Assembly: GCA_025454525.1 (NCBI GenBank)
Contig: JALOOG010000008.1
Span: 1 to 64,000, forward strand
Source of the DNA: Anaerolineae bacterium
Lineage (GTDB): Bacteria > Chloroflexota > Anaerolineae > Aggregatilineales > Phototrophicaceae
DNA: 64,000 nucleotides
Direction of reading: 5' to 3'
Positions 1 to 64,000 of the stretch are shown in pieces. The notes under the pieces are model-generated. The model did not search any database. It was given only the letters and a program-made list of their open reading frames with translations, and had not been told where the DNA came from. Made by a program: the position numbers and the translations under genes. The first letter of the stretch is position 1. Each line of letters begins with the position of its first letter.

Positions 1-275
1 GCCGGACTGTTCACCGCAAAGCGTCCGATCATCTGATTGACCACCACTTCGCTGTCTAAACGAATTTGAATAAATTGACCATTGAGATCGACAGCGGTTT
101 CGAGTGTAAAGATCAATCCCATGTATTCCGCCTCATTATTGGTCATCGGTGGCAACGTGCGATTGCCTAAAAACACCACTTTGGACCAACGGTCAAGTGC
201 AATCACGCCTGCTCCCGCCCGTTGAGGTTGAACTGATCCATCCGCATAGAGGAGCAAATGTTCATAGCGATCCAT
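1..275 (-). CDS. RNase H-like protein (RVT_3/RNase HI fold), 5' part only
   Basis: The gene runs off the left edge, so only the N-terminal ~91 residues are present. From the ATG at 275 the protein reads MDRYEHLLLYADGS and has the RNase H order of acidic residues: Asp in YADGS, Glu in NNEAEY and Asp in RLDSE. This matches RNase HI/RVT_3 proteins, which cut RNA in RNA-DNA hybrids or are unassigned relatives. The start is chosen by homology; the Shine-Dalgarno (GGCGG) is weak. The same frame stays open upstream to 434 because it is continuous with the transposase remnant, so a longer hybrid product is possible. Fold confident; exact subfamily and start uncertain. Confidence 0.72.
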   Translation of the reverse strand, partial: MDRYEHLLLYADGSVQPQRAGAGVIALDRWSKVVFLGNRTLPPMTNNEAEYMGLIFTLETAVDLNGQFIQIRLDSEVVVNQMIGRFAVNSP

Positions 276-716
276 ATAGGTGGGGCCGCCGTCACTGTAA
301 TCAAGTATTGCTTGCCACTGGGTTTGATCACAGCTCAGGCTCACCGCCCAACCGACAATATAACGGGTGGCACGATCTCCCAAAGTCAAGTGGTAGGCTT
401 CGTTTTTTTCTCTGCGATGAAGGTGTAAGTTCATCCTGCTCAATCACCGCTTCCGGTTGCGACGGGTGATCGGGCAAAGAGTTAATATGGGCGGCGATCC
501 AATTCGCCACCGCCTCATACACCATGCCGAGATGACAGGTGATGCGTCGTAAGTTCATCCATTCCCACACAAGCTAAGAGCTTGCTGACGCAATTGTTCC
601 GAATAGCCTTATTGTTTGGGTTGCGGCGTATAGCGCGGCTGGTAAGGTTGGCACTGTAGGCTACGACCGACTTTCACTTGGCGTGTTGTTTTTTGGCAGT
701 GAGGACAGGTATTCAT
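276..716 (-). pseudogene. Decayed IS1-family transposase (InsA zinc-ribbon/HTH plus start of DDE domain)
   Basis: Read on the minus strand from the ATG at 716, this gives a zinc-ribbon start (MNTCPHCQK, then a QCQPY remnant and RYTPQPKQ). An in-frame TAA follows. The same frame then continues with GYSEQLRQQALSL and a helix-turn-helix segment (MNLRRITCHLGM to VANWI), and then VIEQDEL, the first catalytic Asp region of IS1-type DDE transposases. A run of seven A after SSQR shifts the frame; with six A it would continue NEAYHLTLGDRATRYIVGWA up to YSDGG. The 3' part of the transposase is missing and the RNase H gene follows at once. One nonsense change, one homopolymer frameshift and a 3' truncation make it a fossil. 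No terminal inverted repeats were identified. Confidence 0.7.
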
Positions 717-925
717 CACCTCTTTTTAACCTATATACCTTCTTTTAGCCACTCCCAAACTAAATAAATCTTGTAAGACATGCCCATCTGTTTGTCTTGC
801 ATCTCACGCTAGTAGTTAACTTCTCACCGATGTTTAATCTAAGATATGACCAATGTCCCCATTAGATTTAAAAGTTATGCGGTATCATACGGGGTACGTA
901 ACGGCGTAACATTAAAGGAAATGAT

Positions 926-2407
926 ATGAAAATTCTGTTTCGTCTTGTGCTAATTGCGATCGTCTTGACATTGGGCCTGTTACCCTTGGCTGCCCAAGAG
1001 GACTCCGCTTATGTGCGTGCCGGGCATTTTGCCGCCGACGCACCGGCCGTAGATGTTTATGTTAACGAAACCTTGGTTGTTGAAAATTTGAGCTATGGGG
1101 AAGTTTCGGTGTGGATAGCCGTCCCAGTCGGTACGGTCAACGTTGCCGTAGTTGCCACAGGCGACCCGTTGGAAGATGCAGTTTCCACCTTGCGCGATGT
1201 GATCCTTGAAGCGGATAATTTTGTCACCGTTTCGGCGATCGGATTGTTGGATGAAAACACCTTCCGTTTGCAACCTGCCTTTGAAGACTATCAAACCCCG
1301 ATTGAATCCGGTGTTACCCGTTTGACCTTGTTCCATGCGATTCGCGGTATGACAGGCGTTGATCTGGTTCGGAATGGCCAAGTTGCGTTGCTAAGTACCG
1401 TCACCTATCCCGATTTAGCCTTAGGCAATGACGGTGCGGCCAGCGTGGAAGCCGCTTCTGGAATCTATGACTTTACCATCACCGGCGCGGGGCGGATCAA
1501 CGCGGTCTTAGCTGAAGTACCTGAATTGGAATTGCCTGCTGGCGCGTATGTTTCAATTTTTGTCTATGGGGAATTGGATGCTGAAGAGATCACCGTTGAA
1601 GTGGTGACGGCCGAAGATGTGGAAGCGGTCATGTCGGGTGAGATGTTAACCGATGATACCGACACCACGCCTGATGAACCCACTGCAACCGAGGAACCGG
1701 CCGATACCGATACCGCTGATACTGATGTTCCGGCGCGTGAAGCGGAATTTGTCTACACTGACGGCGATGCCGCTTATATCCGCGCCGCGCACATGGTTGA
1801 AGATGCGCCGTCCGTAGATGTCTATTTCGACGGTCTGCTCACCGGGGTACAAAGTTTAGAATTTACCGATGTCACTGATTGGTCAGCGATCCCCGCCGGA
1901 ACGTATGATGTTGCGATCGTGCCTGCGGGTGAATCTGTGGACAGCGCTGTGTTAACCTTAAACGATGTCGAATTTTTAGCCGACTCGTTTACGACATTGA
2001 CCGCGTTAGGCGCATTAGAAGATGACACCTTCCGCGTGCAAGCGGCGATCGAAGATTATGCCACCCCGATCGAGGCAGGCGCGACTCGTTTGACCCTGTT
2101 CCATGCGATCCGCGATATGAGCGGTGTCGATCTGGTACGCAATGGCCAAACGGTGCTGTTAAGCACAGTGACTTTCCCGGATCCGGCGTTGGGGAATGAC
2201 GGTGCGGCGAGCGTAGAAGCGGCGATTGGCACGTATAACTTTACGATCACCGGCGCAGGACGGATTAACGCGGTGTTGTTAGAGATCCCCGAAGTGGAAT
2301 TACCCGCAGGGGCGTATGTCTCAATCTTCGTCTACGGCACATTGGATGATGAAAACTACGTCATCAAAACCGTAACCGCCGATGACATTGAAGCTTTAAC
2401 CGAGTAA
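926..2407 (+). CDS. Secreted tandem DUF4397 protein
   Basis: A 493-residue exported protein. It has a Sec signal peptide (residues 1-24, ending PLAAQ) and two homologous DUF4397 units at about 28-232 and 283-490. These are joined by an acidic Thr/Asp/Pro-rich linker (about 240-270). DUF4397 is a beta-sandwich found in secreted proteins of Chloroflexota, Bacteroidota and Firmicutes; its role is unknown. The second halves of the two units are very similar (both contain TRLTLFHAIR, GVDLVRNGQ and AGAYVSIFVYG), offset by 255 residues, so the gene grew by internal duplication. Ribosome site AAAGGAAATG lies just before the ATG. It stands alone and ends at a perfect hairpin. No anchor motif is seen, so it is probably released or wall-associated. 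Confidence 0.85.
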   Translation: MKILFRLVLIAIVLTLGLLPLAAQEDSAYVRAGHFAADAPAVDVYVNETLVVENLSYGEVSVWIAVPVGTVNVAVVATGDPLEDAVSTLRDVILEADNFVTVSAIGLLDENTFRLQPAFEDYQTPIESGVTRLTLFHAIRGMTGVDLVRNGQVALLSTVTYPDLALGNDGAASVEAASGIYDFTITGAGRINAVLAEVPELELPAGAYVSIFVYGELDAEEITVEVVTAEDVEAVMSGEMLTDDTDTTPDEPTATEEPADTDTADTDVPAREAEFVYTDGDAAYIRAAHMVEDAPSVDVYFDGLLTGVQSLEFTDVTDWSAIPAGTYDVAIVPAGESVDSAVLTLNDVEFLADSFTTLTALGALEDDTFRVQAAIEDYATPIEAGATRLTLFHAIRDMSGVDLVRNGQTVLLSTVTFPDPALGNDGAASVEAAIGTYNFTITGAGRINAVLLEIPEVELPAGAYVSIFVYGTLDDENYVIKTVTADDIEALTE

Positions 2408-2424
2408 AGTGAATTAGAACCGGT

Positions 2425-2450
2425 AAGGGCGGGTTGATACACCCGCCCTT
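2425..2450. terminator. Bidirectional hairpin terminator
   Basis: A perfect 10-bp stem (AAGGGCGGGT / ACCCGCCCTT) with a 6-nt loop lies between the DUF4397 gene and the convergent histidine kinase. Its right arm overlaps the stop codon of the kinase gene. Confidence 0.75.
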
Positions 2451-3564
2451 ATCGTGCTGGCAACCTAAAGTAAAAGACACTGCCTATACCTTGTTGCGAG
2501 TCAACCCCCACCTCACCATTCAAGCGCTCAATAATGCGTCGCACAATCGACAACCCTAATCCGTGTCCGGTGGCTCGGATATTATCCAAGCGCACGAACG
2601 GCTTAAATAAGGTGTCAAGTTGATCGGGTGCAATTCCCGCCCCGTTATCTTTGACCCAAAAGTTGACCATGCCATTGTTCGCTTCGCTACCCACTTCGAT
2701 CTTAGGCGGTTGCCCACCGTATTTGATCGCGTTACTGATGTAATTTGTCCAAACTTCTTCAATCCAAGGCGCGTAGCCGATCGCCGTGTGCCAATGAGAC
2801 GGGGTGATCAGAGTAGCGTTTTCGCTTTCGAGTTGATAACGTAGACGATAACTTACACTGGTCATGATCTCGTCCATGTTGAGATAACTGAGTTCTACTT
2901 GTTCAGTTGCACGCATATTCGCTAACAGCAGTAACTCATCAATGATCGTGATCATCTTATAGGTGGTGTTTTGAATGTACATCACCATTTCTGAAAGTTC
3001 ACTCTCTTGTAGTTGCTCTTTCAGCAGATCCACAAAGCCGACGACCACAGAGAGGGGAGATTTAAGGTCATGAGCGACGGTATGCGAAAAAGCGCGTAAT
3101 TCTTCGATCAGTTGTTCCCGCTCTTGTTCAGCCTCTTTACGACGGGTGACATCACGCACAAAATTGATTAACACCCGTTGAGCGCCAAATTTTCCCGCAC
3201 GGCTACTCACTTCTACCGGGATCAATTTACCGTTGGCATGACGATAGAGACATTCGTAAAAATTCGTCCCGCTTGCCGTCGATTTCCAACCGACTTCCTG
3301 TAGATTTTCCGCCGGAAACTGTTCAATTTCACCGATCTTTTTCTCTAACAGCTGGGCAACCGTGTAACCTAAGCGACGAGCGGCATTTTGATTCGCGCCG
3401 ATGATCTTGAGCGTTGCAGGATCGATCACAACGATCGTTTCACCCGATTGTTCAAAGATAGTGAGAAATTGTTCCTCCAAGTGGAGGATTTGATCGAGTA
3501 ATTGACCGCGTTCAGACTCTAGTTTTGCGATACGCGCTTGTAACTCTGTAATTTCTTCCGACAT
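2449..3564 (-). CDS. PAS-domain sensor histidine kinase (orphan, soluble)
   Basis: About 371 residues: an N-terminal coiled coil (ITELQARIAKLE), one PAS domain (about 35-140), then HisKA and HATPase_c. Visible motifs are the H-box AHDLKSPL with the phospho-accepting His, the N-box WTNYISNAIKYGG, the G1 box DNGAGIAP and the G2 box GHGLGLSIVRR. It should autophosphorylate and pass phosphate to a response regulator, but none is next to it. No membrane segment, so it senses a cytoplasmic signal. A longer reading frame starts at 3651, but a good promoter lies at 3606-3634, inside that extension, so the ATG at 3564 (AAGG seven bases upstream) is preferred. Kinase call firm; ligand unknown. Confidence 0.9.
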   Translation of the reverse strand: MSEEITELQARIAKLESERGQLLDQILHLEEQFLTIFEQSGETIVVIDPATLKIIGANQNAARRLGYTVAQLLEKKIGEIEQFPAENLQEVGWKSTASGTNFYECLYRHANGKLIPVEVSSRAGKFGAQRVLINFVRDVTRRKEAEQEREQLIEELRAFSHTVAHDLKSPLSVVVGFVDLLKEQLQESELSEMVMYIQNTTYKMITIIDELLLLANMRATEQVELSYLNMDEIMTSVSYRLRYQLESENATLITPSHWHTAIGYAPWIEEVWTNYISNAIKYGGQPPKIEVGSEANNGMVNFWVKDNGAGIAPDQLDTLFKPFVRLDNIRATGHGLGLSIVRRIIERLNGEVGVDSQQGIGSVFYFRLPAR

Positions 3565-3605
3565 CCCTTTACCTTTTTCGGTCAACGGCTCATGGTCAAG
3601 GTATG

Positions 3606-3634
3606 ATTGTAATGTTAGGTGAAAACGTTGACAA
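3606..3634 (-). promoter_or_regulatory. Sigma-70-type promoter of the histidine kinase gene
   Basis: On the minus strand, TTGTCA (3634-3629) and TACAAT (3611-3606) are separated by exactly 17 bp. The predicted transcription start falls about 30 bases ahead of the ATG at 3564, which argues against the longer ORF start at 3651. Confidence 0.65.
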
Positions 3635-3665
3635 CTTTGTGATAACGTCATGAGAGGATTACCCT

Positions 3666-4880
3666 ATGCTGATGAATGTCGATGAAGCGATTGAGCAGAT
3701 CTTGGCTCAAATTACCCCCTTACCGGGTGAAATGATACCGATCGGACAAGGATTAGGACGGATCACCTCTCAGTCGGTGATCTCGGATGAAGATCTACCC
3801 CCATTTGCTAATTCCAGCATGGACGGTTACGCTGTGCGCGCCCAAGACATCACCCAAGTGCCGATGATCCTACAGGTGGTTATGGATGTGCCGGCCGGTG
3901 TATTTCCGTCTGAAACTTTACACGCCGGACAAGCCGCCCGGATCATGACCGGCGCACCGATCCCAATCGGCGCAGACGCGGTGATCCCAGTAGAAGAGAC
4001 TGATAGCGCTTGGGATCTTGGGGGCCCACCACCCAAACAAGTCGAAATTCGGCGAAGTGCCAAAATAGGAGCTTCGATCCGTCCGATCGGCGAAAATGTC
4101 CAACGCGGTCAAACCGTGTTAAATGCCGGACGGGTCTTGCGTCCCCAAGACATCGGGATGTTAGCATCCATTGGACAACCGACGGTTTACGTTACCCGAC
4201 AACCCCGCGTAGCCATTTTGACCACAGGGGACGAATTGTTAACCGCCGATCAACCACTCACACCCGGCAAGATCCGCGATGCGAATAGTCCAATGTTAGC
4301 GGCCATGGTGACACAAGCTGGCGCGCATCCGATCGTCTTGCCGATCGCGCCCGATCGCTTGGAGGCGGTTCGCGCATTGTTTTTAGAGGCGATCGCGTTT
4401 TCCCCCGATGTGATCATCAGTTCCGCGGGGGTATCGGTTGGGGCCGCCGATTTTGTGCGAACGGTCTTAGCAGAATTGGGGGAGGTCAACTTTTGGCGGA
4501 TCAACTTGCGGCCGGGAAAACCCTTAGCTTTTGGTCAATTGCGGGGGATTCCGTTTTTTGGTTTGCCGGGCAATCCGGTTTCTGCTGCGGTCACATTTGA
4601 TGTGATCGTGAGGCCCGCTTTGGATCGCCTGTTAGGGCGGGTGAGTCCACTGCACACGATCATCGCCGAAGCGGGAGAAGATTTTACATCCGATGGCCGT
4701 CGGAGTTATCTGAGAGTGACGCTTTCACAACGCGAAGGCAAATGGATTGCCCATTTAACCGGAACACAAAGTTCCGGCGCGTTGATGTCTTTGGTACAAG
4801 CGGACGGGTTGATGATCGTGCCGGAAGGGGTGATCGAAGTCCAAGCGGGGACACCCTTAACCGTTAGGGTATGGAATTAG
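3666..4880 (+). CDS. moeA: Molybdopterin molybdenumtransferase MoeA
   Basis: A 404-residue protein of full family length. MoeA inserts molybdate into adenylylated molybdopterin in the last step of molybdenum cofactor synthesis. Family signatures seen: SSMDGYAV near the N-terminus, MTGAPIPIGADAVIPVEE, TTGDEL, SSAGVSVGAADFVR, LRPGKPLAFG and GLPGNPVSA, then the C-terminal barrel domain. GAGGA lies just before the start; an in-frame ATG six bases later (3672) is the alternative. No other moa/mob gene is nearby, so it is an isolated cofactor gene, divergent from the histidine kinase. Confidence 0.95.
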   Translation: MLMNVDEAIEQILAQITPLPGEMIPIGQGLGRITSQSVISDEDLPPFANSSMDGYAVRAQDITQVPMILQVVMDVPAGVFPSETLHAGQAARIMTGAPIPIGADAVIPVEETDSAWDLGGPPPKQVEIRRSAKIGASIRPIGENVQRGQTVLNAGRVLRPQDIGMLASIGQPTVYVTRQPRVAILTTGDELLTADQPLTPGKIRDANSPMLAAMVTQAGAHPIVLPIAPDRLEAVRALFLEAIAFSPDVIISSAGVSVGAADFVRTVLAELGEVNFWRINLRPGKPLAFGQLRGIPFFGLPGNPVSAAVTFDVIVRPALDRLLGRVSPLHTIIAEAGEDFTSDGRRSYLRVTLSQREGKWIAHLTGTQSSGALMSLVQADGLMIVPEGVIEVQAGTPLTVRVWN

Positions 4881-4929
4881 AGTATCGAATTGACGATTGA
4901 GATCGGCGGTTTAGCTTCTCGACACACAA

Positions 4930-4938
4930 TGTTATAAT
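4930..4938 (+). promoter_or_regulatory. Extended -10 promoter for the VKOR gene
   Basis: TGTTATAAT fits the extended -10 form TGnTATAAT. No good -35 is seen 17 bp upstream, which is tolerated by extended -10 promoters. It lies about 35 bases before the ATG at 4973. Confidence 0.5.
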
Positions 4939-4972
4939 AGAGGCTGTCAAGTCGTATGGATGGAGTTTAGTA

Positions 4973-5470
4973 ATGACAACGCAACCGTTGAGTCAAGCTG
5001 AATCAGTTTCCCCAGTCAGCGCCCCGCGGCGCACGTTGTGGATGTTTAGCCTAGTACTGGTGTTTTTTGGCCTATTGGTGAGTGGCTACTTAAGTTACAT
5101 CAAATTGACCGACGCGCCGATGCAATGTATCCAAGGCAGCGTGTTTAACTGTGATTATGTGCAGAACAGTGCCTATTCGCGCCTAGCGGGTATCCCGATC
5201 GCGTGGCTTGGATTCGGATCGTATATCGTGATCGGTGTGTTGTTATTGCTTCAGCATCGGGTGGCCTTTTTACGTGAATATGGCATGTTGTTAATCTTTG
5301 GGATTGTGCTGTTCACGTTTATCTATTCGATGTGGTTGGTTTATGTCCAGTTTTTCTTGTTAGAAGCGCTTTGCCAATGGTGTTTGACACATGAGGCGAT
5401 CATGACAGTGTTGTTTATCACCACTAGCATCCGCCTGAAAAATTTCTTGGCAGATCCAGCCTCAGTTTAA
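4973..5470 (+). CDS. Vitamin K epoxide reductase (VKOR) family membrane thiol oxidase
   Basis: A 165-residue protein with four to five membrane helices. It has the two VKOR cysteine pairs: C52/C60 in the loop after helix 1 (CIQGSVFNC) and the active-site pair C134/C137 in CQWC. Bacterial VKORs re-oxidise a DsbA-like thioredoxin and pass electrons to quinone, driving disulfide formation in exported proteins. Many bacterial VKORs carry a fused thioredoxin domain; this one ends right after the last helix, so its partner must be encoded elsewhere. Followed by a strong terminator, so probably monocistronic. Confidence 0.9.
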   Translation: MTTQPLSQAESVSPVSAPRRTLWMFSLVLVFFGLLVSGYLSYIKLTDAPMQCIQGSVFNCDYVQNSAYSRLAGIPIAWLGFGSYIVIGVLLLLQHRVAFLREYGMLLIFGIVLFTFIYSMWLVYVQFFLLEALCQWCLTHEAIMTVLFITTSIRLKNFLADPASV

Positions 5471-5477
5471 CCACTTT

Positions 5478-5502
5478 GGGGCGCTCCAGTTGCGCCCCTT
5501 TT
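5478..5502 (+). terminator. Rho-independent terminator after the VKOR gene
   Basis: GGGGCGC / GCGCCCC stem of 7 bp with a 7-nt loop, followed directly by TTTT. It lies 8 bases past the VKOR stop codon. Confidence 0.8.
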
Positions 5503-5527
5503 AACCGAAACCCCTATTGGATGCTTT

Positions 5528-6682
5528 ATGGATATTCTCATATCATTTCTCGATGTTTTGTTACATCTGATCGTTGTTCTTATGGGTTTGATTATCGTAT
5601 TAGGCACGATGACTTCCGCGCTCCGTTCATTTGTGTTGGCACGTAGCGCCCGTGATGCGATCACCTCGCTGGTGTTTCGCACCAATCGACGGATCTTTAA
5701 CCTCTGGTTGGTGCGCTGTGATACTTATGAAGATCGGGATCGTATCATGGCGATGTATGCGCCCATCAGTTTGATCTTGTTACCCTTGACTTGGCTGGCC
5801 TTCGGCACGATCGGCTTTACCTTGATCTATTGGGGGTTAGGGGTTGGCACGCTAGAACGTGCGATGATCATTAGCGGCTCATCGATCATGACGTTAGGAT
5901 CAGCGACCGATGATCGCACTCTTTTTTTTATCATCGAGTTTATTGAAGCCGCCTTTGGGATCATCCTCACCGCGGTATTGATCTCCTATTTACCGACGAT
6001 GTATAGCGCTTTTTCGCGTCGTGAAACCTTGGTGACGATGTTAGAAGTCCGTGCTAGCGCGCCACCATCCGCTCTCGACATGATCATCCGCGCCCACAGC
6101 ATTCGCGGGTTAGAGGCCTTAAATGAAATTTGGCGCAATTGGGAACAATGGTTCGCCGAGATCGAAGAGAGTCATACCTCATTACCTGCATTGGTCTTTT
6201 TCCGCTCCACCAAACCCGGGCGATCATGGATTACCGCCGCGGGCGCGGTCTTAGATGCCGCCAGTTTACATGAGGCGGTCTTAGATGTCCCCATCAACCC
6301 AGATGCCCGCTTGTGTATTCGGTCCGGGTTTTTGGCGTTACGCCATATCGCCGATTTTTTCTTGATCGATTATGATCCCGATCCGCATTTTCCCGCACAT
6401 CCGATCAGCATCAGTCGCATCGAATTTGATGAAGTTTACGATCAACTCAAAGAGGCGGGGGTGCCGGTGAAACCGGATCGCGATCAATGTTGGTTAGATT
6501 TTGCTGGTTGGCGCGTCAACTATGACACGGTATTGTTGCGCTTGGCCGCATTGACCTTAGCGCCTTATGCGCCATGGTCATCGGATCGCTCGTTACCCGG
6601 AAGCAACTTTCGCCCGTTTTCATTATGGGTCTCGCAAAAAGACAAAAAAATGCACGTCAAATCATCTACCGCTAAACGTTGA
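5528..6682 (+). CDS. Membrane protein with potassium-channel-like pore region
   Basis: 384 residues. Hydrophobic helices lie at about 3-28, 78-104 and 131-157, with a re-entrant-looking segment at 111-128 (SGSSIMTLGSA) just before the last helix. This layout (helix, P-loop, helix) resembles two-transmembrane ion channels, and STMTLGS-like sequence sits where TVGYGD normally is, but the GYG filter itself is absent. The C-terminal ~220 residues are soluble and unrecognised. I would call it a divergent ion-channel-like protein; ion selectivity cannot be assigned. Its 3' end overlaps the convergent aldehyde dehydrogenase by 11 bp. Confidence 0.6.
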   Translation: MDILISFLDVLLHLIVVLMGLIIVLGTMTSALRSFVLARSARDAITSLVFRTNRRIFNLWLVRCDTYEDRDRIMAMYAPISLILLPLTWLAFGTIGFTLIYWGLGVGTLERAMIISGSSIMTLGSATDDRTLFFIIEFIEAAFGIILTAVLISYLPTMYSAFSRRETLVTMLEVRASAPPSALDMIIRAHSIRGLEALNEIWRNWEQWFAEIEESHTSLPALVFFRSTKPGRSWITAAGAVLDAASLHEAVLDVPINPDARLCIRSGFLALRHIADFFLIDYDPDPHFPAHPISISRIEFDEVYDQLKEAGVPVKPDRDQCWLDFAGWRVNYDTVLLRLAALTLAPYAPWSSDRSLPGSNFRPFSLWVSQKDKKMHVKSSTAKR

Positions 6683-8045
6683 TCACTACCATCCGCAATG
6701 TGGTCATATCTTCAATGGCAAAACGTGGGCCTTCGCGCCCGATCCCAGAGCTTTTATTGCCGCCATAAGGCATGTGATCGGCTCGAAAAGTCGGGACATC
6801 ATTGATCATCACCCCGCCCACGTTTAGGCGTTGCACCGCTTGTAAGGCCTTGCCTAAATCACGGGTATACACCCCCGCCTGTAATCCATACGGTGACTCA
6901 TCTGCCAGAGTTAACGCTTGCTCAAAATCACTGAACGGGATCAAATTGACCACCGGGGCGAACACTTCTTCCCGCATGACCCGTAAATCCGGTGACACCT
7001 GTTCTAAAACCGTCGGAATCATGGTGCGTCCTTGACGCTCACCCCCGATCACCAGTTTCGCATCGCGATCGATCGCCTCTTGAACCCAACTTTGTGCGCG
7101 TTGAGCCGCCGCTTCAGTGATCATCGGGCCGATGTCCGTCTGATCGTTAAGCGGATCACCGAGGATTAAACGTGCCGTTTTCGACTGAAACCGATCCCGA
7201 AATTCCGCATACCGCGACTCATGCACATAGATCCGCTGCACACTGATACACACTTGCCCGCTATACGCAAAACTCCCGATCACACAGCCATCCACCGCCC
7301 GATCAAGATCCGCATCTTGATCGATGATCACCGCCGCATTTCCCCCCAATTCATACACCGCCTTGCGTAACCCGATCGCTTGGCTAATGGCGTGCGCGAC
7401 GGGTGGACTTCCCGTAAATGAGATCATCGCCACACGCGGATCTGTGGTCAACCATTGACCCACCGCCCGATCCCCGATCACGACCTCAAATGCACCTGTT
7501 GGCAAGCCCGCCTCTAACAGGATCTCTTGTAAGCGGAGCGCCGTAAGTGGCGTTGCAGGGGCGGGTTTTAAGACGATCGCACAACCCGCCGCGATCGCCG
7601 GGGCGACTTTATGTGCAACCAGATTCAGCGGAAAATTAAACGGGGTGATCGCCGCGACCACACCGATCGGCACGCGCAAATAGTAGCCAAAACGTCCGAC
7701 TCCATTTTTCGCCGCGTCCATCGGGATCGTTTCACCGTGGATGCGTTTCGACTCTTCGGCCGCAAACCCAAAAGTTTCGACCGCCCGGCTCACCTCACCG
7801 CGTGCAAATTTAAGCGGTTTGCCGCTCTCTTTGGCCATCAATTCCGTGAGGTTTTTAGCATCCGCTTCGATCAATTCCGCGGCGGTGTTCAAAATGCGGG
7901 CGCGTCGAAAAGCGGGCATTTGAGCCATTTTAGGCCCTGCATTGACCGCACGGCCGATCGCAGCGCGTACCTCCTCCTCACGGGTTTCTGATAATTCGGC
8001 GATCACCTGCTCATTATAGGGGTTGATGACCTGTAAAACTGACAT
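6672..8045 (-). CDS. NAD(P)-dependent aldehyde dehydrogenase
   Basis: 457 residues from the ATG at 8045 (MSVLQVINPYNEQVIAEL), a usual ALDH length. The ORF can be read up to 8198, but that extension is not ALDH-like and crosses the divergent sigma gene. Signatures: TPFNFPLNLVAHKVAPAI and LKPAPATPLTAL (cofactor binding), SFTGSPPVA, the general base Glu in YELGGNAAV, the catalytic Cys in SGQVCISVQR, and EEVFAPV. It oxidises an aldehyde to the acid; substrate is not evident (lactaldehyde/GAPN-like branch by feel). Divergent from the sigma-factor operon. Confidence 0.9.
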   Translation of the reverse strand: MSVLQVINPYNEQVIAELSETREEEVRAAIGRAVNAGPKMAQMPAFRRARILNTAAELIEADAKNLTELMAKESGKPLKFARGEVSRAVETFGFAAEESKRIHGETIPMDAAKNGVGRFGYYLRVPIGVVAAITPFNFPLNLVAHKVAPAIAAGCAIVLKPAPATPLTALRLQEILLEAGLPTGAFEVVIGDRAVGQWLTTDPRVAMISFTGSPPVAHAISQAIGLRKAVYELGGNAAVIIDQDADLDRAVDGCVIGSFAYSGQVCISVQRIYVHESRYAEFRDRFQSKTARLILGDPLNDQTDIGPMITEAAAQRAQSWVQEAIDRDAKLVIGGERQGRTMIPTVLEQVSPDLRVMREEVFAPVVNLIPFSDFEQALTLADESPYGLQAGVYTRDLGKALQAVQRLNVGGVMINDVPTFRADHMPYGGNKSSGIGREGPRFAIEDMTTLRMVVINV

Positions 8046-8173
8046 AGCTTTAAAGCGCCTTTTGAACTGATCCGATCCGCCTAGTTTAGCATGGAAGTTT
8101 AGACGAATCGGTGAACCTTTGCTCAACTTAGTCGTAATAGGCTTAGTGCGGATCAGATCGAAAGGGGAGCGAG

Positions 8174-8719
8174 GTGAAAAGTGATGAAACCCTCGCACAA
8201 GCGATACAACACGGGGATCGATCGGCGGTGGGTGAGTTAGTCACCCGTCATCATGGCCCCTTGGTCGGATATTTGTATCGCATGACCGGAGAACAACGTC
8301 TTTTGGCCGAAGATCTCGCACAAGAGACCTTTGTCCGCTTGCTTCGATCCATCCATACCTACCAATATCCACGCCCGTTCAAAGCATGGTTATACGCCTT
8401 AGCGACTCACTTGGCCCGCGATCATTACAAAAGCGCCGATACCCAACGCACGATCGCACTTTCAGTCGATTTTGAGATCGCCGCCGATGATTTACCCGAA
8501 CAACAAGCGATCCTCAACGATCAATCGCAACGGGTCGCTATGGCGATTCATACCCTACCACCTCACCAACGTGAGGCGATCGTATTACGTTACTATCAGG
8601 GTCTCTCCCACGCGGAGATCGGCGCGGCCTTACACATCCCGATCGGCACAGTGAAATCGCGTTTATCGATCGGTTTAGCGCGTTTGCGTGAATTATTAGA
8701 GGGGATTCCACATGAATGA
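8174..8719 (+). CDS. ECF-type RNA polymerase sigma factor
   Basis: 181 residues with only sigma region 2 (about 20-90, including LAEDLAQETFVRLLRS, the -10 recognition helix) and region 4 (about 120-175, LPPHQREAIVLRYYQGLS and GTVKSRLSIGLARL, an HTH binding the -35). This is the sigma-70 ECF layout. GTG start with AAAGGGGAGCGAG just upstream. It heads a five-gene run and overlaps the next gene by 8 bp, the usual place for its anti-sigma factor. Likely controls its own operon, which encodes an ABC exporter. Confidence 0.92.
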   Translation: MKSDETLAQAIQHGDRSAVGELVTRHHGPLVGYLYRMTGEQRLLAEDLAQETFVRLLRSIHTYQYPRPFKAWLYALATHLARDHYKSADTQRTIALSVDFEIAADDLPEQQAILNDQSQRVAMAIHTLPPHQREAIVLRYYQGLSHAEIGAALHIPIGTVKSRLSIGLARLRELLEGIPHE

Positions 8720-9518
8720 GCATAAACCACAAGATATTGAAGCGGATGAAGCGCTTTTGCATCAGCTAGAGAGCTGGCAAGCGCCCAGTGTGACCTCCGA
8801 ATCCACTGCACGCTTGATCTTACGGCTGAACGCTGAATTTACGTCAAAAATGGTGACTCATCGCCCCCAACCGAACGTCTTACGCCGCGCTTTTTGGCTC
8901 ATCTGGATTCAAACCCGTGTGATCGGCCAAACGTTATGGATTGCATCAGCACTAGTGTTATTGCTTGGCGCGGGGGTTACGCTTGCGCTCCGTGAGGTGT
9001 CTTTAGGGGCGTTACCCTTTGTGTTGATCGCGCCGATTGTAGGGATGACGGGGATCACCTTCATCTACAGCGCCTTTAGTGAGCCGATCACCGAATTAGA
9101 ATTAGCGGCCCCGATCTCTCCGCGTTTGTTGGCCTTGAGTCGGCTTACTTTGGTGTTCGGTTTTAACCTTGTGTTTAGCGTGTTATGCAGCATCGGATTA
9201 GCCTTAATCGACTCACAAATCACCTTGATCCCCTTGATCGAAGCATGGTTAACCCCGATGGCCTTGTTATCCGCTCTGTCCTTTTTCTTAAGTGTATTTG
9301 CGCTTGATCCGCTCATCAGCATCGCCATTAGTTTGACCTTATGGGCGATTTTGTGTTTACGGCACTATCTAACCGATCGACTCCCATTTTTAACGGGACT
9401 CCCAAACTTGTTAGAGGTTCAATGGCACGGGGTGATCTGGCTAATCGTGATCGCCTTGGTCGGTCTTGCCTTAAGTTGGATTGGACGTGAAGAACATTGG
9501 TTAAGGTCAGCGCGATGA
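8712..9518 (+). CDS. Membrane protein with anti-sigma-like N-terminus and ABC-2-permease-like core
   Basis: 268 residues. Residues 1-58 are hydrophilic and helical (EALLHQLESWQAPSV, ARLILRLNAEF), in the style of Chloroflexota anti-sigma N-termini, but with no zinc His/Cys motif. About six membrane helices follow. Residues 124-134 read EPITELELAAP; the next gene has EPTLELVIAAP at the same place, so the two are paralogous and resemble ABC-2 permease subunits. Start overlaps the sigma gene, suggesting translational coupling. Inferred role: membrane anti-sigma factor that is also, or came from, a transporter subunit. No direct match to a named family. Confidence 0.55.
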   Translation: MNEHKPQDIEADEALLHQLESWQAPSVTSESTARLILRLNAEFTSKMVTHRPQPNVLRRAFWLIWIQTRVIGQTLWIASALVLLLGAGVTLALREVSLGALPFVLIAPIVGMTGITFIYSAFSEPITELELAAPISPRLLALSRLTLVFGFNLVFSVLCSIGLALIDSQITLIPLIEAWLTPMALLSALSFFLSVFALDPLISIAISLTLWAILCLRHYLTDRLPFLTGLPNLLEVQWHGVIWLIVIALVGLALSWIGREEHWLRSAR

Positions 9519-10318
9519 GCTTTGAGCAGATTCAAAATGTCTATATCGTAATCTTGATCGGTGCGGGGGGTGTCTCGCTATTCACCATTTGGACGGCATT
9601 TCAAATCCTTTATGCCCATCGTCATCAGATCGCATGGCGTTATGCGTGGCGGCGGGTCGGCATGATACCCACGCTGCTCACCCTCGCCGCGTTGGTCGGT
9701 TTAACCATGTTGATTGAGTCCGATGTGATGCCGTTTGTCATGTGGATCGGCGATGCACGGGTGGTCGAAACCGTGATCCCGTTAGCGATCGGGTTACAAG
9801 CGGCGTTTTTGTTTTCACCTGATGATGAGCCAACCTTAGAATTGGTGATCGCCGCGCCGCGTCCATTAGGCATCTTGATCGCCGAACGACTGATGATTTT
9901 AGTCTTCATTCAAGGGGCGATCGCGTTGTTCACCACCGTCTTATTGATGACCGAAAACCCGATCACCCTGATCGATGCGCTGATTCGATCATTTCCACCG
10001 TCCGTATTGTTAGCTGCAAGTGGGATCTACTTTACGTTACGGGTGCGTAGTGGGACCTTCGGCTTGATCATCGTCGGCTTTATGTGGGCCGCGTCCGCAT
10101 GGATTACCGCACCATTTACCCCCGGTGTGATCTGGCCCGAACCCTTTGACACGCTTCAACCGTGGCTTTGGGCCTTTCACCCCTATATGCAACCGTCCCA
10201 ACTGCCCGATACCGCCTATCTCATCAATCGCGGTATGGTCTTGCTGATTGGACTCGGACTGCTCACTTTGAGTTTATCCGAATTGCGAAACAGCGAAAAA
10301 ATCTTATCTAAGTCGTAA
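9515..10318 (+). CDS. ABC-2-like membrane protein, paralogue of upstream gene
   Basis: 267 residues from the ATG at 9515 (MSFEQIQNVY), which overlaps the previous stop as ATGA; the longer frame from 9497 adds only six unlikely residues. Six or seven membrane helices and no sizeable soluble domain. The motif EPTLELVIAAP (105-115) followed by a helix-start Arg/Leu pattern (AERLMILVF) mirrors the upstream protein and the third permease. Probably one of the membrane subunits of the exporter completed by the two following genes. Function of the paralogue pair unproven. Confidence 0.6.
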   Translation: MSFEQIQNVYIVILIGAGGVSLFTIWTAFQILYAHRHQIAWRYAWRRVGMIPTLLTLAALVGLTMLIESDVMPFVMWIGDARVVETVIPLAIGLQAAFLFSPDDEPTLELVIAAPRPLGILIAERLMILVFIQGAIALFTTVLLMTENPITLIDALIRSFPPSVLLAASGIYFTLRVRSGTFGLIIVGFMWAASAWITAPFTPGVIWPEPFDTLQPWLWAFHPYMQPSQLPDTAYLINRGMVLLIGLGLLTLSLSELRNSEKILSKS

Positions 10319-10329
10319 GGGAGGGGTTA

Positions 10330-11238
10330 ATGACCACCATGATCGCACAACTTAGCGGCATCGTCCGCTACGAGTCAAAAATCCAACAGCGCACCTTCCG
10401 TTGGATGTTAGTCGGGGTTAGTTTTATGGTGATCAGTCTGTTGATCGTGATCATTTATTCACCCCAACAGGCCGCCTTGCGGATTAACATTGTCGATACC
10501 ACCTTTTTTGATGTCGAGTTTGATGAAAATAGCGGTACTTTGATCACGATCGAACGCGCTCAACTCAAAGTTTTCGAGGTTTTAGGCGATCGGGTGATCA
10601 CGGAAAGCGATCTTCAACGTTTTTGGAACACGATCCCCGTATTGGACGCGCTTCGCATCGGCTTATTGATGTTACTCGCATTGTTAACGGTCATGATGTC
10701 TGATGTCATCCCGTTAGATCGTAAAGACAAGATGCGCGAAACCCTTTTTAGCACCCCGTTGAACGCCTTGACCTATCTCATCGGCAAAGTGCTAACGGTC
10801 TGGGTCAATTTATGGCGAATCTGTGCCATTGGTGCCGTGATACTTGCGCTGGTCGTGTGGATATTTCGCGGCCCGTTCGATTGGACGCTCTATCTAGTGA
10901 TCTGGGGGATGGTGATCGTGCCAAGCGCGATGTTAGTCTGTGCGTTAAGCGTATTACTCCCGTCATTTGCCCATAATCGACGGGTTGCGATCGGTTTTAG
11001 TGTGATTTTGTTGCCATTGGTGATCTTGCTATATGCCGTGATCATTTTTGGACTCATGGATGTGATCGTGTTGATTGATCCAGCTTATCGGTTTACAAAT
11101 GGTTTTTTGACGTTCCCAGAGCTTCCCGAAGCGGTGATCCTTGGCAATATCGCACGTTTGTATGGACAAGGCCTACTGATCGGCCTCCTTGCCTTATTGA
11201 TCGCGTGGTTTTTTCAGATAAGAGAGCAGAGACGATGA
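10330..11238 (+). CDS. ABC-2-type transporter permease
   Basis: 302 residues. A first helix (24-45) is followed by an extracytoplasmic stretch of about 80 residues, then five more helices. The short amphipathic segment DRKDKMRETLFSTPLNALTY between helices is the ABC-2 coupling region that contacts the ATPase. GGGAGGGG precedes the ATG. The stop overlaps the ATPase start (ATGA). Together with the ATP-binding protein it should form an export complex; substrate unknown. Confidence 0.75.
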   Translation: MTTMIAQLSGIVRYESKIQQRTFRWMLVGVSFMVISLLIVIIYSPQQAALRINIVDTTFFDVEFDENSGTLITIERAQLKVFEVLGDRVITESDLQRFWNTIPVLDALRIGLLMLLALLTVMMSDVIPLDRKDKMRETLFSTPLNALTYLIGKVLTVWVNLWRICAIGAVILALVVWIFRGPFDWTLYLVIWGMVIVPSAMLVCALSVLLPSFAHNRRVAIGFSVILLPLVILLYAVIIFGLMDVIVLIDPAYRFTNGFLTFPELPEAVILGNIARLYGQGLLIGLLALLIAWFFQIREQRR

Positions 11239-12095
11239 TCGAGATCCAACACCTGAGTAAAAAGTATCGGCGCGATGTATTTGCGTTATGTGAGATCGAT
11301 CTCACTATCGGTACTGGCATGTTCGGCCTGTTAGGGCCAAACGGCGCGGGCAAAACCACCTTGATCCGCTTGATCGCGGGTTTAATCACTCCCACCCACG
11401 GACAGATCACCGTATGGGGGCATCGGATGCACTTGGCCAGAGAACGCCAAGCGGCCAAAGGATTGATCGGTTATTTACCACAAGATTTAGGAGTCTATCC
11501 CAACCTCACCGCCTTTGAATTTTTAGATTACATGGCGATCTTAAAAGGGGTGGTCGATCGCAAAACCCGCGCTCAACAAATTCAGCAGGTGATCGAAGCT
11601 GTGCGGTTACAAGAGGCCGCCGATCAACGCTTGAAAACCTATTCCGGCGGCATGAAACGACGCATCGGGATCGCGCAGGCCTTGCTGAATGATCCGAAAG
11701 TGATCATCGTGGATGAGCCAACCGCGGGGCTTGATCCCGAAGAGCGAGTCCGCTTTCGCAATATGTTAGCGGATCTCTCCCAAGATCGTACTGTGATCCT
11801 ATCGACACACATTATTGAAGATGTGAGCCAAAGTTGCCAAGAGTTAGCGATTTTAGAGCGTGGCAAGCTTAAATTTCACGGATCACCGCGCACGTTGATC
11901 CGTGAGGCCCGTGGCAAAGTCTGGACGATCCTCACCGACGGTCAACGTCCACAAGGTGTTACCGTGGTCTCGACCCTGCAATCTGAGCGCGGCACGTCTT
12001 ATCGGGTGATCGGCGATCCGCCCGCTTATTATGACCCTCAATCCGTTGAACCGCTCTTGGAGGACGGTTATATCTGGAAAATGCAAATTCAATGA
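11235..12095 (+). CDS. ABC transporter ATP-binding protein
   Basis: 286 residues from the ATG at 11235 (MIEIQHLSKKY). Walker A GPNGAGKT (34-41), Q-loop YLPQDLGVYPNL, signature YSGGMKRR, Walker B VIIVDEPTAGLDPEE and the H-loop STH are all present, so it is a competent ATPase of the ABC-2 (DRA/CcmA-like) class. The C-terminal ~80 residues form a small extra domain common in this class. Last gene of the sigma operon; powers the permeases upstream. Confidence 0.93.
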   Translation: MIEIQHLSKKYRRDVFALCEIDLTIGTGMFGLLGPNGAGKTTLIRLIAGLITPTHGQITVWGHRMHLARERQAAKGLIGYLPQDLGVYPNLTAFEFLDYMAILKGVVDRKTRAQQIQQVIEAVRLQEAADQRLKTYSGGMKRRIGIAQALLNDPKVIIVDEPTAGLDPEERVRFRNMLADLSQDRTVILSTHIIEDVSQSCQELAILERGKLKFHGSPRTLIREARGKVWTILTDGQRPQGVTVVSTLQSERGTSYRVIGDPPAYYDPQSVEPLLEDGYIWKMQIQ

Positions 12096-12127
12096 ATTTC
12101 TAAGGCACAAAAAGACAGCGGTGGGAG

Positions 12128-12133
12128 TATAAT
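12128..12133 (+). promoter_or_regulatory. -10 element (TATAAT) before the Rel/Spo gene
   Basis: A perfect TATAAT 36 bases before the ATG at 12169. The -35 region is poor, so this is a tentative promoter call. It indicates that the stringent-response gene is transcribed apart from the ABC operon. Confidence 0.4.
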
Positions 12134-12168
12134 CAACCATTATTTAACATTGGACGGAGCGAAGGTCA

Positions 12169-14382
12169 ATGTCTCCCACCGTTGCGACTCCCACTGATCT
12201 ACAATCGTTGGTTGAAAATCTGCCCGATCTAACGCCAAATGATTACACCTTGATCGCGCGCGCCTATCAAAAGGCGGAGATTGCCCATGCCGGCCAAACG
12301 CGCAAATCGGGTGAACCGTATTTTACACATTGTGTCGCTGTGGCGGGCATTTTAGCGGATATGAAGTTAGATGCTGAAGCGATCTCCGCGGCCTTGATGC
12401 ACGACATTATTGAAGACACGCCCGTAACTTTAGAAGATCTTGAACAAGAGTTTGGCAGTGTGATCGCCATGTTGGTGGACGGTGTTACCAAACTCAAAAA
12501 CCTCCCTTTGCCCACGGAAAAAGACAACGCAGGCAAAAAATCTAGCAGCGTCAACCGTGAATTAGAGTACATCCGCAAAATGTTGTTGACCATGGGCGAT
12601 GATGTGCGTGTGGTCTTGATCAAATTAGCCGATCGTCTCCACAACATGCGAACGTTAGGCTATATGAAGCCAGAGCGCCAACGGGTGATCGCCCGCGAAA
12701 CCTTAGATATTTTTACCCCCTTAGCCAATCGCTTGGGTATCTGGCAGATCAAATGGGAATTAGAAGATCTGAGTTTGCGCTATGTGGAACCGGAGATCTA
12801 TAAATCGATCGCTTCTAGCATTGATGAGCGTCGCACCGATCGCGAACGTTATATGGCGGCGATCGCCGAGACTTTAAGAACAGAATTACAACGCTCTGGC
12901 ATCAATGCGACGATCTCCAGCCGTCCCAAGCACATCTACAGCATCTACAAGAAGATGAATCGAAAAGATCTTCCCTTTGAACAGATCTACGATGTGCGTG
13001 CTGTTAGGGTGATTGTAGATAATATTTCCCAGTGTTATCAAACGTTAGGGGTTGTGCATAATTTGTGGCGGCCGATTCCCGGTGAGTTTGATGATTATAT
13101 CGCCGGCCCTAAGGATAACTTTTATCAAAGTTTGCATACCGCTGTCATCGATCTCAACGGTAAGACGGTTGAAGTCCAGATTCGCACTTGGGAGATGCAC
13201 GAACATGCGGAATATGGGATCGCTGCCCATTGGCGTTACAAAGAAGGCCATAGTAATCAGCGCGATGAACAATTTGAGAAGCGTCTCAACTATTTGCGGC
13301 GGTTAATGGAGTTCGGTGCGGAAGTCCGTGATAACACCGAGGTGTTTATGGACACCATGCGAAACGAGGTGTTCCAAGACCGGGTGTATGTCTTTACCCC
13401 AAAAGGCGATATTGTGGATCTGCCCAATGGATCGACTCCGATCGATTTTGCTTATCATATTCATACGGATGTAGGTCATCGTTGCCGCGGGGCAAAAGTC
13501 GGCGGTAAATGGGTCGGTTTGGATTATCAGTTGAAGTCTGGTGAACAGATCGAGATCATCACCACCAATCGCGGCGGCCCCAGCATGGATTGGCTTAATG
13601 ACGATCTCGGATTTACCAAGACTCACCGCGCCCGCGAAAAGATCCGCCATTGGTTTCGCAAGCTGAATCGTGAAAAGCACATCCTACTTGGACGTGAAAC
13701 CTTAGAGCGTGAATTGCGCCGGATTGCGCTCTTAGACAAGATCTCATTTGAGGCGGTCGCTCAACTGTTTGATTACATGGTGTTAGAGGACTTCCTCGCG
13801 CAAGTGGGGGCGGGGGACATCAACGCCGCTCAAATCGCGCATCGTGCTTTAGATGACGAACGTCAACGCCAACAAAAACTTGAAGAAAATACGATCAAAG
13901 TCCGCCCACGTAGTACACCCTTGGTAGAAGATAAATCAAATGGTGTAAATGTCTTGGGAACGGGCGGCTTATTGACCAATATCGCGTCTTGTTGTCATCC
14001 TGTACCGGGCGATCCGATTGTGGGTTATGTGACCCGTGGCCGCGGTATCACCATTCACCACACCGAATGTAAAAATGTCACCAACCTTACGGATCTGGAG
14101 CGTTTGATCGATGTTTCATGGGGGAATGCCACCGAAGAACAGCGTTATATTGTCCCGATTGAAGTCGTGGCATATGACCGTGAAGCGTTAATCCGCGATG
14201 TCAGCACAGTAATCGCGGATGAGAAGATCAACATTACCGATGTGCGTGTCACCGTCAGACAAGACATCGCCACGATTCGTATCAACCTTGAATTGAGCAA
14301 TTATCGTCAAATGACGCGGATTTTAAACAAAATCGGGCTGATCAAGAGTGTAACGGATGTTTATCGGTGCGCGTCGCTTTAA
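12169..14382 (+). CDS. rel: Bifunctional (p)ppGpp synthetase/hydrolase (Rel/SpoT family)
   Basis: 737 residues, the normal length for long RSH enzymes. Order: HD hydrolase domain (about 35-195; ALMHDIIEDT and KLADRLHNMRTLG), synthetase domain (about 245-370; RPKHIYSIYKKM, YDVRAVRVIV, GPKDNFYQSLHTAV, EVQIRTWEMHEHAEYG), TGS domain (about 405-465), a zinc-finger/helical region with CCHPVPGD, and a C-terminal ACT domain. HDxxED of the hydrolase is intact, so both activities are likely. It makes and degrades the stringent-response alarmone. Confidence 0.96.
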   Translation: MSPTVATPTDLQSLVENLPDLTPNDYTLIARAYQKAEIAHAGQTRKSGEPYFTHCVAVAGILADMKLDAEAISAALMHDIIEDTPVTLEDLEQEFGSVIAMLVDGVTKLKNLPLPTEKDNAGKKSSSVNRELEYIRKMLLTMGDDVRVVLIKLADRLHNMRTLGYMKPERQRVIARETLDIFTPLANRLGIWQIKWELEDLSLRYVEPEIYKSIASSIDERRTDRERYMAAIAETLRTELQRSGINATISSRPKHIYSIYKKMNRKDLPFEQIYDVRAVRVIVDNISQCYQTLGVVHNLWRPIPGEFDDYIAGPKDNFYQSLHTAVIDLNGKTVEVQIRTWEMHEHAEYGIAAHWRYKEGHSNQRDEQFEKRLNYLRRLMEFGAEVRDNTEVFMDTMRNEVFQDRVYVFTPKGDIVDLPNGSTPIDFAYHIHTDVGHRCRGAKVGGKWVGLDYQLKSGEQIEIITTNRGGPSMDWLNDDLGFTKTHRAREKIRHWFRKLNREKHILLGRETLERELRRIALLDKISFEAVAQLFDYMVLEDFLAQVGAGDINAAQIAHRALDDERQRQQKLEENTIKVRPRSTPLVEDKSNGVNVLGTGGLLTNIASCCHPVPGDPIVGYVTRGRGITIHHTECKNVTNLTDLERLIDVSWGNATEEQRYIVPIEVVAYDREALIRDVSTVIADEKINITDVRVTVRQDIATIRINLELSNYRQMTRILNKIGLIKSVTDVYRCASL

Positions 14383-14431
14383 AAGCATCAATCTATATGC
14401 TTTAAAGTCGGTTTAAGCGTAAAGACAAGCA

Positions 14432-14447
14432 AGGGGCATTGGCCCCT
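14432..14447. terminator. Hairpin between rel and the S1 gene
   Basis: AGGGGC / GCCCCT, 6-bp stem with a 4-nt ATTG loop, extended by weaker pairs, with TTTG on the plus side. It separates two convergent genes. Confidence 0.6.
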
Positions 14448-14467
14448 CGTTTGTTAAGCTTAAATGG

Positions 14468-15169
14468 CTATTTTTTATTGGTTTGACGCAATGTGCGTGA
14501 GATAATATCATCTTGTTGACGGCTATTGCGATTTTTCTTTTTGCCGCGTTGCACAAAGGTTTCAACTTCATCGTCATCATTGCGGGCCATGGCACGGCGC
14601 AACGCCGCCGCGAACGCGGTCAATTGTTCGTTTTCATCTTCATCTTCATCGACAATCTCCTCAACTTTTTCTTCAGGAGCTTTCATCGTGAGGTCAATTT
14701 GACGTTTCTTGCGATCCACCTTCAAGACGCGCACTTTGACTTTATCGCCGACTTTCACCACATCCGACGGTGATTTTACATATCCGTCGGCCATCTCGGA
14801 GACATGCACCATCCCCGGCCGTTCCGCGCCCACTTCCACAAACGCGCCGAAATTTTCCACGCGCACCACTTCGCCTTCTAACTCATCACCTTCTTTGATC
14901 GCGTCCCAACGTACACTGGGTTGTTTGACCAAGGAGAGGGCGATCCGTTTTGCGTCTTTATCCACTTTCAAAACATAAGCGGTAATTTCTTCACCCGATT
15001 TCACCACATCTTCTACATTGCGAACCGGTTTACCCAGTTGTGAGATATGTAGTAGCGCATCCGTTTCCGCGCCAATATCCACAAATGCGCCGAATAATTC
15101 GATCTTTTTGACCTTTCCGCGCACTTCCATCCCGGCTTTTAAATCATCTAACGTTAATTGGGCGCTCAT
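14468..15169 (-). CDS. Double S1-domain RNA-binding protein
   Basis: 233 residues from the ATG at 15169, chosen for its GGAGAGGG ribosome site; the frame is open to 15184. Two S1 OB-folds lie at about 12-80 (GMEVRGKVKKIELFGAFVDI) and 93-165 (GDELEGEVVRVENFGAFVEV), each ending in a typical lysine-rich strand (KRIALSL, KRQIDLTM). An acidic stretch (EEIVDEDEDENEQ) and a basic tail with KKKNRNSRQQ follow. Such proteins bind mRNA and resemble ribosomal protein S1 or its short paralogues; with two domains it is too short for S1 proper. Confidence 0.85.
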   Translation of the reverse strand: MSAQLTLDDLKAGMEVRGKVKKIELFGAFVDIGAETDALLHISQLGKPVRNVEDVVKSGEEITAYVLKVDKDAKRIALSLVKQPSVRWDAIKEGDELEGEVVRVENFGAFVEVGAERPGMVHVSEMADGYVKSPSDVVKVGDKVKVRVLKVDRKKRQIDLTMKAPEEKVEEIVDEDEDENEQLTAFAAALRRAMARNDDDEVETFVQRGKKKNRNSRQQDDIISRTLRQTNKK

Positions 15170-15244
15170 TTGCCCTCTCCTCATTGAATAGAACGAATAG
15201 AACTGAATCGAATACTAGAACTTAAAACAATGGTGTTTAAACCA

Positions 15245-15964
15245 TCAATTGGTTTCCGCGGTTCCTTCGGGTGTGACTTCGGTCTCGGGAGTCGTCCACA
15301 ATTCGGTTGGTACAGCGGTTTTATCAAACGGCTGATCAGTAAAATATTCCGCATAGGATTGATAGCCGTTCCAATTGTAAAGATCACTACGCTCAATCGC
15401 TTGCTGGATGTCTTGGGGGCGCGCCAATAAGATCGCGACGATCTCACTCGTCGGCGCAACTTGCCCTTCTTCCGAGTCAGTAATATAGGCATAAACGACG
15501 AGCTGATGTTCTGGGAAGTAGACTTCGGCCACCGATTGGCCGCTATCCGTCCGCCCAGCAATATAACTTGGTTCTCCGTAGGCAGCGATCACCTGTTCCA
15601 ATGTCATATTCGGAGCAACTTGTAAGAAGATCTGATCCACCGTGATCCCGTTTTCCGAATAGATCAAGCAGCATGGAATCCCGTCCACCCGTTGGAAACT
15701 TGCGGCCGTAGCCGGACTATCTTCAGCAGGGGGTTGGATGCGAACATCTTGTAAGGTGGCATCGTCTTCCAATTGAGTAATCGCCGTATTCCATGGGGTT
15801 TCGCCTGGAGTCAGCCCACGCCAACACGGTGCGCCACACGGATCTTGACTGATTAAACTGGTATCGTTGAGGTAAGCTTCATTACGGAGTTCAATGGTAG
15901 GCGCGCACGCGGTGACGATCAGGGTTAAAAGTCCCGCTGCCAATAGCAAAAGGCGTAATTTCAT
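15245..15964 (-). CDS. Predicted lipoprotein of unknown function
   Basis: 239 residues from the ATG at 15964 (MKLRLLLLAAG). The signal peptide ends in a lipobox (LIVTAC), so Cys19 should be lipidated and the protein held on the outer face of the membrane. The mature part has further cysteine pairs (CGAPCW, IPCC) and two segments of the kind TPGETPWNTAITQL and MTLEQVIAAYGEPSYI, a pattern of helix then GEPS also seen in BamE/SmpA-like folds, though no assignment is claimed. The frame is open to 16000. Confidence 0.75.
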   Translation of the reverse strand: MKLRLLLLAAGLLTLIVTACAPTIELRNEAYLNDTSLISQDPCGAPCWRGLTPGETPWNTAITQLEDDATLQDVRIQPPAEDSPATAASFQRVDGIPCCLIYSENGITVDQIFLQVAPNMTLEQVIAAYGEPSYIAGRTDSGQSVAEVYFPEHQLVVYAYITDSEEGQVAPTSEIVAILLARPQDIQQAIERSDLYNWNGYQSYAEYFTDQPFDKTAVPTELWTTPETEVTPEGTAETN

Positions 15965-16155
15965 CGGTTCATGGCGCTTTCGTTGAATGCCAACTATCAA
16001 AGGTTGTGAGTGTTGACGATCAGGGATATAGCTGAAATGGAGACAATACCAATATACCCTTGAAGATCATCGCTCCTCAAATGTCAAATGTTCACGTTAG
16101 ATTACGGTTTGACATTATAATAGAGCGTTGGGTCTCTCGCTAGACTGTATTTGCT

Positions 16156-16183
16156 GGGGATCAAACAAATTGATCCCCATTTT
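16156..16183 (+). terminator. Terminator-like hairpin with T-run on the plus strand
   Basis: GGGGATCAA / TTGATCCCC, 9-bp stem with a 5-nt loop, followed by ATTTTT on the plus strand. It lies 40 bases past the end of the minus-strand PPC gene but its T-tract faces the other way. A TATAAT sits at 16116-16121 just upstream on the plus strand, so the pair may bound a short transcript. Confidence 0.5.
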
Positions 16184-16217
16184 TGGTTATTTCGCCATTG
16201 TTCTATGCTATTTGTTG

Positions 16218-18344
16218 CTATTCCGCAGTCAGACTCAAGGTATAACCGCCCGTGGTACCACCGAAAACCGTGCCATAGTGGGTCGCAATGATCCGATACG
16301 TCCCATCAATCGGCAACGTCACCTCACTAATCGCCGAATTACGATTCCGCCCCGGAATAATGTCGTCATTTTCCGCAATTTGGAAACCATCCGGCCCCAC
16401 CAAGTAGAGTAACGGATCAAGCGACCCATTCACCCGTGTCAGCGTAATCGAGATCACATCGCCCGCTTCTCCAGTGAACTCATACACATCAAACTTATTC
16501 TGGGGGATGATCGTGCCGTTTTGGGTGTCACCATAGCTCATCGGGATACCTTCTTCGGCGGTAAAATCGATCGTTTCGAGTCCACCCAAGATCCCACCCG
16601 TACCCAAGCTGGCAAATCCGGCGTTATCCACCACCATGCTTGTAAGATAGTGTTGATCTTCTTGGATCGTGAACTGTTCGACTAACAACAATTCTCCGTT
16701 GACTTCAATATACAGCGTAGCGGTGACCGGGGTGGTATCGCCGCACTCATTTTGAAACCATACGTCAATTTCGTAAGATCCGCCCAACAAACGCCCTTCT
16801 GGCCAGTAGGTGTAATAGGTCGGTGGGGTAGTTGCGGAGACCGTACAATTGATATTTCCGGTAGACACCAAACGCCCGCCAGAATTGACCGTCCGCGCAT
16901 CATCAAACACCGCATTACCCGCCGGATCACGCACGATCAGCTGAAGATCTGCGTTTGTATTCCAGGTCAAGGTGACTTCAAATGCGCCTTGTGGTAAATT
17001 CAGATCAATGATCTCTTGTGGCAGATTATTGGTTGCACCGCTTAACACGATCTCATAATTGCCTTCCGTACCACCGACATCTTTCCCGTAGCGTGTTGCT
17101 AAAACGGTGTACGTTCCGGTGAAAGGCAAACGCAAGTTACTGATCTGTGAATTGGTGTTATCAGCGGCAATGATGTCATCATTATCGGCAATGATCCGCC
17201 CATCTTGATCGAACACCAACAATAACGTATCTAAGTTCCCATCCAATGCCGTCATGCTAAGTGAGACAATATCGTTCGCCGTACCGTCAAATGTGTAGGT
17301 TTGATAGTAATTGCCGGTGGTGATCAACCCGCGGCTGACCGTATCCAATTGTAACGCTTGTGCGGGCGCATCCAGATAGGTTTGTACGGGTTCAGGCAGA
17401 ATCCGCGTATCGGTATATTCGCCTTGCGTGCCATTGAGACCTGTACCCTCTAAAGTGACATAGAAACTAGCGAGGTACACCGTCGCATTATCGTTAAGCG
17501 GGGGTTGCAAGGTCGCTTCGATTGGGTCAAGCGTTTCACCATTCACCGAAACGTTGATCGTAAACGGCACAGCGCCCACATTTTCGCAATCTGTCCGATA
17601 AAATACGAGGATCTCATAGCTACCCGTCGAAACCGCACCGGGTTCCCATGAGACCGTTTCAGTCGGATTTTCCGCTGTCAAATTTTCGCACAACCCATTG
17701 GCATCAAAGCCAAAAGTGCCGCCGTTATCCGTTTGCCGTGAGTTAAAGTACAAGTTGCGTCCCACTGGATCGCGCACTTGCAAGTTTAGATCGGATGTAG
17801 CTGCCCAAGTAAGCGAAATCGTCAGCCCTTCGATCGCCACATTACCGGGTTGGAATACCGGAGTCGTATCGGTCGGAGTTTCAACATCTGGTGTAACCGC
17901 TTCTTCCGTGCTAGTCGGTTCAGGGGTTTCATCGGGTGTCGTAGCGACAATATCCGCCTCTAACAAGACACTAAATGATCCCGTGGCTCCCTCTGATCCG
18001 GCGGCAGGAAACACCACCAAGTAATAGATCCCGCGATCCGGCAATTCGGCGTTAAAGTTGATCACGCCGCTATTGGCAATATCAGTACGTTGGATCACCT
18101 GATTCCCTTGCGCGTCGGTCACAAGCGCCGACAGCACGAGACCGTCATCCGCGGTAATGGTAAAGGTGACTTCACCGGCCCCGGTGACGCTAAAATTATA
18201 CACTTGGGCGATCGCCTCATCGGTCAAAACGCCGACCGTCGGAGTCCCAGGCACCAGTGTGCGAGTCGGCGCATCAGTTTGAGCAAAGTTAAATGTTGTG
18301 GTCAGCGCTAACAACAGTAGGATCAGTGGTAATCGAAATGACAT
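16218..18344 (-). CDS. Secreted PPC- and YfaP/DUF2135-like repeat protein
   Basis: 708 residues with a signal peptide (1-22, ending NFAQ). Three pre-peptidase-C-type (PPC) beta-sandwich domains lie at about 35-130, 330-450 and 600-705; marks are FTGTYTVLATRYG, IDGTYRIIATHYG and the Asp-rich LVFDQDGRIIADNDD and LVGPDGFQIAENDD. Between them are two domains of the DLNLQVRDPVG / DLQLIVRDPAG type with a conserved Cys pair and a GSYEI(L/D)V strand, like YfaP/DUF2135. No catalytic domain is seen, so it is likely an extracellular binding or structural protein. GAGGAG precedes the ATG. Confidence 0.8.
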   Translation of the reverse strand: MSFRLPLILLLLALTTTFNFAQTDAPTRTLVPGTPTVGVLTDEAIAQVYNFSVTGAGEVTFTITADDGLVLSALVTDAQGNQVIQRTDIANSGVINFNAELPDRGIYYLVVFPAAGSEGATGSFSVLLEADIVATTPDETPEPTSTEEAVTPDVETPTDTTPVFQPGNVAIEGLTISLTWAATSDLNLQVRDPVGRNLYFNSRQTDNGGTFGFDANGLCENLTAENPTETVSWEPGAVSTGSYEILVFYRTDCENVGAVPFTINVSVNGETLDPIEATLQPPLNDNATVYLASFYVTLEGTGLNGTQGEYTDTRILPEPVQTYLDAPAQALQLDTVSRGLITTGNYYQTYTFDGTANDIVSLSMTALDGNLDTLLLVFDQDGRIIADNDDIIAADNTNSQISNLRLPFTGTYTVLATRYGKDVGGTEGNYEIVLSGATNNLPQEIIDLNLPQGAFEVTLTWNTNADLQLIVRDPAGNAVFDDARTVNSGGRLVSTGNINCTVSATTPPTYYTYWPEGRLLGGSYEIDVWFQNECGDTTPVTATLYIEVNGELLLVEQFTIQEDQHYLTSMVVDNAGFASLGTGGILGGLETIDFTAEEGIPMSYGDTQNGTIIPQNKFDVYEFTGEAGDVISITLTRVNGSLDPLLYLVGPDGFQIAENDDIIPGRNRNSAISEVTLPIDGTYRIIATHYGTVFGGTTGGYTLSLTAE

Positions 18345-18392
18345 TTTGGCTCCTCTTTTTATGGAGTTAAGACGTGTTTAGTGTATAACAAG

Positions 18393-18437
18393 CCCTAGCG
18401 CTTGACTAGACACGTTCACCAATTGATCACGCTAGGG
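18393..18437 (-). terminator. Long-loop hairpin after the M23 peptidase gene
   Basis: CCCTAGCG / CGCTAGGG, 8-bp perfect stem with a 29-nt loop, touching the stop codon of the M23 gene. No T-tract, so a terminator or mRNA-stabilising structure; weak call. Confidence 0.4.
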
Positions 18438-19712
18438 TTACGGTAATGGGATCGGTGTCGCTTGTTGCACTTCACCCACCGTGCGCGGAGTCAATTCGAC
18501 TCCGGTCGTCATACCCGCTCTCACATCAACCACGCGGGCGATCCGCTCTCCATTGATCACCGTAGACACCTCATAACGTCCTTCCGGCACATCCGGAAAG
18601 ACAAAGTTTTCTCGCCAATTCGGATCTGGGTTAACCTCTGAACCCGATCCCCGAAAAACATAAGAGGTGGTCGTATCTAGCACCAACCCACCAGACATCA
18701 ATGTAACGGTGACATCATCGATAAACTCACCGCGTTCTCCGATCACCCGTCCGGCGATCGTGCCACGTCCCACATACGGTGCTAACCACAACACCGGGTT
18801 ATAGGTTGCACCGTAGCTATTTTCGCCCATACGGATCTCAAAATGGACGTGAGGGCCGGTGGTATGGCCGGTGTCACCCATCAGCGCGATCGGATCACCC
18901 TTTCGCACCACATCGCCTTTAGACACCAACACCGCCTCCAGATGTGCATAAAGGGTGTACACGGCTTGACCGTTAAATCCATATTGAACATGATCGATCA
19001 CGACGACTTTTCCGTAGGAGATCGAATTTTGAAACACCGGATTTTCCGCATCGGTCGCAAAGTCAACAATTCCGTCCGCCGCAGCGCGAATCGTCGTGCC
19101 TTTCGGATTCGGGATGTCGATTCCAGTATGAATACGCAATGGCGCATCTGCCGATCCATCTGTACCGTATTCATAATAGGGTAGCCCAAAATTGACTGCA
19201 TCCGCTGATACCGGCCGCGCAAACCAATAATGATCCCAACCCAGCATATCCAAAGACAGCGGCACATCATACGACGGTAAACTCGTTGCGCGTACCGCTA
19301 CGGTCGGCACATCCAACACCCGCACCTCTGTGCCAAATGGAATGAGGGTTGGCGTAGACGGCGGTAAGGTGGGAGTCACCCCCTCCGCAAAATTAGGTGC
19401 TTGCACCAAGTTAGCGCCGTTCACATCAAACGGAGTCGGCGACACATTAAGATCCCGTGCGATCGTCGGCGGGATATATTGTTGATCGGGGATCTCCACC
19501 GTCGGGATCGGTGTGTTATTACCGGTGATCCCGGAGCGTAACACATCTTGCCATGCATTCGCGACCTCAGTCGGAAGCGGATTCGTTGGGATGATCACCC
19601 GTCCGGTAGGAGTGGATTGATCGGTATTGATCCAGACCATCAAACCAAACCCAAACGAGACCAACGTCAAAAAAAAGATCATCGTGAGCGCGCTGTTGCC
19701 ACTTCTACGCAT
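18438..19712 (-). CDS. Membrane-anchored M23 family metallopeptidase
   Basis: 424 residues from the ATG at 19712 (MRRSGNSAL), which falls just after the previous stop; the frame is open to 19793. An N-terminal membrane helix (about 9-30) is followed by a Pro/Thr-rich stalk (to about 150), then the LytM/M23 domain with the zinc ligands in HTGIDIP and GPHVHFEIR and the strand YTLYAHLEAVLV. A C-terminal beta domain (about 320-420) resembles carboxypeptidase-regulatory folds. M23 enzymes cut peptidoglycan cross-bridges. Likely co-transcribed with the upstream PD40 gene (10-bp gap). Confidence 0.88.
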   Translation of the reverse strand: MRRSGNSALTMIFFLTLVSFGFGLMVWINTDQSTPTGRVIIPTNPLPTEVANAWQDVLRSGITGNNTPIPTVEIPDQQYIPPTIARDLNVSPTPFDVNGANLVQAPNFAEGVTPTLPPSTPTLIPFGTEVRVLDVPTVAVRATSLPSYDVPLSLDMLGWDHYWFARPVSADAVNFGLPYYEYGTDGSADAPLRIHTGIDIPNPKGTTIRAAADGIVDFATDAENPVFQNSISYGKVVVIDHVQYGFNGQAVYTLYAHLEAVLVSKGDVVRKGDPIALMGDTGHTTGPHVHFEIRMGENSYGATYNPVLWLAPYVGRGTIAGRVIGERGEFIDDVTVTLMSGGLVLDTTTSYVFRGSGSEVNPDPNWRENFVFPDVPEGRYEVSTVINGERIARVVDVRAGMTTGVELTPRTVGEVQQATPIPLP

Positions 19713-19722
19713 AATGTTTATT

Positions 19723-21882
19723 TTATGCTCCCGGGGTCGCACTAGGGGCAGGGGTAGGCCGACGTGGCGCACACCCGCCCAATTGTGATTCATTGTAGAG
19801 TTCTAACATTGCCTCAACCCAATTGAGGCCTGTCGGTTTGATGAACATCCAATAATTGATCCCGTTGGTATTTGCCCGCCAATCATCCGCCGCTGTCATG
19901 CCTTGCCAACCAAAATCTGCCGCGATCTGGGTCAGATCCACGTAATAACCGACGGGGGTATTGTCATAAAAGCGCCCGCCTTGCTCATAAGCGATCACAT
20001 CCCCAGAATTTCGACTATTAAAATCCCACGGCATAAAGCGCAACGGTTCACCCAGTTGACCGGATTGCCCATCCTCACTCACCCGTAAGTATAAGCGCCA
20101 TTGTGTGCCTGTAGGGGTATTTTCGCGGATCACTTCTAACGACTTGGGGAAACCGACGATTGCGCTTGCCCGATTCACCGAAAAGGCCCGGCCGGTCAAA
20201 TGCCAATTACACACGGGTTCACCCGCTTGCGGACGATAGCCTAAGGGCCACCACGCATCATCTAAGCGCCCTAAGAAGTCCTCACCGCTTTTTTCGACCA
20301 CCCGCTCACGCATTGCGTTAAACGAGTCATTTACCCGATCGCTAAGTTGAGATTGTGCCACATCCACATCGCGGATCGGTTGCAAGATAAACGGAGGCGA
20401 TCCCTCAAAGGCCCGCTCTTGTTCTGTGTATAACGCCGGAGCGCGCAAGGGTAAGCCATTCCCGTTTAACAGGTTTGCAGGGAGCGTTGCTTCTGTCCAC
20501 ACCACTTGATCGGCCCCCAACGGTGCGGCGATCACTTGAGGAATCCCATTGCTATTGTAAGGATAGGCGGTGAAATGGGTGGCATCGATTGTTTCCACCA
20601 CTGCCAGAATCGCATTGCCATCAGGTGACCAAGTGGGACTCTTCCCAACGCCGATTAATTCAGGGCCAGCATCCAGATCGGCCACACTTTTAACAAAGAT
20701 CTTATCGATCCCGCCGTCCCGCGCCGCATAAACCACACGCGAACCATCAGGACTCCACATCGGGGTATCCTCATGACGTTCCGGTGTGTTGGTCAAGTTG
20801 ATCGCGGTCTCTGGTGTATCTAACGAGGTCAAATAAATGTCTTGATTCCCATCTCGCCAAGAGACAAACAACAGATTACGCCCATCATTTTGTGACCAAT
20901 CCGGCGCAAAATCCGGCCATTCTGATGAGGTCGGTAAACGGGTATTTTGTTGATTGGGGTCTAACACAGGCAAGACGTACACATCAAGGTTATTGCCCAG
21001 ATAATTCTCATAGATCAACCACGCGCCATCCGGACTCCAACGCGGCGCACCTTGAAACGACAGATCATAAGTCATACGATTCGTTGCGCCCGTGATCAAG
21101 TCATAAATGTAGAGTTCCCAATTTCCATCGCGATTCGACGCATAAGCCAATTTTCGCCCATCCTGTGACCACGCCGGATCGCGCTCATCTGCCAGATCAT
21201 TGGTGATCCGAACCGGATTCCGATTGCCTCCCACATTCGCCACCCACAGATCGGTTTGACCGTTTTCGCGGACGCTATAAGCGATGCTCCCACGCGCTTG
21301 TAGTACCTCTGGGAGTTGTGTCGCTGTAGGGATCGCGGTCGCAATGGCCAATGAGACCGCTTCTTCTGTACTACCGATGTCTGCCCCCGACGTAATCGGG
21401 TTGACATTAACGACTGAAATCCCTTGTAACGGATCATTGGTGGGGCGGGTTGCCCATAACACGATCCCGATCAACGCGATCAACGTGATCACAAATAGCG
21501 CGCTCAAGATCCGATTCTGCACGCGTAACGGGTCTTCTCTGATTCCCGCATCCATTTCGACTCGTGCGCTTCGGCGTGCCATCGCGGTATTGACCGATCG
21601 GCCTGATGCTCGTGTAACACCTACGGCGGCACCGCCTGCTAGGCGCGCCGTCGTCCCCAAGAGACGACGGGTAATCCCAAGGATGACCGCGCCGACGGTG
21701 ACTAAGATAATACTAAATACCCCTAAAAGACGGGTGATGATCCCTAATAAACCGCGTTTCTCCGCGCCGCCCGATCCGATGATCACCGCTAACCCTTCAG
21801 CCAACAGGGTCATCACCAGCGAAAGCGTTTTTAAGATCAAGAGACTGATTTTATCGGTAAACCGATACATGCGTAACAGCAT
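19723..21882 (-). CDS. Membrane protein with PD40/TolB-like beta-propeller
   Basis: 719 residues. Hydrophobic segments at about 14-36, 47-70 and 124-144 come first, then an extracytoplasmic PD40 propeller (about 195-460) with repeated motifs such as DPAWSQDGRKLAYASNRDG, APRWSPDGAWLIY and TPMWSPDGSRVVYAARDG. The last ~220 residues (from about RVNDSFNAMRERVVE) form a separate domain with conserved-looking Trp/Gly residues that I do not recognise. GGAGC lies eight bases before the ATG. The propeller suggests protein or glycan binding at the cell surface; the pairing with the M23 gene suggests a wall role. Confidence 0.75.
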   Translation of the reverse strand: MLLRMYRFTDKISLLILKTLSLVMTLLAEGLAVIIGSGGAEKRGLLGIITRLLGVFSIILVTVGAVILGITRRLLGTTARLAGGAAVGVTRASGRSVNTAMARRSARVEMDAGIREDPLRVQNRILSALFVITLIALIGIVLWATRPTNDPLQGISVVNVNPITSGADIGSTEEAVSLAIATAIPTATQLPEVLQARGSIAYSVRENGQTDLWVANVGGNRNPVRITNDLADERDPAWSQDGRKLAYASNRDGNWELYIYDLITGATNRMTYDLSFQGAPRWSPDGAWLIYENYLGNNLDVYVLPVLDPNQQNTRLPTSSEWPDFAPDWSQNDGRNLLFVSWRDGNQDIYLTSLDTPETAINLTNTPERHEDTPMWSPDGSRVVYAARDGGIDKIFVKSVADLDAGPELIGVGKSPTWSPDGNAILAVVETIDATHFTAYPYNSNGIPQVIAAPLGADQVVWTEATLPANLLNGNGLPLRAPALYTEQERAFEGSPPFILQPIRDVDVAQSQLSDRVNDSFNAMRERVVEKSGEDFLGRLDDAWWPLGYRPQAGEPVCNWHLTGRAFSVNRASAIVGFPKSLEVIRENTPTGTQWRLYLRVSEDGQSGQLGEPLRFMPWDFNSRNSGDVIAYEQGGRFYDNTPVGYYVDLTQIAADFGWQGMTAADDWRANTNGINYWMFIKPTGLNWVEAMLELYNESQLGGCAPRRPTPAPSATPGA

Positions 21883-22343
21883 CGATACTGCTCCGTTTCC
21901 AGTAAGTTCTCTGCATTTTACTGATAATCTGGTCTAGCGGCAATTACGACCCCTAACACAGAGTCGGTGGTTATTTTGGAAAAATAGGATCGTTTGAGTT
22001 TTATAACCGAAAAGTGGACGAATGTTACGGCCTTCCCGCTGAGATATGCTACCATCGCTTCAAGATGACCTCCTTAAGGGTGAGGGGCGTTTGATGAAAC
22101 CGCGATTCAACCTCGTTTGTAACCAGACCGATGTTGATCTAGTCGCTATCTTGTTGTCTTTGAGCGAACAAAACCTTAGGAATTCCCTTTCATCGTCATT
22201 AAAATGAATCGTGTTCATTGTCGTCATCGTCAGTAGAAAATAATACATCTTATTTTTAAATTGAACACATCCATGCCAAAATCGTCAAATGCGGATAAAA
22301 TTGAATTGCAATTGTAACGTACAAAAATGGATGGGAGTGCGTT
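21883..22343. other. 461-base intergenic region between divergent genes
   Basis: Lies between the PD40 gene and the LysM gene, which point away from each other, so it should hold both promoters. A TATGCT at 22045-22050 is a possible -10. A 62-codon frame on the minus strand (22060-22248) has no ribosome site or recognisable domain and is not called. Nothing else firm was seen. Confidence 0.4.
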
Positions 22344-23471
22344 GTGAGTTTAAGACGATGGTTCTTACTTTGTGTGATCCTAGGCAATCTGTTACCGCTT
22401 TTAGCCCAAGATCAACCCGTTTCAACGGTCGATGATGGGGTAGTGCATGTAGTCACCTATGGCGATACGCTCTTTCGCATCGCCTTACGCTATGGGGTGA
22501 GCGTTGAAGCCATTATTCAAGCCAATCAACTCACGGAATGGGACGGAAATAACATCAAAATTGGTCAACAACTGGTGATTCCAGGCTTAAGTGTTCCAGA
22601 TGACCAAGGAGAAGTTGAAAACCCCTTAGTAGCCGGGACACCGACCACCCATACTGTACAACGGGGGGAGACCTTACAAATTATCGCACGCCGTTATGGG
22701 ATCACCGTAGACGACCTTTTACGTTCCAACAATATTGCTAATCCAGATGTGATCTTTGTGGGCCAATCCTTGAATGTCTGGACAACGGAATCGGTCAATG
22801 CACCCGCCGAAGAAGCAGCCGCTGCCCCCGGCGCACAGCTTGATCTCAACGGCAACGTTGTACCCCGTCCAGAAGAAGTGGTGGTTACATTACCCACGAT
22901 TCAAGCGGAGCATATCGTCCAATCAGGAGAAACATTAGGACGCATTGCCCAAAGCTACGGGGTGAGTTTAGCCGATGTGATGGCCATGAATAATATCAGC
23001 AACCCTGATCGCGTTTTGGTGGGTCAACGTTTGTTAATTCCCGGTGCAGGCAGCCAAAACTTAGATCGCACCAATCAACTACAGGGGCCGTTTGCTATTC
23101 CGCAACCCACCGTGACACAAGGCAAGCAGATCATCGTCGATTTAAGCGATTCGCGGGTTTATGCCTTCCAAGACGGCGTATTGGTCTATACCGCTTTGGG
23201 ATCAATGGGTTTGCCGGCTACACCTACTGTACAAGGGGAATTTGAGATCTATCATCGGGTACGGGCGCAGACCATGAGCGGCCCCGGATATTCGCTTCCG
23301 AATGTCGAATGGGTGCAATACTTTTATCAAGGCTATGCGCTTCATGGCGCTTATTGGCATAGCAATTGGGGACAACCTATGAGTCACGGGTGTGTCAATC
23401 TATCCAACAGCGATGCCATGTGGCTTTATAACTTTGGGGAGATCGGGACTCCGGTCAGCGTGCGTTTATAA
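22344..23471 (+). CDS. LysM-repeat L,D-transpeptidase
   Basis: 375 residues, GTG start with GGGAG upstream. Signal peptide 1-22 (LLPLLAQ), then three LysM modules at about 34-80, 96-140 and 190-235 (each begins H-x-V-x-x-G-(D/E)-T-L and has a xxIAxxYG helix), then a YkuD catalytic domain (about 260-375). The active-site motif is HGAYWHSNWGQPMSHGCVNL with nucleophile Cys350. L,D-transpeptidases form 3-3 peptidoglycan cross-links or attach proteins; the LysM modules bind the glycan. A wall-modifying enzyme acting outside the membrane. Confidence 0.93.
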   Translation: MSLRRWFLLCVILGNLLPLLAQDQPVSTVDDGVVHVVTYGDTLFRIALRYGVSVEAIIQANQLTEWDGNNIKIGQQLVIPGLSVPDDQGEVENPLVAGTPTTHTVQRGETLQIIARRYGITVDDLLRSNNIANPDVIFVGQSLNVWTTESVNAPAEEAAAAPGAQLDLNGNVVPRPEEVVVTLPTIQAEHIVQSGETLGRIAQSYGVSLADVMAMNNISNPDRVLVGQRLLIPGAGSQNLDRTNQLQGPFAIPQPTVTQGKQIIVDLSDSRVYAFQDGVLVYTALGSMGLPATPTVQGEFEIYHRVRAQTMSGPGYSLPNVEWVQYFYQGYALHGAYWHSNWGQPMSHGCVNLSNSDAMWLYNFGEIGTPVSVRL

Positions 23472-23486
23472 ATTCACCTTGACTTG

Positions 23487-23520
23487 AGCGGGCGCGTGAT
23501 CAATCTTCAACGCGCCCGCT
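23487..23520. terminator. Bidirectional terminator hairpin
   Basis: AGCGGGCGCGT / ACGCGCCCGCT, 11-bp perfect stem with a 12-nt loop, between the L,D-transpeptidase and the convergent HD gene. The last codons and stop of the HD gene lie inside the hairpin. Confidence 0.75.
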
Positions 23521-24093
23521 GATATTGCCACGTAAACCGAGTAGATCGGCGTGATCTTTCATCGCTTGTAACACGATCTCAATGTGTTCATCCAGTGGCA
23601 CACCCAACTGATCAGCCGCGTGTTCGATCTCTGCACGGTTTACGGGAGCAGCGAACGCCTTGTCTTTCCATTTTTTCTTGATCGACTTTAGCTCAACATC
23701 CAAAATACTCTTAGAAGGGCGGACTAAGGCGACGGCGGTTAAAAATCCGGTGAGTTCATCAACTGCAACGAGTGTTTTTTCGAGAGGGCTTTCGGGCATG
23801 ACTCCGGTGATCTCGCTGGCATGAGATAAGATCGCCCGGATGATCACTTCAGCGACTCCGCGTTCGCGTAAAATTTTAGATCCGATCACGGGGTGTCCTT
23901 CGATCGCTACATCGGGATAACGCTCATAGTCAAAATCGTGTAACAACCCTACCACGCCCCAAAGTTCAGGATCACCCTGAAAACGTGGCGCATAAGCACG
24001 CATCGCTGCTTCTACTGACAGCATGTGACGTTTGAGCGAGTCGCTTTGGGTAAATTCTTCAACGATTGCGAGGGCGGTTTCACGGTTCATCAT
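23500..24093 (-). CDS. HD-domain phosphohydrolase
   Basis: 197 residues with the HD metal ligands H23, H52-D53 (GLLHDFDYE), H67 (EGHP) and H91 (ILSHAS). HD proteins hydrolyse phosphate esters, often nucleotides; this small stand-alone type is widespread and unassigned. AAGGA lies ahead of two ATGs (24093, 24090). Stands alone between a terminator and a divergent acetyltransferase. Confidence 0.85.
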   Translation of the reverse strand: MMNRETALAIVEEFTQSDSLKRHMLSVEAAMRAYAPRFQGDPELWGVVGLLHDFDYERYPDVAIEGHPVIGSKILRERGVAEVIIRAILSHASEITGVMPESPLEKTLVAVDELTGFLTAVALVRPSKSILDVELKSIKKKWKDKAFAAPVNRAEIEHAADQLGVPLDEHIEIVLQAMKDHADLLGLRGNISGRVED

Positions 24094-24159
24094 CGGATCG
24101 ATCCTTAAAATTACTTGAGACCGATAAATCTAACCTAAAACACAGGATAAGCAAAGACC

Positions 24160-24699
24160 ATGAACTTATTTCAAAGCGCTCATTTACACCTCACTGGCTT
24201 TACCGCCGAAGATGTTGAGACGATCACCCGTTGGTATCAGGATGATGAGTATTTACGCGCCTTAAGCGCCACGATCGCCTTTCCAGATACCCCTTTAAAA
24301 TGGCAAAAGTGGTATGAAAGCTTGCCCGATCTAAAAGACGAGTATATTTTTGCGATCCGCTTACGCGCCGACCAATCGCTGATCGGGTGGATTGCCTTAG
24401 ACGGCATTTTATGGAATCACGGGGCGGCATGGTTATCGATCGCGGTCGGAGAAGCGCATCAACGCGGACAAGGGTACGGTTACGAGGCCTGTGAATTGAT
24501 CTTGCGCTATGCTTTCCACGAATTAAACCTACATCGTGTGCAGTTGACCGTATTTGCCAACAATCATCGGGCGATCCGTTTATATGAACGTTTAGGGTTT
24601 GTGCGTGAAGGGGTCTATCGGGAATATTTACACCGAGACGGCCAACGATTCGATATGTACCTTTACGGGATTCTAAGATCCGAATGGCAACCCCGATGA
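24160..24699 (+). CDS. GNAT-family N-acetyltransferase (RimJ/RimL-like)
   Basis: 179 residues. The acetyl-CoA loop RGQGYGYEA and the following helix, and the motif-B segment NNHRAIRLYERLGFVREGV with the YREYLHRDGQRFDMYLY ending, place it in the RimJ/RimL acetyltransferases, which modify ribosomal-protein or other N-termini, or small amines. Substrate unknown. Alone, between the divergent HD gene and a STAS-like gene. Confidence 0.88.
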   Translation: MNLFQSAHLHLTGFTAEDVETITRWYQDDEYLRALSATIAFPDTPLKWQKWYESLPDLKDEYIFAIRLRADQSLIGWIALDGILWNHGAAWLSIAVGEAHQRGQGYGYEACELILRYAFHELNLHRVQLTVFANNHRAIRLYERLGFVREGVYREYLHRDGQRFDMYLYGILRSEWQPR

Positions 24700-24792
24700 A
24701 CGGAATCAGGTTAGGACTCACATCCGTTTAACCAAGTTCTGGTAGTGTGCTTAGATGAGACTTTGATTTTCCTACATAAAAAGTGGTGATGT

Positions 24793-25188
24793 ATGCCGTA
24801 TCAGATTGAGTGGTATGTCCCGAATCGGGTGTTGATGATCCGTTGCTGGGGGGAATATGCCAATGAAGATGTTCCTGTGATGAGCCAAGAAGTGTTAAAA
24901 CATACCCGTACCGCCCCGCAACCTGTTCATTTATTGGTAGATGCACGGGAATTAACCCGTTTACCCACCAGCTACGCCAGTTTGATCAAGGAGTTAAACA
25001 CCTTTAATCGCGAGTCGAGTCTGGGTTGGAGTGTATTAGTCACCGATCAAGGGTTAAATCGTTTGTATAAGTTGTTACCGGCCAATGTAGTACGTCGTCC
25101 GGTGGTCGCGCTCACGGAATGGAGTGGGGTACATCAGGCGTTGTTACAAGCGGACGCGAGTCTACACGCATCGCTCCCTAATTTTTAA
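24793..25188 (+). CDS. STAS/SpoIIAA-like small protein
   Basis: 131 residues. The pattern is a strand start (YQIEWYVPNRVLMIRCWGEY), a helix, a central strand ending in Asp (PVHLLVDAREL), another helix and a second VTDQG strand, close to SpoIIAA-like STAS domains of unknown function. No conserved phosphorylatable Ser is obvious. A second protein of the same layout is encoded at 52554-52988. The FAD enzyme gene follows after 12 bp, so they are probably co-transcribed. Confidence 0.55.
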   Translation: MPYQIEWYVPNRVLMIRCWGEYANEDVPVMSQEVLKHTRTAPQPVHLLVDARELTRLPTSYASLIKELNTFNRESSLGWSVLVTDQGLNRLYKLLPANVVRRPVVALTEWSGVHQALLQADASLHASLPNF

Positions 25189-25200
25189 GGAGAGTGTCGC

Positions 25201-26616
25201 ATGGATTATGATCTAGCAGTCATCGGGGGAGGTGCGGCCGGTTTGACGGCCTCCCGCACTGCGATTCGACTTGGTTTAAAGGTCGCCTTGATCGAAAAAG
25301 AGCGACTTGGTGGGGATTGTACATGGGCGGGCTGTGTTCCAAGTAAGGCACTTTTAGCGGTGGCTAAACGCGCTTATACCGCCCGTGAAAGCGGTCATTA
25401 TGGCATTCATGTGTCAGACGTGCGCGTTGATTTTCCAGCCGTGATGAGTCATTTACACACCGTCATTCATGAGATCTACGCCGAAGAAACCCCAGATGTA
25501 TTACGGAGTGAGGGGGTTGATGTTTATGAAACGTTGGCTGAATTTGCCGACTCCCACACCTTGGCCTTAGCGGACGGCAAGCGGATCACCGCGAAAAAGT
25601 TTGTGATCTGCACCGGATCAACTGCGGTTGTACCGGGTGTGTTTAAAAATGTGCCTCATTTGACCAATAAGACCGTATTTCACCTTAAGGAACTGCCTAA
25701 ACGCTTGATCGTGTTGGGCGGCGGCCCGATCGGCACAGAACTCGCGCAAGCGTTTCAGCGGTTAGGCTCACAAGTCACCGTGATCGATCAAGAGTCGCGT
25801 CTATTGCCACGCGATGATCCGGAAGCCGCGCAAGCGGTCATGGAACAATTACAGCGTGAGGGTGTCGAATTGCGTTTAGGAGTCGCGGCCGAAAGCGCCA
25901 ACACGATCGGCGATCAGATCCAGTTGCATTTAAAAGACGGCTCAACGGTGCAAGGGGATCAACTGCTATTGGCATTAGGGCGGCGGGCGCATGTAGAGAG
26001 TCTCAAACTGCAAAACGCTGGTGTGGAATTAGATCAACAGGGCAAATTGATCCTCAAAGACACTTTGCAGACCACCCAACCGCATATTTATGCCGCAGGT
26101 GATGTGACCGGAGGCTATCAATTCACCCATTACGCCGGGACGCAAGCGTTTACAGCGGTGCGAAACCTGCTATTTCCATTCAGTAGCAAGGGGATTTTAG
26201 CCTCTGTGCCATGGGCAACCTATTGCGATCCAGAAGTTGGGCAAGCGGGGTTAATTGAATCACAAGCGCGAGAACAACAGGGTGATCGCGTGCGGATCAC
26301 CCGTTTACCGATGAGTCGCTCCGATCGGGCGATGACCGAAGGCAAACCCGACGGATTCATGAAATTGATCCATTTGCCCAACGGTAAGTTATTAGGTGCG
26401 ACGATCGTCGGCGTAAACGCAGGTGATCTGGTGAATGAGTGGGCATGGATCATCAGCAAGGGCGGTAGCATCAGCGGCGCATCTGGCAAAATGCGAATTT
26501 ATCCGGCTTTTAACAGCGTTAACGGGGTACTCGCAACCGAAAACCTGAAACAGCGGATCAAGTCAGGGGTGCTTGGCACGGCTTTACGCTTGGCAACGCG
26601 CTTATTTAACCGCTAA
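25201..26616 (+). CDS. FAD-dependent pyridine nucleotide-disulfide oxidoreductase (MerA/Lpd-like)
   Basis: 471 residues. FAD-binding GGGAAGLTAS at the N-terminus, redox disulfide C40-x4-C45 in GGDCTWAGCVPSK, NAD(P)-binding GGGPIGTELA, and AAGDVTGG are intact. The C-terminal dimerisation domain reads IYPAFNSVNG where dihydrolipoamide dehydrogenase and glutathione reductase have the catalytic His-Pro-Thr-x-x-Glu, so the His-Glu pair is missing. That excludes an ordinary lipoamide dehydrogenase; a mercuric-reductase-like or unassigned reductase is more likely, though there is no MerA Cys-Cys tail. AAGGAGAG precedes the ATG. Confidence 0.85.
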   Translation: MDYDLAVIGGGAAGLTASRTAIRLGLKVALIEKERLGGDCTWAGCVPSKALLAVAKRAYTARESGHYGIHVSDVRVDFPAVMSHLHTVIHEIYAEETPDVLRSEGVDVYETLAEFADSHTLALADGKRITAKKFVICTGSTAVVPGVFKNVPHLTNKTVFHLKELPKRLIVLGGGPIGTELAQAFQRLGSQVTVIDQESRLLPRDDPEAAQAVMEQLQREGVELRLGVAAESANTIGDQIQLHLKDGSTVQGDQLLLALGRRAHVESLKLQNAGVELDQQGKLILKDTLQTTQPHIYAAGDVTGGYQFTHYAGTQAFTAVRNLLFPFSSKGILASVPWATYCDPEVGQAGLIESQAREQQGDRVRITRLPMSRSDRAMTEGKPDGFMKLIHLPNGKLLGATIVGVNAGDLVNEWAWIISKGGSISGASGKMRIYPAFNSVNGVLATENLKQRIKSGVLGTALRLATRLFNR

Positions 26617-26731
26617 CGGCTTTGATAACTACGAAATTCATTACATCGGTTTAAACATAGACTCATTTAGGTTGCCTAGACTTGTAAAGATCGTCTTACA
26701 GTGATTATTTCAAGTCTAGGAGTAACCGAAC

Positions 26732-28477
26732 GTGGTCGCACAACCCGCACAGAAGCAAAAACAGCGCAAATCACCCTCGAAAAAGTATGATGTCACTTTT
26801 AGCCTGTTTGCTCCGTACAATGAGGAAGTCCGTCTATTAGGCGATTGGAACGATTGGCAAGAAACCCCGATGGAAAAGGGGGATGACGGTTGGTGGACAG
26901 CGGTCATCCCGTTAGAGGATGGAGAATATCAGTATAAGTTTGCGGTGAAGTCGTTAAGTTACTTTATGCCGGGGGAGTGGGGCTATGTGTTTGATCCCTA
27001 TGGTACGTTTATCTCCCAAGATCGCGAAAATACGATCATACGCATCGAAAAAGGTCAGCGGATCTTTACGACCTATGAGTGGAAACATGATGATAAACCC
27101 TTACCCCCAAACCATGAGCTGATCATCTATGAAATGCACATCGGTGATTTTACGGGCGGGCGCGGGGATGGTGGATCAGAGCAACGTATGGTCAAAGGCA
27201 CGTTTAACGATGCCTTATCCAAGTTAGATCATGTGGCTTCATTAGGGGTAAATGCGATCGAATTGATGCCCGTGAAAGAGTTCCCCGGTACCTATTCTTG
27301 GGGATACAACATCCGTAGTTTATTCGCAGTGGAAAACAGCTATGGCACTCCCGATGATCTATGTCGCTTTGTCGATGAATGTCATGCACGCGGAATCCGA
27401 GTGATCATTGACGGGGTGTATAACCACATGGAGGCCGAAGCGCCTTTCACCAAGATCGATTACGACTATTGGTTTTATAACCCCAATCCCGATCCCGATT
27501 TTCTACAATGGGGGCCTAAGTACAATTACCATAAATTCGATGAACACCTCAACATTTTTCCGGCCCGTAAATATGTGATCGAGTCGATCTTATTTTGGAT
27601 CGATCACTTTCATATTGACGGGATTCGCTTTGATGGCACATATGCGCTCAAACATTTTGACGTATTACGCGAATTTGCCGATCGCATTATGGAGAAAATC
27701 GGCAATCTGAAGCCATTTATCTGCATCGCGGAGCATGTGCCGGAAGACCCCGCGATCACGGGTTATCCAGAACATGGCCCGATGCACGCCGCTTGGCACG
27801 ATACACTCGGCAAGGTATTTCATGCGAATTTAACCGGGGTGGAACGAGATGGCCAACAACCCTATAACTTAGATGCGTTTGCACATCATCTTGATCCCAA
27901 GAAAAACGGATATGGCACAGGATCACGCATGATCAATTATCTTGACTCCCATGATCAAATCCGCCTCTTGTGGCAATTAGGCGAATTTGGCCGCGTATTT
28001 GATCAAGCGGCCTTCAAACGAGTCAAATTAGGCCATGCGATCCTGATGACCGCGCCGGGTTTGCCGATGATCTTCATGGGGACGGAGTTTGGCGAAGTCT
28101 CTAAGAAAACCACCGATTATCAGCCTTTGGACTGGGTGTTAACCCGCCATGAGAATAACGCCGATCTATTGCGATTTTACCAAGGCATGGGCCATTTACG
28201 GCGCAATTGCTTGTATCTGTTTAATGATCATTTTGAGGTGATCTTCCGCGATGACTCTCGCAAAATCTTAGCCTATAAGCGTTGGGATGAGGTGGGCAAT
28301 GAGTTGATTGTGGTCTTTAACCTCAAATTTGATTACGCGGGAGAAGTCGTGATCAGCGGGGTAACAGATGGACAATGGCATGAGTATATCTACGATTACG
28401 ATCTCACCGTGGAAGGGGGTATTTTACGGGATACCCTTGCCGAAAGCGAAATCAAAATCTATCTAAAACAAGCCTAA
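26732..28477 (+). CDS. GH13 alpha-glucan enzyme (branching-enzyme/alpha-amylase type)
   Basis: 581 residues, GTG start with AGGAG nine bases upstream. An N-terminal CBM48-like domain (about 18-110; VRLLGDWNDW) precedes the GH13 barrel. The catalytic triad is visible: D301 in GIRFDGTY, E334 in CIAEHVPE and D408 in LDSHDQ. A C-terminal beta domain follows from about 500. It acts on alpha-1,4/1,6 glucans such as glycogen or trehalose precursors; branching enzyme is the closest look, but the chain is shorter than GlgB. The small ORF at 28488 follows after 10 bases, so an operon is likely. Confidence 0.88.
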   Translation: MVAQPAQKQKQRKSPSKKYDVTFSLFAPYNEEVRLLGDWNDWQETPMEKGDDGWWTAVIPLEDGEYQYKFAVKSLSYFMPGEWGYVFDPYGTFISQDRENTIIRIEKGQRIFTTYEWKHDDKPLPPNHELIIYEMHIGDFTGGRGDGGSEQRMVKGTFNDALSKLDHVASLGVNAIELMPVKEFPGTYSWGYNIRSLFAVENSYGTPDDLCRFVDECHARGIRVIIDGVYNHMEAEAPFTKIDYDYWFYNPNPDPDFLQWGPKYNYHKFDEHLNIFPARKYVIESILFWIDHFHIDGIRFDGTYALKHFDVLREFADRIMEKIGNLKPFICIAEHVPEDPAITGYPEHGPMHAAWHDTLGKVFHANLTGVERDGQQPYNLDAFAHHLDPKKNGYGTGSRMINYLDSHDQIRLLWQLGEFGRVFDQAAFKRVKLGHAILMTAPGLPMIFMGTEFGEVSKKTTDYQPLDWVLTRHENNADLLRFYQGMGHLRRNCLYLFNDHFEVIFRDDSRKILAYKRWDEVGNELIVVFNLKFDYAGEVVISGVTDGQWHEYIYDYDLTVEGGILRDTLAESEIKIYLKQA

Positions 28478-28487
28478 GGAGGGCAAA

Positions 28488-28697
28488 ATGGGGCCGTTTA
28501 ACATGGGTTTAACCGGACAACCGGATCTTGATCGTGATATTGTTGAAGAACGTCAACGTGAAGCGTTACAACAGGCCGAGGCAGATCGCCTCGCGCAAGG
28601 CGATCGTGTGGAAAAAGGCGATTATCGCCCTATCACCGACGGAGCAGAAGATTTAGTCGATAGTACCGACCATAATCCCCATATCACCAGGGACTAA
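28488..28697 (+). CDS. Small charged hypothetical protein
   Basis: 69 residues with an excellent ribosome site (AAGGAGGG) and 10-base spacing from the GH13 gene. Very hydrophilic and rich in Asp, Glu, Arg and Gln, with one predicted helix (about 15-40, VEERQREALQQAEADRL). No membrane segment and no known domain. Followed by a strong terminator, so it is the last gene of the GH13 transcript. Function unknown. Confidence 0.65.
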   Translation: MGPFNMGLTGQPDLDRDIVEERQREALQQAEADRLAQGDRVEKGDYRPITDGAEDLVDSTDHNPHITRD

Positions 28698-28711
28698 CCC
28701 GAAAGTGAATA

Positions 28712-28742
28712 AAGGGACGACTCCATTGTGGAGTCGTCCCTT
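28712..28742. terminator. Strong bidirectional hairpin terminator
   Basis: AAGGGACGACTCCA / TGGAGTCGTCCCTT, 14-bp perfect stem with a 3-nt loop, between the small ORF and the convergent P450 gene. Confidence 0.85.
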
Positions 28743-28749
28743 CCTTGCT

Positions 28750-30090
28750 TTAAGCAAAAACTGTTTCCCGCGCCACTGCGGTCATTTTGAGTCCATCTTT
28801 AGGCCGTAAGGTGAACCGCCGTGAGGGGAGTACCGTTTCTTCAGGTGCAAGGTGTAGCGTAAAACGTTGTGCGATCGTCGCTAAGATCAACCGTGCTTCC
28901 ATCATCGCAAAAGCGTTACCGATGCAGATCCGTGGGCCGCCCCCAAACGGTAAATAAGCGTATTTGTGGATTTTGCCCTCGTTTTCCGGGCTAAACCGTT
29001 CTGGGATAAATCGATCGGGTTGATCCCAAAATTTAGGATGACGGTGAACGCCATAAAAGTTTAAGAGGAGGACATTTCCTCGTTTGAGGGCATGACCACC
29101 AAGCGTTGTATCCACCATCAAATTCCGGCTTGCGCCCCAGGCGGGCGGATATAAACGCATCGCCTCTTTGATCACCATCTCTGTGTATTTAAGATTCGGC
29201 AGATCATTAAAAGTGGGGGTTTTTCCACCTAAGGCCGTAGACAACTCCTCATGGAGCTTGGCCGCAATTTCTGGATGCTTCGAGAGCAAATACCAGACCC
29301 AAGTGAGCGTCGCAGCCGTCGTTTCATGACCTGCTCCGAACACCGTCATCGCTTCATCACGCAATTGTTTATCGCTCATACTGCTATTTTGATCGTCTTG
29401 TGCCATAAGGAACATGGACAATAGATCACCTTTGTCCTCTCCCGTGCGCCGACGTTCGTCAATGAAATGTTGGATCACCTGATTTAGATGCTTCAGATGG
29501 GTATCAAAGGAGCGATTTTCAGTGGTGGGAATCCAACTCGGCAAGGAAACAATGCGATTAAAACGGCGATCGGTGGTCTCCAAGACATAAGTAACGGCGT
29601 GACTCAAGGCATCCGTACCGGTCACTTCGGCATCAAACACCGATTTACTGATGATTTGCATCGTCAGTTTAGCCATTGACCCTTCAACATCAATCACCGT
29701 GTCATTTTGCCATTCATCGATTAAACGTTGCGTGTAATTCACCATAATTTCGGCATAACCCGCAATGCGTTTGGTATGAAAAGCCGGTTGAGCTAATTTA
29801 CGTTGACGTTTCCAAAGTTCACCCTCACTGGTAAACAGACCTTCACCGACCACCGGATACAAATCGCGTTTAGTGGTGTCGGACTTTTGATAGTGTTCAT
29901 GATGAGTGACTAACACTTCATGCAACAGATCCGGATGATTCACGATATACAACGGGAAAGGCCCATATTTAATCTGTACTAAATCGCCAAGCTCTAGGGT
30001 ATTCAATAAGAAACCCAACGTATCCCGGTTCATCTCACGCGCATGACCAAACAGGAAATGTCCCTTAGGGGCAGCTGCAAACGTTGTCAT
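28750..30090 (-). CDS. Cytochrome P450
   Basis: 446 residues from the ATG at 30090 (AAGG nine bases upstream). The I-helix oxygen motif is FGAGHETTAATL, the K-helix ExxR is EAMRLYPPAW, and the haem loop is FGGGPRICIGNAF with ligand Cys389. No membrane anchor, so a soluble class-B or CYP102-haem-domain-like enzyme that needs separate redox partners; none is adjacent. P450s hydroxylate lipids, terpenoids or fatty acids; the substrate cannot be read from sequence. Confidence 0.95.
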   Translation of the reverse strand: MTTFAAAPKGHFLFGHAREMNRDTLGFLLNTLELGDLVQIKYGPFPLYIVNHPDLLHEVLVTHHEHYQKSDTTKRDLYPVVGEGLFTSEGELWKRQRKLAQPAFHTKRIAGYAEIMVNYTQRLIDEWQNDTVIDVEGSMAKLTMQIISKSVFDAEVTGTDALSHAVTYVLETTDRRFNRIVSLPSWIPTTENRSFDTHLKHLNQVIQHFIDERRRTGEDKGDLLSMFLMAQDDQNSSMSDKQLRDEAMTVFGAGHETTAATLTWVWYLLSKHPEIAAKLHEELSTALGGKTPTFNDLPNLKYTEMVIKEAMRLYPPAWGASRNLMVDTTLGGHALKRGNVLLLNFYGVHRHPKFWDQPDRFIPERFSPENEGKIHKYAYLPFGGGPRICIGNAFAMMEARLILATIAQRFTLHLAPEETVLPSRRFTLRPKDGLKMTAVARETVFA

Positions 30091-30197
30091 CAATTTTTAC
30101 CTTGATTGTGAAATTCAGAACAAAGCTAGTGTATAACAAAACGAGGATGAGTGTCAATCTATTTATGTGAAAAATGTCACATGCTAAAGATAAAAAA

Positions 30198-30223
30198 AGA
30201 GGCACGATCAACATCGTGCCTCT
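30198..30223 (-). terminator. Intrinsic terminator of the secreted-protein gene
   Basis: AGAGGCACGAT / ATCGTGCCTCT, 11-bp stem with a 4-nt loop, followed on the minus strand by seven T. Belongs to the gene ending at 30234. Confidence 0.88.
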
Positions 30224-30233
30224 AAAAAGCTGT

Positions 30234-31388
30234 TTAATACCCGAAACAGCGCCCCCACACAAACCCGTCTTTGATCGCCGCACGAGGTTCAGTAATGGCG
30301 GAGCTTTGTGCGAAACCCTCCATGACCATGCTTGGGATCAAGTAGTGATTGTTTGAGTCGATGTTGATCAGTTGCAAGACTCCAATCGCGCCGGGGGTAT
30401 TGATGCTAGGAGTCGCATTACGCACCAAGTAACGGCCGGTCGGAAGGTTGCCCATAAATTGGCCAGTGCCATTATTGTACGCACGCAAGTTGGTTTGATG
30501 AGTGACGACGAAGATCCCAATCGGTTGATTTGTCTGAAATTCTTTCGCCGACGTAAACACCAAGTTCGGACGACATTGTGATAAGAAGTTGAAGCTGGTC
30601 GCATTTGTCAGTTGTTGACGACATTGGGTGCGTTGATGTTGACCCACAATATCCGGTACAGCATCGTCTACGGCAAAATCAACTTGCAGATCGTATCGAT
30701 CTTTCGCGTCGGTATAGGCATCATAGGCAATGTCTTTAGGGGTCGGTTCTTCACGCACCGCGCTATAGCTATAGGGTTCCCAACAAACCTGTTCGATTCC
30801 CACTGTGACACAAGAATACTTATGGGCGATCAAACTCCCTTGATCCAATAGCGAGGGTTGACCGTTGAATTGACCCCAAATGATGCTGTATTCATGGTAT
30901 TGGGTCGAATTGTAGTAGAAGCGGATTTTTTCCGGTTCACAATTGGAGCAACCGAATGTATTGAGCTTAAAGATCGCCACGATCACCATCACCCCACGCG
31001 ACGGTTGAAACAACGCACCGATGATCTTGCCGGGGCGCGGCTCTGAACCGGGCGCGGTAATGTCGGGATCTAAAACGGCTGAACCGCTATTGAGTAACGG
31101 CATGACCGTTTCTGTTAACCGACGGGTTGTTTTGATATACGAGATGCTTTTATCTACATCAATTTGATGCCGCACATTGGCAAATACGCCCGTAAAATTG
31201 GACAACTGGTTAAGGACAACATTTGGAACGCCCAACGGTGTATAAGGGATACCGCTGGTCTGACTGATCACATTGTTGACGGCCGCCTGCGATGGCATAG
31301 GGGGAAGGGGGCTGCCATTTGCTTTTGTAGTCTCTGGGATAAGTCCCAAAAAGCATAACATAACGATCATGAGAAGTAGATGTTTCAT
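30234..31388 (-). CDS. Secreted protein of unknown function
   Basis: 384 residues from the ATG at 31388 (MKHLLLMIVML); a second ATG at 31406 is in frame but has no ribosome site. A signal peptide (about 1-23, ending TTKA) is followed by a mature domain rich in Asn, Gln and Ser with about eight cysteines (GCSNCEPE, YSCVTVG, QVCWE, RTQCRQQ, LSQCRPN, GRCFGY), suggesting disulfides. No recognisable domain or anchor. Lies downstream of the 1079-residue kinase gene on the same strand with a 110-bp gap. Function not assigned. Confidence 0.7.
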   Translation of the reverse strand: MKHLLLMIVMLCFLGLIPETTKANGSPLPPMPSQAAVNNVISQTSGIPYTPLGVPNVVLNQLSNFTGVFANVRHQIDVDKSISYIKTTRRLTETVMPLLNSGSAVLDPDITAPGSEPRPGKIIGALFQPSRGVMVIVAIFKLNTFGCSNCEPEKIRFYYNSTQYHEYSIIWGQFNGQPSLLDQGSLIAHKYSCVTVGIEQVCWEPYSYSAVREEPTPKDIAYDAYTDAKDRYDLQVDFAVDDAVPDIVGQHQRTQCRQQLTNATSFNFLSQCRPNLVFTSAKEFQTNQPIGIFVVTHQTNLRAYNNGTGQFMGNLPTGRYLVRNATPSINTPGAIGVLQLINIDSNNHYLIPSMVMEGFAQSSAITEPRAAIKDGFVWGRCFGY

Positions 31389-31498
31389 AGCCTCGCTTTT
31401 CTCCATGTTAATTTAAACGAATATGGACACAGTGTAAATCAAATCGTTTAATTGTAGATGAAATTAAGCCTAAAATTTACACACTTCTAATGTTGTAA

Positions 31499-34400
31499 TC
31501 ACCCGTAATCTGCTTCTTGTAGGATGAGTGTGATCAACGTATCTAGTGTGTTTTGAGGAGACTCAAGGGGAGATTTTTCCTTAAGATGATTTAAGTTCGG
31601 GTGTTCTAACAGGGGCGCAACCACACTTTGAATCTCGGGATTATTGCTGGCATGGCTTAAGATCACTTGTGCGATCTGTTCAGTGCGTTCCCATTGTTCG
31701 CGTTGAGCGTAAAGTTTCGCGATTCCCGCCAATGCTTCTAGCAAGATTGGCATTGCTTCAATTTGTTTTGCGATCCGAATGCCCTCGCTAAAGTGCATCA
31801 TCGCATGATCCACCTTGTTTAAGGCATAAGTGGCATGACCTAAGTTAGTGTGAGCATTCGCGGCATTAAATTGATCGCCAATCCGCTCAAACAGCGACAG
31901 ACATTCAATGAATTGGCTATAGGCTGATTGATAGTTTTGTTGCATGAAGGCGATCATGCCAAGGTTATTGACGCACGAGGCGATACCAGATAAAGAGTTA
32001 AGCTCACGAAACAGCGTCAAACCCTCCCCAAATTGGATCAATGCTTGCTCAAAGTCACCTTGCATAGCGGCGATATTTCCCAGATTCATCAGAAGTTGTG
32101 CCGTTCCGCTTTTATTGCCTAACTGTCGCCAAAGCTTCAGACCTTGATTGAAACAATTCACCGCTGCCTCAAAATTGCCTTCAACCGCCTCAATTCTTCC
32201 GAGTGCGTTATACGCTTTGGCTTCATGGGTAACTTGTGAGTTTTCCCAAGACGCGGCTAATCCTTCAATGTAATAGGTTTTCGCTTGTGCATACTCACCC
32301 AGATTAAGCGAAACATCCCCTAACGAGATCAAGATCCCCGCATTTTGGGTCGAGTCATTGATATTTTTGGCACAATCTAAGCTTTTTTGAAATTGCTCGA
32401 TCGCTTTGCGAGGATGCCCACGACTTAACAAAACGTTACCGTGAGTAGATAAAGCTTTGACATAAAACGGAGTGGGTGTATCAGCCTGAATTTGCGTTAG
32501 GATCTGCTCAATGCTGGTTTGAGCCGCGTCTAATTCGCCCACACGGGCTTGTAACTCTACGATGTTACGTTGGAAAGAAAGCCGTTCTTGTGGATCGATC
32601 TCATCTGGCAACAACGCTAATACCCGATTGAAGAAGTAAATACCTTCATGATCCGCCCCAATCTGATAAGCATGTTCGGCAGCAATCGTGGCATAGTAGA
32701 GTTCTTTTTGACGATCTCCCGCATGTTGCCAATGATTCGTTAGAGCAGCCGCATAGCCTTGATGATCAGGGTAAATCGACTCTAACGCTAACGCCGCTTG
32801 ACGGTGAATCTGTTGTAGTTGAGACTCACTGGCGGTGATGTTAACGCCTTCACGCAATTTTTCATGGGTAAAGCGCCATTGTTGATCATGCGGTTCAATC
32901 ACCGCGGCATTCACACATGCCGTAAGCCAATTGGAGACATCGGTATTAGGGGCGGCCGCCTTTAACACTTTCAGATCAACTTGACGACCCAGTACTGCGG
33001 CAATTTGAAGCGCCGGATAATACAAACGTGGAACGCGATCTAAGCGGCCTTGGATGATCTGTTGGACACCGCCAGTAAACAAGTTTTCGGGTAGGATTTC
33101 CATTTGACCGATCCGGCTCAATTGTCCGGCATCTTCTGCAAGTGCGCGTAGGATCTCGGTCAAGAAAAAGACGTTGCCTTCTGTTTCGCGTTCCAGATAT
33201 TTTAGGATATGCTCTTGGTTGCCGGCCTCACCCAAGATATTGACCACCAATTTTTGGATCGCATCATGCGAAAGGCGTTTGAGTTCCAACAAATTTTCAC
33301 CAACAATTTTGTTGATCTCGCTTGGTGTATCACTCCGATAGCTACCCACAATCAACACCGCAAAATCTTCGATCGTTTCAATCAACTTGCTTAAGATAGC
33401 TAAACTTTCGCCTCCGATGAGGTGTAAATCTTCAATGATCATCACAATAGGTTGATTTTGCCGATGAATGACACTTAACACCGCGTCTAACAATCGTTTT
33501 TGCGATTCTTCTGGTGTCAAGCCCACCGGAGCGGGAATCGAACGCTCAATCAGTTGGTCAATATCTGGAATAATGGTTTTTAAGATGCTTGCGTCGGTGT
33601 CGCTTAATTCAAGCTCTAATACCAAGCGGCGTAGCGGATTAAGCCAAATTTGATAGGGTTGACCGTGTTGTGTGGCTTGTCCGCGCACGACCAACGTATT
33701 GTTGACGAGCGCTTGTGTACGCAATTCTTTAAGCAGACGTGATTTGCCGACCCCGCCCTCCCCTGTAATGAATAACGCCTTCCCATTTCCAGCTATCGCA
33801 TCTTGGAGATTTTGTTTAAGGCGAGTTTGTTCTATTTCCCGACCTACTAGTGGTGAGGTTTGTAAGAAACTTTCACGGGTAAAAACGGTTTCTGTTGGGA
33901 AAATTTCATCTAGCGCGCAACTAAAATCATGAATGACTTCACTGGCATCGGAATAGCGATCTTCAGGGGTTTTTGCCAATAACTTACCGATGATTGTCGA
34001 GAGATTGTAAACCCCTTTACCGGTTTCGATCTCCATAAATGGCATTAAATCCGGCGGTTTATTAAGAGTTTCGGTTAGCAAACGTCCAAAAGTTTGAGTA
34101 TTAAACGGATGATGATCCGTCAACAATTCATAGGCGATGATTCCAACCGAATAGAGATCCGATGCTTCATGAGCTGGCGCACCCTGAAAAACTTCTGGGG
34201 CCATATACATCGGGGTACCACGCACCTGTCCTAAATCCACATCGGTGTCTTGTGAACGATGCGACGCTAGTCCAAAATCTAATACTTTCACCTGACCCTG
34301 ACTCACCAACACATTCGCGGGTTTAATATCTTGATGAATGATGTTACGACGATGCAAGTAATGTAGCGCTTGTAGGATCTGGACGATATAATGAATTTTA

Positions 34401-34738
34401 TCGATCACCGGACACGCTTGGCCCGCCTCTAAGACTGTTTGCGCGTTTTCTAACAGATCCATGGTGAAAAAGGGTTGTTGTTGTTTATCAAACCCATAAT
34501 CCAACACGCTGATCACATGCGGATGTCGCATCGAAGCCAAGATCTGAAACTCTTGCGCTAACATCAAATTGTAATCCGTAGACAGATCCAACGGCGCACC
34601 GACCACTTTCAATGCGACATATTGACCTGTGAGGCGATCAAGAGTTTTATAGACGCTACCCATACCGCCAGCGCCTAATTTTTGGATGAGGCGATAACGG
34701 GCGTTGATTGAATTTGCATCAATGTCCAGAGTCGTCAT
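31499..34738 (-). CDS. Ser/Thr protein kinase - AAA ATPase - TPR regulator
   Basis: 1079 residues. Order: Hanks-type kinase (about 14-275; P-loop KLGAGGMGSVY, Lys44 in VALKVVG, catalytic loop HQDIKPANVL, DFGLAS, GTPMYMAPE), AAA/STAND ATPase (about 290-560; Walker A TGEGGVGKS, Walker B PIVMIIEDLHL), then about ten TPR repeats (650-1040; LMNLGNIAAMQGDFEQAL, NLGMIAFMQQNYQSA). Resembles PknK-like signal integrators that couple nucleotide switching to kinase output. The catalytic loop has HQD instead of HRD (non-RD kinase). No membrane helix, so cytoplasmic. ATG with AGGGAA upstream. Confidence 0.9.
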   Translation of the reverse strand: MTTLDIDANSINARYRLIQKLGAGGMGSVYKTLDRLTGQYVALKVVGAPLDLSTDYNLMLAQEFQILASMRHPHVISVLDYGFDKQQQPFFTMDLLENAQTVLEAGQACPVIDKIHYIVQILQALHYLHRRNIIHQDIKPANVLVSQGQVKVLDFGLASHRSQDTDVDLGQVRGTPMYMAPEVFQGAPAHEASDLYSVGIIAYELLTDHHPFNTQTFGRLLTETLNKPPDLMPFMEIETGKGVYNLSTIIGKLLAKTPEDRYSDASEVIHDFSCALDEIFPTETVFTRESFLQTSPLVGREIEQTRLKQNLQDAIAGNGKALFITGEGGVGKSRLLKELRTQALVNNTLVVRGQATQHGQPYQIWLNPLRRLVLELELSDTDASILKTIIPDIDQLIERSIPAPVGLTPEESQKRLLDAVLSVIHRQNQPIVMIIEDLHLIGGESLAILSKLIETIEDFAVLIVGSYRSDTPSEINKIVGENLLELKRLSHDAIQKLVVNILGEAGNQEHILKYLERETEGNVFFLTEILRALAEDAGQLSRIGQMEILPENLFTGGVQQIIQGRLDRVPRLYYPALQIAAVLGRQVDLKVLKAAAPNTDVSNWLTACVNAAVIEPHDQQWRFTHEKLREGVNITASESQLQQIHRQAALALESIYPDHQGYAAALTNHWQHAGDRQKELYYATIAAEHAYQIGADHEGIYFFNRVLALLPDEIDPQERLSFQRNIVELQARVGELDAAQTSIEQILTQIQADTPTPFYVKALSTHGNVLLSRGHPRKAIEQFQKSLDCAKNINDSTQNAGILISLGDVSLNLGEYAQAKTYYIEGLAASWENSQVTHEAKAYNALGRIEAVEGNFEAAVNCFNQGLKLWRQLGNKSGTAQLLMNLGNIAAMQGDFEQALIQFGEGLTLFRELNSLSGIASCVNNLGMIAFMQQNYQSAYSQFIECLSLFERIGDQFNAANAHTNLGHATYALNKVDHAMMHFSEGIRIAKQIEAMPILLEALAGIAKLYAQREQWERTEQIAQVILSHASNNPEIQSVVAPLLEHPNLNHLKEKSPLESPQNTLDTLITLILQEADYG

Positions 34739-34831
34739 GAGATCATTCCCTAGTGAGCCTCAGTTACATAATGTCTTTGTTTATAACGGAAAAAATTAAA
34801 GGTTAAATGAGGAAATTCCCTAGAAATGGTG

Positions 34832-34860
34832 AGGGCGCAGGGTTTAAACGCACGCGCCCT
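34832..34860. terminator. Hairpin after the epimerase gene
   Basis: AGGGCGC / GCGCCCT, 7-bp stem with a 15-nt loop, 14 bases beyond the epimerase stop codon at 34874. Confidence 0.55.
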
Positions 34861-34873
34861 ACAGAGATAGCAG

Positions 34874-35872
34874 TTAGCTTAACGCGCTCCATTTGTTTAA
34901 AAGTGTCGTTTCTTTCTCACGAGTTAGACCTGCACGTAAAACGTAATCCCCTAAACGTGTGCGATCCCATTCCCAAGTAGCGGATAGCGTCTCATTTAAT
35001 GGACGGAAAGTGAGTCCTGCCCCGATTGCTTTAGAAATATTGATCTGATTCATCGCGGCATGAGTGGCCATTTGACTCGGAATCCAGAGCGGAAGCTCAC
35101 TCCAAGGTTGCGCTTCATTTTCAAGCAAAAAGTCGCTATTCATCCACACAAGATGCGCGTTTGATTGCGTGAGATCTTGACAGGCGGAAAGCATAGTGCC
35201 GATCGATAAACGGTAATCAGGGCCGGTGGCATTAAATGTCCCCCCCTGTTGGCGTTCAGCCATGTTGATACACCAAGCGGCCAGATCGCGCACATCAATA
35301 AACTGCACAAGATATTCTGGATTATCCGGGGCAAGCACATCACCCCCCGCCGCGATCCGATGTACCCAGTAGGTAAATCGATCTGTCGGATCATTTGGCC
35401 CCACGATCAATCCGGCCCGGACATTGAGGACTCGCCCCGGCATTACGGACTCGGCCGCTTGTTCACACAATGCCTTGAGTCCTCCGTATGTCTCACCGTT
35501 TACCTCTTCCACGGTTTGATCCTCTAAGACGCTTACATCAGCAGTTTCATCCATATTCGGCTTAGAAAAATCGGCATAAACCGAAATTGTGGAGATAAAG
35601 GTGTAATGTCCCACCGAGTCTTTTAATAATTCAACCGAATCGCGGACAATACGAGGGACATAGCCACAGGTATCGATCACCGCATCCCATGTTTGACCTT
35701 TGAGCGCTGTTAAATTGCCATTTCGATCGCCATACAATTTTTCCACTTGCTGGAATAACGCATCGTTGGTCTTGCCGCGATTAAAAGTCGTGACTTGATG
35801 ACCGCGTTCAAGGGCGATCTGGACAACATGCCGCCCCAAAAATTGTGTACCGCCTAGGATCAAAAGTTTCAT
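34874..35872 (-). CDS. NAD-dependent epimerase/dehydratase family protein
   Basis: 332 residues. Extended short-chain dehydrogenase: the Rossmann start MKLLILGGTQFLGRHVV holds GxxxxxG, and YGGLK is the YxxxK active-site pair, with STISVYAD giving the conserved Ser. Related to sugar-nucleotide epimerases and the CSP41-type RNA-binding group; substrate unknown. Stands alone with its own terminator. Confidence 0.88.
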   Translation of the reverse strand: MKLLILGGTQFLGRHVVQIALERGHQVTTFNRGKTNDALFQQVEKLYGDRNGNLTALKGQTWDAVIDTCGYVPRIVRDSVELLKDSVGHYTFISTISVYADFSKPNMDETADVSVLEDQTVEEVNGETYGGLKALCEQAAESVMPGRVLNVRAGLIVGPNDPTDRFTYWVHRIAAGGDVLAPDNPEYLVQFIDVRDLAAWCINMAERQQGGTFNATGPDYRLSIGTMLSACQDLTQSNAHLVWMNSDFLLENEAQPWSELPLWIPSQMATHAAMNQINISKAIGAGLTFRPLNETLSATWEWDRTRLGDYVLRAGLTREKETTLLNKWSALS

Positions 35873-35955
35873 AAAAATCCTTTCTCAATGCTGTAGGTAA
35901 AGCAGTCGGATCTGTAGGATGATTATACAAAACTTTTTAAACATTCACATTTATT

Positions 35956-35983
35956 GCGAAGAGGATCAAACGATCCCCTTCGC
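35956..35983 (-). terminator. Hairpin after the stress-protein gene
   Basis: GCGAAGAGGATC / GATCCCCTTCGC, 12 paired positions with one A-C mismatch and a 4-nt loop. It sits just past the stop codon at 35990. Confidence 0.55.
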
Positions 35984-35989
35984 CAAACG

Positions 35990-36379
35990 TTAATTGATCT
36001 GATCGACCCGACTAGCGCCCGCTTGCTCAAAGATCGACGCAATGGAAGCGGTATCCTCTGGGTCAGCGTGAATAAAAACCACCACACCGTTGTTTGATGC
36101 AACGCGGCGGTAATAATCCATTTCTGCACCCTCTGGGACACGCTCTAACACCCATGGCGCAAGCGCAGGCGCAGTTTGTCCTTGTTGACTCGTGCCTGCG
36201 TTATTTGTACCGATTGCGATCGGGATCAACGGGATATTGTCAATCGGTGTATCTGGCTGATGGGCTTGTCCGCGTAGAATTTCCAAGCGATCATCCTTAA
36301 TATCGCGATCGTGAAGCGCGCTCAAGGCCTGATCAAGGTTTAATTCGTTGTCAAATACACCAACGATTAGCGTTGACAT
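35990..36379 (-). CDS. YflT-like general-stress family protein
   Basis: 129 residues from the ATG at 36379, eight bases after AGGAG (MSTLIVGVFDN). N-terminal strand STLIVGVFDN followed by a helix with the phrase DQALSALHDRDI, and a C-terminal VVVFIHADPED strand, is the alpha-beta layout of heat-/general-stress proteins such as YflT. Function in stress unproven here. The middle (about 50-85) is Pro/Gly-rich. Confidence 0.6.
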   Translation of the reverse strand: MSTLIVGVFDNELNLDQALSALHDRDIKDDRLEILRGQAHQPDTPIDNIPLIPIAIGTNNAGTSQQGQTAPALAPWVLERVPEGAEMDYYRRVASNNGVVVFIHADPEDTASIASIFEQAGASRVDQIN

Positions 36380-36501
36380 TTTCATCACTCCTGTTAGGTT
36401 GTTTTTAATTGATTAAAATCGGTATAAATGAGGCCAACGGTAAAAAGCGCTCAACATTTGAGGAATAGATCTAGGAGGCGGTCAAACAGACCGCCCCTGA
36501 T

Positions 36502-37707
36502 TTAAGCGAGTGGAGGATCGTCGTAAAGGTCTTGTTCTGTGGCGTGTGGGTTGAGCAACTGTTCAATCTTTTCCGCAGGTTTTTGATCTTCGGTGCGTTC
36601 GACACGGATCTGCATGATCGCTTCTTCGGTGATCATACCCTTTAAGAGTGCGTCTTCCGCAGCCCCAACAGTATCCGGCACAAGCAACAGATCAATGCCA
36701 ATCGTTTTTAAACTATCGGCAATGCGTAAGATCTCCCTCGCACGCTCTGGATGCGGATTCACACTGCGGATATAGATCGCTTTGATCCGTTGCGGATAGA
36801 GACGGGCGATCTCATCATAAATTTCGGGATCATGTTGGGTGCTATCGCCGATCAAGACAAATGGCAACTTTGGGTAATGTTTTAAGATTGTCGTAATCAA
36901 CTTAAATTTGTGGGCATGATGACCGCTATCGATGAATTGTGTCGGGCTGATTCCCAAATTTTTAAGCATCAACGGGCCGATCGGAATCCCGCGCACTTGG
37001 AAAAAATCGATAATCAGATCGTAAATGTTCCAAGGGCTACTACTCACATAAAAGATCGGATTATAGGTGTTATTGGTGCCTGCCCGTAATGCTGTGTAGA
37101 AGGCCGCGACCCCCTCAAACGGTAAACGGGTATGAGCATTGCGTAAAAAGGTATTGCGGGCCAATTTGAGCAGATTTAACACATCGGTTTGAACCACCGT
37201 ATCATCCAGATCGCTAATCACACCAAATTGAGCGTTTGAAGGGGGGATGATCACATGACCAACTGTTTGAACTTGCGGCATATCATGATGACGATGTGGA
37301 AAATCAATCAGCTCTAAGGTGACGGGGTGCATAAAAGTGTTGGGATCAAGTGGCGCAGTGATCGGAATTTCAAACAAGAACATGCCTTCTTCATCGGCGG
37401 TGAGTTGCGCGGTGTGATCGCCAAATTTAGCGCGCACAATGGCATGAGGAATCTCATCACTTTCATAACGTTTATAGGTATTGATCAAGTTTTGCCAGAG
37501 GGTATCGTTGTCTTTAGCACTTTCGATCCCTTTGTCTTTGAGAACACGTCCGCGTAAGTAGATGTGTTGATCATTGCCATAACCCAGATAGGGTTGGATC
37601 ATCAACGGATGACGATGGAGCAGATGGCTAATCTGATTTTTAAGGTTATCAAAGTGATTTTCAACATCACTGGTAAACTCAAGAAAAATATTTTTCCAAT
37701 TGGTCAT
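36502..37707 (-). CDS. App1-type phosphatidate phosphatase (DUF2183)
   Basis: 401 residues. The HAD-like motif SDLDDTVVQTD (D166, D168) with FYVSSSPWNIYDLI and GDSTQHDPEIYDEI are the App1/DUF2183 signatures. These enzymes remove phosphate from phosphatidate. An N-terminal beta domain (about 40-155) precedes it. No membrane helix. Expressed alone, divergent from the Ser/Thr kinase gene. Confidence 0.88.
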   Translation of the reverse strand: MTNWKNIFLEFTSDVENHFDNLKNQISHLLHRHPLMIQPYLGYGNDQHIYLRGRVLKDKGIESAKDNDTLWQNLINTYKRYESDEIPHAIVRAKFGDHTAQLTADEEGMFLFEIPITAPLDPNTFMHPVTLELIDFPHRHHDMPQVQTVGHVIIPPSNAQFGVISDLDDTVVQTDVLNLLKLARNTFLRNAHTRLPFEGVAAFYTALRAGTNNTYNPIFYVSSSPWNIYDLIIDFFQVRGIPIGPLMLKNLGISPTQFIDSGHHAHKFKLITTILKHYPKLPFVLIGDSTQHDPEIYDEIARLYPQRIKAIYIRSVNPHPERAREILRIADSLKTIGIDLLLVPDTVGAAEDALLKGMITEEAIMQIRVERTEDQKPAEKIEQLLNPHATEQDLYDDPPLA

Positions 37708-37846
37708 GCAAAGCTCCTGTTAACTTGGGTTTTTTACCCGACGGAAGTCGATTTGCGAGATCCTCTCATCTCTTGTATAACTATACGGCAACTGTAAGAG
37801 GTGTGGTGTACAGTTTCATTAGAAACTTGTAATAAAAAATACCCGT

Positions 37847-37875
37847 TTGAGTGATACACCATTATAAGCTATACT
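37847..37875 (+). promoter_or_regulatory. Sigma-70-type promoter of the transmembrane kinase gene
   Basis: TTGAGT (37847-37852) and TATACT (37870-37875) are separated by exactly 17 bp. The start codon is about 44 bases downstream of the -10. Confidence 0.6.
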
Positions 37876-37918
37876 TTGCGCGTAGCGGCGTGGGAAAATA
37901 ACTAAGGCGCAACTTCCT

Positions 37919-39622
37919 GTGAAAAATCGTAAACTCGGAAAATACGAGATCGTTGAGCGGTTAGGGCGTGGCGGGATGGCGGAAGTCTATCGCGCTTATC
38001 ATCCTAATCTTGATCGTTATGTCGCGATAAAAGTTTTGCATAGTTTCCTTTCGGATGATGCAGAATTTAAGATTCGCTTTGAAAAAGAAGCGCAAAACAT
38101 CGCTAAACTACGGCATCCTAACATTGTACAAGTCTACGATTTTGACTTTGATCCCACCGGCGAAAGCTATTACATGGTGATGGAGTTGATCGAAGGGCCA
38201 ACGCTCAAAGATCGATTGTATGACGAAAATACCAATGAAGGACGTAGCCTCCCCTTACTAGAGGCTTTACGGATCACCCGTGAATCAGCCAAAGCGCTTT
38301 CTTATGCACATGGGCGCGGCATGATCCATCGGGATGTTAAACCTGCTAATTTGATGCTAGATGATAAAGAGAACCATCGCGTTGTCTTAACCGATTTTGG
38401 CATCGCGAAATTGATGGGTGGCGCGCAAAATACCATGAGCGGCGGTATGGTCGGCACACCCGCTTATATGGCCCCAGAACAGGGGATGGGCGAAACCGGG
38501 GATGAACGTTCCGACCTCTATTCGCTGGGTGTGATCATGTATCAAATGTTGACCGGAGATCTACCCTATGAGGCAGAAACGCCCTTAGGGATCATCTTGC
38601 GTCACATGAATGACCCCATCCCATCGGTACGTCAGATCGATCCACATCTTCCACCGGCCGTCGATAAGGTGATGCAAAAATTGATGGCCAAAGAACCCGA
38701 TGAGCGCTATCAAAGTGCCGATGAGCTGATCGAGGCTTTAGAAATTTTAGAAAAAACGCCAGCCCGCCTTGATCCTGCCACCCTAATCTTACCGAAGTTA
38801 CCTATCGCCAAACCGGAAGACAAATCGACCGTCAAAAGACCTGAAAGGACAGGTTGGCGATTTCCTTTTGCCCTCTTGTTATTAATCATTGGGCTTTTGA
38901 TCATCGGCGGCGGTACCTACTGGGTAGGGGTTAACAATGGCTTATTTCCAGCGCCGGGAGCGTTGCTTGCATTTTTAGCTTCAGCGACTCCCACCGCAAC
39001 CCCAACACCCACCGCAACCGATACCGTAGAACCCCCTACGATGACACCAAGTTTGACAATCGCCATTACACCGACTGTCACCTTTACCAATACACCCAGT
39101 TTAAGCCCAACCTTAACCGCTTCATTTACACCAACAGCCACAGCAACCTCAACCGCTACAGAAACATTGGTGTTGACCGCGACTCCAACCAGTACTGCGA
39201 CCATGACTCCGAATCTAACCCAGACATGGGCCGCCGAACGCACTGCTACGACCACCGCTTGCACCTTTGATTACGCCATTATCGAACAAACGCCCCCTGA
39301 CGCACGAGACGGCGGTACTTTTTTGCCTGTAAATACACCTTATAACCGTCAAATTCGGCTTTTAAATGCGGGTAGCTGTGTCTGGGAACGGAATACTTCA
39401 CTGACCTTTGTCTCTGGTGAAAGTTTTAAGGCCGATCCGCGAATTTTTATTCGGGAACAAGTGGAACCCGCGCAAGAAGTGGTCTTAGTTTTTAGTGGGA
39501 CATTACCCGCCCAAGGCAGCGTAGATCCCATTTGTGGAATCTGGGAATTACGCACACCGGGTCAGATCCCGATTGGTGAACGTTTAGAGATCTGTGTGTT
39601 CGTATTTGATCCAGGAAATTAA
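37919..39622 (+). CDS. Transmembrane Ser/Thr protein kinase with NBR1-like extracellular domain
   Basis: 567 residues, GTG start. Kinase domain (about 9-275): P-loop RLGRGGMAEVY, Lys38 in VAIKVL, HRDVKPANLM, TDFGIAKL, GTPAYMAPEQ, all intact. One membrane helix at about 318-340, then a Thr/Pro-rich linker (TPTATPTPTATDT), then a C-terminal beta domain (about 455-567; VNTPYNRQIRLLNAGSCVWE) of the NBR1-central-domain/Ig-like kind. It should transmit an outside signal inward. GTG chosen as the frame start with AAGG upstream. Confidence 0.92.
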   Translation: MKNRKLGKYEIVERLGRGGMAEVYRAYHPNLDRYVAIKVLHSFLSDDAEFKIRFEKEAQNIAKLRHPNIVQVYDFDFDPTGESYYMVMELIEGPTLKDRLYDENTNEGRSLPLLEALRITRESAKALSYAHGRGMIHRDVKPANLMLDDKENHRVVLTDFGIAKLMGGAQNTMSGGMVGTPAYMAPEQGMGETGDERSDLYSLGVIMYQMLTGDLPYEAETPLGIILRHMNDPIPSVRQIDPHLPPAVDKVMQKLMAKEPDERYQSADELIEALEILEKTPARLDPATLILPKLPIAKPEDKSTVKRPERTGWRFPFALLLLIIGLLIIGGGTYWVGVNNGLFPAPGALLAFLASATPTATPTPTATDTVEPPTMTPSLTIAITPTVTFTNTPSLSPTLTASFTPTATATSTATETLVLTATPTSTATMTPNLTQTWAAERTATTTACTFDYAIIEQTPPDARDGGTFLPVNTPYNRQIRLLNAGSCVWERNTSLTFVSGESFKADPRIFIREQVEPAQEVVLVFSGTLPAQGSVDPICGIWELRTPGQIPIGERLEICVFVFDPGN

Positions 39623-39624
39623 GC

Positions 39625-39646
39625 TAAGGCGGTTTACACCGCCTTA
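39625..39646. terminator. Bidirectional hairpin terminator
   Basis: TAAGGCGGT / ACCGCCTTA, 9-bp perfect stem with a 4-nt loop, then TTTATTC on the plus strand. Lies between the kinase gene and the end of gyrA. Confidence 0.75.
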
Positions 39647-39647
39647 T

Positions 39648-42164
39648 TTATTCTTCAATAGGCTCAGTTTCGATAGATCCGTTAGGTTCAATTGGCAAAT
39701 CTACATACATCGCTTGGGGTAAAATTGCCGCTTTAACTTGATCGGTGGAAGTCAGCGACATGAGGATGTCTCCACCCGATGCACCGCGTTTGACAAAGGG
39801 AGCATCTTTAAACTTAATCGCTTTGACTTTATCCCGTTTCGATAAGATGATCACCCGATCTTCTAATGTGCCAATGGCCGCCGTTGCGATCTCACGGCTA
39901 GATTTCGGTAAGCGCATGGTGATCACACCGCCTCCAGCACGCCCTTGTAACGGATATTCCTCAACTTTAGAGATTTTAGCGACTCCATCATCAGTGAAAG
40001 TAAGCACATGATCGCCTTGACTGATCAGATTTGCGGCCACGACTTGCGAACGTTGACTCGCCAATTTGATCCCGCGCATCCCACCCGCCGGAAGACCCGT
40101 TGGACGCACATCATCTTCACGGAAGCGGATCGCTTGCGCTTCATTTGTGGTCAATAAGATCTCTTGTTGGCCATCGGTGAGCAGTACCGCAATCAAACGA
40201 TTTTCATCACCGACATTAATCACGGTGAAAACGTTGGCCGTCATGCCGGGAAGATCGTTGATCCGAATGCGTTTCACATCGCCATTCGTAGACGCAAGGA
40301 ACAGATAACCGTTTTCCGCATCACCCGGAAGACTGATCACCGCGATCACTTCATCTTCTGCTTTCAGGCCCGATAATTCATAATAAGCCGCGCCTTCTCC
40401 CGACTCTTCTCCTTCGGGGATTTGTTGTACCGGAATCGTGGCGCAACGCCCATCAGCGGTAAACAGATAAATCACTTGGTTTGTGGTCGCATGTAGCAAG
40501 AAGCGCGGCGGGTTCTTGGTGGTGGAGGTAATTTTAGGGGGTTGATCTTCATGCGTGCGTGCGATACGTCCATTGGTCGAAAACATCACCCAACGATTCT
40601 CAGCCGGCAAGAGTAAGGCCGCCGCGTTACTAAGGTCAGCGGTGCTATCCGCGATCAACGTGCGACGTTTGTCTCCATAAGCTTCTTTGATGTTTTTAAG
40701 CTCACCTACGATTACACCGCGCATTTTCAGCGGACTTTGTAGCAGACTTTCCAAGTATTCGATCAATTTTACCTTTTCGTCAAATTCTTCTTGAATCTTT
40801 TGACTTTCTAAGGCTGCGAGGCGGCGTAATTGCATATCTAAGATTGCTTGTGCTTGAATTTCACTGATTTTCAGCAGTTGCATCAAATTAGCGCGGGCCG
40901 TTTCGGCATCTGGTGAATTACGGATCGTGGTGATCACTTTATTGAGCTTATCAATCGCTTTGAGCAAACCCTCTAAAATGTGAGCGCGTTCACGGGCGCG
41001 CATCAGATCATATTCACTACGGCGGCGCACCACTTCCAACCGATGATCTAAATAGACCTTTAGCGCTTGCTTGAGGCTCAACACCCGTGGTTCATTATTC
41101 ACCAAGGCCAACATAATAATGCTAAATGTGTCTTGCAAAGGGGTCAGCTTAAACAACTTGGTCAATACCTCAGTCGGTTCTGCGCCACGTTGAAGTTCAA
41201 TGACTAGGCGTAAACCTTGCCGATCCGACTCATCACGTAGATCCGCAATACCTTCTAAGCGTTGATCTCGCACGAGACTCGCGATTCGTTCGATCAATGA
41301 AGTTTTATTAACCTGATACGGGATCTCGCTGATGATGATCCGCGATTTGCCGCGTCCCACATCCTCAATGTGCGCTTTGGCGCGGATCGTGATCTTGCCG
41401 CGTCCAGTGGCGTAAGCGGAGACCAACGTATCTTCCCCTTCTTCATTTGCGTCTTGATGACGATAGACGATCCCACCTGTCGGGAAGTCCGGCCCTTTAA
41501 TAAATTGCATCAAATCGGTGACATTGAGATCATCAAGAATATCCCAACGATTCAGCATAAAGGTCAACGCATCGCACACCTCACCGAGGTTATGGGGTGG
41601 GATATTGGTAGACATACCGACCGCGATACCCGTCGCACCGTTCACCAATAGATTGGGGATGCTAGACGGTAAAACCGACGGTTCTTCAAGGCTACCATCG
41701 AAATTTTCAGTAAAATCAACCGTATCCTTACCAATATCGACCAGCAGTTCCTCACCAATATCCGCCATCCGCGCTTCAGTGTAACGCATCGCTGCCGCGC
41801 TATCACCATCGATACTCCCGTAATTGCCTTGACCATCGACCAACATATAACGCATGGCGAAATCTTGGGCCATGCGAACCATCGACTCATAAACTGCGCC
41901 ATCGCCGTGGGGATGATATTTACCTAATACTTCCCCGACAATCCGGGCGCTTTTTTTATAAGGGGTATCGGCCCGAACCCCCATATCGTACATTGCGTAA
42001 AGAATGCGCCGATGCACGGGTTTGAGACCATCGCGAGCATCAGGTAAGGCGCGAGAGACGATCACGCTCATCGCGTAATCTAGATATGCGTCACGCATCT
42101 CTTGTTCAATATTGATGCGTTGCACAGAATTAGAGGTAGAATTGTTACCGTTCACTTTGGCCAT
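39648..42164 (-). CDS. gyrA: DNA gyrase subunit A
   Basis: 838 residues. Catalytic Tyr128 in [10 protein letters not shown], the [19 protein letters not shown]-binding helix, and six-bladed C-terminal beta-pinwheel (from about 515). Type IIA topoisomerase that negatively supercoils DNA with GyrB, which is not in this window. In the quinolone region the sequence is HGDGAVYES: Gly89 aligns with E. coli Ser83 and Glu93 with Asp87. The pinwheel box reads QGRAGGG rather than QRRGGKG, so the GyrA box is degenerate. ParC is a possible alternative. Confidence 0.92.
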
Positions 42165-42282
42165 GAGACTCGCGCTTTCCTATTAGAACTAATGCCCGGT
42201 TCAATTGTGATAAGGATAAATTGAATAGGGAGTGTACAATAACCCATGAAACCCACTTGGGTAAAGTGCGAATTTTTGTTCT

Positions 42283-42291
42283 ATTATACCA
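42283..42291 (-). promoter_or_regulatory. Extended -10 promoter for gyrA
   Basis: The minus strand reads TGGTATAAT (TGnTATAAT), about 119 bases upstream of the gyrA ATG. No clear -35. Confidence 0.5.
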
Positions 42292-42360
42292 CAATCGGGT
42301 GAAATAAATGGGTGAATTTTTACACTCACACTGTAGCATAGCACAAGTGGTTATGGTAGT

Positions 42361-43797
42361 ATGCAAAGCATGATGATAAACAAAACTCTGACAATGCTCG
42401 TTTGTCTATTGGCGCTCGGTGCTTGTATGCCTCCGACTCCGATTCCGGTCTATATTACCCCAACTCCGAGTGATACACCGACCGCAGCGCCAACCAACGT
42501 CCCAACACTTGACCCGATCCCAACAGAGACGGCCGGTTCTCCCTTAGAACCCACCCGAACTCCCATGGTGATCGGAGCGATCGTCGGGCCCAATTACACG
42601 ATCCCGCCTACAGATACGCCGCGGGCTACCCGTACACCGATCGAAACCGTACCCCCACGTCCCAGTAGCACCCCGATCCCCCCAACAGGTACGATCGGCC
42701 CATCCCCGACTCCGTTACCACAATTAGACGCTGGACGGGTAGGGGTTCAACTTTTTACCAATCTAGGGCGTGAAGAATGGGATGATTCTTTAAATCGCTC
42801 CAAAGAGTTGGGCGTGCGTTGGATTAAAGTTCAGATGAATTGGGCATTTTTACAACCCAATGGACAAAATCCTAGCGAAGAAGTGTTACGGACGTTTGAG
42901 TTAAACCTTGAAACGGCCGATCAAGCGGGTTTTCAGATCCTCCTAAGCATCGTAAAAGCGCCACAATGGACACGCTCCACGCAAGGCGATGATGCGCCGC
43001 CCGATAATCCACAAGCATTTGTCGATTTTCTCAACATGGTCTTTTTGGAGACCAAGATCGATGATGTTGCCGATGCGATCGAAATTTGGAATGAGCCGAA
43101 TCTACGGCGTGAATGGAATACCAACGCTTATGAGTTTAGCGGGGCGGGGTACATGCGCTTATTTGAACCTGCCTATCGCACTATTCGCAGCTATCGTCCA
43201 GACATCACGATCATCACAGCCGCGCTTGCGCCAACCTCTAACACCGGTTTTTCGGTGGATGATCGCGACTTTTTGCGTCAAATGTACGCAGCCGGATTAG
43301 GCAACTTCACCGATGTCGCGATCGGATCACATCCTTACGGTTGGGGCAACCCACCCGATGCTCGGTGTTGTGCGCCTGGTGGCGATCTTGGATGGGATGA
43401 TGATCCGCATTTCTTCTTCCTCAATAACCTTGAGGACACCCGTGCCATTATGGATGCCAACGGCCATAACAACGCGCCGATCTGGATCACCGAATTGGGA
43501 TGGGCGACATGGCAAGATATTCAAACCCTTGGTTATGGATTGCCTGATCCGCCAGAAAATAACCTCTGGATGAACTACAGTTCTCCCATACAACAGGCGG
43601 ATTACACGATCCGCGCCTTAGAGATCTTACAACAAGAGCGCACCGACATCGCCGGGGTGATTCTTTGGAATCTGAATTACGCGAATGAGTTGACTCTGCA
43701 AAATCGACAAGAGATCATCGCTTACAGTTTGTTGATTCCCGGACTCCCACCGCGTCCCTTGTTTTACCTATTACCCTTAGCTTTTGCGCCGCGTTAG
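42361..43797 (+). CDS. Lipoprotein with glycoside-hydrolase-like (GH-A clan) barrel
   Basis: 478 residues. Signal peptide with lipobox (LLALGACM), then a Thr/Pro-rich stalk to about 120, then a TIM-barrel-like domain. It carries the clan GH-A signatures: acid/base Glu in EIWNEPNL and a nucleophile-like Glu in WITELGWATW. This is the layout of GH5/GH39-type enzymes, so it should cut a beta-linked glycan outside the cell. Family not assigned. Starts at 42370 or 42373 are alternative ATGs. Confidence 0.78.
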   Translation: MQSMMINKTLTMLVCLLALGACMPPTPIPVYITPTPSDTPTAAPTNVPTLDPIPTETAGSPLEPTRTPMVIGAIVGPNYTIPPTDTPRATRTPIETVPPRPSSTPIPPTGTIGPSPTPLPQLDAGRVGVQLFTNLGREEWDDSLNRSKELGVRWIKVQMNWAFLQPNGQNPSEEVLRTFELNLETADQAGFQILLSIVKAPQWTRSTQGDDAPPDNPQAFVDFLNMVFLETKIDDVADAIEIWNEPNLRREWNTNAYEFSGAGYMRLFEPAYRTIRSYRPDITIITAALAPTSNTGFSVDDRDFLRQMYAAGLGNFTDVAIGSHPYGWGNPPDARCCAPGGDLGWDDDPHFFFLNNLEDTRAIMDANGHNNAPIWITELGWATWQDIQTLGYGLPDPPENNLWMNYSSPIQQADYTIRALEILQQERTDIAGVILWNLNYANELTLQNRQEIIAYSLLIPGLPPRPLFYLLPLAFAPR

Positions 43798-43800
43798 CCT

Positions 43801-43826
43801 TGATGAGGGGAATTTACCCCTCATCA
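43801..43826 (+). terminator. Hairpin between the glycosidase and the glycosyltransferase genes
   Basis: TGATGAGGGG / CCCCTCATCA, 10-bp perfect stem with a 6-nt loop. Lies 4 bases after the stop codon, with only a weak T-tract, so read-through into the next gene is possible. Confidence 0.6.
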
Positions 43827-43845
43827 GCTTACTTTAAAAACTATC

Positions 43846-45834
43846 ATGACTTCACTTCGATCCTTGATCATTCCCTTACTCATTCTGCTCATTGCGGCCT
43901 TTGCGCGTTTGTATCTGTTGGGTGAGGCCCCGCCGGGTCTGCAACACGATGAGATCTTCAAGGCCCAAGAGGGACGCGCTTTGATCGAACAAGGCGATTT
44001 TCGCGTGTTTTACCCTAGCAATCAGGGTCATGAAGGCCTGTATGTCTGGTTAAACGCGATCGCCTATGTCTTGTTCGGGACATCCGTGATCATGGTCAAG
44101 TTTCCTGCATTCGCGTGTGGCATGATCACCGTAGCGCTCACGTATCGGCTCACCCGCGAGATCTTCAATCCGCGAGTCGCGATGATCGCGGCAGGATTGA
44201 TCGCGGTCTCATTTTGGGCGATCTCAGTGAATCGTATGGGGTTACGGGCAAATCTATTGCCCATGATCGCGCTATTGGTGGTATGGGGGACGTATCAGAT
44301 CACGTTTAAGCGTCCTTCTTGGCCAATCACGATCTTAACCGGATTAGCCTTAGGTGCGGCAATTTACACCTACACCGCATCGTTTGTGGTATATCTCGCT
44401 TATGGTGCATTTCTGCTGGTGATCTTGTTTCTAAAACGTGCGATCTGGCGCGAACTCATTTTGATCGGCTTAATCGGTGCATTATTGACGCTTCCGATGA
44501 TCGTGATCCGCTTGACCGACCCCCAGGGACAAGATCGAGTCAGCACGATCACCCGTCCACTCAACGATTTTTTGGCCGGCCAACCGGATGAATTGATTGG
44601 CAATGCTTGGGGCTTGATCGGGATGCCATTTTTCACAGGAGATCCCGAATGGCGTTACAATGTGGCGAATCGCCCTGTATTTGCCTCTCCGGTCGGATTA
44701 TTGGTATATGTTGGCTTGATCGTGTTGATTTGGCAGATCCGACAAAAACCGATCACATTGATGTTTTTAATTTTTATCAGTCTTGGCTTGATCCCTAGTC
44801 TGCTCACCGTATCCGCACCTTCATTTTTACGTTCGATCTTAGCGTTGTTTCCTGTGATGCTCTGTGTTGGATTAGCGATTGACTTGATTCAGCAAAAACG
44901 TTTGGTTTGGGTGATTGGCATCGGTGCGATTGCGATCACCGCGCTCACCGATTGGCCCGCTTATTTTGACACTTGGATTCAAAATCCCGAAGTGCAAAGC
45001 ATCTACCGCGATGACCTTGAACAATTAGCGCGTTACCTTGAAAATCCGCCTGCGGGAGTAGAACTTGCGTTGATCTCCACCCCTGACACTGAACTCGACC
45101 CGTTGATCTACCCATATTATCAACCCTTAGAACGGGTTCAAACGGTATTTTTTAACGGATCCACCAATCTCGCGCTTAGCACCCAACCCGCGCTATTGTT
45201 AATTTCCCCTCTATCCCAGATCACCCCGCCTCATGCTGATTGGCTTACGGCGGAAAACGGCACGATCGAACTCGTACCGATCTATCGACAAGACGGTCAG
45301 ATCGCCTATCAAGTCTATCAGTTGAATGCACAACCACGCTTAACGACACGCCTAACGCAACTTGACCCGGTGTATCGATATGATCAACGTCCTTATCCAC
45401 GCCGCCCGATCGCGGAGTGGGGGATACCCCTCGCTTATCCTGTCAATTTTGGGGATCGGCTCCAACTCATCGGCGTAGACCTATCAGATCGTATGATCGC
45501 AACTGAACGCGATGGTGTGAATCTTCAACTCTATTTTCAACCGATCCTTGAGCGTGAACCCATGCCGTTAAATGTATTTGTTCACATGACGCGCTTAGAC
45601 GGCACTGTCCACGCACAGCGCGATTTATTAGGAGTCCCTAGCGCGCAATGGGAACAGGAGATCATCTTCATTCAAGACAATTTTGTCATCGCCGGCCCAA
45701 CGCCTCCCGGACGCTATGTGATCACGATGGGCATTTATAACTTTGTGACCGGAGAGCGCTTAGCTGTCTTAGATGCAACGGGTCAACCCATAACCGATCA
45801 GATCGTGATCGGGGTTGTACGGGTAGGGCGTTGA
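43846..45834 (+). CDS. GT39-family (ArnT/PMT-like) membrane glycosyltransferase
   Basis: 662 residues, with about ten membrane helices in the first ~400 and a soluble C-terminal beta domain. The catalytic-loop acidic motif LQHDEIFKA comes between helix 1 and helix 2, as in GT39/GT83 enzymes that move a sugar from a polyprenyl-phosphate carrier to lipid or protein on the outer face. Acceptor unknown. Same strand as the glycosidase-like lipoprotein. Confidence 0.82.
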   Translation: MTSLRSLIIPLLILLIAAFARLYLLGEAPPGLQHDEIFKAQEGRALIEQGDFRVFYPSNQGHEGLYVWLNAIAYVLFGTSVIMVKFPAFACGMITVALTYRLTREIFNPRVAMIAAGLIAVSFWAISVNRMGLRANLLPMIALLVVWGTYQITFKRPSWPITILTGLALGAAIYTYTASFVVYLAYGAFLLVILFLKRAIWRELILIGLIGALLTLPMIVIRLTDPQGQDRVSTITRPLNDFLAGQPDELIGNAWGLIGMPFFTGDPEWRYNVANRPVFASPVGLLVYVGLIVLIWQIRQKPITLMFLIFISLGLIPSLLTVSAPSFLRSILALFPVMLCVGLAIDLIQQKRLVWVIGIGAIAITALTDWPAYFDTWIQNPEVQSIYRDDLEQLARYLENPPAGVELALISTPDTELDPLIYPYYQPLERVQTVFFNGSTNLALSTQPALLLISPLSQITPPHADWLTAENGTIELVPIYRQDGQIAYQVYQLNAQPRLTTRLTQLDPVYRYDQRPYPRRPIAEWGIPLAYPVNFGDRLQLIGVDLSDRMIATERDGVNLQLYFQPILEREPMPLNVFVHMTRLDGTVHAQRDLLGVPSAQWEQEIIFIQDNFVIAGPTPPGRYVITMGIYNFVTGERLAVLDATGQPITDQIVIGVVRVGR

Positions 45835-45929
45835 CGGATCAGCACAATGCCACGCTCAAAACAATGAAAAAATCTGCTAAAGTGAATAAAATATTCGGGA
45901 TAAGGTGGTTGACATTTTAGGAGCATGGG

Positions 45930-46004
45930 ATGACCATTCCGCACGATACTAAATGCGTGCTTTGGCTAACTCATTTTTCTTTTCTCAATGTCCCACCCAC
46001 TTGA
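45930..46004 (+). CDS. Possible 24-residue small ORF
   Basis: ATG preceded by a GGAG ribosome site seven bases upstream; encodes MTIPHDTKCVLWLTHFSF and a few more residues. It sits in the otherwise empty 260-base gap before the propeller gene. Could be a leader peptide or chance; no homology basis. Confidence 0.2.
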   Translation: MTIPHDTKCVLWLTHFSFLNVPPT

Positions 46005-46027
46005 ATTTACTGCTCATCTCACAAACT

Positions 46028-46056
46028 TTGCGCGTTGCGTTTGATCCTTATATGCT
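46028..46056 (+). promoter_or_regulatory. Weak promoter candidate for the propeller gene
   Basis: TTGCGC and TATGCT with 17 bp between; 3 of 6 and 4 of 6 consensus matches. Located about 40 bases before the ATG at 46095. Confidence 0.3.
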
Positions 46057-46094
46057 AAGTTAAATCAAAGTAGCGACGATTGAGGTTAAAGCTC

Positions 46095-48659
46095 ATGATG
46101 TGGCGTGTGATCGTGATGTCTGTGTTGATGATGTGCGGGTTACAAACATCTGTATCGGCGCAAGGGACTCCGCCGCCGATCCTGCCGTTTGTGGCGTTCT
46201 CACAAGGCGATGTCTGGATTTTTGGCACTTCCGAGATCCCTAATCGCATCGCCGATAATGGCTTAGAACCCACCACTTACCGCTTAGATCGCTTTTTTGA
46301 TCCGGTATGGAGTGCCGATGGCCAAAAATTGCTGTTTAGCGAGGGTCAAGCCCTTTGGTTATATCAGGTGACAGATGACTCACTCCGAAAATTATACGAT
46401 CCGATGCCTTACGGGATTTACACATTCACGCAAGCAAGCGACGCGATCTATTTTTCCGCATTTAATCGCGAACGGACACAATTACGCTTTTATCGTGCCG
46501 ATTTAAACGGGAGTGTGCCAACGCTGATCGCCGAACGGGATCAAGATTGCCGCGGAGGTGGGGGAGGTGCAGGCAATGTCTCTCCTATGGAAACACGCTA
46601 TCGATTAGAGCGACAAAAGCGGAATTTGATCCAAGCAACCCCGTATGGCTTGTTTTATCAAGTGAGCTGTAACTTTGAGGGCAATCCATGGGAAGGGGAA
46701 GGCGGAGTCGCGGGTTTGATCGACACCAATAACGGCACTGTCGTTGATTTTGGACTGATTCGACAAGCCACGGTTAACGGACGTTATGCGGTTGGAATGC
46801 AACCGAATAACCGTTTATTGTTGCTTGATCTAGAAACCCGCACCCCGATTCAGATCCAAAATACCGCATTACCCGATCTTGCCATCACCAGTCCGCGCCC
46901 CAGTGAATTGATCTACTATGTGACTTATAACTCGGTTGAGGGGCAATCTAAGATCGCGATCCGATTGTATGACCCGGTGACTCAAACCGATGTTGAATTG
47001 CTTCCAGTGGATGGGTATGCGATCGGACAAATGGCGGTGACACCAGATGACCGTTGGTTGTTGTACACGATGATCCCATTTGGGCCGAGAGAAATTAGTG
47101 GACGTGTGTACTATCAAGGGTTGTTACAGACCGCGCCACGTTTATATGCGCTGAATTTGCGGAATAATCAAACCACTTTGATCGCTGAAGATGCCCCGCT
47201 GTTTACATTTAACACGGGCTTATATGACCCGAATCGACGCGAGTCCCTCACATATGTCTTGCCCGATCTACGTGCGTTTAGCCCCTATAGCTTAAATCCG
47301 AATGATACGAACCCAGTTCAGCGCGATCCGATTACGATAACCAACGCGGCATGGTTGCGTCCCGTGATGAATGCGTATCTACCGAATGTGTCTCAAGTGC
47401 AATGGTCACCGCAAGGGCGTTATCTGGCTATGGTCGCCGATCGCACAGTGTATTTACGCGATATGATCGATCTTGGGCAAGATGAGATCCAAAGCCGGCA
47501 AAGTAACCCGATCCAAGACATCGCGTTGAGCGGTGATGGGCGTTTTTTAGCGGTGGAGCATCTGATCACCAATTTGTATCTGATCGAAGACGGTGATCTT
47601 AAATTGGTGCGTGGGGCATATCCGGGGGGAAAAGCGATTGCACTCAACACGATCGCATCCCAAATCGCGATCGTCACCGATGCGGGGCAAGTGATCTTGA
47701 TCACCCGTGCCGAAACTGGCGAAACCGAACAAACTTTGACCACAACTTCTGCGCTTGAAGTCGCATTTCATCCGACACAACCACTCTTAGCCATCCATGA
47801 AACGGAAGGCATCGCGCTTTGGGACACATTAGACGGTCAACAGCGGGCGTTATTACCGCTTGAAATGGCCGATAACGCACAAGGCAGCGTAGTGTTTAGC
47901 CGTGATGGCCAATATTTAGCCGTCGCATCCGACACCGAAACCGTGGTATTTGATTGGGCCAACGAGCGCGTATTGCAGTCGTATCCAAGAGAATCGCTTC
48001 AAATGCCTTCAAGCGCGATTGATTTTTTGCCGAATACCTCAATCGTCGTGGTGAACGATAACTTGAACCCTCAAAACAATTTTGATACGGGTTATTCAGC
48101 GCTGTTTTGGGCGGGAAATGCGGAATCTTATATTGCTGGATATACCCATCCGGGGTTAAACAGTTTGAGCTTTAGTCCAGATGGAACACTCATGGCTACC
48201 GCAGGTGGTGATCAAGTGCGAATCTGGTCAAGTGATGAAGCGATCCCGTTTCCTGCCGCGGTATTTCAATATAGTAGCTTCAATGTGTTGGCAGAGTGCG
48301 AAACCTTTGGGCTTGAATCCCCGCGCATAGATGAGCGACAAACGATCGGTTTGGTGTGGAGTTGGTATGCGCGAACGCTGGACGATTTAAACCAACAAAT
48401 CGATTTTGGCTTGTATCGTGTAGCGATCGATGGACAGCCGCTCACCAATTGGCAATATCTCACCCGCCCAATCCAAGATCCAGCCAATAACAATGATTTA
48501 ACCACCTATTGGTACATACCGATCGGCGCATTGGAAGCCGGAGATTACCGGATCTCCTTGGAGATCCGGTGGTTACGAGATGTCTACGATGGATATAACA
48601 CCTTTAACGCCAGCCCTGACTTTAGCTATCAGAGCGGGTGTTCATTGACCGTCGATTAG
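46095..48659 (+). CDS. Secreted beta-propeller protein (WD40/PD40-like)
   Basis: 854 residues from the ATG at 46095 (MMWRVIVMSVLMMCG, signal peptide ending SVSA); an upstream in-frame TTG at 46080 is less likely because GAGG stands ten bases before 46095. Repeated blades such as DPVWSADGQKLLFSEGQALW, VQWSPQGRYLAMVADRTVYL, VVFSRDGQYLAVASDTETVV and LSFSPDGTLMATAGGDQVRIW give propellers; the C-terminal ~130 residues form an extra beta domain. Possible surface binding protein. Abuts the convergent gene at 48660 with no spacer. Confidence 0.8.
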   Translation: MMWRVIVMSVLMMCGLQTSVSAQGTPPPILPFVAFSQGDVWIFGTSEIPNRIADNGLEPTTYRLDRFFDPVWSADGQKLLFSEGQALWLYQVTDDSLRKLYDPMPYGIYTFTQASDAIYFSAFNRERTQLRFYRADLNGSVPTLIAERDQDCRGGGGGAGNVSPMETRYRLERQKRNLIQATPYGLFYQVSCNFEGNPWEGEGGVAGLIDTNNGTVVDFGLIRQATVNGRYAVGMQPNNRLLLLDLETRTPIQIQNTALPDLAITSPRPSELIYYVTYNSVEGQSKIAIRLYDPVTQTDVELLPVDGYAIGQMAVTPDDRWLLYTMIPFGPREISGRVYYQGLLQTAPRLYALNLRNNQTTLIAEDAPLFTFNTGLYDPNRRESLTYVLPDLRAFSPYSLNPNDTNPVQRDPITITNAAWLRPVMNAYLPNVSQVQWSPQGRYLAMVADRTVYLRDMIDLGQDEIQSRQSNPIQDIALSGDGRFLAVEHLITNLYLIEDGDLKLVRGAYPGGKAIALNTIASQIAIVTDAGQVILITRAETGETEQTLTTTSALEVAFHPTQPLLAIHETEGIALWDTLDGQQRALLPLEMADNAQGSVVFSRDGQYLAVASDTETVVFDWANERVLQSYPRESLQMPSSAIDFLPNTSIVVVNDNLNPQNNFDTGYSALFWAGNAESYIAGYTHPGLNSLSFSPDGTLMATAGGDQVRIWSSDEAIPFPAAVFQYSSFNVLAECETFGLESPRIDERQTIGLVWSWYARTLDDLNQQIDFGLYRVAIDGQPLTNWQYLTRPIQDPANNNDLTTYWYIPIGALEAGDYRISLEIRWLRDVYDGYNTFNASPDFSYQSGCSLTVD

Positions 48660-49031
48660 CTAACACCGCCGCCAGTCTGAAGAACGCCGAAAGCGATGCG
48701 GATCGCGATGATCAGGGGATTCAGGACGTTGATCATCGCGATCGCGTTGGGATGAAGCGCGTTTAATCAATGCAACTGGCAACCCTGGATAAGTTTTGCC
48801 AATGGCGGCGCAACCTTCTGGGGTGATCCGATACAACCAACGATCCCCAAAATGCCGACATTCCATTAGCCCACGCATCACCAGATCGGCAAAAATTGCT
48901 TCGTTGATATAGGGGCGTTCCGAGTCGCGATCCGGTTCAATCCACTTACCGAAACGAATATAAGGGGCGTTACAATCCCCGATCGTCACTTGATAGGCAA
49001 AATGAAGAACTTGTTTTTGTTCTCGTGTCAT
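48660..49031 (-). CDS. Small winged-helix-like hypothetical protein
   Basis: 123 residues. The central part (about 40-85; EAIFADLVMRGLMECR, RWLYRITPEGCAAIGKTY) has the helix-turn-helix-wing pattern of transcription-regulator-like or restriction-associated domains, ending in a very basic, Arg/Asp-rich tail of about 30 residues. Its start overlaps the stop of the MFS gene (ATGA), so the two are co-translated. Function not known. Confidence 0.55.
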   Translation of the reverse strand: MTREQKQVLHFAYQVTIGDCNAPYIRFGKWIEPDRDSERPYINEAIFADLVMRGLMECRHFGDRWLYRITPEGCAAIGKTYPGLPVALIKRASSQRDRDDQRPESPDHRDPHRFRRSSDWRRC

Positions 49032-50212
49032 CAGGCGACCTGTGTTTGTTGACGGGTTTGTCCGAATTGAATAATCGCAAAGATCACCAACATACTGATC
49101 GCAATCGCGATCAAATACAGGTTATTGGAAGCTGGCCCCAAGTTGACCAATACCGTCCCTTGTTGCGCGGTGAGCGTTGCGCCCCCTAAGCTTCCGATTC
49201 CGGTAGCAATGCTGGCCGCTTTGGCTGCGGATTTTGGGAATAACAAGGTGAGATAGCCGAAAGTCGTCGGGTAGATCGGGCCAAAACTCAACCCCATGAG
49301 CAGAATCGCGCCAAACGTGAGTGTTTGATTGCCTTGACTTGCGCCTAATAACAGCGTGGCACATAACGCACCGATGAAACAAGCGAATAAGATCACAGGG
49401 GGGCTTAAGCGGGCGCTAACAGCGGTGTTAAGGGCGCGTCCGATTGTAAAGGTCGCCCAAAAGGCCGAGATCACTTGCGCGGCATTCGCTTCAGATAAGC
49501 GCAAGGTCAACTCAAGGTATTCGGATGTCCAACCTCCCACACCGTTTTCAATACCAATATACAGCAAAAACAACAGCCCAAAAATCCAGACCCAAGGTGA
49601 AAAAAATAACGATTGCATGGAGATCGTTTGATCCGTTTGAACCGTGTTCAATTGCGGACGTTGCGGTGTGATCAAAAACCAAGTGATCGGAATCACGGCA
49701 AACATCACCAGCGCCCCTAACCACAGCGGCGGTCGGGCTGTTTGATAAAGCACGATCGTTTGACTCCCGATTAACGGCCCTATAATCGCGCCAATGCCAA
49801 AAAAAGTATTGATCAAACTTAAGTATCGCACCCGTAAATCGGGAAAGGTGACGCTGATCATCATCTGGATACTCATGAGCAATGCGCCGAAGCCTAAACC
49901 GCTCAAAAATCCAAAAAACAGCATCAGGTAAAAGGATTGACTGGTGGTATATCCCGATACCCCGGCCACATTCAACATCAAGCCGCCTAAGAGCAGAAAC
50001 CGCGCTCCTAATCGATCATGGATATAGCCAGAGGCGATCTGTGAGGTGATCGTCCCTAAAAACAGGGCGGTATACAACGCGCCAATCGCTTCTAGGGGAG
50101 TTAAGGTATTGACAGAAACCTCGCCGAGGATAGTCCCGATTGAACCTGTCACTAACCCCAACGCTAAAAATACTAAACACCCCACCGCTAAGATAATCCG
50201 ACTTTGTGACAT
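49031..50212 (-). CDS. MFS transporter
   Basis: 393 residues from the ATG at 50212, with a strong GGAGG just upstream; the longer frame to 50266 is unlikely. Twelve predicted helices and the MFS-type motif YIHDRLGARFLLLGG (loop 2-3, GxxxDRxGRR-like). Secondary transporter with unknown substrate; the FucP/sugar or drug groups are both possible. Followed by the winged-helix-like ORF in the same operon. Confidence 0.88.
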   Translation of the reverse strand: MSQSRIILAVGCLVFLALGLVTGSIGTILGEVSVNTLTPLEAIGALYTALFLGTITSQIASGYIHDRLGARFLLLGGLMLNVAGVSGYTTSQSFYLMLFFGFLSGLGFGALLMSIQMMISVTFPDLRVRYLSLINTFFGIGAIIGPLIGSQTIVLYQTARPPLWLGALVMFAVIPITWFLITPQRPQLNTVQTDQTISMQSLFFSPWVWIFGLLFLLYIGIENGVGGWTSEYLELTLRLSEANAAQVISAFWATFTIGRALNTAVSARLSPPVILFACFIGALCATLLLGASQGNQTLTFGAILLMGLSFGPIYPTTFGYLTLLFPKSAAKAASIATGIGSLGGATLTAQQGTVLVNLGPASNNLYLIAIAISMLVIFAIIQFGQTRQQTQVA

Positions 50213-50278
50213 AATCCTCCAAAAGCGTGATGATCGAGTACACTCAAGAGTATAACGTTGCCACAAAAAGGACGAATT

Positions 50279-51682
50279 ATGAAGCTTACATTTTACGGAG
50301 CGGCACGCACGGTAACGGGATCAAAACATTTATTAGAGGTCAACGGTCAACGAATTTTATTGGATTGTGGGCTATTCCAGGGCAAGCGTTCCGAAAGCTA
50401 TCAGAACAATGTGCATTTGCCATTTGATGCCGCCGGGGTTGATTTATGTGTGTTATCACATGCACACATCGATCATTGTGGGAATTTGCCGAATCTGGTG
50501 AAAAGTGGTTTTCGGGGGGACATCATCAGCACGCCGGCCACGCGTGATCTGTGTGCCACGATGTTACCGGATAGTGGTCACATTCAGGAACGCGATGTTG
50601 AATTTGTCAACAAAAAGAAGAAAAAACGGGGTGAACCTCTCGTTGAACCAATTTACACCCAAGAGGATGCGTTCGAGAGCATTCGCTACTTTAGCACCCA
50701 AAATTATCATCGGCAGCGGATGATCGCGCCGGGAGTCTATTTGACCTATAAAGACGCGGGCCACATGCTAGGGAGCGCGATCGTGATCTTAGACATTGAA
50801 GATCGTGATCAAAAGCGCGATGTGCGCTTGGTCTTTAGCGGCGATATTGGTCGTAAAGGCATTCCGATCATCCGTGATCCCGAAACAGTCGATCGTGCGG
50901 ACATTTTGATCATGGAAAGCACCTATGGCGATCGCTTGCATGAGACTTTCGGCGCATCTGAGGACAAATTACAAGAGATTGTCAACCGAACTTATAAACG
51001 TGGCGGCACGATCGTGATGCCGTCATTTGCCGTCGGACGTACCCAACAATTGGTCTATACCTTGCATCAATTGATGGATCGGCGTGATATTCCAGAAATG
51101 CCGATCTTTGTCGATAGTCCATTAGCAGTGAATACAACCGCCGTTTTTAGTCTGCATCCTGAATGCTTTGATAGCGAAATGCGTGAATTTATGTTGCAAC
51201 CCGGCAATAGCGATCCGTTCGGCTTTGAACACATCACTTATGTGCGGACATTGGAAGAAAGCAAACAACTGAACTTTGAAAAGCGATCTGTAGTGATCAT
51301 CAGCGCCAGTGGCATGATGGAATTTGGACGGATCTTGCATCACCTCAAACACCGCATTGAAGACTCGCGTAATACGATCTTGATCACCGGATGGCAAGCA
51401 CCGAACACTTTAGGACGGCGCATGGTGGATGGAGATCCACAAGTTAAAATTTTCGGTGAACTTTACGATAACAACGCCGAAACCGCTGTCTTAAACGGTT
51501 TTAGTGGTCATGCCGATCGCGATGAATTGTTAGCATGGTTGGGCGCGATCGACCAGAAACCGCAACGGGTGTTTTTGGTGCATGGAGAAGAAAGCGCGGC
51601 CTTTGGGTTGCAAGCATCGATCCAAGAGCGCTTTAAAATTCAAACCGATGTGCCAGAGCCGCAACAAATGTTTGAGATCTAA
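50279..51682 (+). CDS. Beta-CASP metallo-beta-lactamase-fold RNase
   Basis: 467 residues from the ATG at 50279 (AAGGA seven bases upstream). Metal-binding HAHIDHCG, then GDIGRKG, motif ESTYGDR, beta-CASP SASGMMEFG and the closing His in GFSGHADRDELLAW. This is the TTHA0252/CPSF-like bacterial beta-CASP class that degrades RNA. No KH domain. Alone with its own start, divergent from the MFS gene. Confidence 0.92.
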   Translation: MKLTFYGAARTVTGSKHLLEVNGQRILLDCGLFQGKRSESYQNNVHLPFDAAGVDLCVLSHAHIDHCGNLPNLVKSGFRGDIISTPATRDLCATMLPDSGHIQERDVEFVNKKKKKRGEPLVEPIYTQEDAFESIRYFSTQNYHRQRMIAPGVYLTYKDAGHMLGSAIVILDIEDRDQKRDVRLVFSGDIGRKGIPIIRDPETVDRADILIMESTYGDRLHETFGASEDKLQEIVNRTYKRGGTIVMPSFAVGRTQQLVYTLHQLMDRRDIPEMPIFVDSPLAVNTTAVFSLHPECFDSEMREFMLQPGNSDPFGFEHITYVRTLEESKQLNFEKRSVVIISASGMMEFGRILHHLKHRIEDSRNTILITGWQAPNTLGRRMVDGDPQVKIFGELYDNNAETAVLNGFSGHADRDELLAWLGAIDQKPQRVFLVHGEESAAFGLQASIQERFKIQTDVPEPQQMFEI

Positions 51683-51772
51683 TCGGTTTTTTCATCTTGA
51701 TCTCATTTAGCGAGATGTGGTAGCGTGACAGGCCTAGAGATTAAAACGGACTACTAGACAAAGGACTTTATC

Positions 51773-52411
51773 ATGTCGGTTCAATTTCAAGACACACAAC
51801 GGGTATTAAGCGAAACGTTGATCGAGATTACCAACTCCATCAAAGAAGAACAAGTCTCGGTGCGGCGTTTATTAGAGTTGATCGGGGAACAAGGTCTCTT
51901 GCTCTTTACGATGTTCCTCACAATTCCGTTTTTGGTGCCAGTGTCGATTCCGGGGGTGAGTACCGTTTTCGGCGCGGTGATCATCTTGGTGTCGATTAGC
52001 ATCACACTTAACCGCTTGCCATGGTTGCCAAATCGCTTGATGGAACGCACCTTTGAGACCAAAGACCTCCAGCCAGTCATGGAACGCGGCGCGCAAATGA
52101 TGACCCGACTCGATCAAGTATTGCGCCCTCGGATGACTCATTTAACCGAAGGGGATTTTATGAATCGCCTGAACGGGGGGGTACTCACGTTTGGGGGAAT
52201 CTTATTGATCTTCCCATTTGGCTTGATCCCGTTTTCAAACACATTACCCGCTTGGGGGATCTTGTTATTGGCAGCCGGGATCTTACAACGCGACGGGTTG
52301 ATGATCTTATTAGGCTATTTGTTGATGGTGATCACGGTGATCTACTTTGCCTTCTTGATCATTGGTGCGATCGTCGGTGGGGCAGGGTTGTTATCCTTAT
52401 TGGGTAGTTAA
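51773..52411 (+). CDS. ExoD family membrane protein
   Basis: 212 residues. Four or five membrane helices and the family marks GLLLFTMFLTIPFLVPVSIP, GVSTVFGAVIIL and LPAWGILLLAAGILQRDG. ExoD proteins are linked to exopolysaccharide production and alkaline tolerance; the mechanism is unknown. Followed by a hairpin, so a one-gene transcript. Confidence 0.85.
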   Translation: MSVQFQDTQRVLSETLIEITNSIKEEQVSVRRLLELIGEQGLLLFTMFLTIPFLVPVSIPGVSTVFGAVIILVSISITLNRLPWLPNRLMERTFETKDLQPVMERGAQMMTRLDQVLRPRMTHLTEGDFMNRLNGGVLTFGGILLIFPFGLIPFSNTLPAWGILLLAAGILQRDGLMILLGYLLMVITVIYFAFLIIGAIVGGAGLLSLLGS

Positions 52412-52420
52412 AAAGCGTGA

Positions 52421-52444
52421 GAGGCCCCATCAAACAGGGGCCTC
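52421..52444 (+). terminator. Terminator after the ExoD gene
   Basis: GAGGCCCC / GGGGCCTC, 8-bp stem with an 8-nt loop. Its right arm merges with the start of repeat copy A. Confidence 0.6.
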
Positions 52445-52540
52445 AGTAATCTCAGAAAATACCCCACCAAGCAGACCGATCAGTCCACCCCATGTATGGG
52501 TGAGGGTTAGGGTGGGGTTGGATGCGAGAAACTTTCCTGT
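52442..52540. repeat. Dispersed intergenic repeat, copy A
   Basis: Begins CTCAGTAATCTCAGAAAATA, has a G-rich centre (TATGGGTGAGGGTTAGGGTG) and ends GAGAAACTTTCCTGT. The same ends and centre recur at 54561-54912 and 63761-63879. Confidence 0.7.
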
Positions 52541-52553
52541 ACCTATTTCTGAT

Positions 52554-52988
52554 TTACAATAGTCCTTTGCGATGTTGTTCGATCAACCAGATCGCTTCCC
52601 CCATCGTTTGCACAAAGCGATATTTCTGACGTTCTGTATCTAAGCGATAAGCTTTGGCCACGATGTCTACAAAGTGACGCACGATCATGCTTTGTTTGAC
52701 AAAGATCACCAACTGCTCATTCGGATACGAATGTTGCATCAACTGTTTAATGCTGTTGATCGCCCCCGTACCATGTGGGAGAAAAGGTGCTTTCTCACCA
52801 ATAAAAAAGATCGTGTAAACCGGATGTTCAACCCCTTTGATCATTTGGGTAATGATCTTGATCTCCTGATGCGCTTCACCCCATGTCCATGAACCGACAA
52901 TTTCGCAAAGCAGAACCGATCGATCCGAGTCGAACCAACTCAGCCGATAATTATGTTGCTGAACGATGACTGTATGTGTATTGAGCAT
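52554..52988 (-). CDS. STAS/SpoIIAA-like small protein (second copy)
   Basis: 144 residues from the ATG at 52988 (MLNTHTVIV), six bases after GAGG. Same layout as the protein at 24793: a strand start, long helix, VYTIFFIG central strand, helix, and LVIFVKQSM strand, and an IVRHFVDIVAKAY helix. Weak sequence likeness, so the family call is structural. Function unknown. Confidence 0.5.
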   Translation of the reverse strand: MLNTHTVIVQQHNYRLSWFDSDRSVLLCEIVGSWTWGEAHQEIKIITQMIKGVEHPVYTIFFIGEKAPFLPHGTGAINSIKQLMQHSYPNEQLVIFVKQSMIVRHFVDIVAKAYRLDTERQKYRFVQTMGEAIWLIEQHRKGLL

Positions 52989-53219
52989 TTCCAACCTCGT
53001 TGTTGACCTTGTATATTCTAAAAGTTTTCAATGTTTAAAAGAAATAACCAATAGGCCGCTTTTACACTTTTTTACAAGCTATTGAACCGTTATGCAGTAA
53101 TTTGACCCCTTTCAACAGACTCATCAGGTTATGATCGATTACACGCGCCGCTCTCATCTCCTTTCGACATGATCCACTGACAGAGATAAAGCACTATTAC
53201 AACGGAGACGGGATTTACT

Positions 53220-53684
53220 GTGAACACACACACTTATGAAAAACGGAGTCATATCACCACCACGATCGAGAAATTGATCGCCTTTCATCAAGATCCAAAG
53301 GCCTTCACGAAATTAGCGCCACCGCCTATTTTTACCCAATTACATCGGGACACACGCACCTCAATGACCACAGGGGAAGTAGAGTTTACGCTTTGGTTTG
53401 GGCCGATCCCGATCCGCTGGCTGGCACGCCATGAGGCCGGCCCAACGCCGAACTCTTTTGCGGATCTAATGATCAAGGGGCCGATGGCCTATTGGCGGCA
53501 TGAGCATATTTTTGAGCTTGATCCCCAAGGATCGGGAGTCTATTTAATTGATCGGGTGACATTAGCCCATAAGGCGGGGATTGCAGGGATGTTCACTCGG
53601 TTGATGTTTGACGGATTACCGTTACGCTTCTTGTTTTTTTATCGACATCTCCGCACCAAAATGAGCCTCCAAAGCCAACGTTAA
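53220..53684 (+). CDS. SRPBCC-family protein (polyketide cyclase/START-like)
   Basis: 154 residues, GTG start with GGAG upstream. The SRPBCC shape shows in the N-terminal helix DPKAFTKLAPPPI, the central strands GEVEFTLWFGPIPIRW and the ending with VYLIDRVTLAHK and a long C-terminal helix. Such proteins bind hydrophobic ligands in a cavity. Ligand unknown; stands alone before the lyase gene. Confidence 0.7.
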   Translation: MNTHTYEKRSHITTTIEKLIAFHQDPKAFTKLAPPPIFTQLHRDTRTSMTTGEVEFTLWFGPIPIRWLARHEAGPTPNSFADLMIKGPMAYWRHEHIFELDPQGSGVYLIDRVTLAHKAGIAGMFTRLMFDGLPLRFLFFYRHLRTKMSLQSQR

Positions 53685-53737
53685 GGTGACTCGATCATAT
53701 TTTCAGAGGCGCTGTGATTTGGGTTGTAAAAAGAACC

Positions 53738-53757
53738 GTGGGGAATTATCTCCCCAC
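53738..53757. terminator. Hairpin terminator
   Basis: GTGGGGA / TCCCCAC, 7-bp stem with a 6-nt loop; on the minus strand TTCTTTTT follows. Terminates the lyase gene ending at 53764 and also faces the SRPBCC gene. Confidence 0.65.
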
Positions 53758-53763
53758 AAGGTC

Positions 53764-54522
53764 TTACAGCAATATCTGACGCGCCGCCTCTTTAAATGCA
53801 GCCAACATTTGCCGATAGGGCCCCGCTCCATAGCTAATGCGTGCCACACCCATATCGGCGAGTTGCTGATGAGTCGGCATATCAGCAAGCATTAAAATAT
53901 TTACGGGTAGCGGTGATTCCTGACACACTTTTCTGATGTTGGCTAAATCACGCAAGCCGGGAACAAATAGACCACTTGCTCCTGCCGCTGCATAGACCAA
54001 ACCGCGTTCAATCACTTCCGTCACTTTTGCTTCAGTGACCGGCGCATTTAAATCCAAGAGAATGACATCCGTCCGCGCATTGATAAACAAGGGGATGTTA
54101 GCTGCTTGCCGAATGGCGATGATCCGTGCGGCCTGTTCTTCCACGGGATAGAGTTGATTTTCGCCTATAATTTGGTCTTCAAAATTGATACCGACCGCCC
54201 CTGTTGCGATCACCTGTTCAATGTTTTTTTGGAGTGGGTCAAGCGATCGGGCATATCCACCTTCAAAATCAAGCGTAACTGGCAGATCCACCTGATCAAT
54301 AATTTCTTTCAAATTGTTTAGAACGGTTTCCAAGGGTATTTTTTCACCATCGCTGTACCCATGTGCGTTAGCCACTGACCAACTACCTGTAGCGATAGCT
54401 TTTGCACCGACTTCTTGGAGCGCTTTAGCCGTACCTGCATCCCAGATGTTATACAGAATCAGCGGATTCCCTTTGACATGCAGAGCCGTAAACAGGTGAG
54501 CGCGTTCGATTTGTAAGCTCAT
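53764..54522 (-). CDS. Isocitrate lyase/PEP mutase superfamily lyase
   Basis: 252 residues. PLILYNIWDAGTAKALQE near the start, GSWSVANAHGYSDGE, DFEGGYA, GINFEDQ and NARTDVILL are the PEP-mutase/ICL-family barrel signatures (Mg and carboxylate binding). The active Cys loop typical of isocitrate lyase (KKCGH) is absent, so it is a carboxyvinyl-carboxyphosphonate mutase-like C-C or C-P lyase. Substrate unknown. GGGGGG precedes the ATG. Confidence 0.85.
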   Translation of the reverse strand: MSLQIERAHLFTALHVKGNPLILYNIWDAGTAKALQEVGAKAIATGSWSVANAHGYSDGEKIPLETVLNNLKEIIDQVDLPVTLDFEGGYARSLDPLQKNIEQVIATGAVGINFEDQIIGENQLYPVEEQAARIIAIRQAANIPLFINARTDVILLDLNAPVTEAKVTEVIERGLVYAAAGASGLFVPGLRDLANIRKVCQESPLPVNILMLADMPTHQQLADMGVARISYGAGPYRQMLAAFKEAARQILL

Positions 54523-54560
54523 TTCCCCCCCTTTTATTTCTACTATAGTCTAGTAATACT

Positions 54561-54912
54561 CTATCAATGGAGACACATGATTCTATCCCACGCAAACCAA
54601 TTCCCTGCCCCATACATGCGGCAGGGCTAGGGATGGGGTGATTATTTAAGTCCACCAAGGGTTAAAAACATACTTTAACAGCTCACAACAGTTCTTTTTC
54701 TATGTTCTTCCTCAGTAACCTCAGAAAAATACCCCACCAATAGAGACGCACCTCCCCGTCCCACGCAAACCAATTCCCTGCCCTATGTATGGGGAAGGGC
54801 TAGGGATGGGGTTGTCATTTAAGTCCACCAAGGGTTAAAAACATACTTTAACAGCTCACAACAGTTCTTTTTCTATGTTCTTCCTCCGCGCTCTCTACAG
54901 ACACTTTCCTGT
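54561..54912. repeat. Dispersed intergenic repeat, copy B, with 173-bp tandem duplication
   Basis: Between the lyase and DUF3095 genes. Two near-identical 127-bp blocks, 54587-54713 and 54760-54886, are offset by exactly 173 bp and both begin CCCACGCAAACCAATTCCCT. Between them is the CTCAGAAAAATACCCCACCA end also seen in copy A, and after them ACACTTTCCTGTACC. The G-rich centres differ slightly (CATACATGCGGCAGGG versus TATGTATGGGGAAGGG). Confidence 0.8.
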
Positions 54913-54964
54913 ACCCATCTCTACATCCTCTGTGGTTCAAAGCGTTTATCTGTGTCAAAAACCG

Positions 54965-56149
54965 TTAAGGGTATTCAGATCGCGCTTTCAATTGCGCTTT
55001 GAGTTCTTTGGCCGCGAGGGCATAACCGCCTTTAGCACTATCGATCAGGTGGACTTGGCGGCCAAAATGATCGAATACAATGCAGGTGATCAGGGTGTGG
55101 CCAGCGCTATGAATGCCATAAACCAAGCGGCCGGCGCGGTATTGCTGTTCGAGATAACCCCGCAACTTTTCACGTTGCGCGGGAGTTCCGGCAATGGTCA
55201 TCCGTAACGTGTCATCAAATTTTTCATGATCAGTTGCATCGATCAATATTTGTGGGTATTGACCCCAACCCTGTAAATTAAAGCGCATGGCCAACCGCGC
55301 CAAAAACGTCCACCACCCCAGCTTTAACAACATGCGTAAGCTGGTATCACGGTAACGGAGGGCCGCTTCGGTACGAAATTTCAGAGGATTCCACGCTAAA
55401 CGGAGGTTTTTAAGGACAAGCGGATGACGCTTTTGTTGTTCACCGTAGATCTGTTCAATGGTAGCCAATACATCCTGATAAACCGTGGCTGTATCTGCAC
55501 CGACCGCCATCACCAATAAACTGATCACCTCTCCATGCGGACTAGGGATCTCTTGCCAACGGCACTCAAATCCGTCAAAGTTTGCCTCATACTGTTGATC
55601 GGGTTTCGGAGTCAACCGATAGGCTTGACCTCGTTCCGTATCTTTTAACAGCCGATCGGCATGAGCGAGTCCACCGCCCATAAAGATCGCTTGATGAAAG
55701 TTATCCGACATTTTGAGGCGACCGATCTGGATCGCGTAACCATCTCTCAACACATCTTTGACCGGAATCAGCCCTATTCGCATCTCTAATTGAAAAATCT
55801 CACGGGCGAGTTGTTGTGTGGCTAACAGGGAGGCGGCCGCGTCAAATGTAATTTGTGGTGGGATTAAGATCGTTGCACCGTCACCCCCGAATACAAACGG
55901 AAGATCATGATTCGGGACACGATTTAATAGCGCCGTCACCGAAGCTGCCGCCACCGAATTGACATCACGATATTTGCCATTTTGGATCGCTTGAGTGGAA
56001 TTGATCACATCACTGATCACAATGTACCAATCTTCCGGCACATCGCGGTAATGACGCGGGTCGGTGATCTCACGAATACTCTCGATCGCCGGAAGTGACT
56101 CATAGAAGTGGGTTACAGGTGATTGAGAGTCCATAGATACCAGTACCAT
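54965..56149 (-). CDS. DUF3095 family protein (nucleotidyl-cyclase-like core)
   Basis: 394 residues. The N-terminal half has ISDVINSTQAI (Asp47) and FVFGGDGATILIPP (Asp90), which look like the two metal-binding Asp positions of class III nucleotidyl cyclases, as known for DUF3095 in general outline only. A second half with VHLIDSAKGGYALAAKEL follows. Start uncertain: the ATG at 56149 has no good ribosome site and one at 56134 is an alternative. Function is unproven; cyclase likeness is my inference. Confidence 0.75.
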   Translation of the reverse strand: MVLVSMDSQSPVTHFYESLPAIESIREITDPRHYRDVPEDWYIVISDVINSTQAIQNGKYRDVNSVAAASVTALLNRVPNHDLPFVFGGDGATILIPPQITFDAAASLLATQQLAREIFQLEMRIGLIPVKDVLRDGYAIQIGRLKMSDNFHQAIFMGGGLAHADRLLKDTERGQAYRLTPKPDQQYEANFDGFECRWQEIPSPHGEVISLLVMAVGADTATVYQDVLATIEQIYGEQQKRHPLVLKNLRLAWNPLKFRTEAALRYRDTSLRMLLKLGWWTFLARLAMRFNLQGWGQYPQILIDATDHEKFDDTLRMTIAGTPAQREKLRGYLEQQYRAGRLVYGIHSAGHTLITCIVFDHFGRQVHLIDSAKGGYALAAKELKAQLKARSEYP

Positions 56150-56304
56150 TGATGATCAGCCAAGAAGTGCAATTTCATTATAGTACAGATCGACCTCTAT
56201 CAAGTGATTACGTCATGATCATCTCGTTAACCGAACCTCATCTTGAACTCATTTAGCCTTGTTACGATCACAACAGTTTTGACCACTATTGACGATTTAT
56301 CACA

Positions 56305-57870
56305 ATGAAACGACTCGCAGAAGTTATTGTTATCGGTTCAGGGGTAGGTGGGTTAACCACCGCCGCATTATTGGCACAAATTGGCTACCGGGTGACGGTT
56401 ATGGAAGCCCAAACTTACCCCGGTGGGAGCGCCAGCACCTACAGTCATCAAGGGTTTCGATTCGATTCGGGTGCAACCGTAGTCGGTGGATTTCAGGAAA
56501 ACGGGCCGCATCATCTCGTCGGTCAACAGTTGGGGATCGATTGGAAGATCCACCAGCATGAGCCGGCCTGGGTGGTACATTTACCGGATCGTCAAGTCGA
56601 GTTGACTCGCGATAACGTTGATCTGATCGCCGATTTTCCCGGAACAGAAAAATTTTGGCTGGAACAACAGCAGGTCGCAGATCTAGCGTGGAAGATGTCC
56701 GCGCAAGGTTTGCCATGGCCTCCGCGTAGCCCCGCGGAATTAGCGCAATTGGCCAAAGTGGCGATCCAAAATTTCCCGAAAGATCTCCGGTTGATCCCAT
56801 TTGCCTTTGGCAGCGTCTACGATTGGATTCGGGGGCATGGCTTACAAGACAACACCATGTTTCAGCGCTTTATCGACGGGCAATTGTTGATCTCCGCGCA
56901 AACCACTGCCCCGAACGTCAATGCGTTGTATGGCGCAACCGCGCTTGATCTAGCGCGTCAAGGGGTATATCACGTTGAAGGCGGAGTCGGTGGGATCGCC
57001 GAAACGTTGGTAGAGAAGCTAGAGTCCCTAGGGGGGAGGATCTTATACCGTCAACGGGTGACTCGGATCGCGGTAGAAGGGCGGCGCGTGGTAGGGGTTT
57101 ACACCAAAAAGGGACGGCACGCCAAACAAGAGGTATTTCATCCGGCGGATTTTGTGATCGCCAATACCACCCCTTGGAACGTGCATCAGATGTTAGCCGA
57201 ACACACCAGCCCACGTTTAAAACGCGAGGTTGAACGGCGTAAATATGGGTGGGGTGCGTTTGTCCTGCATTTAGGGGTCAATAGTTCGGCGCTTCCCGAA
57301 AATTTTCCCGATCATCATCAAGTCTTGCCCGGGCCACAAACCGAACTAGGCGAAGGTCGGAGCATTTTTGTCTCGTTTTCGCCCGCATGGGATCAAACGC
57401 GCGCACCAGAAGGTCAACGTGCCGTCACGATCACCACCCACACCGAGATTACGCAATGGTGGGATCTCTTGGAGCGAGATCGCGATGCGTATTACGCGAA
57501 AAAAGAAGATTACACCCGGCGCTTATTGGGCCTGATGAACGGGATCATCCCGAATTTTAGCGATCACATCACCCTACAATTACCAGGGTCGCCCGTGACT
57601 TATCAATTTTACACCGATCGGCATTTAGGCATGGTCGGAGGCTTTCCCCAAAGCTCACTGTTTTTAATGCGTTCACCGCGCACGGGGATTCGCAATTTAC
57701 GCTTAGTGGGGGATTCGATCTTTCCCGGACAATCTACGGCCGGTGTGACAATCGGCGCGATGCGTGTAGCTGAAGATGTTCGACGCTCATTGCCGTTGCA
57801 ACGCCGCGATGCGCTTTATAGTGGACGATCCTTGAATGCCGATCCCGATGAAATGGTGACTCAGAGCTAA
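56305..57870 (+). CDS. Phytoene-desaturase/carotenoid-isomerase-like FAD oxidoreductase
   Basis: 521 residues. FAD site GSGVGGLTTAALLAQIGYRVTVME at the N-terminus written in parts (GSGVGGLTTAALL, then VTVMEAQTYPGGSAST), and the C-terminal FAD/helix motif VGDSIFPGQSTAGVTIGAM, place it in the CrtI/CrtISO/retinol-saturase group. It acts on carotenoids or similar isoprenoids. The photolyase gene follows one base later, so they are one operon. Confidence 0.88.
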   Translation: MKRLAEVIVIGSGVGGLTTAALLAQIGYRVTVMEAQTYPGGSASTYSHQGFRFDSGATVVGGFQENGPHHLVGQQLGIDWKIHQHEPAWVVHLPDRQVELTRDNVDLIADFPGTEKFWLEQQQVADLAWKMSAQGLPWPPRSPAELAQLAKVAIQNFPKDLRLIPFAFGSVYDWIRGHGLQDNTMFQRFIDGQLLISAQTTAPNVNALYGATALDLARQGVYHVEGGVGGIAETLVEKLESLGGRILYRQRVTRIAVEGRRVVGVYTKKGRHAKQEVFHPADFVIANTTPWNVHQMLAEHTSPRLKREVERRKYGWGAFVLHLGVNSSALPENFPDHHQVLPGPQTELGEGRSIFVSFSPAWDQTRAPEGQRAVTITTHTEITQWWDLLERDRDAYYAKKEDYTRRLLGLMNGIIPNFSDHITLQLPGSPVTYQFYTDRHLGMVGGFPQSSLFLMRSPRTGIRNLRLVGDSIFPGQSTAGVTIGAMRVAEDVRRSLPLQRRDALYSGRSLNADPDEMVTQS

Positions 57871-57871
57871 A

Positions 57872-59305
57872 ATGACAAATCCGGTTATTTGTTGGTTAAG
57901 ACGCGATCTCCGCTTACACGATCATACCGCGCTCTCCTATGCTTTGACTTCTGGGCAACCGGTGATCGTGACCTTTATCTTTGATCCGGCGATCCTCAAA
58001 AGCCCGCGCATCGCTCCCGCACGGGTAAAATGGATGTTACAGGCCCTTCACGCCCTTGATCAAAGTTTGCGTGAACACGGATCGCGTTTAGTGATCCGAG
58101 AAGGTGATCCGACCGAGTCGTTACTCCGATTATGCTCAGAAAGCGGCGCGACTCGTGTGTTCTTTAATTGCGATTACACCCCTTTTTCTCGGAAACGGGA
58201 TGCACGAGTCACCGAACGATTACAAGCAAATGGGATCACTGTAGAGTCGTGTCATGATCGGGTGTTAGTGCCTCCGGATCAAATTGAGAATAACACCGGA
58301 AAACCCTATACCGTGTATAGCCCCTATAAGAAAAAGTGGCGTGAGACGCAAAAGGCCACCCAAACCTTAGTCTATGATCTTTCGGGCGTATATCGTAGCG
58401 ATCAATTTTCGATCGCCACTCCAGACATCCCCAGCTTAGAAGCGTTAGGTTTTTCAGATCCCCAAGTCCCGCTCCCGATCGCAAGTGAGACGGCCGCCTT
58501 AGATCGCTTACACACCTTTATGCAGGCGAAAATCTATCGCTATCATGTGGATCGCAACCTGATCGCAAATCCAGATGATGAGCAGGTCGGCGTGTCGTTC
58601 ATGTCACCGTATATCCGATTTGGGTTGGTATCTTTGCGACAAATTCGCGCCGCGGCCGCAGAGGCGTATCAGGCCACGCATGATGAGAAACAACGCGACT
58701 CGGTTACACACTACATGGATGAGATCGTCTGGCACGAATTTTACAACTACGTGTTATGGCATTTTCCCCACGTCTATCGCACAGATTTTAACCCCAAGTT
58801 TGAAAAAGTCCCGTTTCGCTACGTAGAATCGGAAGTGGCCGCATGGAAGGCCGGCCTAACGGGTTATCCGATCGTGGATGCGTCGATGCGCCAGATGCAA
58901 GCGTTAGGGTGGATGCACAATCGCGCCCGGATGATCGTAGCCAGTTTTTTAACCAAAGACTTGTTATGCTATTGGTCGTATGGTGAATTACACTTCATGC
59001 AACACTTGTTAGACGGCGATATCGCGCAAAACAATGGTGGTTGGCAATGGGCCGCCGGAACAGGGACGGATGCCGCACCCTATTTTCGGATCTTTAACCC
59101 TATCACACAATCCGAAAAATTTGATCCCGATGGGCGCTTTATCCGTTATTGGATTCCTGAATTGCGCGATGTGCCGAACGAGGCGATTCATGCCCCTTGG
59201 AAATTAACCACTCCGCCGAAAGCTTATCCCGCGCCGATCGTAGATCATCAAATGGCGCGCAATCGGGCCTTAACCGCCTTTGGAGAGATGAAAGGACTTT
59301 TTTGA
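57872..59305 (+). CDS. phr: Deoxyribodipyrimidine photolyase (class I)
   Basis: 477 residues. N-terminal alpha-beta antenna domain (WLRRDLRLHDHTALSYAL) and the FAD helical domain (LGWMHNRARMIVASFLTKDL, GDIAQNNGGWQWAAGTGTDA, YFRIFNPITQSEKFDPDG) are complete. It repairs UV-induced pyrimidine dimers with light. One-base gap after the carotenoid oxidoreductase and one-base gap before the hydrolase suggest translational coupling. Confidence 0.95.
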   Translation: MTNPVICWLRRDLRLHDHTALSYALTSGQPVIVTFIFDPAILKSPRIAPARVKWMLQALHALDQSLREHGSRLVIREGDPTESLLRLCSESGATRVFFNCDYTPFSRKRDARVTERLQANGITVESCHDRVLVPPDQIENNTGKPYTVYSPYKKKWRETQKATQTLVYDLSGVYRSDQFSIATPDIPSLEALGFSDPQVPLPIASETAALDRLHTFMQAKIYRYHVDRNLIANPDDEQVGVSFMSPYIRFGLVSLRQIRAAAAEAYQATHDEKQRDSVTHYMDEIVWHEFYNYVLWHFPHVYRTDFNPKFEKVPFRYVESEVAAWKAGLTGYPIVDASMRQMQALGWMHNRARMIVASFLTKDLLCYWSYGELHFMQHLLDGDIAQNNGGWQWAAGTGTDAAPYFRIFNPITQSEKFDPDGRFIRYWIPELRDVPNEAIHAPWKLTTPPKAYPAPIVDHQMARNRALTAFGEMKGLF

Positions 59306-59306
59306 G

Positions 59307-60311
59307 ATGAAGATCAAGTTAAAGTATGGACTTCCGGTGTTGGTAATCTTGTTATTGAGTGTGACACTGTTAATCGCACAAAATCGTGCGACCTTTCCCG
59401 CCGAAGAATTAGCCGATCCCGATGGCCAATTTATCGAAGTAAATGGACTATCGATCTACTACCTTGAACGCGGTGAGGTGGATGATCCGGCGATCCTGTT
59501 ATTACATGGATTCGGCGGATCAACCTTCACTTGGCGCGATAATATGGACGCTTTGGCCGAAGCCGGTTATCGCGTGATCGCATTTGATCGTCCCCCTTAT
59601 GGACTCTCCGATAAAAGCACCGAAATTGATTACACCAATGCGACTTATGTAGACCTTACCGCCGGGGTCATGGATGCGTTAGCGATCGAAAGCGCGGTAT
59701 TGATCGGACACAGCGCGGGCGGTGGGGTGATCGGACAATTTGCGGCAGCCTATCCCGAACGGGTAGACGGCTTGGTATTTGTGGCCGGTGCAGTGGCGAT
59801 CGAAGGTGAAAATTGGATGGATGAGCCGGAGTCTGAACAGCAAGGATCAGAGCAAAGCTCACCGATGGGCGGGTTAGCCGATCTTGCCAGTGGCCTAGAT
59901 CCCGACTCCCCGTTAGCGCGGGCCGCGGTGCGAACCTTGATCACGCCAGAACGATTCACCGACATCCTACAGAGCGCCTATTATAATCCCGAAATTGTCA
60001 CCCCAGAGGTTGCTGCCGGGTATCAACGGCCATTGCAAATGATCGGGTGGGAAGGGGCCTTTTTGAAACTATTCACCGCACCGCGCTTACCTGAACCGCT
60101 CTCATTAGAGACATTAGCATGGGAGATCCCGACTTTGTTGATCTGGGGCCGTGAGGATACATGGGTGCCAGTGCGGGCCGGTGAACGCCTAAGCGAGGTG
60201 ATCCCAGACGCACAATTGATGATCTACGATCAAACTGGACACATGCCCATGGAAGAACAAATCGAACAATTTAACGCGGATGTAATCGCGTGGTTAGCGC
60301 AGCTTCCTTGA
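59307..60311 (+). CDS. Membrane-anchored alpha/beta hydrolase
   Basis: 334 residues. N-terminal hydrophobic signal anchor (about 8-25), then alpha/beta hydrolase fold: LLLHGFGGS, nucleophile elbow GHSAGGG, an acid Asp in WGREDTWVPV and His in QTGHMPME. All three catalytic residues are present. Substrate unknown (haloalkane, ester or epoxide). Last gene of the carotenoid-photolyase operon, ended by a strong hairpin. Confidence 0.88.
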   Translation: MKIKLKYGLPVLVILLLSVTLLIAQNRATFPAEELADPDGQFIEVNGLSIYYLERGEVDDPAILLLHGFGGSTFTWRDNMDALAEAGYRVIAFDRPPYGLSDKSTEIDYTNATYVDLTAGVMDALAIESAVLIGHSAGGGVIGQFAAAYPERVDGLVFVAGAVAIEGENWMDEPESEQQGSEQSSPMGGLADLASGLDPDSPLARAAVRTLITPERFTDILQSAYYNPEIVTPEVAAGYQRPLQMIGWEGAFLKLFTAPRLPEPLSLETLAWEIPTLLIWGREDTWVPVRAGERLSEVIPDAQLMIYDQTGHMPMEEQIEQFNADVIAWLAQLP

Positions 60312-60320
60312 GATAAGACT

Positions 60321-60362
60321 TAGACGGGTGAACGTTTAGATGAATTTACGTTCACCCGTCTA
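60321..60362. terminator. Strong bidirectional terminator
   Basis: TAGACGGGTGAACGT / ACGTTCACCCGTCTA, 15-bp perfect stem with a 12-nt loop, between the hydrolase and the convergent phosphoesterase gene. Confidence 0.85.
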
Positions 60363-60368
60363 GACATT

Positions 60369-61172
60369 TTAAGTCAATTCTAACACGGGATGCTGAATTT
60401 TCGGTTCACTATAGACCGCATGACCCGCGATCACCCGCAAATTCGGCAAGATCATCAGATCACAAGGCGAATGCGTGTGACCACATAACACCGTGATCCG
60501 ACGATCGGGATACCGTTCGGCCATAGCGCATAAAACTTCACCAGGCGCTCGGCTGGCAAAATGCGGCAGCGCATCCTCATCCGAGATTTGATCGCCATGC
60601 ACACAGGCTTCACGAAATGGCGGCACATGCGTCACGACGATCACATGAGGATATTGATCCAATGCGGTCGGCAGGTGGGCTTGAAAATGTGCCGCGCATT
60701 CATCACCTAAAGCGTGTAACTTCTCTAAGCGTTCTTCTGGAAAGATGTAACTCAATTCTTCGATCAAAAAGTAATCATTGAGCATCATCGTTGAGTTTTC
60801 AAAATCACCAAAGCGCCCATCCGCCCAACCGTCATGACCGATCAACGCCGTATTAGGCGCAATTTCGATCACCTCGCTTTTAGTGAGCCATGTCAGATTA
60901 GAAAGCGGCATGATCCAAGCGGGGATCGTGGCACGGATCGCCTCAATTGAAGCGTTATAATAATCATGGTTGCCACACACAAAGTAGACGGGCTTTTGAA
61001 TGTGATGATGAAACAAGGTGAGCGTGTGTTCTAAATGCGTGGAGTCAGTGAGATCACCAGAGATCACCACCGCATCGGCGGGATGAGCGTTCACTTGCTC
61101 CAGAAAGGCGATGATCTGCGATTCAGTCAGAAAGTTCAGATGAAGGTCGGTAAGCCAAGCAAGTTGTAACAC
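60369..61172 (-). CDS. Calcineurin-like metallophosphoesterase
   Basis: 267 residues, GTG start with TAGGAG upstream. The five motif blocks are present: DLH (TDLHL), GDL (SGDLTDS), GNHD, VTHVPP and GHTHSP, so the two-metal site is complete. Substrate not evident. Starts 8 bases after the fabH stop codon, so it is the third gene of the fab operon. Confidence 0.9.
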   Translation of the reverse strand: MLQLAWLTDLHLNFLTESQIIAFLEQVNAHPADAVVISGDLTDSTHLEHTLTLFHHHIQKPVYFVCGNHDYYNASIEAIRATIPAWIMPLSNLTWLTKSEVIEIAPNTALIGHDGWADGRFGDFENSTMMLNDYFLIEELSYIFPEERLEKLHALGDECAAHFQAHLPTALDQYPHVIVVTHVPPFREACVHGDQISDEDALPHFASRAPGEVLCAMAERYPDRRITVLCGHTHSPCDLMILPNLRVIAGHAVYSEPKIQHPVLELT

Positions 61173-61180
61173 TGGGACTC

Positions 61181-62362
61181 CTAAATATCGTTGATACGTT
61201 GTTCAATCCGTTTTCGCAAGCGTAACATACGCCCGTGTTTTGGACGAATCCGATTAAACAGATCGGTATAACGCCGGATAAAGCGGCGCAAGCGGGCGCG
61301 CCATGCCGCTAACGCATAGGTGAATTGGCGACGCTGTGGCCCAAAACGATTTTCCCCTAACGGCCCGCTCCACTGCACGATGATCGATGCCCAAGTAAGT
61401 CCGCCCCCAAAACCGACCAAGGCGATATAATCGTTTTCGGTGACGCGCCCTTGTTGGATCGCCTCCACCAACGCGATCGGGATCGATGCCGCGGAGGTAT
61501 TGCCGTAATGCTCTAGATTGGTCATGAACAACTGGCGATCAAGGTCAAGTTGACGGGCAGCCGCTTGAATAATACGTTCATTGGCTTGATGCGGCACGAT
61601 CAACTTAAGATCGCGCAATGTGATTCCGGCTTTGATCGCGGCCTGCTCTAAACTTTCACCGATCACACGAGTCGCAAATTTAAATACTTCACCGCCGGCC
61701 ATGTGCATTTTGAAGGGTTTACGCCCTTGTAAAGCCAACGCACTGATCTGAATATCCAGACTACCCACCGACGGAATCCCCAACAGATCATGCCCTGATC
61801 CATCAGAGCGCAACACCGAGGACAAAACCCCACCGATCGTATCTCGCGCTTGTAACACCACCGCGCCAGCACCATCCCCGAATAAGATACAAGTGCCGCG
61901 ATCTTGCCAATCCATCACGCGGCTCATCGTCTCAGATCCAATCACAATCGCAGTTTTAATGCTCCCAGAACGGATCGCTTGTGCCGCCATATCTAACGCA
62001 TACACAAAGCCCGAACAGGCCGCACTTAGGTCGAATGCACCCGCGCTACCCGCCCCTAACCAATCTTGGATCAAGCTGGCCGTGCTAGGAAAAATGCTTT
62101 CTGGAGTGGAGGTTGCGACGATAATCAAGTCCAATTCGATCGGCAAAATATCGGCAACATCAAGCGCTTGTTGGGCGGCCTTGAGGCCTAAGGTCGCCGT
62201 AGACTCGCGATCATTAGCGATACGACGAGTCTTGATCCCCGTGCGTGCCATGATCCATTCATCGCTGGTTTCCACGATTGCCGCGAGGTCTTCGTTGGTC
62301 ATCACCGTTTCCGGTAATGCGATCCCCCATCCGACAATATGGGCGTAGTTAGTGGCTGCCAT
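61181..62362 (-). CDS. fabH: 3-oxoacyl-ACP synthase III with a C-terminal basic extension
   Basis: 393 residues; ordinary FabH is about 320. Catalytic Cys116 (AACSGF), His in VPHQANERI and Asn in YGNTSAAS are intact, so it should start fatty acid synthesis by condensing acetyl-CoA with malonyl-ACP. The last ~60 residues after IIVQWSGPLG are an extra Arg-rich helical tail. The start overlaps the fabF end by 14 bp. Confidence 0.93.
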   Translation of the reverse strand: MAATNYAHIVGWGIALPETVMTNEDLAAIVETSDEWIMARTGIKTRRIANDRESTATLGLKAAQQALDVADILPIELDLIIVATSTPESIFPSTASLIQDWLGAGSAGAFDLSAACSGFVYALDMAAQAIRSGSIKTAIVIGSETMSRVMDWQDRGTCILFGDGAGAVVLQARDTIGGVLSSVLRSDGSGHDLLGIPSVGSLDIQISALALQGRKPFKMHMAGGEVFKFATRVIGESLEQAAIKAGITLRDLKLIVPHQANERIIQAAARQLDLDRQLFMTNLEHYGNTSAASIPIALVEAIQQGRVTENDYIALVGFGGGLTWASIIVQWSGPLGENRFGPQRRQFTYALAAWRARLRRFIRRYTDLFNRIRPKHGRMLRLRKRIEQRINDI

Positions 62363-63605
62363 TGCTGCTGTATTTTCCGAAGACTAAAACGGCGTTATGT
62401 CCACCAAATCCGAATGAGTTGGTCATCGCAAATTGAAGCTCACGCGCTACCCCGATGTGTGGCGTATAATTGAGATCACAATCCGGATCGGGGTAATCTA
62501 GGTTCATCGTCGGTGGGATAAATCCCTCATTGATCGCTTTAATCGTAAAAATCGCTTCCACCGCGCCCGCGCTACCCATCAGATGACCGGTAACAGACTT
62601 GGTAGAGCTAATCGGAATCTCGTATGCCTGCTCTCCAAAAGCGCGTTTAATCGCCAACGTTTCGCTTTTATCATTCAATGGGGTAGACGTGCCGTGAGCG
62701 TTAATGTATCCAATTTGCTGAGACGAAAGTCCGGCATCGCGCAACGCAAATAACATCGCCATCGCCGCGCCTTCACCGTCTTCCATCGGCGCGGTGACAT
62801 GATAAGCATCGGAAGTATGTCCATAACCCAAGACTTCAGCGTAAATCTGTGCGCCGCGTTCAAGGGCATGGTTCAATTCCTCTAACATCAATACGGCCGC
62901 GCCTTCCGCGATCACAAAACCATCGCGTTCTAAGTCAAATGGACGGGATGCTTTTTCAGGGGCTTCATTACGCCGAGAAATCACCTGCATATTGTTAAAA
63001 CTGGCAATCGTGATCTCCTCTAGCGCCGCTTCACTACTACCCGCGAGAGCAGCAATCACTTGCCCACGTCGGATCATCTCCGCCGCTTCACCGATGCAAT
63101 TGTTCCCAGTGGCGCAAGCGGTCGAGATCGAAAAGTTGGGGCCGCGTAAACCGTATTGCATCGAGATCCGACCCGATGCTGCATCTGGTAGCATCATTGG
63201 CACCATCAACGGACTCACCGCCCGCGATCCACGTTCCCCAAAGTTTTTTAGGCTGTTGATGATCGTCGCAATCCCGCCGATCCCCGTCCCGACCACGACT
63301 CCGATGTCATAACGGTTTTGTGGGGTAATTTGCAAACCACTATCTTCTAGCGCTTGTTGCGCGCTCACCATCGCCATTTGAGTCACACGATCGGTACGAC
63401 GTGCCTCACGCCGGCCCAACAGCGCATCCGGATCAAAATTTTTAACCTCACCCGCGAAATGATTCTCTAGGCGACTGGTATCAAATCGGGTGATCGGCGC
63501 GATCCCCGTGATCCCTTGCGCGGTATTTGACCACGCTTCTTCTACTGAATTTCCGGTAGGGCAGACGATCCCCATCCCGGTGATAACCACCCGCTTACGT
63601 TCCAA
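62349..63605 (-). CDS. fabF: 3-oxoacyl-ACP synthase II
   Basis: 418 residues. Catalytic Cys164 (STACATG), His in NAHGTSTPLND and His in VTGHLMGSAGAVEAIF form the KAS II active site; it elongates acyl-ACP chains. The start must be TTG at 63605: an in-frame TAG lies 18 bases upstream and no ATG or GTG falls in between, while AGAGGG gives the ribosome site. First gene of the fabF-fabH-phosphoesterase operon. Confidence 0.94.
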   Translation of the reverse strand: MERKRVVITGMGIVCPTGNSVEEAWSNTAQGITGIAPITRFDTSRLENHFAGEVKNFDPDALLGRREARRTDRVTQMAMVSAQQALEDSGLQITPQNRYDIGVVVGTGIGGIATIINSLKNFGERGSRAVSPLMVPMMLPDAASGRISMQYGLRGPNFSISTACATGNNCIGEAAEMIRRGQVIAALAGSSEAALEEITIASFNNMQVISRRNEAPEKASRPFDLERDGFVIAEGAAVLMLEELNHALERGAQIYAEVLGYGHTSDAYHVTAPMEDGEGAAMAMLFALRDAGLSSQQIGYINAHGTSTPLNDKSETLAIKRAFGEQAYEIPISSTKSVTGHLMGSAGAVEAIFTIKAINEGFIPPTMNLDYPDPDCDLNYTPHIGVARELQFAMTNSFGFGGHNAVLVFGKYSSNGSH

Positions 63606-63760
63606 GATGACCCGTTCCCTCTAGGCGCGAAATGCTGTTAGATTTATGATAAACCATTTGTCAAGCAAAAGTAACGATCTGAATAGGGCCAACAACGCAA
63701 TCTGGATAAACACGTAACATTTGTTACGACTTTTTCGCTCATCTGTGCTATGCTTCATCT

Positions 63761-63879
63761 AAGTCATCTCAGAAAATTATCCCATCAATGGAGACGGAGG
63801 AGTCCATCTTACTCGGGCCAGTTCCCTCCCTATGCTTGGGTGAGGTTTAGAGTGGAGTTGTACACAAGAAACTTTCCTG
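63761..63879. repeat. Dispersed intergenic repeat, copy C
   Basis: CATCTCAGAAAATTATCCCA at one end, ATCAATGGAGAC as in copy B, a G-rich centre (CTTGGGTGAGGTTTAGAGTG) and AAGAAACTTTCCTGA at the other. Fills most of the gap between fabF and the last ORF. Confidence 0.7.
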
Positions 63880-63920
63880 ATGTTACTTAATACGACTCGT
63901 ATTGTCTTTAGGAGTATCCG

Positions 63921-64000
63921 ATGAGCGACGAATGGCGATTTTACCGAATTTCTTGCATTCTCAATTTCGATCTGACACTCAAGCTTACGCTGCTGCGGCC
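63921..64000 (+). CDS. Start of an unidentified ORF, cut by window end
   Basis: ATG at 63921 with AGGAG seven bases upstream. The first 26 residues (MSDEWRFYRISCILNFDL...) show no recognisable domain. The frame is open to the edge of the window. Could be a real gene or end soon after. Confidence 0.4.
   Translation, partial: MSDEWRFYRISCILNFDLTLKLTLLR

Follow-up and report, generated by a model that had tools for sequence, protein, structure and literature searches.

The route by which RNA becomes an inserted spacer in CRISPR systems associated with a reverse transcriptase (RT) is not settled. In Marinomonas mediterranea, a group II-like RT fused to Cas1 works together with Cas1 and Cas2, and spacers are taken from RNA. 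The authors of that study discuss, as one conceivable alternative, that RNase H digests the RNA strand and a second strand is then synthesised, a scheme at odds with the tails observed (PMC11014452). Clade 9 of the RT-CRISPR systems, as outlined in the open passages of Toro et al. 2017, consists of Chloroflexi systems in which the RT is separate from Cas1, and complete operons were unavailable for this clade (PMC5541045). An RNase H gene in RT-CRISPR loci is not named in the open passages of PMC5513706, PMC6013744, PMC8934634, PMC6452270, PMC8102632 or PMC6753606. Among open-literature titles and abstracts, we found no printed description of an RNase H in RT-Cas1-Cas2 loci. The genome comparisons reported here indicate that RNase H is a conserved partner of one RT-Cas1-Cas2 lineage, apparently undescribed as far as open titles, abstracts and passages show.

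We analysed a window of 64,000 nucleotides from an Anaerolineae bacterium. The window starts at base 1 of contig C113 (64,067 bases), so that its first base is the end of this contig, and the genome assembly comprises 5.24 Mb in 230 contigs (97% complete, a tool figure). The first 91 codons of an RNase H gene lie here on the minus strand (positions 3 to 275), cut by the contig end. The encoded fragment matches Pfam RVT_3 above the cut-off (E 3.1e-10), falls just under the cut-off for PF00075 RNase_H (25.0 bits against 25.8) and is 73% identical to the protein of locus L040. Type 1 RNases H have four catalytic acidic residues, DEDD. In alignment A6, D18, E56 and D80 are invariant over 11 rows and D130 is nearly invariant; the window gene keeps three of the four expected catalytic residues, and the fourth position lies beyond the contig end. 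Homology to the nearest relatives starts at YEHLLLYADG, and the longer N-terminus of the relatives is absent in the window. The differences between the window and L040 at the three codon positions are 0.24, 0.10 and 0.58, with no gaps over 86 codons. Because dS is saturated, dN/dS against the two nearest relatives was uncomputable, and the position differences cannot place selection before or after the break.

We assessed the affiliation of this gene with a 71-row RNase H tree (34 linked to CRISPR genes, 36 unlinked, and the window), built by a quick method from few columns. The window falls in a starred set (97) with eight linked rows from its own family, its nearest rows being L023 and L025 (highest identity 72%). 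The linked rows were not recovered as one clade on these 71 rows, which show two or three label changes. Its position on the tree places the window gene with CRISPR-linked RNases H. A housekeeping RNase H had also been considered and was rejected, because the tree groups the window with linked rows.

The setting of the gene is conserved in family relatives. A profile search found the RNase H in 9 of 98 family genomes, our own included, and in all eight relatives it lies beside cas1. A group II-like RT is present in every one of the five relatives whose contigs reach that far, the other three loci (L023, L026 and L029) being cut off, and cas2 is labelled in six of the eight loci and was aligned in a seventh. 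The order of the cluster is GTPase, RT, cas1, in some cases a gene for a RemA-like protein, RNase H and cas2, and the genes are almost contiguous or overlap: the RemA-like gene of L041 extends to 5993, the RNase H gene spans 5971 to 6423 and cas2 starts at 6427. PADLOC identified the RT, Cas1 and Cas2; the RNase H and RemA-like proteins submitted to it gave no hit at E≤0.01. With an RT beside cas1 and cas2, the locus of the relatives can be classed on its gene content as an RT-containing CRISPR adaptation module.

The small RemA-like protein (PF04025) is labelled in four of the eight loci (L022 to L025; for example, L022:8433-8711, L024:10089-10406 and L025:5493-5771), and a GTPase-like gene stands just before the RT (L025:2638-3609, L027:3587-4543 and L043:2771-4012). 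CRISPR arrays were found in three of the eight loci (L022, L024 and L027). Matches to Csx23, CARF and WYL lie near some loci, as does a TIR protein whose match to SAVED is weak; such neighbours may point to a type III setting. At L022:9450-9830 and L024:7142-8035, a Csx23 match is found beside the cluster and, close to the arrays, the TIR protein with its sub-threshold match to SAVED.

We extended the analysis to a class sample of 396 genomes, of which at least 74 carry Cas1 of the same kind (E≤1e-80), at 78 places or more. These 78 loci were retrieved together with flanks of at most 5 kb per side, shorter where a contig ended, and searched with profiles (E≤1e-5). Of the 41 RT-bearing loci, 24 had RNase H no more than 5 kb from cas1, against 1 of the 37 RT-less loci; this sole exception, L133, starts at a contig edge inside cas1, on the side where the RT would be. 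The Fisher value for this association, 6.4e-8, does not count independent events, because RNase H tracks one Cas1 lineage and the corresponding pair test is without power. The GTPase (24 of 41 against 0 of 37) and the RemA-like protein (13 of 41 against 0 of 37) were confined to RT-bearing loci. Arrays were not commoner with RNase H, as judged with a simple finder: they accompanied 10 of the 24 loci that have both RT and RNase H, 7 of the 17 that have an RT but no RNase H, and 23 of the 37 that have no RT.

Gene order varies across the class, RNase H preceding the RT in L135, L136, L137, L141 and L162 and following cas1 in other loci. The RT profile is divided into two separated blocks, as if by an insert or interruption, in L136, L137, L141, L130 and L135, and in four of these (not L130) RNase H precedes the RT. 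In L194 (G364) and L195 (G247) cas1 is split into two profile matches, and cas1 of L112 (G291) contains an internal TAG; these other modules seem to be decaying too, or to contain sequence errors.

When RNase H itself was the query (E≤1e-25), it was found at no fewer than 36 places in at least 35 class genomes. Of these places, 28 have RT, cas1 or cas2 in view, 7 are unlinked, and the remaining one is the window. A draw of 400 genomes from the phylum yielded the RNase H in at least 97 at the same threshold (E≤1e-25), and all 29 new phylum loci that we inspected were unlinked within 1.5 kb. Thus, the score of an RNase H is not enough to assign it to the CRISPR type.

The Cas1 tree places all RNase H-bearing loci in a single 33-row set (99), which is made up of 24 loci carrying both RT and RNase H, a further one with RNase H whose RT side is cut, and 8 with RT and no RNase H. 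In five of these eight (L118, L124, L134, L169 and L172) a contig end falls where RNase H might otherwise be found; in the remaining three (L113, L115 and L131) RNase H is absent in full view. A second RT-bearing Cas1 group, of nine loci, is without RNase H. The Cas1 tree offered three independent pairs for an RT/RNase H test, which has no power at that number. On the distribution across this tree, we read the RNase H link as a lineage trait with few losses, not as a rule for all RT-CRISPR systems.

In the window, none of the usual upstream partners stands before the RNase H gene. At the joint (positions 276 to 277, minus strand), placed by comparison with sibling copy L003 and with the RNase H genes of relatives, the start codon at 275 directly abuts the left part of a decayed IS1-like element (277 to 756, minus strand). 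The element is cut within its transposase at 277, where L003 continues as transposase, and its right end is absent from the window copy; its left end at 756 is supported by an end at 756-758 common to the matches of siblings L002, L005 and L006. Adjoining this left end is a gene for a 493-aa protein with DUF4397 domains (926-2407; E 3e-38). In the eight family relatives, the RNase H gene stands behind cas1 or a RemA-like gene and never behind a transposase. The first-pass annotation had set against its own reading the case of relatives with a clean RNase H promoter and no transposase upstream: in none of the eight does the gene follow a transposase, although they carry it in an operon and not behind a private promoter.

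The IS1-like element is more heavily damaged than it first appears. Its zinc-finger part (609 to 716, minus strand) runs from an ATG at 716 to a nonsense TAA at 611-609, and alignment with L002 and L006 shows that 18 nt are absent near 664-658. Sibling alignment and three-frame reading place 1-nt deletions, on the same strand, at 558/559 (frame f2 to f1) and 427/428 (f1 to f0), and the run of seven A at 403-409, which takes f0 to f2, is a third 1-nt deletion relative to the siblings. The zinc finger is accordingly read in f2, the helix-turn-helix part in f1 and a few residues before the run in f0, after which f2 continues into RNase H. The copy thus bears three 1-nt deletions, one 18-nt deletion and one nonsense codon. 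The first-pass annotation, which described a decayed transposase with a single nonsense codon and a single frameshift, was right about the decay, the stop and the A run, and counted one frame change where there are three; it had also overlooked the contig end, the deletions at 559/558 and 428/427, and the 18-nt gap.

Eight further matches to window positions 1-1200 exist in the same genome. Seven of these sibling copies were read in three frames, and each proved to be broken or incomplete; in the eighth, L008, the match covers just 52 bases. An IS1 transposase comprises a zinc ribbon, a helix-turn-helix and a DDE core. Sibling pieces match the NCBIfam IS1 model NF033558 at positions 1-49 and 52-111, in the correct order, with 27.3 and 30.9 bits (E 3.1e-6 and 2.4e-7) against a whole-protein cut-off of 100, and the third, catalytic sibling piece gave no match to this model. 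Because the matches lie far under the cut-off, we call the element IS1-like. With a 63-residue query piece, it was detected in 1 of 98 family genomes, its own, and in none of the 97 others at E≤1e-6. IS1 elements use a programmed -1 frameshift at an A run. The run is 7 long in the window and in L002, 6 in L003, 8 in L004 and 9 in L007; L007 stays in one frame through the run, save for a nonsense codon upstream of it, which favours a single ancestral frame at this point as far as the copies can be compared.

That the frame following the A run proceeds without a stop into RNase H, as had been claimed, is correct: a single open frame takes in the ATG at 275 and runs off the contig. This frame is open for 56 codons upstream of RNase H, back to a stop at 445. 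At the stop density of the window, a random frame would remain open over this length with p about 0.07, and chance alone would put one frame in three in register with RNase H. The in-frame join is therefore weak evidence of anything and most likely fortuitous. By eye, we saw no clear ribosome-binding motif before 275.

Three accounts of the joint were weighed. The first-pass annotation had proposed that loss of one A would create a transposase-RNase H hybrid, and such a loss does join the open reading frame at 570-328 to the RNase H frame; the product, however, would carry an out-of-frame stretch before the run. A real protein made by slippage at the seven-A run finds some support in the frame after the run being open through RNase H, but two further frame breaks and a nonsense codon lie upstream, the transposase is cut inside its catalytic part, the length of the run drifts between copies and no relative has the arrangement. 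We rejected a functional slippage fusion on the strength of the additional lesions, the truncation and the lack of a counterpart in relatives, and regard such a protein as extremely improbable. Plain decay, which had been offered as another option, is supported by the broken and partial sibling copies and the A runs of 6 to 9. The joint might instead be an assembly chimera, in which reads from an IS copy were misjoined to the RNase H locus close to the end of the contig, with an intact true locus elsewhere. The joint is 277 bases from the contig end (base 1), the IS copies of contigs C86, C118, C123 and C169 reach a contig end or stop a few bases short of one, and an exact 27-base word is common to the window and L003. 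Against this, any exact word that window positions 241-330 share with the RNase H loci of three relatives is shorter than 10 bases, so that, as judged from these relatives, there is no obvious word to misjoin on. We consider a chimera unlikely. The joint is of little consequence as a transposon joint, being an ordinary scar of decay at a contig end, or possibly an assembly artefact.

We then asked what else of the module is present in this genome. No Cas1 was found at E≤0.01, in a search that was positive in all five control genomes. The best RT matches were 9.0e-17 and 1.1e-15, against 6.5e-173 or better in each of three controls, and a close RT is thus lacking. Searches run without a control found neither Cas2 nor the remainder of the RNase H gene in this genome. 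Either the module is gone from the genome except for the RNase H piece, or the rest is missing from the assembly or the bin. What remains in the window appears to be the remnant of an RT-Cas1-RNase H-Cas2 adaptation module. A deletion or rearrangement could have formed the joint, placing the IS1-like element, cut within its transposase, against the start of RNase H, and the usual upstream partners of RNase H (RT, cas1 and often the RemA-like gene) would have been lost from this genome. We think it probable that the window end is the scar of a broken CRISPR adaptation locus, in whose intact counterparts in relatives the RNase H serves in removing or trimming an RNA strand. The scar reading is weakened because the assembly is fragmented and the joint lies near a contig end, where a chimera is possible and the cas genes may be unassembled or unbinned.

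For the intact cluster, we propose that the RT would copy RNA into cDNA, giving an RNA/cDNA hybrid, that the RNase H would remove or trim the RNA strand of this hybrid, and that the DNA prespacer would then be completed and inserted by Cas1-Cas2. We tentatively put forward, as something a little short of an even chance, that within one RT-CRISPR lineage of this Chloroflexi class an RNase H of its own serves as a dedicated enzyme of adaptation, often accompanied by a GTPase and a RemA-like protein; together they would form a retrovirus-like, self-contained memory route, which in the window has been dismantled with an IS element at the break. Alternatively, the RNase H may simply sit beside the RT-cas1 genes, as a passive or general neighbour, and contribute nothing to spacer acquisition. 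Its tracking of one Cas1 lineage, which deprives the counts of independence, would agree with this, as would a pair test left powerless by having three pairs, a second RT lineage that manages without RNase H, and the abundance in the phylum of similar RNases H outside CRISPR loci. The link has nevertheless persisted in many families even as the order of the genes changed, and we hold a passive neighbour to be possible, if somewhat doubtful. A CRISPR lineage with a linked RNase H makes the route by RNA-strand removal testable by mutation of a single gene.

The RNase H described here resembles the RNase H domain of Rv2228c and other type 1 RNases H. The best structural match of the linked type in a profile comparison is that domain (PDB 3hst; E 2.1e-27, positions 15-141 of 153), which is not known to be encoded in a CRISPR cluster. 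Among RT-CRISPR systems, clade 9 is alike in its Chloroflexi hosts and separate RT, a likeness by description only, and an RNase H gene goes unmentioned in the open passages on it (PMC5541045). In the Marinomonas mediterranea system the RT is fused to Cas1, whereas here the RT has its own gene and is accompanied by a linked RNase H gene (PMC11014452). A set of RT, Cas1, Cas2 and RNase H could turn RNA into CRISPR memories, and by analogy the very route that was discussed for Marinomonas might operate in a lineage that has an RNase H of its own.
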